Below are positions 1 through 34,332 of a DNA stretch of 34,332 bases, one piece after another; position 1 is the first letter of the stretch; each line of letters opens with the position of its first letter. Under the pieces are notes generated by a model. The model did no database searches. It was not told where the DNA came from and saw only the letters and a program-made list of their open reading frames with translations. This DNA is from Micrococcales bacterium. GTDB taxonomy: Bacteria; Actinomycetota; Actinomycetes; Actinomycetales; Microbacteriaceae. The stretch spans positions 1-34,332 of the forward strand of contig JAHEDU010000013.1 of the NCBI GenBank assembly GCA_024641015.1, in the 5' to 3' direction. The translations under genes were made by a program, and so were the position numbers.

Positions 1-901
1 CGCGACCCGCACGCTCGTCAACTTCGACCTGCAACAGCGCGTCGTTCGTGTCGACGGTACGACCGGTGGTCGGCTGCTCGCCCTCGGGAAGCAGACGCAC
101 GAACGGCGAGTTGTGAAACGTCTTTTCGATAGCCATGCGGATGTGAGTTGCAGAGACATCCGGCTTCAACCGAGCGGTGTTCGTCGCAAGAATTCCGCGA
201 GACATCGGCACGACCGCGGGAACAAACGTCAGCGACACGTGCTGGCCACCGAGCGCCTCCAGGTTCTGGCGAATTTCGGGGTTGTGGCGGTGTGCGCCGC
301 CAACGCCATAGGCAAACGCCGACCCGCCGAATTCGTGAGCGCGCGCCTCGACGGGCGAACCTTTTCCGGCACCGGAGGTTCCAACAGCGAGGACGGACAC
401 GAGGTCGTCGGTTTCAATCAGCTGGGCCTCGACCAGAGCGGCGAAGCCCAGAGTCACGGCCGTCGCGTTGCACCCGGGAACCGCAATGCGATTCGCGTCG
501 CGAAGGCGTTCGCGTTGTCCGCCCAGTTCGGGCATTCCATACGTCCAGGGCTGTGAAAATTCGCCACCGTAGTATTCGGCCCAGTCGTTCGGGTTCTCGA
601 GTCGACGGTCGGCACCGCAGTCGACGATGAAGTCGGCGTCGACCCGGTCGCCCAACACACCCGAAGTGCCGTGTGGAAGTGCGAGGAACACGACGTCGTG
701 CCCGCTGAGGATCTCGGCGGTCGTGTCCTTCAGCGTCAAGTTCAGATAGGCAAGGTGCGGGTGAACGTCACCCAGCGACTGACCGGCTTGAGAATGAGCG
801 GTCACCGTGACAACGTCGAAGTCGGGGTGAGCGGTGAGCAGGCGCACCAGTTCGCCACCCGCATACCCACTGGCACCGGCGACGGCGACGCGCTTGCTCA
901 T
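1..901 (-). CDS. argC: N-acetyl-gamma-glutamyl-phosphate reductase, 3' end truncated by window edge
   Basis: Minus-strand translation from ATG at 901 begins MSKRVAVAGASGYAGGELVRLL; contains the catalytic-type PGCNATA motif. Open to the window edge, so absent from the ORF track. Confidence 0.93.
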   Translation of the reverse strand, partial: MSKRVAVAGASGYAGGELVRLLTAHPDFDVVTVTAHSQAGQSLGDVHPHLAYLNLTLKDTTAEILSGHDVVFLALPHGTSGVLGDRVDADFIVDCGADRRLENPNDWAEYYGGEFSQPWTYGMPELGGQRERLRDANRIAVPGCNATAVTLGFAALVEAQLIETDDLVSVLAVGTSGAGKGSPVEARAHEFGGSAFAYGVGGAHRHNPEIRQNLEALGGQHVSLTFVPAVVPMSRGILATNTARLKPDVSATHIRMAIEKTFHNSPFVRLLPEGEQPTTGRTVDTNDALLQVEVDERAGR

Positions 902-903
902 GG

Positions 904-3399
904 TTACTCCCGGATGGTTGCGTTGAACTTCTGCTGTGCCACGGCGACACCGGCGAGCTTCGACTCGCTCGCTTCGTTCGCGGTCAGTGTGCGGTCCGGC
1001 GCGCGGAATCGCAGCGCGAAGGTCAGCGACTTTTCGTTGTCGGCGAGCCCGGTTCCGCGGTAGTCGTCAACGATGGTCGCGGATTCGAGAAGTTCACCGG
1101 CTCCTTCGACGACGGCGGCGAGCACGTCAGCTGCCGCAACCGAACGGTCGACGACCAACGACAGGTCCTGCGTTGCCGCGGGGAACACTTGAACGGCGTC
1201 GGCTTCGACGTGGTCGGGTGCAGTCGCGATCAGCGCGCTGAGGTCGAGTTCGAGAGCCGCGACGACTCGGGGAAGGTCGCGTGCCTGAGCGACAGACGGC
1301 AGGATTTCACCCGCGTAACCGATGACGTTTCCGCCGGCAACGAGCTCGGCGGTGCGGCCGGGGTGGAACGCTCCGTGTGAGCCCTGGCGAATCTCGATCG
1401 GGGCACCGACCGCAGTGGCGATTGCGCGAACCGCGTCAAGTGCATCCGCAAGTCCGGAGGCGACGGCGGGTTGACCCGGCTGCTTGACGGTCAACGAACC
1501 GACGAAGACGGCGGACACGTGCCACGGCTGGGCGGGTACGGAACCGTACAGGCCGTCGAGAACGGCGGCGGAAGGCTTCTCGTTGCCGACCGGAATTGAG
1601 TCACTTCCGGTTGCACCGGCTGGCTGGAACACCATGCCGGTTTCGAACAAGGCGAGCGAGGTGAGTCCGCGTCCAACGTTGCGCTTGGCGGTGTCGAGCA
1701 AGCCCGGAAGAACAGAAACGCGCAACTGCGAGACGAGCGGGTCGAGCGCGTTCGCGAGGGTCATCTCGGGGACAGCCTTGCCCTCGGGCGAGCCGAACAG
1801 GGCGTTGTCCGCCGAGGTGACGAACGGGTACGCGAGAACTTCGGTGAGTCCAGCGGCTGCGAGGACCTGGGCAACGCGACGACGTGCGGACTGCGAACGG
1901 CTGAGTCCGCGGCCCGGAGGTGCGACGGGTATCGCCGACGGAATGCGGTCGTATCCGTGGATTCGAGCGACTTCCTCGGCCAGCCCCGGAGCATCGATGA
2001 GGTCGGGGCGCCACGACGGCGGAACAACCGTCCACCCGTCGGCTGCCGCGGAAACCGTTGCGCCGATGTCCGACAGAACGCCCTCGATCTCGGCGGTCGT
2101 GTAGTCAACGCCAATGCGCTTGGCGACATAATCGGCGGGAAGCGCAATGGCGGCGGGAGGCGTGACGGTGACGTCGTCGTTTCCGAGCGAATCAACCGTT
2201 CCCCCACCGAGTTCGACGAGAAGGTCGACGACTCGTTGTGCTGCGGCACGAGAAACCTGCGGGTCAACTCCGCGCGCGAAGCGCTTCGATGCCTCGGACG
2301 GCAGTTTGTGGCGACGAGCCGAACGCGCGATCGTGACGGGGTCGAACGTTGCGGCTTCGATGAGAACATCGGTCGAGGCGTCATCGATTTCGGTCGACGC
2401 ACCGCCCATGACACCGGCGAGGCCGATAGGCCCGGACTCGTCACAAATCAGCAGGTCTTCGACGTGCAACTGGCGGACCTGCTCGTCAAGAGTGGTCAGC
2501 GTCTCGCCCGCCTTCGCGCGACGAACCGTGATTCCGCCCTTGAGCTTGTTGAGGTCGTAGGTGTGGGTCGGCTGGCCGAGCTCCATCATCACGTAGTTCG
2601 AGATGTCGACGGGAAGCGAGATCGAACGGATTCCCATGAGAGCGAGGCGCTTGACCATCCACGACGGCGTCTGGGCCGATCGGTCGAGACCGCGAACGAC
2701 TCGTGCGACGAAACCGGTGCAGCCCTGCTGTCCGCGAATCGGGGCGTCGTCCTTGAGCGTGACCGAGAAACCGGTCGCCGGCGCAATCGTGACCGCTTCG
2801 GCCGGGTCGCGGAAGGCAACACCGGTCGAGTGCGCGTATTCGCGGGCGACACCGCGGATCGACATCGCGTAACCGCGGTCGGGGGTGACGTTGATTTCGA
2901 CGGCGAAGTCGTCAAGCCCGAGCAGTGCAATGGCGTCGGTGCCGACCTCGGGGTCGAGACCAAGTTCGGTCAGGCGCAGGATTCCCGAGTGCTCGTCGCC
3001 GAGACCGAGTTCCTTGGCGGATGCGATCATTCCGTCCGACACGTGACCATAGGTCTTGCGCGCCGAGATGGGGAAAGGTCCGGGAAGAACCGCACCGGGA
3101 AGCGAGACGACGACCTTGTCGCCGACGCCGAAGTTGTGTGCGCCACAGACGATTCCGCGAACGGCCTCGGGACCGTCCTTCGCAACGCGGACCTGGCACC
3201 AGTTGATGGTCTTGCCGTTCGCTTGCGGTTCGGGCGTGAATTCGAGGATCTCGCCGACGACGATCGGACCAGTCAGGTCACCGCCGTGAACGTCCTCTTC
3301 CTCGAAACCGACGGCGACGAGTGCTTCGTGAAGGTGTGCGGGGGTGACGTCCTCGGGGAGGTCGACCCATTCGCGCAGCTGGCTTGCCGGAATGCGCAC
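904..3399 (-). CDS. pheT: phenylalanyl-tRNA synthetase beta subunit
   Basis: 831 aa; tRNA-binding domain, B3/B4 and B5 regions, C-terminal anticodon-binding-like domain; directly downstream of pheS. Confidence 0.97.
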   Translation of the reverse strand: MRIPASQLREWVDLPEDVTPAHLHEALVAVGFEEEDVHGGDLTGPIVVGEILEFTPEPQANGKTINWCQVRVAKDGPEAVRGIVCGAHNFGVGDKVVVSLPGAVLPGPFPISARKTYGHVSDGMIASAKELGLGDEHSGILRLTELGLDPEVGTDAIALLGLDDFAVEINVTPDRGYAMSIRGVAREYAHSTGVAFRDPAEAVTIAPATGFSVTLKDDAPIRGQQGCTGFVARVVRGLDRSAQTPSWMVKRLALMGIRSISLPVDISNYVMMELGQPTHTYDLNKLKGGITVRRAKAGETLTTLDEQVRQLHVEDLLICDESGPIGLAGVMGGASTEIDDASTDVLIEAATFDPVTIARSARRHKLPSEASKRFARGVDPQVSRAAAQRVVDLLVELGGGTVDSLGNDDVTVTPPAAIALPADYVAKRIGVDYTTAEIEGVLSDIGATVSAAADGWTVVPPSWRPDLIDAPGLAEEVARIHGYDRIPSAIPVAPPGRGLSRSQSARRRVAQVLAAAGLTEVLAYPFVTSADNALFGSPEGKAVPEMTLANALDPLVSQLRVSVLPGLLDTAKRNVGRGLTSLALFETGMVFQPAGATGSDSIPVGNEKPSAAVLDGLYGSVPAQPWHVSAVFVGSLTVKQPGQPAVASGLADALDAVRAIATAVGAPIEIRQGSHGAFHPGRTAELVAGGNVIGYAGEILPSVAQARDLPRVVAALELDLSALIATAPDHVEADAVQVFPAATQDLSLVVDRSVAAADVLAAVVEGAGELLESATIVDDYRGTGLADNEKSLTFALRFRAPDRTLTANEASESKLAGVAVAQQKFNATIRE

Positions 3400-4431
3400 C
3401 TAGATCACCATCCCGAACTGCTTCGAGAAGCGAATGTCGCCCTCGACCATGTCGTGCATGTCGGCGACGTCATTACGGAACATCAGCGTGCGCTCGATTC
3501 CCATTCCAAAGGCGAAGCCCTGGTATTCGTTGGGGTCGATGCCCGCGGCCAGAAGGACGTTCGGGTTGACCATTCCGCAGCCGCCCCACTCGATCCAGCG
3601 AGCGCCGCCACGGAACGTGGGGTGCCAGATGTCGAGTTCGGCGGAGGGTTCGGTGAACGGGAAGTAGTTAGGGCGCAGGCGGATTTTGGCGTCTTCGCCG
3701 AACATCGCACGGGCGAGGTGTTCGAGGGTCCCCTTGAGGTGCGCCATCGTCAGTCCCTTGTCGATGGCGATGCCCTCCATCTGGTGGAAGACGGGCGTGT
3801 GGGTGGCGTCGAGTTCGTCGGTGCGGTACACGCGGCCGGGTGCGACGACGTACACGGGCAGTTCGCGTTCGAGCAGCGAGCGCACCTGGACGGGTGAGGT
3901 GTGGGTGCGCATGACGAGGTGGCGTTCGACTGGCTCGACGAAGAACGTGTCCTGCATCGCACGGGCGGGGTGGTCCTCGTCGAAGTTGAGGGCGTCGAAG
4001 TTGAACCACTCGTTTTCGAGTTCGGGTCCTTCGGCAACTTCCCAGCCCATTCCGACGAAGATGTTCGACATCTCTTCCATCAACAGGTTGAGCGGGTGGC
4101 GAGCGCCCACTGCGCGGCGCGAGGCGACCGCTGTGACGTCCACCGATTCGGCGAGAAGTCGTTCGTGTTCTTCACCGGCGAGAATTTCGGCTTCACGGGC
4201 GGCATACGCCTGGTTGATCTCGGCACGGGCCGATCCCACGAGCTTGCCGGCTTCCGCCTTCTCCTCCGCAGGAATGTCACGCAACTGTGCGTTCAGCGCG
4301 GAGATCGGCGACCCATCCCCCACAAACTCGCTGCGGACCTGCTTCAGCGCGTCACCCGTCGAGGCGCCAGAAATGGCGGCGAGGGCCTGCGCGACGGCGT
4401 CGGCTACGGCTTTCGGAGAGATGCTAGACAC
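3400..4431 (-). CDS. pheS: phenylalanyl-tRNA synthetase alpha subunit
   Basis: 343 aa; class II aaRS motifs (GRVYRTDELDATHTPVFHQMEG, GMGIERTLM). Confidence 0.97.
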   Translation of the reverse strand: MSSISPKAVADAVAQALAAISGASTGDALKQVRSEFVGDGSPISALNAQLRDIPAEEKAEAGKLVGSARAEINQAYAAREAEILAGEEHERLLAESVDVTAVASRRAVGARHPLNLLMEEMSNIFVGMGWEVAEGPELENEWFNFDALNFDEDHPARAMQDTFFVEPVERHLVMRTHTSPVQVRSLLERELPVYVVAPGRVYRTDELDATHTPVFHQMEGIAIDKGLTMAHLKGTLEHLARAMFGEDAKIRLRPNYFPFTEPSAELDIWHPTFRGGARWIEWGGCGMVNPNVLLAAGIDPNEYQGFAFGMGIERTLMFRNDVADMHDMVEGDIRFSKQFGMVI

Positions 4432-4458
4432 TCCCCAATCCTAGACGAGGGGCGGGGG

Positions 4459-5247
4459 CTAGGCGCGTTGCTCGAAGGCGGAGGCGTACAGGCACACCGA
4501 AGCAGCGGTGGCGAGGTTGAGCGACTCGGCTTGACCGTAAATCGGCACGGACACGGTTCGGTCGGCGAGTTCGCGGGCGGCGTCGTCGAGGCCACGGGCT
4601 TCGTTACCGAACAACCAAGCGGTGGGCTTGGCAAGGTGGGCGCGAACGTCAGGAATCGACTCGCCCTCGGCGGATGCGGCGAAGATCTGCACTCCGCGGT
4701 CCGCCAACACCTCGACCACGTCGGCGAGGTCTTCGTGTTCGACGATGGTGAGGTGGAATATCGATCCCGTGCTGGCGCGAACCAGCTTGGGGTTGTGAAG
4801 GTCAACCGATGCGCCGGTGAGAATGACTGCGTCGGCGCCGGCCGCATCCGCAGCACGAATGACGGTTCCGGCGTTCCCCGGGTCGCGCACCTCGTGACAG
4901 ATCGCGATCAACTGGGCGTCCTCGATGTCGGTGATCGACTTCTGAATCAGCTGGGCGACCGCGATGACGCCCTGCGGGGTGACCGTGTCCGCCATCGCCT
5001 CGAGTACTTTGTCCGACACCTCGTCGACCGTCGCGGGCGAACGTTCCGCCAAATCAACGATGGAACCGAAGCGTTCCTTGAAGGTGGCGGTGTAGAACAC
5101 GTCGACCGCTGATTCGGGTGCGTGCTGCAGAAGTTCGCGAACCGCCTGCGGTCCTTCGACCAGGAACACCCCCGCGTCGTCGCGGCGCGAGCGCTGGGCC
5201 AGTCGCTTAACGGCCTTGACGGCGGGGTCGTTCGTGTTGCTGATCAT
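4459..5247 (-). CDS. TrmH/SpoU-family RNA 2'-O-methyltransferase
   Basis: 262 aa; SpoU-type motifs (RDPGNAGTVIRAADAAGADAVIL, GNEARGL, VSVPIYGQAESLNLATAASVCLY). Confidence 0.93.
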   Translation of the reverse strand: MISNTNDPAVKAVKRLAQRSRRDDAGVFLVEGPQAVRELLQHAPESAVDVFYTATFKERFGSIVDLAERSPATVDEVSDKVLEAMADTVTPQGVIAVAQLIQKSITDIEDAQLIAICHEVRDPGNAGTVIRAADAAGADAVILTGASVDLHNPKLVRASTGSIFHLTIVEHEDLADVVEVLADRGVQIFAASAEGESIPDVRAHLAKPTAWLFGNEARGLDDAARELADRTVSVPIYGQAESLNLATAASVCLYASAFEQRA

Positions 5248-5270
5248 GGGTCAAGGCTATCCAACAGAAA

Positions 5271-5299
5271 CGGGGACCCGGGTTTCCACCGAGTCCCCG
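5271..5299 (-). terminator. putative intrinsic terminator after the Asp-rich secreted protein gene
   Basis: Minus strand CGGGGAC-(15 nt)-GTCCCCG followed by TTTCTGTT; 7-bp perfect stem. Confidence 0.6.
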
Positions 5300-5315
5300 C
5301 CCCTGATCTGGAGGG

Positions 5316-5966
5316 TTAGTCGTTCTCGCCCTCGTGGTTGTCGTGACCGGTGCCGCGACCGTTACCGTGCGAGGTGTGACCAACGCCGGCGCCCTGGGGG
5401 TCGACCGTGACGGTGACGGTGTCATCGTCGTCGGCGTCATCGCGACCGCCGTGGTTGTCGACTGCACCGGGAAGGTCGTCGTCATCCACGTCTTCGGAAA
5501 CGTCGTCCGAGTCGTCATCGATGTCGTCGGATTCGTCAGCGTCATCCATGTCGCTGTCGTCGATGTCGCCATCGTCGTCAACGGTTCCGGGGTCGGTCGG
5601 TGTCGGAGTCGGTCCGGGCAGTACACCGAGGTCGATGAGCTGCTGTTCGATCGTGCCGAGCTGCTGAGTCAGGTTGGCGTCCAAGAGGGCGGCCAGCTCG
5701 TCAGCGGTGAGAGTGCTAGTGCCGTCGACGGCCGCAGCGGCCGCGTCGGTGACGGATGCCTGAAGCAGTCCGTTGTTCATCGCCTCGACGACGATGGTGT
5801 GCAAGGTGGTCGAGTCGGTCAACCCAAGCTGGGTTGCAACGGCCGACGTGAGGTAGTCGGCGACCTGGTCGTTCGTCGCCGCGGTTGCGGTGGTCGATAC
5901 GAAACCGCCGAACCCGATGATGGCGGAGGCCGAAACGACGGCGATCGCCTTCTGGAATCTGTTCAT
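5316..5966 (-). CDS. secreted Asp-rich protein with His/Gly-rich tail, function unknown
   Basis: 216 aa; signal-peptide-like N-terminus (MNRFQKAIAVVSASAIIGFGGFVSTTATAA), then a low-complexity acidic D-rich region and HTSHGNGRGTGHDNHEGEND tail. Confidence 0.7.
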   Translation of the reverse strand: MNRFQKAIAVVSASAIIGFGGFVSTTATAATNDQVADYLTSAVATQLGLTDSTTLHTIVVEAMNNGLLQASVTDAAAAAVDGTSTLTADELAALLDANLTQQLGTIEQQLIDLGVLPGPTPTPTDPGTVDDDGDIDDSDMDDADESDDIDDDSDDVSEDVDDDDLPGAVDNHGGRDDADDDDTVTVTVDPQGAGVGHTSHGNGRGTGHDNHEGEND

Positions 5967-6075
5967 GGTGCTGGTCCTTTCCGTGGAACCCGTGGTGGGT
6001 TATTCCGAAAGTACGACCGCGAAAACAGGCAATCCAGCGACTTTGACGTCCCTTGGACGAGCGTTGGACGAATCT

Positions 6076-6573
6076 TTACCGTTCGATGGGTAAAACGACT
6101 TCGTTGTGCCGAAGGAAGCCCGGTTTCCACGGCGGGTCGAAGCGCGCGATGCGCACGGGACCGTTCACGGTGATGCCGCTCTCCGCCAGAACCGCCCGCA
6201 ACTGGCGTTCCTTGTCGGTCACCCGCGCGGTGGAGGTGTACCCCGAAAACTTGAGGGCCGCGGCAAAGTGTTCGGGCGAATTGCGCAGCGAAACTCGAGA
6301 CCCCGCCGGGCGCGGCATTGAATCGAGGCTCATTCCATCGGGCATGACGAACGAAACAATCCACGAACCAGCGGCCGTCGGTTCCTGCACGACCGGCGCG
6401 GTCATTGCGATGTTGTTTTGCGAAATGTATCGAACGAGCGGACCAAACCCGATGTTCCCCGCACTCGAATAGTCGGCTTCGACTTCGACGTCGGCCATCA
6501 CAACGGGGTGGTAACGGCGAATCTCGACCGAGCCGATTCGCTCGACCACATCAAACTTCTGCTGTTCAGTCAT
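6076..6573 (-). CDS. SOUL-family heme-binding protein
   Basis: MTEQQKFDVVERIGSVEIRRYHPVVMADVEVE...NNIAMTAPVVQ...PPWKPGFLRHNEVVLPI is typical of SOUL proteins; start reassigned from 6861 to the ATG at 6573. Confidence 0.85.
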   Translation of the reverse strand: MTEQQKFDVVERIGSVEIRRYHPVVMADVEVEADYSSAGNIGFGPLVRYISQNNIAMTAPVVQEPTAAGSWIVSFVMPDGMSLDSMPRPAGSRVSLRNSPEHFAAALKFSGYTSTARVTDKERQLRAVLAESGITVNGPVRIARFDPPWKPGFLRHNEVVLPIER

Positions 6574-6604
6574 GACTCGAGTGTCGCACGGCAAACACAG
6601 AAAA

Positions 6605-6624
6605 GCCCCCGCGAATGCGAGGGC
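6605..6624 (-). terminator. intrinsic terminator of infC-rpmI-rplT operon
   Basis: Minus strand GCCCTCGC-ATTC-GCGGGGGC followed by TTTTCTGTGTTT, just downstream of the rplT stop. Confidence 0.75.
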
Positions 6625-6643
6625 CTTTCCGGTGAAAGCGTGA

Positions 6644-7024
6644 TTACGCCTTGGGAGCCGAGGTGTCCTTAGGAAGGGCATCCTTGGCCGTCTTCGCAAT
6701 GGTTGCGAAGGTGGCGGCGTCGTTGACCGCGAGGTCAGCGAGCATGCGACGGTCAACCTCGACACCGGCCAGAGCGAGGCCCTGGATGAGTCGGTTGTAG
6801 GTGATGCCGTTGAGGCGTGCAGCTGCGTTGATGCGCTGGATCCAGAGGCGGCGGAATTCACCCTTCTTCGCGCGACGGTCGCGGTAGGCGTAGTTGAGCG
6901 AGTGTACGACCTGCTCTTTTGCCTTGCGGTAGAGGCGCGAGCGCTGGCCGCGGTAGCCCTCGGCGCGCTCGAGTGTGGTGCGGCGCTTCTTCGCCGCGTT
7001 GACTGCGTTCTTTACACGTGCCAT
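6644..7024 (-). CDS. rplT: 50S ribosomal protein L20
   Basis: [39 protein letters not shown]; canonical L20. Confidence 0.98.
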
Positions 7025-7049
7025 TTCAGTTCCTTAGTTCGTGCTCGGG

Positions 7050-7244
7050 TTACTTACCGAGAAGCTTCTTGATGACCTTGGCGTCGGCGGGAGCCAGAAC
7101 GCGGTCCTTGTTCATGGAGCGCTTGAGGTCGCTGCCCTTGACTTCGAGGTTGTGGCGCATACCCGCACCCTGCTTCTTGATCTTTCCGCTTCCGGTGATC
7201 TTGAAGCGCTTCTTTGCACCCGAGTGGGTCTTCTGCTTCGGCAT
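7050..7244 (-). CDS. rpmI: 50S ribosomal protein L35
   Basis: [36 protein letters not shown]; canonical L35. Confidence 0.98.
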
Positions 7245-7249
7245 TTCGG

Positions 7250-7852
7250 TTATTCCTTCTCTGATTCGGCTTCGGCGGTGGAGGCCTTGGGGGCCTCCGT
7301 GTCAGGACTCGTCGTCTTGACCGCTTCTGCCTTTGCTTCGGACTTGTTTTTCACAGGGGCGATGATCATCGTCATGTTGCGGCCGTCGACGGTCGGTGCG
7401 TGTTCGACGCTTCCGTATTCGGCGACTGCCTCCGCGAACTTCTGCAGAAGACGAACGCCGGCCTCGGGACGAGACTGTTCACGACCTCGGAACTGGATCA
7501 TGGCCTTGACCTTGTCGCCCCCCTTGAGGAACGTCACGGCGTGCTTGAGCTTCGTTTCGTAATCGTGGACGTCAATCTTCAAACGGAAGCGGACCTCTTT
7601 GAGGACCGTCTGCACCTGGTTGCGGCGCGCTTCCTTCGCTTTCTGAGCGGCTTCGTACTTGAACTTCCCGTAGTCCATGATCTTGACGACGGGAGGCTTC
7701 GCCTCCGGAGCTACCTCGACAAGGTCCAGGTCTGCTTCGCGTGCGAGACGCTGGGCTACCTCGAGCTTGACGACGCCAACCTGTTCGCCTGCAGGTCCGA
7801 TGAGTCGGACCTCGGGAACGCGGATGCGCTCGTTGATTCGCGGTTCGGTGAT
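7250..7852 (-). CDS. infC: translation initiation factor IF-3, probable ATC start
   Basis: The ORF-track start (7678, MDYGKF) is internal. In-frame upstream translation [57 protein letters not shown] is the conserved IF-3 N-terminus. In-frame TAG at 7864-7862, AGGAG at 7863-7859, ATC codons at 7858 and 7852. Confidence 0.93.
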
Positions 7853-7929
7853 GTTGATCTCCTAGTGTTTTGCTAGCGCCCGGCGGACCGGTCGCGGCGA
7901 GCATCGCCCCAAGGAAACACAGAAACCAA

Positions 7930-7971
7930 CCCCCTGACGGGGACGCACCCTTTCGCTACCGGTTTCCCGGT
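7930..7971 (-). promoter_or_regulatory. structured infC 5' leader (candidate hairpins)
   Basis: Minus strand ACCGG-GAAA-CCGGT (7971-7958) and CCCC-GTCA-GGGG (7942-7931) stem-loops in the infC 5' leader. Confidence 0.4.
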
Positions 7972-8106
7972 GGAGTACAACGACCCGACAACCCTCTTAC
8001 GATTGACAGGTGGGATTTCTCCACTTCCTTGTTCGAGTTACCTCGAAACCTCCATCAGAATAGCAGGGAACGCGCGGTTGCGCGACCCGAGCCAGAAGGA
8101 CTGTTC

Positions 8107-8433
8107 ATGAACGACTCCCACGACGCCGCGATGGACATCGCCGAAGTACCCGCGGTCGAGGTGTTGCAGGGCGTCGCCGTGCACCTCATGTCCGCCGCCG
8201 CCGTCAAGGTGGGCCTTGCCGAGGACGTCGAGCCGGACCTCGCCGAAGCCCGCATGCTGATCAACGCTCTCGCCGGATTCATGACCGCGGCCGCCCCCGA
8301 ACTGGGTGACCACCACGCCCGGCCGCTTCGCGACGGGCTGCGCTCGTTGCAGTTGGCGTTCCGCGAAGCGTCGACAATTCCCGACGAGCCCGGCGCTGGT
8401 CCCGGCGAAAAGTGGACGGGTCCCGTCAACTAG
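8107..8433 (+). CDS. DUF1844 family protein
   Basis: MNDSHDAAMDIAEVPAVEVLQGVAVHLMSAAAVKVGLAED...DLAEARMLINALAGFM; divergent from infC, a common actinobacterial neighbourhood. Confidence 0.8.
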   Translation: MNDSHDAAMDIAEVPAVEVLQGVAVHLMSAAAVKVGLAEDVEPDLAEARMLINALAGFMTAAAPELGDHHARPLRDGLRSLQLAFREASTIPDEPGAGPGEKWTGPVN

Positions 8434-8436
8434 TCG

Positions 8437-9777
8437 TTACTGCACCTGATTCACTGTCAGGATGACGGATGGGATTTCGGGCCTTGCGGGGTTTGTTTGC
8501 GCCGGCTGATACCAAATGTTGACGTTTTGATTTGTGTACGACCACATCAGTTGGTATTTGTCGCAGGTGGTCACACCGAGAGTCGTGGAGCATGTGACCG
8601 GAACGAAGAAGTTCCACGCCGCGACGAGCTTGCCCGCGCCGGCTTGAAGTGTGACGTCCGTGTTAGTTGCGGGAACGTTTGACCCGTTCTTGCGCAACCA
8701 GAAACTGGTGTCGACGGTCGATCCACCCTGCGAGCGATACAACTGCGCCGAAAAAGCGATGTTGTAAATGCCGGGGTGCGTGAACGTGATGAACGAGTCG
8801 TGTCCGGTCGCATCACCCGAACCGTGTGTCACTGTGATTCCGTCCGTCACCGCGGGGTCGGAATCACTGAAGTAGACGGGGAATGCGGTGTTCACACCGC
8901 GCGACACCGAGTCGGGGCTGTCCCATCCCTGCACGGTGAGGTCAAAGAAGGAGCCAGCGTGGCCGTAGGTTGCTGGGCCGGCGGGACCCGTGTCGCCCTT
9001 GTCGCCCTGAGGCCCTTGAGGACCAGCCGGTCCGGTCGGGCCAATTTCACCCTGCGGGCCGGCCGGACCTTCGGGCCCTTGCGCACCTGTATCGCCGATC
9101 GTGCAGGTGCCGGGGATCCCCGGCTCGCCCTTCGCGCCAATCAACGAGTTGACGAACGCAACCTCGTCTCCCGTGTTTCCCGGGATCGACAACCAGATGT
9201 CATACGCGGATTGTCCTGTTTCGCCCGGAGCACCCGATGGCCCGACGGGTCCCTGTTCTCCGACGAGGAAGTCGATGAAATCCTGCTCGGACTGACCGGT
9301 GTTCCCGATCGCAACCCATACGTCGTACGCGCTTGGCCCTTCGGCACCGCCAGCGCCCTCAAGCGACGCAAGGAACTCCTCGGCGGTTCCGTCGTTCCCG
9401 GCGTCGAGCCACAACTGGTAGGCACTGGCCCCCTCGTGACCGTGATCTCCCGCGGGGCCGGCGAAGCCAGGGTTTCCGAGGTAAATCGACTCGCCATCAG
9501 CACCCGCGGGGCCCTGCTCGCCGACGAGCGAGGTCAGAAAGTCGTCAAGCGTTCCCTTGTTGCCGACCGACAGCCACAAGTCGTAGGCGCTGAGACCGTC
9601 GACGGCCCGCGCGATGGTCGCGGTCGGGCAGGGAGTCGACGAATTGGTGGCTGAGGCGTCGGGGTTGAGCTGACTGAGCAACAGCGCGAGGATTGCGAGA
9701 ACCAGAGCAACCGTCGAAACGAGCCCGGTGATCCAGCGGCCGCGCTGTCGCTTTTCGCGTTGTGTCGTCTGACTCAC
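8437..9777 (-). CDS. membrane-anchored collagen-like protein with C1q/TNF-like C-terminal domain (putative)
   Basis: 446 aa; N-terminal TM segment ([20 protein letters not shown]), four SAYxxWL-type modules, Gly-X-Y tract [38 protein letters not shown], beta-rich C-terminal region. GTG start. Confidence 0.85.
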
Positions 9778-9819
9778 CTGGCACCTTTGATTTCGAAGGG
9801 ATTATCACCTTCAGTCAGA

Positions 9820-10578
9820 TTAGCGCGCGAGAAGCTGAATTTCGACCGAATCCACCGCGGCGACGAGCAATTCGTTCGCGGCGGCTCGCTGGTGCACGTC
9901 GGTGAGAAGTGCCTTGACCGCCGTCTCGTCGAGCCCGGCAGGAAGCGAGATGACGATTCGCAGGTCGGGACCGTTGCCGGATGCCGTCGGGTCCCCCGCG
10001 GCGAGCGCCACGTCGAGCAGGTTGTCGATTCCGACGAGGGATTCGCGGAGGTTGGCGAGCAGCCCGGCTGATTCCCACGCCATGTGAATGGGCTGGCCTT
10101 GGGCGATGGTCCACACGAGAGGGCGGCGCAGCACGATTTGGTCGGTGCCGGGGTTGACGACGACGCGGTCGGCGCCCTCCCCCGCGGCGGCGAGGCAGAC
10201 TCGGCGCAATTCGATCGGAATGGGACGAGCATCACGGTTCCACGCGCGCATGGCATCAACCGAGGTGAACGCGGGAAAGACCTTCTCGCCGTTCGGTCCC
10301 GCCAACGTCACGACGGCGAGTTCCTGAACCTTGTCTTCCATCACGGGGTTGTTCACGTCGAAGTCGCCGCCCGCGTTCGTCATCAACGGGATGAGTGCGC
10401 GCGATTCGGCGAGCGCCGCCGCCAGTTCCGTCAGGCTTCCCGTTCCATCGCGAAACGCGAGGAGTGCGGTGGCGACGGCTTCCGGGGTCGTGCCGTCATC
10501 CCCCGCGTGCGCGTTGGGCTGGAATTCGCGGCCCTCCCACGGGACTCCGGATGAATCGGCGGTGTGCTCGTGCGACAT
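9820..10578 (-). CDS. SseB-family protein
   Basis: 252 aa; LTELAAALAESRALIPLMT...KVFPAFTSVDAMRAW typical of SseB N-terminal domain. Confidence 0.8.
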   Translation of the reverse strand: MSHEHTADSSGVPWEGREFQPNAHAGDDGTTPEAVATALLAFRDGTGSLTELAAALAESRALIPLMTNAGGDFDVNNPVMEDKVQELAVVTLAGPNGEKVFPAFTSVDAMRAWNRDARPIPIELRRVCLAAAGEGADRVVVNPGTDQIVLRRPLVWTIAQGQPIHMAWESAGLLANLRESLVGIDNLLDVALAAGDPTASGNGPDLRIVISLPAGLDETAVKALLTDVHQRAAANELLVAAVDSVEIQLLAR

Positions 10579-11312
10579 TACTGTCCGTTCGCGACCGCGA
10601 GCGCCTCGCGCAGGGTGAATGCGCCTTCGTACAGTGATTTGCCAAGGATCGCCCCTTCGACTCCGAGCCCAACGAGCTCGCGGATGTTGGCGATGTCCTC
10701 GAGCGTCGAGATTCCGCCGGAGGCGATGACGGGCTTGTCGGTGCGGGCGCAGACGTCACGAAGCAGTTCGAGGTTGGGGCCCTTCATCATTCCGTCTTTG
10801 GTGACGTCGGTGACGACATATCGGCTGCACCCGTCGGCGTCGAGTCGGGCGAGCACCTCGTACAGGTCGCCGCCCTCTTCGGTCCACCCGCGAGCGGCGA
10901 GGGTCGTTCCGCGCACATCCAACCCCACGGCGACTCGGTCCCCGTGTTCGCGGATGACCTTGGCGGTCCATTCGGGGTTTTCCAGTGCCGCGGTGCCCAG
11001 GTTGACTCGGCGTGCACCAGCGTCCAGCGCACGGCCCAGGCTCTCGTCGTCGCGGATTCCGCCCGACAGTTCGATGTTGATCTGGCCGGCAAGTGCGTCG
11101 ACTACTCGGCGAAGGACGGCGGTGTTCTCGCCACGACCGAATGCGGCGTCAAGGTCAACGAGGTGCAGCCACTCGGCGCCCTGTTCGACAAACGACTCGG
11201 CCGCTTCGAGCGGGTCACCGAACGACTTCTCGGTGCCGGCCGCTCCCTGGGACAGGCGAACGGCCTGACCATCGGCGACGTCAACGGCGGGAAGAAGAAT
11301 GAGTTTCGACAT
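10578..11312 (-). CDS. priA: phosphoribosyl isomerase A (HisA/PriA)
   Basis: 244 aa (beta/alpha)8 barrel: [23 protein letters not shown]...[13 protein letters not shown]...ELSGGIRDD...[13 protein letters not shown]. Actinobacterial HisA is typically the bifunctional PriA type. Confidence 0.93.
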
Positions 11313-11324
11313 GGCAGCTTTCGG

Positions 11325-11957
11325 TTACAGCGAGCCCAGCCAGTTCCGCAGCAACTGCAGACCGGCTTCGCCCGACTTTTCGGGGTGGAACTGGGTGGCG
11401 GACAGCGGGCCGTTCTCGACGGCGGCGACGAATCGTTGGCCGTGGGTCGCCCAGGTGACGCGCGGGGGCTGGAAAGCCCCGTACGCCTCGAGCGACCAGT
11501 CGGTGGCGGCGTACGAGTGGACGAAGTAGAAGCGCTCGTCTTCGATCCCCGTGAACAGGGTGGATTCGGGGGCGGACTCGACCGTGTTCCAGCCCATGTG
11601 CGGAAGGACGGGGGCGTCGAGTTGTTCGACGGTGCCCGGCCATTCGCCGAGTCCCTCGGTGTCGATGCCGTGCTCGACTCCGCGGTCGAACAGGATCTGC
11701 ATTCCTACACAAATGCCGAGAACCTTGCGGCCGCCGGCAAGTCGGCGTTCGATGAGTTCGTCGCCTCGGACTGCTTTCAGCTGGTCCATGACGGCGGTGA
11801 AAGCGCCAACGCCCGGAACCAGAAGCCCGTCGGCATTCATGACCGCGTCACGGTCGCGCGTCAAAGTCGTGTCGGCCCCGGCCGCTTCGAGTGCCTTGAC
11901 CGCCGAGTGCACGTTGCCCGACCCATAGTCGAGAACCGCGACGGTGGGGCGTGCCAC
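11325..11957 (-). CDS. hisH: imidazole glycerol phosphate synthase subunit HisH
   Basis: Class I glutamine amidotransferase with [11 protein letters not shown] nucleophile elbow and [10 protein letters not shown] motif. Confidence 0.96.
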
Positions 11958-12566
11958 CTAGAGCTTGCCCTTGGTGGAGGGCACCCCGGTCACGCGGGCG
12001 TCGAACGCGATGGCCTTGCCGAACGCGCGGGCGAACGCCTTGAATTCGGCTTCGGCGATGTGGTGTGGGTCGCGACCGTCAAGCACGTTGACGTGAACCG
12101 TGAGGTCGGCGTTGAGCGAGATCGCCTCGAACACGTGACGAACTAGCGAACCCGTGAAGTGTCCGCCGATCTTGTGCAGGGCGAAACCTTCGGGCTCTCC
12201 GTTGTGAACGAGATACGGGCGACCCGAGATGTCGATGACCGCTCGGGCGAGGGCATCGTCTAGCGGCACGTGCGCGTCGCCGTAACGGGTGATTCCCGCC
12301 TTGTCGCCGAGCGCCTGCTTGATGGCTTGGCCGAGGGTGATGGCGGTGTCTTCGACGGTGTGGTGAATGTCGATGTGCAGATCGCCGGTTGCGGTGATGG
12401 TCAGGTCACACAGTGAGTGGCGGGCGAATGCGGTGAGCATGTGGTCATAAAACGGAACCCCGGTGTCGATGGACGACTGCCCGGACCCGTCGAGGTTGAG
12501 GGTCAGGTCGATGGACGATTCGCTCGTCTGGCGCGCAATGTGCGCGGTGCGGTTCGGCTGGCTCAC
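11958..12566 (-). CDS. hisB: imidazoleglycerol-phosphate dehydratase
   Basis: [19 protein letters not shown]...[13 protein letters not shown]...[11 protein letters not shown]...; canonical HisB. GTG start. Confidence 0.96.
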
Positions 12567-12586
12567 CCGCTAATTCTAGCGGGGGC

Positions 12587-13663
12587 TTAGCAGGGGGTGA
12601 TTTGGGCGAGCGCGCTAAGGAACGCGGTCGTTTCCTCTTCGGTGCCCGCGGTGACGCGCAGATGGTTCGGGATTCCGACATCGCGGATGATGATTCCCTT
12701 TTTAAGCAGAGCGTGGAATGTCGCGTTCGGGTCATCGACCCCGCCGAACAGGACAAAGTTCGTTTGGCTGGCGTGCGGTGCGTATCCCAGCTTCGGCAGT
12801 TCTGCGACAATGCGGTCGCGTTGACGGCGGATGTCGGCAACCTGCGCGAGCATGACGGGTGCGTGTTTCAGGGCCGTGGTTGCTGCCGCCTGGGTCAGTG
12901 CGCTGAGGTGGTACGGCAAGCGAACAAGTCGCAGCGCGTCGATGGCGGCGGGGTCGGCGATCAGATAGCCCACACGAGCGCCGGCGAACGCGAACGCCTT
13001 GGACATTGTGCGGGAGATGAGCAGGCGGGGGCGACCTGCAAGCAGGGTGGTTGCGCGGGGTTGGTCGTCGGGCATGAATTCGTGGTACGCCTCGTCGACG
13101 ATGACGATTCCGTCGGTGGCGTCGTAGGCGGCGGCGATGACGTCAAGGCTGATTCCGGTGCCCGTCGGGTTGTTGGGTGCGCAAAATACGGTGATGTTGG
13201 GCTGGTGTTCTCGGATCGCGGTGACGGCGATATTTGCGGTGATCTCGTATTCGGCGGCGCGTTCTGCGGTGACCCAGCCGGTTCCGGTTCCTTCCGCCAG
13301 CAGCGGGTACATCGAATAGGTGGGGGGGAATCCCAACAGGATGCGGCCCGGTCCGCCGAATGCTTGCAGGATTTGTTGTAGCACTTCGTTGCTGCCGTTG
13401 GCCGCCCAGATCTGGTCGGGGGTGACACCTTCGCCGACGTATCCGGCGAGTGCGGTGCGCAGTTCGGTGAATTCACGGTCGGGGTATCGGTTGATGTCGG
13501 TGAGGGCGTCGCGCACGGCGGCCGCAATGTCGTCAGCGACGTTGGCCGGGAACGGGTGCGTGTTTTCGTTGACGTTCAGTTGGATGGGCACGTGAATTTG
13601 CGGGGCGCCGTAAGGCTTTTTGCCGCGAAGGTCATCGCGCACGGGCAGGTCGTCAAGGCTCAC
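12587..13663 (-). CDS. hisC: histidinol-phosphate aminotransferase
   Basis: Fold-type I PLP aminotransferase (WAANGSNEVLQQIL, APNNPTGTG, ISRTMSKAFAFAGARVGY). GTG start. Confidence 0.96.
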   Translation of the reverse strand: MSLDDLPVRDDLRGKKPYGAPQIHVPIQLNVNENTHPFPANVADDIAAAVRDALTDINRYPDREFTELRTALAGYVGEGVTPDQIWAANGSNEVLQQILQAFGGPGRILLGFPPTYSMYPLLAEGTGTGWVTAERAAEYEITANIAVTAIREHQPNITVFCAPNNPTGTGISLDVIAAAYDATDGIVIVDEAYHEFMPDDQPRATTLLAGRPRLLISRTMSKAFAFAGARVGYLIADPAAIDALRLVRLPYHLSALTQAAATTALKHAPVMLAQVADIRRQRDRIVAELPKLGYAPHASQTNFVLFGGVDDPNATFHALLKKGIIIRDVGIPNHLRVTAGTEEETTAFLSALAQITPC

Positions 13664-13700
13664 CCGTTAATCGTAGGCGACCCCGCGAACGGTGTTGCCG

Positions 13701-14072
13701 TTAGTTACTGAATTCCGCGGGAATGGCCAACTGCTGTCCCGGCTGAACAGTCAGGCTGTCCAGCTGGTTCAGGTCAGCGATTGCCGAGACGACCGACTGC
13801 GGGTCAACACCGGGGGCGACATCGCCCGCGATCTTCCACAGGGTGTCGCCGGGCATGACGGTGACCTGTTCGAACGTGACGTTCGACTGAACCGAATCGG
13901 CGCCGGCGGATGAGGAACCCATTCCGATGAAGTACGCACCGACAATGATCGGCAGCGCGACAAGCGTTCCGAGGACGATGCGACCGCGACGCGTCAAACG
14001 CATCGGGGCGGGGCGGGTTGCCGCAGCAGTACGCGAGAAAGCCACGGTGGGGTGGATTGCGATGGTGCTCAT
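13701..14072 (-). CDS. LysM-domain membrane protein, candidate SOS-induced cell-division suppressor (ChiZ/YneA-like position)
   Basis: TM segment (GRIVLGTLVALPIIVGAYFIGMG) plus C-terminal LysM (TVMPGDTLWKIAGDVAPGVDPQSVVSAIADLNQLDSLTVQPGQQLAIP); divergent from lexA; start reassigned to ATG at 14072. Confidence 0.85.
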   Translation of the reverse strand: MSTIAIHPTVAFSRTAAATRPAPMRLTRRGRIVLGTLVALPIIVGAYFIGMGSSSAGADSVQSNVTFEQVTVMPGDTLWKIAGDVAPGVDPQSVVSAIADLNQLDSLTVQPGQQLAIPAEFSN

Positions 14073-14141
14073 GGTGTCTCCTTGGTGGTGTGAGATGTGA
14101 GTCCGACCCTCGGCCGGGAGGGCCGGTCTCGCATCTTTGTT

Positions 14142-14157
14142 TCGAACATACATTCGA
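14142..14157. promoter_or_regulatory. candidate LexA (SOS) box 1
   Basis: TCGAACATACATTCGA; near-palindrome resembling actinobacterial SOS consensus TCGAAC-N4-GTTCGA. Confidence 0.75.
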
Positions 14158-14215
14158 TTTACCTCTCTGTCAAGTGAATTGCGTCACGAATTCCGGCCAG
14201 TTTTCGCGACACGAT

Positions 14216-14231
14216 TCGAACAAATGTTTGA
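14216..14231. promoter_or_regulatory. candidate LexA (SOS) box 2
   Basis: TCGAACAAATGTTTGA; near-palindrome. Confidence 0.75.
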
Positions 14232-14257
14232 TGAATGCCGTTCCGGCTGGTAACCTT

Positions 14258-14273
14258 TCGAACATCCATACGA
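14258..14273. promoter_or_regulatory. candidate LexA (SOS) box 3
   Basis: TCGAACATCCATACGA; weaker near-palindrome, closest to the lexA start. Confidence 0.55.
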
Positions 14274-14315
14274 AATGTCTACGGCAAACCTCAGACACGA
14301 AACCCAGGAGGCGCA

Positions 14316-14954
14316 ATGAGCAACCTCGATTCGCTCAGCGACAAGCAGCGTGAAATCCTCGCCTGCATCAACGAGGCGATCACCCGCACCGGCTACCCGC
14401 CGAGCCTGCGCGAGATCGGTGACTCGGTCGGACTCTCGTCCATCTCCTCCGTCAGCCACCAACTGACTCAGTTGGAACTTCGTGGTTTCATTCGTCGTGA
14501 CCCGAACCTAAACCGGGCCATTGAAATCCTCGTCGAGCTGGACAGCAATCCCGACGCCGTTCGGGTGCGCGAAGACGACATCGTTCACGTGCCCCTCGTC
14601 GGGCGCATCGCGGCCGGTATTCCGATAACTGCCGAACAGAACGTCGACGACATGTTTGCACTCCCCCGCCAGATGGTCGGTCAGGGCAACGTGTTCATGC
14701 TCAAGGTTCAGGGCGATTCGATGATCGACGCCGCCATCTGCGACGGAGACTATGTCGTTGTGCGCGAACAGAAAACCGCCGAGAACGGTGACATCGTCGC
14801 CGCCATGCTCGACCACGAAGCGACCGTCAAGGTGTTCAAGCAGCGCGACGGTAACACATGGTTGCTCCCCCGCAACTCTGCCTATGAACCGATCGACGGC
14901 ACGTACGCCGAGGTTATGGGCAAGGTTGTTGCGGTGATTCGTTCCGTCAGCTAG
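14316..14954 (+). CDS. lexA: SOS repressor LexA
   Basis: Winged-HTH N-terminus ([21 protein letters not shown]), Ala-Gly autocleavage site (GRIAAGIPI), catalytic Ser in QGDSMIDA. Start reassigned to ATG at 14316 with AGGAGG upstream. Confidence 0.97.
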
Positions 14955-15399
14955 GCGAGAGGCTGTCTGGGTCAAAATACTTGACCATCAGCGAATATTC
15001 TTCGTCGGTCTGTCCAGGGAGTCTACTGTGCGGGTCGAGCGTATTCCCCATGAGGATTCTTCCGCCACCGAGGCGCGCTTTGCAAAGGTCTACGTTGTCG
15101 CGCATGATGTCCACGCCAAAAATTTCCAGAAGCGCAAGCTCTAAATCCATATTGAAAAAAAACAACTTGATCGCTAATGCCCCAGCCAAAAATTGACCAT
15201 CACCACATGCCGGATCTAGCACGGTTCTGCCCGGACCAAATGCCTCTATTGGGATGTTCTGGAGCAGATCGACGACGACCGAGGTCGGCGTAAACACCTC
15301 AGCTGTTGACTTCACCCGAGAAACTTCCCGCTGAACACCGGACATGAAACCATGGGAAGCAATCTCGAGCTCAATTCGAGACCAATCAACGGAGTGCAT
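14947..15399 (-). CDS. split N6-adenine DNA methyltransferase, motif X-I-II-III half (putative)
   Basis: 150 aa: [20 protein letters not shown] (motif X-like), [16 protein letters not shown] (motif I), [17 protein letters not shown] (II), ILMGNTLD (III); no motif IV in this ORF. Confidence 0.75.
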
Positions 15400-16273
15400 A
15401 GCTCATTTCTTCAGGAGTCAGCCCAAATGCGGATGCAAATTCGCCATCATCAAACAATCTATCTGCCAGTGCGAGCGGGAGCATCGAGAAGACGAGTTCA
15501 TTTCCAAAACCTGACCACTTAGCCGAATCAAAGATGTACTGCATGAATCTGTGGTTCAGGTTCTGTGACAAAGTTTGTCCCTGTTGAAAATCAGGCGTCC
15601 GGACAAAGTAAACCATGTCAGTACCTCCAAGCAACCCCGGATCGAATTGAGGTTTGGTATATCCGCTCCTGGACCAAATCACCTTCGGTTCAGATGCCCA
15701 ATCTTGCCGGACTTGGGACCACCAGATTTTCCGATTCGTGTGTAAAACCGGATAGATGTGCGTCTCAGTCTCGGTCTCCGAGAGGGTTCCTGTGGTCCTT
15801 CTCAAAATATTGTGACAACTCACATAGTCGTGTTCGACTCTTAGCCGCTCGCCATCGCTATTCATGACTTTTTCGTGAATTGAAATAGATAAGGCATTGA
15901 CGTCATTCGGCAAATACCTTGTATTTTTGGATATAACTGCCGCACCCTCTACGCCGGAATTTAATATTCTTGTGAACTCACCATTGGACTGCGAGTTGAC
16001 GATTACATAGTGGGCAAATGTACTCCCAACCCCAGGAAAAGCGGAAGCAGTATCAAAATTCATGTACTTCACAGTGCGCTCACGAAAAATTGGCAACACC
16101 TTGCTGCTCGGACTCAGAAAAGAAGCCGGTGAAACCTGCCCCAGAATTCCACCTGGCTTCAGCCATTTGTCGAATGTGGCCTTAGTGAAATCAATCCAAA
16201 GCTTATGAGGGGTCTTCCCTCTCCTAATCGAATCTTGGAACGGCGGGTTCGACAGAACTAGATCAAATTGCAC
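15386..16273 (-). CDS. split N6-adenine DNA methyltransferase, motif IV + TRD half (putative)
   Basis: 295 aa beginning MQFDLVLSNPPFQDS (motif IV NPPF) followed by a methyltransferase-like and putative target-recognition region; GTG start overlapping the TAG of the upstream gene. Confidence 0.75.
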   Translation of the reverse strand: MQFDLVLSNPPFQDSIRRGKTPHKLWIDFTKATFDKWLKPGGILGQVSPASFLSPSSKVLPIFRERTVKYMNFDTASAFPGVGSTFAHYVIVNSQSNGEFTRILNSGVEGAAVISKNTRYLPNDVNALSISIHEKVMNSDGERLRVEHDYVSCHNILRRTTGTLSETETETHIYPVLHTNRKIWWSQVRQDWASEPKVIWSRSGYTKPQFDPGLLGGTDMVYFVRTPDFQQGQTLSQNLNHRFMQYIFDSAKWSGFGNELVFSMLPLALADRLFDDGEFASAFGLTPEEMSYALR

Positions 16274-17409
16274 TATTCAAACATACTAGTGAGCTTAGAC
16301 AGGTCAACGTAAGTGTTAATCGAAGTTGCCAGTTCCTTCGATTTTTTTGGGCGACGTTGTGCTGTGCGGAGAAACATGTTTTCCTTTTTGTGGAACCGGT
16401 CACCCTCATAAACATCGCTCATCCATGCGCCGTTCTTATTTATAGTGAAAGGGATGTTGACCGATAGAACGTTCGCTCCGTCAACGGCGAATGCAAAGTC
16501 AATAGACTGCTGGCGTAATTCGTAATCGAAAGTAGTTTTCGGGTCTCGAATCTGACTCACGAGATTTGAAACTAACTCGCTCGTAACTGAATCAATGAAG
16601 TTGGAATTTGCAAGGAACAAGATTTCTTCATCACCGTCCAAGCCAGACATAGATGTAATTCTTTTGCGAATTGAGCCCGGCCTTTGTTCCTCAAAATAGT
16701 TCAGGATTTCGAAAGCGATACTCGATCCAACATCACCTATTTCCTTCCGCGCGTGGTCGAACTTCCCTTCATCGAGAAACGCGAATTCCTCAGAGTAGAC
16801 AAAGCGTTCCTTGATGGTTTCATTTATTGCGTCGAGTTTGTGGAAAAGGCTGAGACAGCCGCCCAATCCGCCCAGCTCGAAGGCCTCATCTCTCGCTTTC
16901 ACATCTGAGCCGCGGAATCGGGGAGAGCTTTCCGTAATCCTGTACATTCCGATTCCGTCAGGGACAAGCACAAAATTGTTGATGAATGAATTAAAAGTTC
17001 CAGAACTAACTTGGACCCTTCCTAGCTTCGGAACATCGTAGTTTTTGAGAGAAACAAAAAAGGTAGTCTTCGGTGAAGTTAGGTGAATCGCGAAATCGGC
17101 CTTCTTCTTCTCATTTCGTTTCTTGATTTCTACGTTTTCAAATGAGAAATTAGCCGATTCAAATTTGGACGCGAGCGCGCGGTAAAAGGTTGGGAGGTGC
17201 GTTCGCAAGTTGGAAACGTATTGCTTACCAACGCCGTAGTACAGCTCGGATTCCGACAGGCGATCCCTGCGATAATCGTCAAAATCCTGCATTAGAAGCG
17301 TCGCGCGCCGTCCCGCTAAACGTCCGTCGGCCTCGGCAAGTTGCGCGAGCATAGCTACGGCAAGCACTTCGCAAATGTCTTGAGCCAGCTTCTTTTTAGT
17401 TTCTGCCAT
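16273..17409 (-). CDS. putative restriction endonuclease partner of the split methyltransferase
   Basis: 378 aa, first gene of a tight operon with the methyltransferase halves; possible divergent PD-(D/E)xK-like pattern KADFAIHLTSPKTTFFVSLKNY. Function assigned by context. Confidence 0.5.
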   Translation of the reverse strand: MAETKKKLAQDICEVLAVAMLAQLAEADGRLAGRRATLLMQDFDDYRRDRLSESELYYGVGKQYVSNLRTHLPTFYRALASKFESANFSFENVEIKKRNEKKKADFAIHLTSPKTTFFVSLKNYDVPKLGRVQVSSGTFNSFINNFVLVPDGIGMYRITESSPRFRGSDVKARDEAFELGGLGGCLSLFHKLDAINETIKERFVYSEEFAFLDEGKFDHARKEIGDVGSSIAFEILNYFEEQRPGSIRKRITSMSGLDGDEEILFLANSNFIDSVTSELVSNLVSQIRDPKTTFDYELRQQSIDFAFAVDGANVLSVNIPFTINKNGAWMSDVYEGDRFHKKENMFLRTAQRRPKKSKELATSINTYVDLSKLTSMFE

Positions 17410-17468
17410 TTCTCCACCCTAGAATCTTCCTAAAACAATATTCCCTCAAGTATTGCGTAGTCGAGTTT

Positions 17469-18869
17469 CTAGCGCAACAAAAATGCGTGAAGCCGCGCAG
17501 CCAGATCGGCCGACACACGCGCATGAATTCGCGTTCCGGATTCGACATAGTCGGTGTCCAGGACCTGGCCAGACTTGTGGATCATGCTGACGATTTCGCC
17601 ATGTTCGTAGGGGATGACTGCGGTCACCTCGATGTCCGGCTCGGGGATGGTGTCAGCAATGAGTTGTTGAAGTTCCTCAATTCCCTCCCCCGTCTTCGCT
17701 GAAACAAAGATGGCGTTGGGCTCAAGGCCGCGCAACAGGATCTGCTGGTCATTGTCGATCAGGTCGGCCTTGTTGAACACGATGATTTCGGGGATGTCCC
17801 GCGCATCTACCTCGCCAACAACATCGCGAACGGTTTTAATTTGTTGGGCAGGGTCTTCGTGAGCGGCGTCGACGACGTGAACGATCACGTCACTCATTGT
17901 GACTTCCTCAAACGTAGAGCGAAACGCCTCAACCAATTGGTGAGGAAGTTGACGAACAAAGCCGACCGTATCGGCGAGCGTGTAAGGGCGACCGTCGGGG
18001 GTAGCAGTCTTGCGGACCGTCGGGTCAAGTGTCGCAAATAGCGCATTTTCGACCAACACCCCTGCTTTGGTGATTCGGTTGAGCAGCGAGGACTTCCCCG
18101 CGTTCGTGTATCCCATGATGGCCACCGATGGGATTGCGTTGCGGATACGATTCGCGCGCTTCGCCTCACGAGCGGGTTCGAACCCCTTGATCTGAGCCCT
18201 CAGTTTCGCCATCTGCGTTCGAATGCGGCGGCGGTCAATTTCAATCTTTGTTTCACCCGGTCCACGTGAACCCATACCGGCGCCCTGGCCACCGACCTGA
18301 CCACCGGCCTGGCGGGACATGGAATCGCCCCAACCGCGAAGACGCGGAAGCAGATATTGAAGTTGGGCAAGCTCGACTTGCGCCTTGCCCTCGCGCGACT
18401 TTGCGTGCTGGGCAAAGATGTCGAGGATGACTGCAGTTCGGTCAATCACTTTGACCTTAATCGCGTCCTCAAGTGCGCGGCGTTGGCTCGGCGCAAGTTC
18501 GGTATCGGCGACCACGGTGTCGGCACCCTCTGCACGGACAATTGCAGCGAGTTCTTCGACCTTTCCTCGACCCAGATAGGTTGCAGGGTCCGGGTGGGGC
18601 TTCCGCTGAAGCAACCCGTCGAGAACTTCGGCACCGGCGGTCTCGCACAGCGCTGCGAGTTCCTTTAGCGAGTTTTCCGCATCGACTTCTTGTCCGCGCG
18701 GGTAGACGCCAATGATGACGACCTTCTCGAGACGAACCTGTCGGTATTCGACCTCGGTGATGTCTTCGAGTTCGGTGCGGAGTCCGTCGACACGTCGAAG
18801 GGTCGTGCGATCCTCAAGGTCCATCTGGCCGACGGTGGGTTCGCCATACTCGTCAAATTCGTTTGTCAT
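17469..18869 (-). CDS. hflX: GTPase HflX
   Basis: HflX N-domain (DPATYLGRGKVEELA, LPRLRGWGDSMSRQAGG, GSRGPGETKIEIDRRRI) and G motifs (GYTNAGKSSLLN, DTVGF, NKAD). Confidence 0.97.
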   Translation of the reverse strand: MTNEFDEYGEPTVGQMDLEDRTTLRRVDGLRTELEDITEVEYRQVRLEKVVIIGVYPRGQEVDAENSLKELAALCETAGAEVLDGLLQRKPHPDPATYLGRGKVEELAAIVRAEGADTVVADTELAPSQRRALEDAIKVKVIDRTAVILDIFAQHAKSREGKAQVELAQLQYLLPRLRGWGDSMSRQAGGQVGGQGAGMGSRGPGETKIEIDRRRIRTQMAKLRAQIKGFEPAREAKRANRIRNAIPSVAIMGYTNAGKSSLLNRITKAGVLVENALFATLDPTVRKTATPDGRPYTLADTVGFVRQLPHQLVEAFRSTFEEVTMSDVIVHVVDAAHEDPAQQIKTVRDVVGEVDARDIPEIIVFNKADLIDNDQQILLRGLEPNAIFVSAKTGEGIEELQQLIADTIPEPDIEVTAVIPYEHGEIVSMIHKSGQVLDTDYVESGTRIHARVSADLAARLHAFLLR

Positions 18870-18947
18870 GTGTATTCAGGGTATCGGCTGCGCTTGACAC
18901 ACGTTTATGAATTCGACTTGAGCGAACTCCAACCGTCTGATCCGTAG

Positions 18948-19223
18948 TTAGGCGGTCGGCTTCTCCCCTGATTTACGGTCGCCACGACGTGGCCACCACC
19001 GCAGCACAACCGCAATCCCCAGCGCAATGAGCGACGGGAAGCCGAACGCGGGGAGTACCGACAGCGCCCACGCGGTTTCGACAGCGAGCAGGCCGATCAG
19101 AACGAGCGACGTTCGCGCGAAACGCACCTTGAACCGCGCCAGCACAGCGAACACGATTGTCGCAACACCGAAAAGAAGCTCGCCCAGAATCATGAACGAG
19201 ACGACGAGCGCGAGCGACTCCAT
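18948..19223 (-). CDS. small multi-pass membrane protein
   Basis: MESLALVVSFMILGELLFGVATIVFAVLARFKV...; several hydrophobic segments and basic C-terminus. Start choice uncertain. Confidence 0.6.
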   Translation of the reverse strand: MESLALVVSFMILGELLFGVATIVFAVLARFKVRFARTSLVLIGLLAVETAWALSVLPAFGFPSLIALGIAVVLRWWPRRGDRKSGEKPTA

Positions 19224-19302
19224 GAGGCTCAGATTACGCCGTGATTGCAAAAATCCAGCCGTCGCCACATGAGCGTCCAGTGCCCGGCGTTAGTATGTGC
19301 CA

Positions 19303-21159
19303 ATGATGCTTCAGCGATTGATCGACCGGCACGGTTTCGCTGATTTCCGCGAACTTCACCGGTGGTCGACGGAACACCCGGATGACTTTTGGCGCGAGGC
19401 GTGGGCCGATCTGGGCATCGTCGGCGAAATGGGTGAGCGCACCTCCGAAGGCTCGGGGTTCGAACAGAAGCGGTGGTTCCCCGACGCGCGCCTGAACATC
19501 GTGGACACGCTTCTGGCCGGTGACGGGGACGACGAAGTGATTGTCGCCCTCGCCGAGGAAACGCCGCGACGGTCGATGACCCGAGCTGAACTGCGCGAGG
19601 AAGTTGCCGCCTGCGCCGCCGCACTGCGAGCCGCAGGCGTGAACCGAGGCGACCGAGTTGCGGCGTGGACACCGAACGTCACCGAGACCGTCATCTTCGC
19701 GCTGGGCGCGCTCTCGATCGGGGCGGTCGTCAGCACCGCCTCCACCGACTTCGGGCCCGCCGCGCTGCTCGACCGGTTCGGGCAGATTGAGCCGGCCGTG
19801 CTGCTCGTTGCGTCGGCGTATCGATACGGGGGAAAGATCTTCGACCTCGACGCGTCCATCGACCAGGTCGTCACGAACCTGCCGTCCGTGAAACAGGTCG
19901 TGGTGATTGGCCCGAGTCCCACCCGGGAGTCCTGGGAGTCGTGGATTGCCCCGCATCGCGGCTCCCCGCTGAACGTTGAACGATTGCCGTTCGACCACCC
20001 CGGTTTCATTCTCTTTTCCAGTGGAACCACAGGTCAACCCAAGTGCATCGTGCATTCCGCGGCGGGTGTGCTTCTGAAAGTCCTCAGCGAACAGGGGTAT
20101 CACCTGGACGTCGCGCCGGGCGATCGGATGCTGTACGCGACGACCTGCGGGTGGATGATGTGGGACTGGCTGGTGTTGGCACTGGGGCGCGGTGCGACCA
20201 TCGTTCTCGCGGACGGCAGTCCCGGCTACCCCGCACTGGACAATTTCTGGTCAGTCGTCGAGAGCGAATCGTTGACGTTCCTGGGGGTTTCGGCCGCACT
20301 CATTGACACGTGGCGCCGCGCGGAACTTGAGCCGGCGGCAAACTTCCGAGTCGACACCCTGCGAACGATCGCATCAACCGGGTCGCCTCTCGCACCGGCC
20401 GGATACGACTGGGTGTCGAACGCGGTGTCGGCGGACATCACTGTCGCATCGATCGCAGGAGGAACCGACCTGTGCGGGTGCTTGGTGCTGGGCGTCGCCA
20501 CGGAACCCGTCGTTCGCGGCGAAATCCAAGGCCCAGCGCTGGGCCTTGACGTCACCGTTTTTCGTTCGGACGGCTCCCGCGCCGATGTGGGTGAAGACGG
20601 TGAACTGGTGTGCCTCACGCCTTTCCCCAGCGTCCCGTTGCGATTCTGGGGAGACGCCGACGGTTCTCGCCGCCACAAGGCGTACTTCGACCGTTTCCCG
20701 GAGGTGTGGGCACACGGTGACTTTGCCCGCCGAACGCCGACGGGTGGCTTCGAAATTCTGGGAAGGCTGGACGCGACCCTCAACGTCAAGGGCGTTCGAA
20801 TCGGGACGGCTGAAATCTATCGAGTGGTCCTGTCGATTCCGGGCATCAGCGGAGCGATGGCGGTGGAACAACCCGTAGCGGAGGACACACGAATCGTGTT
20901 GTTTGTCGTCACGAATGGTGAGCTCACGGAAGAGCGCGAACGAGAGATTCGCACGACGCTTCGAACTCAGGCGAGTCCGCGCCATGTTCCTTCGATTATC
21001 GTGGCGGCTCCCGCGCTACCGCTCACGAGGAGCGGGAAAATGACCGAACTCGCGGTCGCGGACATTGTCGCGGGACGCACCGTGCGTGACACGTCGTCAC
21101 TCGCGAACCCCGAATGCCTCGAGTGGTTCCAGGATTGGGCGAAGTCGACGTCTAGCTAG
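19303..21159 (+). CDS. acetoacetyl-CoA synthetase (acetoacetate--CoA ligase)
   Basis: ANL adenylation motifs (ILFSSGTTGQPKCIVHSAAGVLL, YATTCGWMMWDW, LTRSGKMTE) matching the AacS subfamily. Confidence 0.88.
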   Translation: MMLQRLIDRHGFADFRELHRWSTEHPDDFWREAWADLGIVGEMGERTSEGSGFEQKRWFPDARLNIVDTLLAGDGDDEVIVALAEETPRRSMTRAELREEVAACAAALRAAGVNRGDRVAAWTPNVTETVIFALGALSIGAVVSTASTDFGPAALLDRFGQIEPAVLLVASAYRYGGKIFDLDASIDQVVTNLPSVKQVVVIGPSPTRESWESWIAPHRGSPLNVERLPFDHPGFILFSSGTTGQPKCIVHSAAGVLLKVLSEQGYHLDVAPGDRMLYATTCGWMMWDWLVLALGRGATIVLADGSPGYPALDNFWSVVESESLTFLGVSAALIDTWRRAELEPAANFRVDTLRTIASTGSPLAPAGYDWVSNAVSADITVASIAGGTDLCGCLVLGVATEPVVRGEIQGPALGLDVTVFRSDGSRADVGEDGELVCLTPFPSVPLRFWGDADGSRRHKAYFDRFPEVWAHGDFARRTPTGGFEILGRLDATLNVKGVRIGTAEIYRVVLSIPGISGAMAVEQPVAEDTRIVLFVVTNGELTEEREREIRTTLRTQASPRHVPSIIVAAPALPLTRSGKMTELAVADIVAGRTVRDTSSLANPECLEWFQDWAKSTSS

Positions 21160-22159
21160 TCGGTGCGGGTCCCGTCGTTCCGCGAACGACGAGTTCCGCC
21201 GACAGGTGGACGCGCTGGGATTCCGTCGTCGGGTTGTGGACTCGGTCAAGAATTCGCTCGGCAGCCCGGCGCCCCAGCTCGGTGAGTGGTTGCCCGACCG
21301 TCGTGAGATTGATTCGGCGGAGCGCCCCGAGCGTGATGCCGTCGTACCCGATGACGGAGACGTCTTCAGGAACCCGCAGTCCCGCGCTTTCGATGGCGGC
21401 AATTGCGCCGATGGCGGCGATGTCGTTGGCGACACAGAGGGCCGTCGGCCGATGCGTGAGGGCTTCGGCGGCGGCGCGATAGCCCTTCGCTTCGGTGAGC
21501 CCACCGGGCACGATGCGAATGTGTTTCTTCAGACCGTTTGCTGTCATGGCATCGGAGTACCCCTTCGCCCGCAGATGCGAGACGGGGTTGTCCCCACCGC
21601 TGAGGTGGACGATGTCGGTGTGCCCGAGCGACACGAGGTGATCGATTGCGAGGGTCATGCCCGCGAGGTCGTCGTTGCTGACGGTGTCGATCCGCGCCGA
21701 CACGATGTCGTCGCGAGTGACGACCACCGTGGGGACTTCGACTGACACGTCGTGCAACACCGAGGCGGGGAGGCGATGGGAGATCAGGATCAGGCCCTCG
21801 ACCTGGAACTGCAACAGCTTGTCGATCTCGTTGAGTTCGAGCACGGGGTTGTCCCCCGCGGTGACGAGCATCGTCGTGAAACCGTGTTCGCGAAGTTCGG
21901 ACTGGAAACCGTCGAGGATTTCGGCGAACACCGGATTGTGAAGATCCAGGATGAGCACGCCGATCGTGCGACTGCGCCGAACCGATAGACTTCGCGCCGC
22001 GGCGTTGGGGCGATATCCCAGCTCAAGCGCCGCCTTCTCGATTCGCTCGCGGCTGGTCGGGCTGACCTTGGGCGATCCCGACAGTGCGAGTGCGACGAGG
22101 GATTTGGACACGCCCGACTTCGTCGCGACGTCGCGAATCGTCGGTCGGTTGCTGGACAC
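21152..22159 (-). CDS. LacI-family transcriptional regulator, putative inositol regulator
   Basis: N-terminal HTH (TIRDVATKSGVSKSLVALALSGSPKVSPTSRERIEKAALELGYRPNAAARSL) plus periplasmic-binding-like domain; operonic with iolG. Confidence 0.93.
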   Translation of the reverse strand: MSSNRPTIRDVATKSGVSKSLVALALSGSPKVSPTSRERIEKAALELGYRPNAAARSLSVRRSRTIGVLILDLHNPVFAEILDGFQSELREHGFTTMLVTAGDNPVLELNEIDKLLQFQVEGLILISHRLPASVLHDVSVEVPTVVVTRDDIVSARIDTVSNDDLAGMTLAIDHLVSLGHTDIVHLSGGDNPVSHLRAKGYSDAMTANGLKKHIRIVPGGLTEAKGYRAAAEALTHRPTALCVANDIAAIGAIAAIESAGLRVPEDVSVIGYDGITLGALRRINLTTVGQPLTELGRRAAERILDRVHNPTTESQRVHLSAELVVRGTTGPAPTS

Positions 22160-22162
22160 GGT

Positions 22163-23155
22163 TTATCGAACCTCGGAAACGCGAACGGACTTGCCCGACG
22201 TGATCGACTCTTCGCAGGCGATGGCGATGCGGAGACTTTCGAGGGCCGAATCTGGCGGACAGGGATTGTCGATTTCCCCGTTCGCGAACGAGACAAACGC
22301 GGCGGTCTCGTTCCGGAACGCCTCGCGGAACCGATCGACGAAACCGGTGTAGGGCGTGTCGGCGAAACGCAGGTCGCCGTCCATCGGCAAAAGCGGAGTC
22401 CTCTCGTTGAACCCCGCCGACACCGAATCGAGCGAGCCGAACGCTTCGAGTCGAACGTCGTGCCCGCGGGCATCATGGCGCGCACCGTTGACGGTGACCT
22501 GGATTCCCTCGGTCGTCACGGCGATGACCGAACTGACGTCGGCGTCATCAAAGTCGGCATAGTCGCGGTGTTCGCGAACGGACTTCGCCGCGAACACCGT
22601 CTCGACTTCGCTTCCCGTCAACCAGCGAATGAGGTCGAAGTCGTGAACGTGCAGGTCACGGAAGATGCCCCCGCTTCCCGCGATGAATTCGCGAGCCGAA
22701 GGCGCCCGATCGCGCGCGGTGAGGTTGAGCGAGTACACGGTTCCCAGTGCGCCATCCGCAATGCGGTCATGGATTGCACGAAGAGGCTCATCGAAACGAC
22801 GTTGAAAGCCGACCTGCAACCCGGCACCGTGTGCCGCGGCCAAGTCGATCGCCTCACGTGTCGCGCCGAGGGTCATCGCGATGGGCTTCTCGCACAGCAC
22901 GGGAATCCCGCGCGGAAGAACGGCGTGAAGAATCGAGTCGTGAGCATCGGTTCCGACGGCGACAACGACCGCATCGACGTCGGTGGCAAGCGCGTCGTCC
23001 CAGGGCAGCGCCGTTGCACCGAATTTTTCCCCCAGCTCGTGGGCGCGTGGAAGGGTGCGGTTGGTGACGATGACCTCGTCAACGCGGGCATCGGCGGCCA
23101 GGTCTTCGACACGAATGGTGCCCATTCGACCGGCGCCGAACACGAGAACTTTCAC
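22163..23155 (-). CDS. iolG: inositol 2-dehydrogenase-like oxidoreductase (Gfo/Idh/MocA)
   Basis: VFGAGRMGTIRVEDLAADARV...VLCEKPIAMT...VGFQRRFDEPLRAIHDRI...; adjacent to the iol cluster. Confidence 0.8.
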   Translation of the reverse strand: MKVLVFGAGRMGTIRVEDLAADARVDEVIVTNRTLPRAHELGEKFGATALPWDDALATDVDAVVVAVGTDAHDSILHAVLPRGIPVLCEKPIAMTLGATREAIDLAAAHGAGLQVGFQRRFDEPLRAIHDRIADGALGTVYSLNLTARDRAPSAREFIAGSGGIFRDLHVHDFDLIRWLTGSEVETVFAAKSVREHRDYADFDDADVSSVIAVTTEGIQVTVNGARHDARGHDVRLEAFGSLDSVSAGFNERTPLLPMDGDLRFADTPYTGFVDRFREAFRNETAAFVSFANGEIDNPCPPDSALESLRIAIACEESITSGKSVRVSEVR

Positions 23156-23189
23156 GAACTACCTCTTTCACGTTTCCCACAAAAAATGA

Positions 23190-23219
23190 TTGCGCTGGGG
23201 TTGTATGCTCTGACATACT
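23190..23219 (+). promoter_or_regulatory. candidate promoter of iolECB...D operon
   Basis: TTGCGC (23190-23195) - 18 nt - CATACT (23214-23219), upstream of the candidate LacI operator. Confidence 0.4.
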
Positions 23220-23221
23220 AA

Positions 23222-23235
23222 TTGGACCGTTCCAA
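23222..23235. promoter_or_regulatory. candidate LacI-family operator
   Basis: TTGGACCGTTCCAA; imperfect 14-bp palindrome with central CG typical of LacI-family operators. Confidence 0.6.
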
Positions 23236-23242
23236 CGAAAGA

Positions 23243-24145
23243 ATGTCAATGACCGACTTCCTCTCCCGCGTGGCGTCCGCCCCGATTTCGTGGGGCATCT
23301 GCGAAGTACCCGACTGGGGGGCAATGTTGCCCACGGATCGCGTACTCGGCGAAATGGCGAGCCTTGGTTTCACCGCAACCGAACTGGGCGCACCGGGATT
23401 CCTCCCCTCCGACCCCGACGAGCTCAAGGACAAACTCGGCGAGTTCGGGATGGAGCTCTTAGGGGGCTTCACGCCCGTCGTCCTCCACGACCCGACTGAA
23501 CGCGCGGCGACCATCGCCAGCGCGACGGCGACCGCCAAACTCTTCCAAAAGGCAGGCGCGACCAAGTTCGTGTCGTCGGTCGTCCAGGACATGAACTGGT
23601 CAAACCCGCGCCCGCTGTCAGCCGCCGAACAGAAACATATGGCGGAGATGTTCGGCGTGATCGACGACATCTGTGGCGAATACGGACTCGAACAGGTTCT
23701 TCACCCCCACGTCCAGACGCTCGTCGAGACCAAGGACGACATCGCGCGCGTTCTCGATTCTTGTGATGTCCACTTCTGCCTCGACACCGGCCACATCGCG
23801 TTCGGCGGCCAGGACCCCGTCGAGTTCGCCAAGATGGCCTTCGAACGAGTCGGGCACGTCCACCTCAAAGACATTCGGCTGGACATGGTCCCCGCGGTCC
23901 TTCGCCGCGAGGTTTCCCTCATGGCCGCAACACAGGCGGGCGTGTTCACCACTCTCGGCGCAGGTGACGTCGACATTCTCGGCGTCGTGCAGACCCTGGA
24001 ATCGTCAGGTTATCGAGGCTGGTACGTCATCGAGCAGGACACCGCAATCACGTCCGGGTTCCCGGCGGAAGGCGAAGGGCCTGTCACGCAGGTCGCGACC
24101 TCGCTGGCGTATCTCACTGATGTCGTAGCCCCAACCCTCGGATGA
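23243..24145 (+). CDS. iolE: myo-inosose-2 dehydratase-like TIM barrel protein
   Basis: ASAPISWGICEVPDWGAML...VLHPHVQTLVET...FCLDTGHIAFGG...HVHLKD; AP-endonuclease-2-like TIM barrel at the head of the iol operon. Start moved from TTG 23222 to ATG 23243 because 23222 lies in the candidate operator. Confidence 0.85.
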   Translation: MSMTDFLSRVASAPISWGICEVPDWGAMLPTDRVLGEMASLGFTATELGAPGFLPSDPDELKDKLGEFGMELLGGFTPVVLHDPTERAATIASATATAKLFQKAGATKFVSSVVQDMNWSNPRPLSAAEQKHMAEMFGVIDDICGEYGLEQVLHPHVQTLVETKDDIARVLDSCDVHFCLDTGHIAFGGQDPVEFAKMAFERVGHVHLKDIRLDMVPAVLRREVSLMAATQAGVFTTLGAGDVDILGVVQTLESSGYRGWYVIEQDTAITSGFPAEGEGPVTQVATSLAYLTDVVAPTLG

Positions 24146-25095
24146 CCGCCATGGAGCGATTGGATGTGCTGAGTGTCGGTCGCGTGAGCGTCGACCTGTA
24201 TGTCGTCGAGCCCAACGCGGGATTCGACGACGAGCAATCCTTTCGCAAGTCGGTTGGAGGAAGCCCGACGAATGTGGCGGTGGCCGCCGCGCAGTTGGGA
24301 CACCGGGTCGCTCTCGCAACGAAAGTCGGGGACGACGCGTTCGGCGAGTACGTTCGCGAGCGCTTGGAGGGCTGGGGTGTACTGACCGAGTTCGTGTCGA
24401 CACAACCCGCGGGGCAAACCCCGTTGGCGCTGGCCGCGCTGACCCCGCCCGAATCGCCCACAGTCATCTTTTATCGAGGTTCGGCCGCACCAGACACCAC
24501 GCTGACACAAGCGGACGTGCCGGCGGATGTCGTGCGCGACGCACGGGTGTTGTGGATCAGCCAGGGCTCGCTTGCGCAAGGATCGACCGCACAGACCTGC
24601 CTGGAATGGATGGGGATGCGCTCGCGCGAGCACCACACGATTCTCGATCTGGACTATCGACCGTCGCTCTGGCCCAACGAGGACACAGCTCGTGCGATGG
24701 CGGAAACCGCCATCGCACGAGCGACGATTGTTGTCGGAAACCGCGAAGAGTGCGGGATTGCAGTCGGAACGGACGACCCCGACGCCGCAGCGGACCGCCT
24801 GCTCGACGCGGGAGTGCGACTGGCCATCGTCAAGCTGGGCGCCGACGGTGTTTTGCTCGCAACGGCGTCCGAGCGCGTGCGAATTCCCGCACTCCCCATC
24901 ACGGTCGTCTGCGGACTCGGCGCGGGCGATGCGTTCGGCGGAGCACTGTGCCACGGACTGCTTAACGGCTGGGACCTCGACCGAATTGGAACGACCGCGA
25001 ACGCGGCGGGCGCACTCGTGTCGACGCAACTGACCTGCGCGGACGCGATGCCGACCGTCGCGGAACTCAACGAGATGATGGAGCGCGTCGCATGA
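24142..25095 (+). CDS. iolC: 5-dehydro-2-deoxygluconokinase
   Basis: PfkB-family sugar kinase (GGSPTNVAVAAAQLG, GLGAGDAFGGALCHGLL) in iol context. Confidence 0.9.
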   Translation: MTAMERLDVLSVGRVSVDLYVVEPNAGFDDEQSFRKSVGGSPTNVAVAAAQLGHRVALATKVGDDAFGEYVRERLEGWGVLTEFVSTQPAGQTPLALAALTPPESPTVIFYRGSAAPDTTLTQADVPADVVRDARVLWISQGSLAQGSTAQTCLEWMGMRSREHHTILDLDYRPSLWPNEDTARAMAETAIARATIVVGNREECGIAVGTDDPDAAADRLLDAGVRLAIVKLGADGVLLATASERVRIPALPITVVCGLGAGDAFGGALCHGLLNGWDLDRIGTTANAAGALVSTQLTCADAMPTVAELNEMMERVA

Positions 25096-26009
25096 CCCTT
25101 GACCGTGAAAAGTACCGCGCACTGATGGATGCGCGAATCTTCGAGCCCGAAACCTTTGGTGCAGCGCTCGCGTCACGACGCCGCCGAACGGTCGCCGGAA
25201 AGGACGGGAAACTCCTCATCATCGCCGCCGACCACACCGCGCGCGGCAAGATTTCGTTGGGGAACGACCCGCTCGCGATGTCCGACCGCTTCACTCTTCT
25301 GGAACGACTCGTTCGATGCCTGGCGATGCCCGAAGTGGATGGCGTTCTCGCCAGCGCCGACATCCTCGAAGAACTCGCGTGGTTGGGCGCTCTCGGCGGG
25401 AAACTTGCCCTCGGGACCATCAACCGCGGAGGGATCATCGGCGCGTCGTGGGAACTGGACGACCGAGTCACCGCATACGACGTCGAGCACGTCGTATCGG
25501 CGGGACTCGACGGCGGAAAGACACTGATTCGCATCGACCACACCGACCCGGGCGTCGCTCGAACCATCGAGACGGTAGCGCGCATCTCCACCGAACTGGC
25601 CGACCACAAGATCATGTCGCTGATTGAGCCCCTGCCGTATGTCACGCGTCCCGACGGTGCGCACGTTCTCGACACCTCGGACGACGCGCTCGTCAAGGTG
25701 GTCGCGATTGCTTCAGGTCTGGGGGCATCCTCCGCCTACACCTGGCTCAAGGTTCCCGCCAGCCACCGAATGTCGGACGTCGCGGGTGCGACCTCGCTGC
25801 CGATTCTCATGCTCGGCGGTGAACCCGGAGACGAGCCAGACGAACTGTTCGATTTGTGGGCGAAGTCGATGGAGGAACCCAATGTGCGAGGACTCGTGGC
25901 GGGGCGAACGTTGCTGTACCCCACACACGGTGAACCGGAAGACGCAGTGATTCGCGCCTCGGCCGTGATTCGCCCCGGAAGTGCGGCCCCGACGGAAGGC
26001 GAACGATGA
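25092..26009 (+). CDS. aldolase-family (beta/alpha)8 protein (Cgl0158-like) in iol operon
   Basis: 305 aa; LLIIAADHTARGKIS...LLERLVRCLAMPEVDGVLASADILEELAWLGALGGKLALGTINRGGI; ATGA overlaps with neighbours on both sides. Confidence 0.7.
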   Translation: MTLDREKYRALMDARIFEPETFGAALASRRRRTVAGKDGKLLIIAADHTARGKISLGNDPLAMSDRFTLLERLVRCLAMPEVDGVLASADILEELAWLGALGGKLALGTINRGGIIGASWELDDRVTAYDVEHVVSAGLDGGKTLIRIDHTDPGVARTIETVARISTELADHKIMSLIEPLPYVTRPDGAHVLDTSDDALVKVVAIASGLGASSAYTWLKVPASHRMSDVAGATSLPILMLGGEPGDEPDELFDLWAKSMEEPNVRGLVAGRTLLYPTHGEPEDAVIRASAVIRPGSAAPTEGER

Positions 26010-26896
26010 CCTGGTTCTACCCTGCGGGAACGCTGGCGACGGTGACTGCCGACGTCCACGTCACCCCCGAGAACGCCGGCTGGGAGTACAGCGGGATGCA
26101 GGTGTTCACGCTCGTCGCTGGGCGGCCCGTCCACGTCACGCTCGACGGCGAAGAGGGTGTCATCGTGCCACTGTCGGCCCAGAACATCACGGTCACCATC
26201 GACGAGGAACGCTTCACCCTCGCAGGTCGCCTCGGAGTTTTCGATTCCGTGTCGGACTGGATTTACGCACCGGTCGGGTCGACGGTCACGCTCGAAGCAG
26301 CATCGGGTGAAATCGCGATCTGCACCGCGAAGGCGACCGAGTCACATCCGGTTGTCCACGTTCGCGCCGAGGACGTTCCCGTCGAGGTTCGCGGATCAGG
26401 TCAAGCGACCCGCCAGGTGACGAACATCGCGACGCCGGGTTCGTTCACGGGGGCCCACAAGATCAACGTGTGTGAGGTCATCACGCCGGGCGGCAACTGG
26501 TCATCGTGGCCACCGCATCGCCACGACGGGATTGGTGACTGTGTCACCAACAACGAGGAAATCTATTACTTCCGAATCGGACACACCGACAAACCGCACG
26601 GCGATCCGACGGGAACCGGCCTGTTCCGTCTGTACACCGTTGACGGTTCTGTCGACGAAACGTTGACGATCAGAGACGGGGACGTCTACGTCGTGCCCGA
26701 GGGGTACCACGGTCCGTCCGTCGCCCCGCCGGAATACCCGATGTACTTCCTCAACGTCCTCGCCGGACCGTCCGACGACCGAACGATGGCTTTCTGTGAC
26801 GACCCCGACCACCACTGGATTCGTGACTCGTGGAACAGCCAAACCCAAGACCCCCGCTTGCCGTGGACGACGGCACACGGTCGAAACAGAAAGTAG
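26006..26896 (+). CDS. iolB: 5-deoxy-glucuronate isomerase
   Basis: Cupin-type IolB (GGNWSSWPPHRHDG, EEIYYFRI, VPEGYHGPSVAPPEYPMYFLNVLAGP). Confidence 0.95.
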   Translation: MTWFYPAGTLATVTADVHVTPENAGWEYSGMQVFTLVAGRPVHVTLDGEEGVIVPLSAQNITVTIDEERFTLAGRLGVFDSVSDWIYAPVGSTVTLEAASGEIAICTAKATESHPVVHVRAEDVPVEVRGSGQATRQVTNIATPGSFTGAHKINVCEVITPGGNWSSWPPHRHDGIGDCVTNNEEIYYFRIGHTDKPHGDPTGTGLFRLYTVDGSVDETLTIRDGDVYVVPEGYHGPSVAPPEYPMYFLNVLAGPSDDRTMAFCDDPDHHWIRDSWNSQTQDPRLPWTTAHGRNRK

Positions 26897-26901
26897 AAGA
26901 A

Positions 26902-28086
26902 ATGAACCGTCGAATTGGTGTCGCCGTACTCGGACTCGGCTGGATGGGGCAATCGCACGCGCGATCGATGCTGCGCATCCCATCACTCTTCCCGAAACGC
27001 TCATTTGACCCCGTGCTGGTCGTCTGCGCCGACACCGAGGAGGAACGCCGCGAACGCGCGGTGCGCGACTTCGGTTTTGAGCGCGCGGTCGCCGACTGGC
27101 GCGAGGCGATCGACTCGGACGACGTCGATGTCGTCTGGGTGACCGCACCCAACATGTTGCACATCCCGATGATCGAAGCGGCCTGCGCAGCGGGCAAAGC
27201 GGTGTTCAGCGAAAAGCCGATCGGCGGGAAGCCGGAACAGACCGTCGCCGCGTATCAGGCCGCCACCGCGGCCGGCGTGCGAAGCGCTGTCGGATACAAC
27301 TATCTGTGGGCTCCTCTCGTGCTTCACGCACGTAACCTCATCGCCTCTGGTGCGCTGGGCGACATCACGCACTATCGAGGACGATTTGTGTCGATGTACG
27401 GAAGTGACGAACTCGGCCTGTTGACGTGGCGATTCATCCTCGACCAAGCCGGATACGGAGTCACCAGCGACATCCTCAGCCACTCCGTTTCGTTGGCGCA
27501 ATTCCTCGTCGGAGACATCACCGAGGTCGTCGGAATGCGAAACACGACAATCCCGCAGCGACCACTCCCGACGGGTGCGGCGAGCCACTACGGTCGCGGA
27601 CGACCCGAAGACCCCAAGGGTGACGTGGAAAACGAGGACTTCGCGTCGATGCTGTGCACCTTCGAAAACGGGGCGACAGGCACGTTCGAGGTCAGTCGCA
27701 CCATGGTCGGCCCCGAAAGCCAGAACGCCTTCGAGGTGTACGGCACGAAGGGTGCACTCGCGTGGAACCTGGAAAAGATGAACGAGCTGCAGTATTACAA
27801 GCTGACCGATGACCCCAGTTCGGGATACACCACCATCTTCGGCGGAGAGCGGTTCCCGTTCCACGGCGTCTTCTCCCCCGGTCAAGCGAACCCGATTGGT
27901 CTGGAAGACCTCGTGGCGATCGAGGACTACTCGTTCCTCGAAGCAGTCGCGACCGATGCGCCGTTCTCGCCGAGTTTCCGCGAAGCTGTCGACGTCGTGA
28001 ACGTGCAACAGGCACTCATCGAATCGTGGGACTCGCGGACGTGGGAAAACGTCGTCGACCTGGCCGGAGGATCCGATGGCAAGTAA
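26902..28086 (+). CDS. Gfo/Idh/MocA-family oxidoreductase
   Basis: VLGLGWMGQSHARSML...VFSEKPIGGKPEQ...SAVGYNYLWAPL; second dehydrogenase of this family in the cluster. Start reassigned from 26830 to ATG 26902. Confidence 0.85.
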   Translation: MNRRIGVAVLGLGWMGQSHARSMLRIPSLFPKRSFDPVLVVCADTEEERRERAVRDFGFERAVADWREAIDSDDVDVVWVTAPNMLHIPMIEAACAAGKAVFSEKPIGGKPEQTVAAYQAATAAGVRSAVGYNYLWAPLVLHARNLIASGALGDITHYRGRFVSMYGSDELGLLTWRFILDQAGYGVTSDILSHSVSLAQFLVGDITEVVGMRNTTIPQRPLPTGAASHYGRGRPEDPKGDVENEDFASMLCTFENGATGTFEVSRTMVGPESQNAFEVYGTKGALAWNLEKMNELQYYKLTDDPSSGYTTIFGGERFPFHGVFSPGQANPIGLEDLVAIEDYSFLEAVATDAPFSPSFREAVDVVNVQQALIESWDSRTWENVVDLAGGSDGK

Positions 28087-29926
28087 GACCGTGCGATTGA
28101 CGACCGCGGAAGCGATCGTCCGGTTCCTCATCGCGCAGCGCACAATCGTCGACGGGACTGAGGTTCCCCTGTTCCCCGGCGTGTACGGCATTTTCGGTCA
28201 CGGAAACGTCACGAGCCTCGGACATTCGTTGGAGATGCACCGCGACGAAATCCCCGTCTGGCGCGGACAAAACGAACAGGGCATGGGACTTGCGGCTACC
28301 GCGTTCGCCAAGGCAATGCGCCGCCAACAAATCATGGTGTGCACGTCCTCCATCGGACCCGGTGCAACAAACATGGTCACGGCCGCCGGTGTGGCGATGT
28401 CGAACCGGCTTCCCGTCCTCTTCATCGCGGGCGATTCGTTCGTGTCACGACTTCCCGACCCCGTGCTGCAGCAGGTCGAGCATTTCGGGATGCCGTCGAT
28501 AACGGTCAACGACTCCTTCCAGCCGGTCACGCGATTCTGGGACCGAATCACGCACCCGGCTCAGGTGTTGAGCTCCTTGCCGCAGGCGGTTTCCACGATG
28601 CTCGACCCGGGTGATTGCGGTCCAGCGTTCATCGGGCTTCCGCAAGATGTCGCCGCGGACGCGTACGACTATCCCGAGGCTTTTTTTGCGGTGACGGTTC
28701 ACGAACGCGCTCGACCTCGTCCCGACCGTGGTCAGCTCGCTCGGGCGGTCGAAGTGTTGCGCTCTGCGAAGCGTCCCGTGATCATCGCCGGCGGTGGCGT
28801 CCACTACTCGCTCGCCGAAACAGAGCTTGCCGACTTCGCCGAGAAGCACGGGATTCCGGTTGTCGAAACGGTTGCGGGCAAGTCATCGCTTCTCGCCAGC
28901 CACCCTCGATATGCCGGTGCGATTGGTGTCACCGGAGCTGACGCCGCAAACCAAGTGGTGAGCGCAGCGGATGTTGTTCTCGCCGTTGGCTCTCGACTCG
29001 AAGACTTTACGACAGGTTCGTGGACTCTCTTCGCGGACGACACGCGCATCATCGGAGTCAACGCAACCCGATTCGACGCGAACAAGCACCGCTCATTCCC
29101 GGTCGTGGCAGATGCACGCGAAGCGCTCATCGAAATGAGCGCCGCCCTTGGGGAATGGACCACCGGCGACGAGTGGACTGAACAGACTGGCGTATGGCGA
29201 GGCGAACTTTCCGAGTTCGTTGCCAGCCGCACCACCGACGACGGTGTGTGGCCACCAAGCTATGGACAACTTGTCGGATTGGTCCACGAATCCGCCACGG
29301 CAGAAGACTACGTGCTCACGGCGGCGGGTGGATTGCCGGGCGAACTCAACATCAACTGGATGGCCAAAGGCATCGCAACATTTGACTGCGAATACGGCTA
29401 TTCGTGCATGGGATACGAGACGTCAGGTGCATGGGGTGCTGCGATGGCACGCCGAACGGGTCAGGTCTATTCAATGGTCGGCGATGGCTCGTACATGATG
29501 ATGAACTCCGACGTTTATGCGTCAGTGCTGTCCGGACACAAGATGATCCTGGTGGTATGCGACAACGAGGGCTATGCGGTCATTGAACGACTTCAGCGCA
29601 ATCAAGGTGGCGCGTCGTACAACAACATGCTCGCCGACTCCAATGGAACCGGCACCGATGCGCGCGTGAACTTTGCAGCGCATGCCGCCGCGATGGGCGC
29701 CGTCACCTACGAGGTACACAGTCTCGCTGAGTTCGCCGATGCTCTCGCCTCGGCACGGAAGGACACTCGAACCGCCGTCATCGTGACCAAAGTTCGCGCC
29801 AACGACTTCACCGAAGGCGGCGCGTTCTGGCAGGTGGGCGTTCCGGAAGTTTCGGACCGTCCGGGTGTCGTCGCCGCTCGCACACGGATGGATGAAGGGC
29901 TTCGAGGTCGCCGTCAAGGGATTTAG
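28076..29926 (+). CDS. iolD: 3D-(3,5/4)-trihydroxycyclohexane-1,2-dione hydrolase (ThDP enzyme)
   Basis: 616 aa ThDP fold: TEVPLFPGVYGIFGHGNVTSLGH...; C-terminal GDGSYMMMNSDVYASVLSGHKMILVVCDNEGYAVIERLQ; IolD signature context. Confidence 0.95.
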   Translation: MASKTVRLTTAEAIVRFLIAQRTIVDGTEVPLFPGVYGIFGHGNVTSLGHSLEMHRDEIPVWRGQNEQGMGLAATAFAKAMRRQQIMVCTSSIGPGATNMVTAAGVAMSNRLPVLFIAGDSFVSRLPDPVLQQVEHFGMPSITVNDSFQPVTRFWDRITHPAQVLSSLPQAVSTMLDPGDCGPAFIGLPQDVAADAYDYPEAFFAVTVHERARPRPDRGQLARAVEVLRSAKRPVIIAGGGVHYSLAETELADFAEKHGIPVVETVAGKSSLLASHPRYAGAIGVTGADAANQVVSAADVVLAVGSRLEDFTTGSWTLFADDTRIIGVNATRFDANKHRSFPVVADAREALIEMSAALGEWTTGDEWTEQTGVWRGELSEFVASRTTDDGVWPPSYGQLVGLVHESATAEDYVLTAAGGLPGELNINWMAKGIATFDCEYGYSCMGYETSGAWGAAMARRTGQVYSMVGDGSYMMMNSDVYASVLSGHKMILVVCDNEGYAVIERLQRNQGGASYNNMLADSNGTGTDARVNFAAHAAAMGAVTYEVHSLAEFADALASARKDTRTAVIVTKVRANDFTEGGAFWQVGVPEVSDRPGVVAARTRMDEGLRGRRQGI

Positions 29927-29959
29927 CGGGGCAGCTACCGGGTCGACTTGCGACGAACC

Positions 29960-31431
29960 TCAGACGACTCCGTCGCTGAGTCCCGCCAGAACCTGACTTG
30001 CGCGCTCGCGCACCTCATCAAGGTCACTCAGTCGCTTGAGTCCGGCAAACTGCTGCGCCATCCGATGGTTCTTCGCAAACGTGTCCTGGTGTCGATCAAG
30101 AAAATCCCAGTACAGGGTCGTGAACGGGCAGGCGTCCTCGCCCGTGCGCTTCGCGGGGTCGAAACGGCACCCCTTGCAGTACTGACCCATCCGCTTGATG
30201 TACGAGCCACCGGCGGCGTACGGCTTGGTCATGAGGACTCCCCCATCGGCGTGAGTCGCCATGCCGATGATGTTCGGCACCATCACCCAGTCGGCGGCAT
30301 CGATGAACTTCTCGCGCATCCAGTCAAGGAACTCCTGCGGGTTTACGCCCGTCACCAGAGCGAGGTTGGACAACACCATCAGACGCGGGATGTGGTGAAC
30401 CCAGGCACGCTTTTCAACGTCCGAGACGATCGTGCGAACACAGTTCATTTCGGTCTTTGACGAATCGTCGAACAGCGGCAACAGCGGACGAGCCGCGTCG
30501 AGCGCGTTGAGGTCCCGGTATTCCTCGCCCAGGAACCAGTACATTCCGTTGATGTATTCGCGCCACCCGACGACCTGGCGCACGAACGCCTCGACCGATT
30601 CGATCGGGGCATTCCCCGCCCGATAGGCGATCACCACCGCCCGCACACACTCCTCGGGCGACAACAACCCGTTGTTCAGATACGGGCTGAGCAACGAGTG
30701 GTGAAGCGCCCAGTTGTCGGCCGCCATCGCGTCCTCCAGCGGACCAAATCCGGCGAGGTGGTTGGCGACGAACGTTTCCAGTTGCCGAAGCGCTCCCGCC
30801 CGGGTCGTCGCCCACGTGTTCGTGGGGGTGTGACCGAGCTGCGCGGCAACCTCGCGGTCAATGTCGTCGCGATCGTGTTCCAGATACGGCGGCCAGTCGT
30901 ATTCCTTCGGCGGGGGCTGGCGGTTGTCGTGATCGAAGTTCCACCGCCCGCCCTCGGGCTGGTTCCCGTCGACGAGAAGCGCGAGACGGATGCGCTGGGC
31001 GCGATAGAAGTTCTCCATCACGAACGACTTCTGTGACCCGGCCCAGTCGGCGAAAAGCGCCCGCGGGGTGAGAAAGAAGTCGTTCGGCACGAATTCGACG
31101 CCGAAGTCGGCGAGCTGTTGCGTCTGGCGATACGACGAGGGTTCGGCGCAGACGATGGGGACGTCACCGAACTCGTCGCGGGCGACTTTCAGCCCATCAA
31201 TCGTGGTCGGCGCCTGGATGTAGCGCACGGTGAAACCGTCAGCCTCGAGGTCGCGGGCAACGTGACGAGCCGACGACACGAGGAAGAACAGACGTTCAGG
31301 GTGCCAGGGGCGACCGGTGAGCATCCGTGCACTTTCGACAAACACAATCGCGTCCGTCTCGCGTTTGGCGTCCTTCAGAACACCCTTTCTCCGGTCGAGG
31401 TGGTCGAACGGGACGTAAAGAATCCGCTCGA

Positions 31432-31435
<4 letters not shown>
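29960..31435 (-). CDS. FeS-type cryptochrome/photolyase-related protein (CryPro/FeS-BCP, (6-4) photolyase-like)
   Basis: [18 protein letters not shown]...[23 protein letters not shown]...[31 protein letters not shown]; four cysteines in the C-terminal catalytic region (NCVRT, YCKGC, ACPFT). Start reassigned to ATG 31435. Confidence 0.93.
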
Positions 31436-31572
<137 letters not shown>

Positions 31573-31602
31573 GACTTCAGACTATTCCGCGGCAACGGAA
31601 AA

Positions 31603-31626
31603 GGGCCCGCGCCTCAGCGCGAGCCC
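31603..31626 (-). terminator. GC-rich hairpin downstream of LAxTG protein gene (possible terminator)
   Basis: Minus strand GGGGCTCGCGCTGAGGCGCGGGCCCTTTTCC: inverted repeat followed by TTTT, just after the stop at 31642. Confidence 0.6.
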
Positions 31627-31641
31627 CATCCGGTGAAATAG

Positions 31642-32562
31642 TTAGGCGCGTCGGCGACGAACCGCGAGGGCAATACCGCCGGCGACGGTGAGTGCGGCGA
31701 GAGCGGCGAGAGGAGCAGCACTGAAACCGGTGGCTGCGAGCTCCTCCTCGGCGGGAGGGTCGAACGAGACCCAGATTGACTCGGTGTTGACCGTGGGGGT
31801 GAGGTCGGAACTGTCCACCCACGCACCTGAGTCACCGAAGTCACCAAGAGCGACCGTCGAAACGTAGTTTCCGAAACCGTTTGCCCAGAGGTTTCCCGCA
31901 GAGTCGAACGACATGGAGAGGACATCCCAGTCCCCGTTGTAATCGAGTTCGACCTTGTTGCCCGATTCGGGATCGAATTCATACAGGGCTCCGTCACCGT
32001 CTTCGACCACGTAGAACTTGTCCGTTACATAGTCATAGGCGAATCCGTAGGGGTACCCGCTGTATTCGCCGTAGAAGTCGGGGGTGCTGACGAGGGTCAG
32101 GTCTCCGGTTTCGAGATCAATCGAATAGCACTCGTCATAGGTTAAAACGTAAGCCGAGCCGTCGGGCCCGATTGCGAGGGAGAGGACGTTGTTCTCGTTC
32201 ACACCGTCGACAGTCAACGCACCGATGACCTCGACGTCACCGGTAACGAGGTTGTTGCGGTTCAAGTAGTCGACCCCGCCGCCGTCCCAGTCGACGTAGT
32301 AGAACCAATCAGTGCCGGGCAACTGAGCGCCCTGAGACGCGCACGAGTCGTCTTCCGACGGCGCACCTTGACCGTCGCCGACGGCAGTGACGGTCGCCGC
32401 GACAGCGTCGACGCTGTACAGCTGGTTGTCATTGACGGAGTTGTCACATTCGACGATGAACAAAACGTCGTCGTTGGGCAGGTCAAGCGATGCAACTGCG
32501 AATGCGGGGATTGAGGTCGCGGAAATCAGGATTCCAGCGGCAAGGGCAAGCGCCTTTTTCAT
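31642..32562 (-). CDS. secreted LAxTG-anchored repeat protein A
   Basis: Signal peptide MKKALALAAGILISATSIPAFA; beta-propeller-like repeats; C-terminal LAATGFSAAPLAALAALTVAGGIALAVRRRRA sorting signal. Start reassigned to 32562. Confidence 0.8.
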   Translation of the reverse strand: MKKALALAAGILISATSIPAFAVASLDLPNDDVLFIVECDNSVNDNQLYSVDAVAATVTAVGDGQGAPSEDDSCASQGAQLPGTDWFYYVDWDGGGVDYLNRNNLVTGDVEVIGALTVDGVNENNVLSLAIGPDGSAYVLTYDECYSIDLETGDLTLVSTPDFYGEYSGYPYGFAYDYVTDKFYVVEDGDGALYEFDPESGNKVELDYNGDWDVLSMSFDSAGNLWANGFGNYVSTVALGDFGDSGAWVDSSDLTPTVNTESIWVSFDPPAEEELAATGFSAAPLAALAALTVAGGIALAVRRRRA

Positions 32563-32638
32563 GACGATTCCTTTCGAGGTTGTCGACAAAAGTTTAGCGG
32601 ACTCCGAGAATTCGGGCTATCCCCATCCGCCGAAAAAG

Positions 32639-33559
32639 CTATGCGCGTCGACGACGAACCGCGAGGGCGACACCACCGGCGACGGCAAGCGCGCCGAGAG
32701 CGGCAAACGGGACAGCCGAGAAACCTGTGTCCGCAAGTTCGTCGTCCGATTCAGGTTGTGAAATGAAGAAACCAGCTTCGGTTCCGTCCATCTCGTCGCC
32801 AACCTCAAACTGGCTCACTGGATTGCCGAAATTCCCCGATTCATCGAGTTCCACCGTGTAGACCACACCCCAGTTCGTGTGCCACAGAACGCCATTTGCG
32901 TCAAAATCAGCAGCTCCGTTTGTGCCCAACCCGAACGGGTTCGGGGAACGATTGGTCAAGGCACCCGTGTCGAGATTCACTTCGTACACACCACCGACAA
33001 GTCCACCAACGACGTCTACGTCGATGTCGATTGACGCGTACAGGGTGTCAGTGCGGGAATTCCACGACAGAGCCGACACAACGGCCTGCGTTTCATCGTC
33101 GTCGGGAACCATGTCTCCAATCCACGTCGCGATTGCCGTCTCGGGGTCAACTGTGTAGAGCGAAACTCCGTCAAGAGACACGAAAATCGTTCCATCATCG
33201 GCGATGGCCATTCCCAGTGACGCAAAGTCCTGGGGAACCTCGCCAACTACGGGCGCGGATTCGAAGCTTCCCGTTGCGGGATCAACCGTGTAGAGCGTTC
33301 CTTCGCCAGACCCACTCCACGGTGACATCGTGTAAAACTTCCCCGTGATCGGGCTGTAGTCGGCCGCCGCGGTCGTCTGGAGTTCCGGAACGGTATACAA
33401 CAGCGTTTCGCTCTGGTTGGCCAGATCCAATTCCCACACGCCACCGCTCCAGTCAATTGCGTAGAACGGTTCGTTAGTAGGAGTCGCAAATGAAGGCGCC
33501 ATTGGTGCGGCGACGATCAGAGATGCCAAGGCAACAGTAGAAAGGGCACGAATTCCCAT
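32639..33559 (-). CDS. secreted LAxTG-anchored repeat protein B
   Basis: Signal peptide MGIRALSTVALASLIVAAPMAPSFA; repeats (TLYTVDPATGSF, SLYTVDPETAIA); C-terminal LADTGFSAVPFAALGALAVAGGVALAVRRRRA sorting signal. Start reassigned to 33559 with AGGAG upstream. Confidence 0.8.
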   Translation of the reverse strand: MGIRALSTVALASLIVAAPMAPSFATPTNEPFYAIDWSGGVWELDLANQSETLLYTVPELQTTAAADYSPITGKFYTMSPWSGSGEGTLYTVDPATGSFESAPVVGEVPQDFASLGMAIADDGTIFVSLDGVSLYTVDPETAIATWIGDMVPDDDETQAVVSALSWNSRTDTLYASIDIDVDVVGGLVGGVYEVNLDTGALTNRSPNPFGLGTNGAADFDANGVLWHTNWGVVYTVELDESGNFGNPVSQFEVGDEMDGTEAGFFISQPESDDELADTGFSAVPFAALGALAVAGGVALAVRRRRA

Positions 33560-33629
33560 GACGATAACTCCTTTAGGTTGCAATAAGCCTACCCAAAAGT
33601 CCTTCGACTAACCCGAGTAGTCTGAAGTT

Positions 33630-34332
33630 GTGCTGAAACGCCTCCTCATCATCTCGCGGCCGGTCCTCTGGGTGAACACCATCGGAACCACCATCGTCGG
33701 GATGTGGTTGGCGGGCCACCTGTGGACGTGGGACATTCTGCCGATACTCATCTGGGTCACGTTCCCGTTCAACATCCTGATTTACGGAATCAACGACATC
33801 TTCGATCAGGAAACCGACAACATCAACGCGCGCAAGGGCGGGTACGAGGGCGCGAAAATTTTCCCGAACGAGGTCGTCCCGATCTGGATCGCGGTCGTCG
33901 CCACGAATCTGCCGTTCCTCGCATACTTCTGGTTCACCGTCCCCCAGTCCGCCTTCTGGTGGATGGTGGCGTATTCGGCGTTCTTCTGGTTCTATTCGAT
34001 GCCACCGCTGCGCTTCAAGGCGCGAAAGTACCTGGACGCGTTCTCGAACACAGATTACGCGTTCCCGTTGGCGTTCGTGCCGCTGGCACTCGGCGCCGAG
34101 CCCGTGTGGCTTGCGGTCATCGGCTTGATGACTTGGTCGATTGCCAAGCACGCCTATGACGCGATTCAAGACATTCCGCAGGATTCCGACACCGGAATCA
34201 TCACCACCGCAGTTCACCTGGGCGCGAAGGGCACCGCGTGGTGGTCGACCTTCTGGTGGGCGGTATCGACGGTGTGCTTTGCGCTGGTCAACATCCCCGT
34301 CGCCATCGCGAACGCGATCATTGCCGGAATTC
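33630..34332 (+). CDS. UbiA-family prenyltransferase (carotenoid/lycopene-elongase-like), truncated by window edge
   Basis: GTG start; (M)LKRLLIISRPVLWVNTIGTTIVGMWLAGH...NILIYGINDIFDQETDNINARKGGYEG...AYDAIQDIPQDSDTGIITTAVHLG with NDxxDxxxD and DxxxD motifs of UbiA enzymes. Open to the window edge. Confidence 0.85.
   Translation, partial: MLKRLLIISRPVLWVNTIGTTIVGMWLAGHLWTWDILPILIWVTFPFNILIYGINDIFDQETDNINARKGGYEGAKIFPNEVVPIWIAVVATNLPFLAYFWFTVPQSAFWWMVAYSAFFWFYSMPPLRFKARKYLDAFSNTDYAFPLAFVPLALGAEPVWLAVIGLMTWSIAKHAYDAIQDIPQDSDTGIITTAVHLGAKGTAWWSTFWWAVSTVCFALVNIPVAIANAIIAGI

Follow-up and report, generated by a model that had tools for sequence, protein, structure and literature searches.

A split adenine methyltransferase of swapped motif order and an adjacent nuclease candidate between lexA and hflX in a Micrococcales bacterium

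Introduction

N6-adenine methyltransferases of the gamma class usually carry their motifs in the linear order X-I-IV-TRD (TRD, target-recognition region), and those of the beta class in the order IV-TRD-X-I. Single enzymes can also be distributed over two genes, as in M.AquI, which is a split cytosine-C5 (m5C) enzyme. Permutation of methyltransferase motifs has usually been inferred from single-chain enzymes. Rare permuted orders have been described for M.MwoI (proposed delta class) and M.TvoORF1413P (proposed zeta group), which represent minor permuted classes (PMC3874165), and a "new class of split DNA methyltransferases" appears as a personal communication in PMC4335053. In the literature searched, the scope of which did not extend to REBASE, we found no published description of a split, order-swapped gamma-type pair.

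Here we describe such a pair, encoded by two overlapping genes (A and B) that lie next to a third gene (R), a nuclease candidate. The pair resembles M.AquI and other split DNA methyltransferases in that one enzyme is spread over two genes, but it is of the adenine type, is cut between motifs III and IV and has its order swapped. Its likeness to M.MwoI and M.TvoORF1413P lies in the description of motif order, for which these enzymes provide a precedent.

Results and Discussion

The cassette between lexA and hflX

The window, i.e. the whole stretch of DNA analysed (34,332 nucleotides), is one entire contig (C91; JAHEDU010000013.1) of the assembly GCA_024641015.1 of a Micrococcales bacterium (Microbacteriaceae), which comprises 1.3 Mb in 91 contigs and is approximately 88% complete. 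The interval from lexA to hflX contains only the genes R, A and B. The original prediction had placed these three open reading frames on the minus strand, with motif IV in A and motifs X, I, II and III in B; the coordinates and strand hold, and the motif assignments are borne out by matches to PF02384, PF07669 and M.BseCI. The features of the region are as follows:

14313-14954, plus strand: lexA, flanking gene, whose 3' end is convergent with the cassette and overlaps the 3' end of B by 8 nt
14947-15399, minus strand: B, 150 aa, ATG start; methyltransferase subunit with motifs X, I, II and III, the AdoMet-binding half
15196-15216, minus strand: motif I (DPACGDG), B residues 62-68, invariant in 21/21 sequences
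15286-15318, minus strand: motif X region, B residues 28-38, with R28, T32, E34 and F36-T37-P38 invariant in 21/21 sequences
15386-15399, minus strand: overlap (14 nt) of the A stop and the B start; 11-44 nt in 24 further loci, with a constant relative frame
15386-16273, minus strand: A, 295 aa, GTG start; methyltransferase subunit with the motif IV region and the target-recognition region
16238-16249, minus strand: catalytic motif IV (NPPF), A residues 9-12, with N9, P10 and P11 invariant in 22/22 sequences
16273-17409, minus strand: R, 378 aa, ATG start; candidate restriction endonuclease of a family without a name
17044-17097, minus strand: putative PD-(D/E)XK-like centre of R, D105 ... S120-L-K122, with Q10/E14 upstream and Q133 downstream
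17469-18869, minus strand: hflX, flanking gene, upstream of R

The end of R overlaps the start of A by 1 nt. The GTG-initiated A protein begins with VQFDLVLSNPPFQDS, with NPPF at residues 9-12, and B contains FTP and DPACGDGQF. The cassette is AT-rich, with a GC content of 45-50% against 57-63% in the flanks. In three congeners the lexA-hflX junction is empty (gene ends approximately 10-70 bp apart), and in a fourth (L068:1602-3630) it spans approximately 2.1 kb, encoding a 579-aa protein with a GIY-YIG-like start and ATPase-like features and a 106-aa MazG-like protein (names assigned by eye). Judged by these four congeners, the junction has the appearance of a hotspot at which defence-type genes insert. 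When the A-family profile (alignment A9) was run against 396 class-level genomes, the sole match was the window's own copy, which indicates that the cassette is rare in the class of the host.

A and B correspond to the two ends of one gamma-type enzyme

In Pfam, B passes the curated cut-off for PF02384 (N6_Mtase; E 1.9e-5). For A the hit is to PF07669 (Eco57I) from its motif IV part onward, slightly short of the cut-off (E 1.8e-4). B is also similar to the N-terminus of M.BseCI (residues 8-92; profile E 2.1e-7). Both proteins were compared with a conventional-order single-chain enzyme, represented by a profile built from four tandem methyltransferases of a viral locus (L044): in hhalign comparisons A covers its residues 102-397 (prob 99.4, E 4e-21), whereas B falls on its residues 11-77 (prob 82.8, E 9e-6). 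Since the two proteins occupy complementary parts of one and the same enzyme, A and B together are, by sequence, a circularly permuted gamma-type adenine methyltransferase (TaqI/CamA/BseCI-like) in split form. As originally proposed, the two chains may assemble in trans into one enzyme.

B further aligns with the C-terminus of the single-chain permuted enzymes of Aeromonas phages (prob 98.1, E 7e-14); the proteins of AS-zj/ZPAH1 carry NPPY at the start and the B motifs at the end. The corresponding match of alignment A9 to the Aeromonas enzymes stems solely from its one fused row, and we did not take it as a match of the A half. A natural fusion is present in a phage contig (L031); it is 492 aa in length and of the same swapped order, and its A part is 50% identical to that of the window. 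The AF2 model of the fusion is of low confidence (pLDDT 62, pTM 0.55); its Foldseek matches in the PDB (CamA, M.TaqI, BrxX and BseCI, each at prob 1.0) lend weak support to membership of this family and do not bear on assembly or on completion of the Rossmann fold.

With the gamma class (M.TaqI, M.BseCI, CamA and the Eco57I/N6_Mtase families) the pair shares motif X, motif I (DPACGDG, with the AdoMet signature) and motif IV (NPPF, conforming to (N/D)PP(Y/F/W)), together with the Pfam, BseCI and L044 matches and, from the low-confidence model, fold matches to CamA and M.TaqI. It departs from that class in consisting of two chains, with the IV-TRD chain ahead of the X-I chain in 30/30 split loci. 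The order IV-TRD-X-I of the beta-class amino-methyltransferases is found both in the gene order and in the L031 fusion, but the pair belongs to gamma/Eco57I-type sequence families and has a motif IV of that type, and none of the Pfam, NCBIfam, PADLOC or PHROG matches names a beta-type family. Having gamma sequence without the gamma order or a single chain, and beta order without beta sequence, the A/B methyltransferase is assigned here to neither class.

Conservation of the split and of the swapped order

When genome and viral contigs were scanned with the A alignment, 38 loci were obtained, 34 of which (L003 and L011-L043) contain close A homologues; near-duplicates such as L032-L036 are included in this number. 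Where A is not cut by a contig end (31 of the 34), B always adjoins it in the swapped order, the two being separate genes in 30 loci and fused in L031. A followed by an overlapping B is therefore a recurrent arrangement, seen in approximately 30 loci with identities of 46-56%; among these are a finished Curtobacterium plasmid (48% for A and 55% for B) and T4-like phage contigs. NPP is invariant in A (22/22, alignment A9) and DPACGDG in B (21/21, alignment A10). Gamma-looking motifs laid out in a beta-like order and cut between motifs III and IV, as originally proposed from the window, are thus conserved in all 31 loci that can be judged. Consistently intact homologues of conventional order would speak against this proposal; among the relatives, only distant phage enzymes (L044) have that order. 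For two of the viral loci the phage identity is certain: in L040 genes for UvsX and a DnaB-like helicase lie directly upstream of the cassette, and in L037 a DnaB-like helicase gene follows it.

Two alternative readings of the split have to be weighed against this background. As the window is a single contig of a fragmented assembly, the split might reflect a sequencing error, an assembly rearrangement or the decay of a normal methyltransferase into a pseudogene. We rejected this explanation, which is extremely improbable: the same layout occurs in a complete plasmid record and in about 30 other loci, and both halves are under purifying selection, as is R (Ka/Ks 0.06-0.15 for A, 0.10-0.20 for B and 0.08-0.36 for R, the ranges excluding one B pair whose synonymous sites are saturated). 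The other reading, which we consider improbable, is that programmed frameshifting within the overlap produces a single permuted A-B polypeptide instead of a heterodimer. B lies in the +1 frame relative to A in 25/25 loci checked, and the in-frame fusion L031 proves that a single chain of this order occurs in nature; a constant frame is, however, also expected of overlapping genes by descent. The overlap varies in length from 11 to 44 nt, no common shift-prone sequence was found before the A stop in the overlap loci compared, and B retains its own start codon, with a Shine-Dalgarno-like stretch in many loci, all of which speaks against frameshifting.

R, a nuclease candidate

In 32 of the 34 loci, which were recovered with A as the only query, A/B have an R homologue beside them; identities in the alignment of the R family are 25-34%. 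In phage contigs and in a Limnochordia MAG these homologues precede A/B on the same strand, and in four actinobacteria they lie downstream in convergent orientation. The methyltransferase genes are thereby linked to a separate endonuclease-like gene, R being the putative endonuclease.

By sequence, R has no relative in Pfam, NCBIfam or the PDB, and relaxed searches of Pfam, NCBIfam and PADLOC returned chance-level matches only (e.g. PADLOC PDC-M33B, E 0.016, one member). The AF2 model of R is confident (pLDDT 93.2, pTM 0.87); it has no fold match in the PDB at E <= 0.001, and it matches two viral predicted structures, the best of them from Synechococcus phage ACG-2014f. Ten residues (Q10, E14, R98, K103, D105, K122, Q133 and S136-G137-T138) are invariant in 26/26 aligned homologues, and S120 is conserved in 25 of the 26. 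In the model, D105 precedes a strand (106-111) and K122 lies within another (114-123). The conserved residues and the predicted strand order would fit an SxK variant of the PD-(D/E)XK centre, with Ser replacing the acidic residue, although neither the PDB nor the sequence profiles searched gave a match to a solved PD-(D/E)XK fold or to a nuclease family. The original suggestion that the partner of the methyltransferase is a nuclease is therefore strengthened by the co-occurrence and by the PD-(D/E)XK-like residue pattern, and has gained nothing from fold or family matches; the nuclease activity of R is putative.

R genes with no A or B in the same record were identified in the isolated cyanophages S-SZBM1 and P-RSM6 (L080:3965-5134; L081:3983-5122), with all the conserved residues present, and A/B pairs lacking R in Curtobacterium D40 (L003) and in L011. 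These cases indicate that the linkage of R with A/B is strong, but not absolute. In two phage contigs (L017:3877-5897 and L018:3877-5897) the R proteins are 93% identical and the A proteins only 73%, a difference which indicates that R and A/B recombine separately.

Some viral loci contain an additional gene of 375-384 aa between R and A (L020:3884-5011; L026:3884-5011; L028:3857-5011; L030:1398-2525; L032:3790-4917). Its two tested representatives (L020 and L026) have no match in Pfam or PHROG, and a ParB-like identity, guessed by eye for the 375-aa product, was dropped for want of such support.

A likely restriction-modification cassette

We regard it as likely that R, A and B form a Type II-like restriction-modification cassette, composed of a two-subunit permuted methyltransferase and a cognate nuclease of a new family. 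According to this model, the cassette would have been acquired horizontally into the lexA-hflX junction. A, with the motif IV catalytic loop and the target-recognition region, and B, with motifs X and I-III and the AdoMet pocket, would be translated separately and would then come together as a single gamma-type N6-adenine methyltransferase with a cut and circularly permuted chain (IV-TRD / X-I versus X-I-IV-TRD). R, as the cognate endonuclease, would cut unmodified DNA at the site protected by the A/B enzyme, probably by means of a PD-(D/E)XK-like centre that uses D105 and S120-L-K122. The association of A and B, the base and site that are methylated, cleavage by R, the specificity that R and A/B share, and a function in defence against foreign DNA, phage DNA included, are the parts of this model that we infer. 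A Type I restriction-modification system was considered and rejected: HsdS and the HsdR helicase-nuclease are absent between lexA and hflX, and R is a protein of 378 aa without Pfam or NCBIfam matches.

A less probable reading, to which we give a minor share of our confidence, accepts the split permuted methyltransferase and takes R for an independent phage-type nuclease (serving, for example, in the breakdown of host DNA) that often travels with it. The cyanophages that carry R alone with its active-site residues intact, the two loci in which A/B lack R, and the contrasting identities of R and A in L017 and L018 are all in favour of such independence. Set against them is the co-occurrence in 32 of 34 loci, which extends over actinobacteria, another bacterial MAG and phages. 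Such an association, in two orientations and in diverse hosts, points to functional linkage rather than to one frozen phage operon.

The presence of conventional, fused-permuted and split-permuted relatives makes the steps of a natural circular permutation testable. R in turn represents a conserved family of nuclease candidates that lacks both a Pfam or NCBIfam model and a match to a solved fold. Since R occurs alongside A/B in contigs of T4-like phages, complete modification-nuclease cassettes may be part of phage genomes.

Relatives in phages and the modularity of B

Several described phages show the same A/B division or a permuted order: the genes are fused in Aeromonas AS-zj/ZPAH1, split in Klebsiella PKO111 and Shigella PSD9, and unlinked in Synechococcus ACG-2014f. 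They differ from the cassette in that the A3 profile detected no R homologue in the records of ACG-2014f and PKO111, and the A parts of AS-zj and PKO111 are without detectable BLAST similarity.

In the T4-like phages PKO111 and PSD9 (L005:1527-3462; L008:1479-3444) a GIY-YIG domain is fused to the NPPF methyltransferase half, which overlaps a separate motif I half; the GIY-YIG domain of PKO111 is LEM-3-like (E 2.7e-15). In cyanophage ACG-2014f (L082:3739-4644; L006:2968-3372) the A-only gp191 (301 aa) and the B-only gp051 are encoded 104 kb apart. Downstream of gp051 are genes for the nuclease-like gp052, the methyltransferase gp053 and a helicase, whose presence varies among isolates. The distance of gp051 from gp191, together with its proximity to the A-type gp053, raises the idea of B as a shared module. 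It is tempting, if speculative, to regard the AdoMet-binding B as an interchangeable part in the split permuted lineage, one B serving several A chains and pairing with different nucleases (the R family, or GIY-YIG in T4-like phages).

Five tandem methyltransferase genes are present in the viral contig L044 (L044:3311-9481). The N-terminal 110 aa of their products (the motif I half) are near-identical and the C-terminal halves are very different, an arrangement that resembles a specificity array. Finally, two of the loci (L003:7982-8908; L022:3003-3872) encode a second adenine methylase, of the Dam type, near the split pair.
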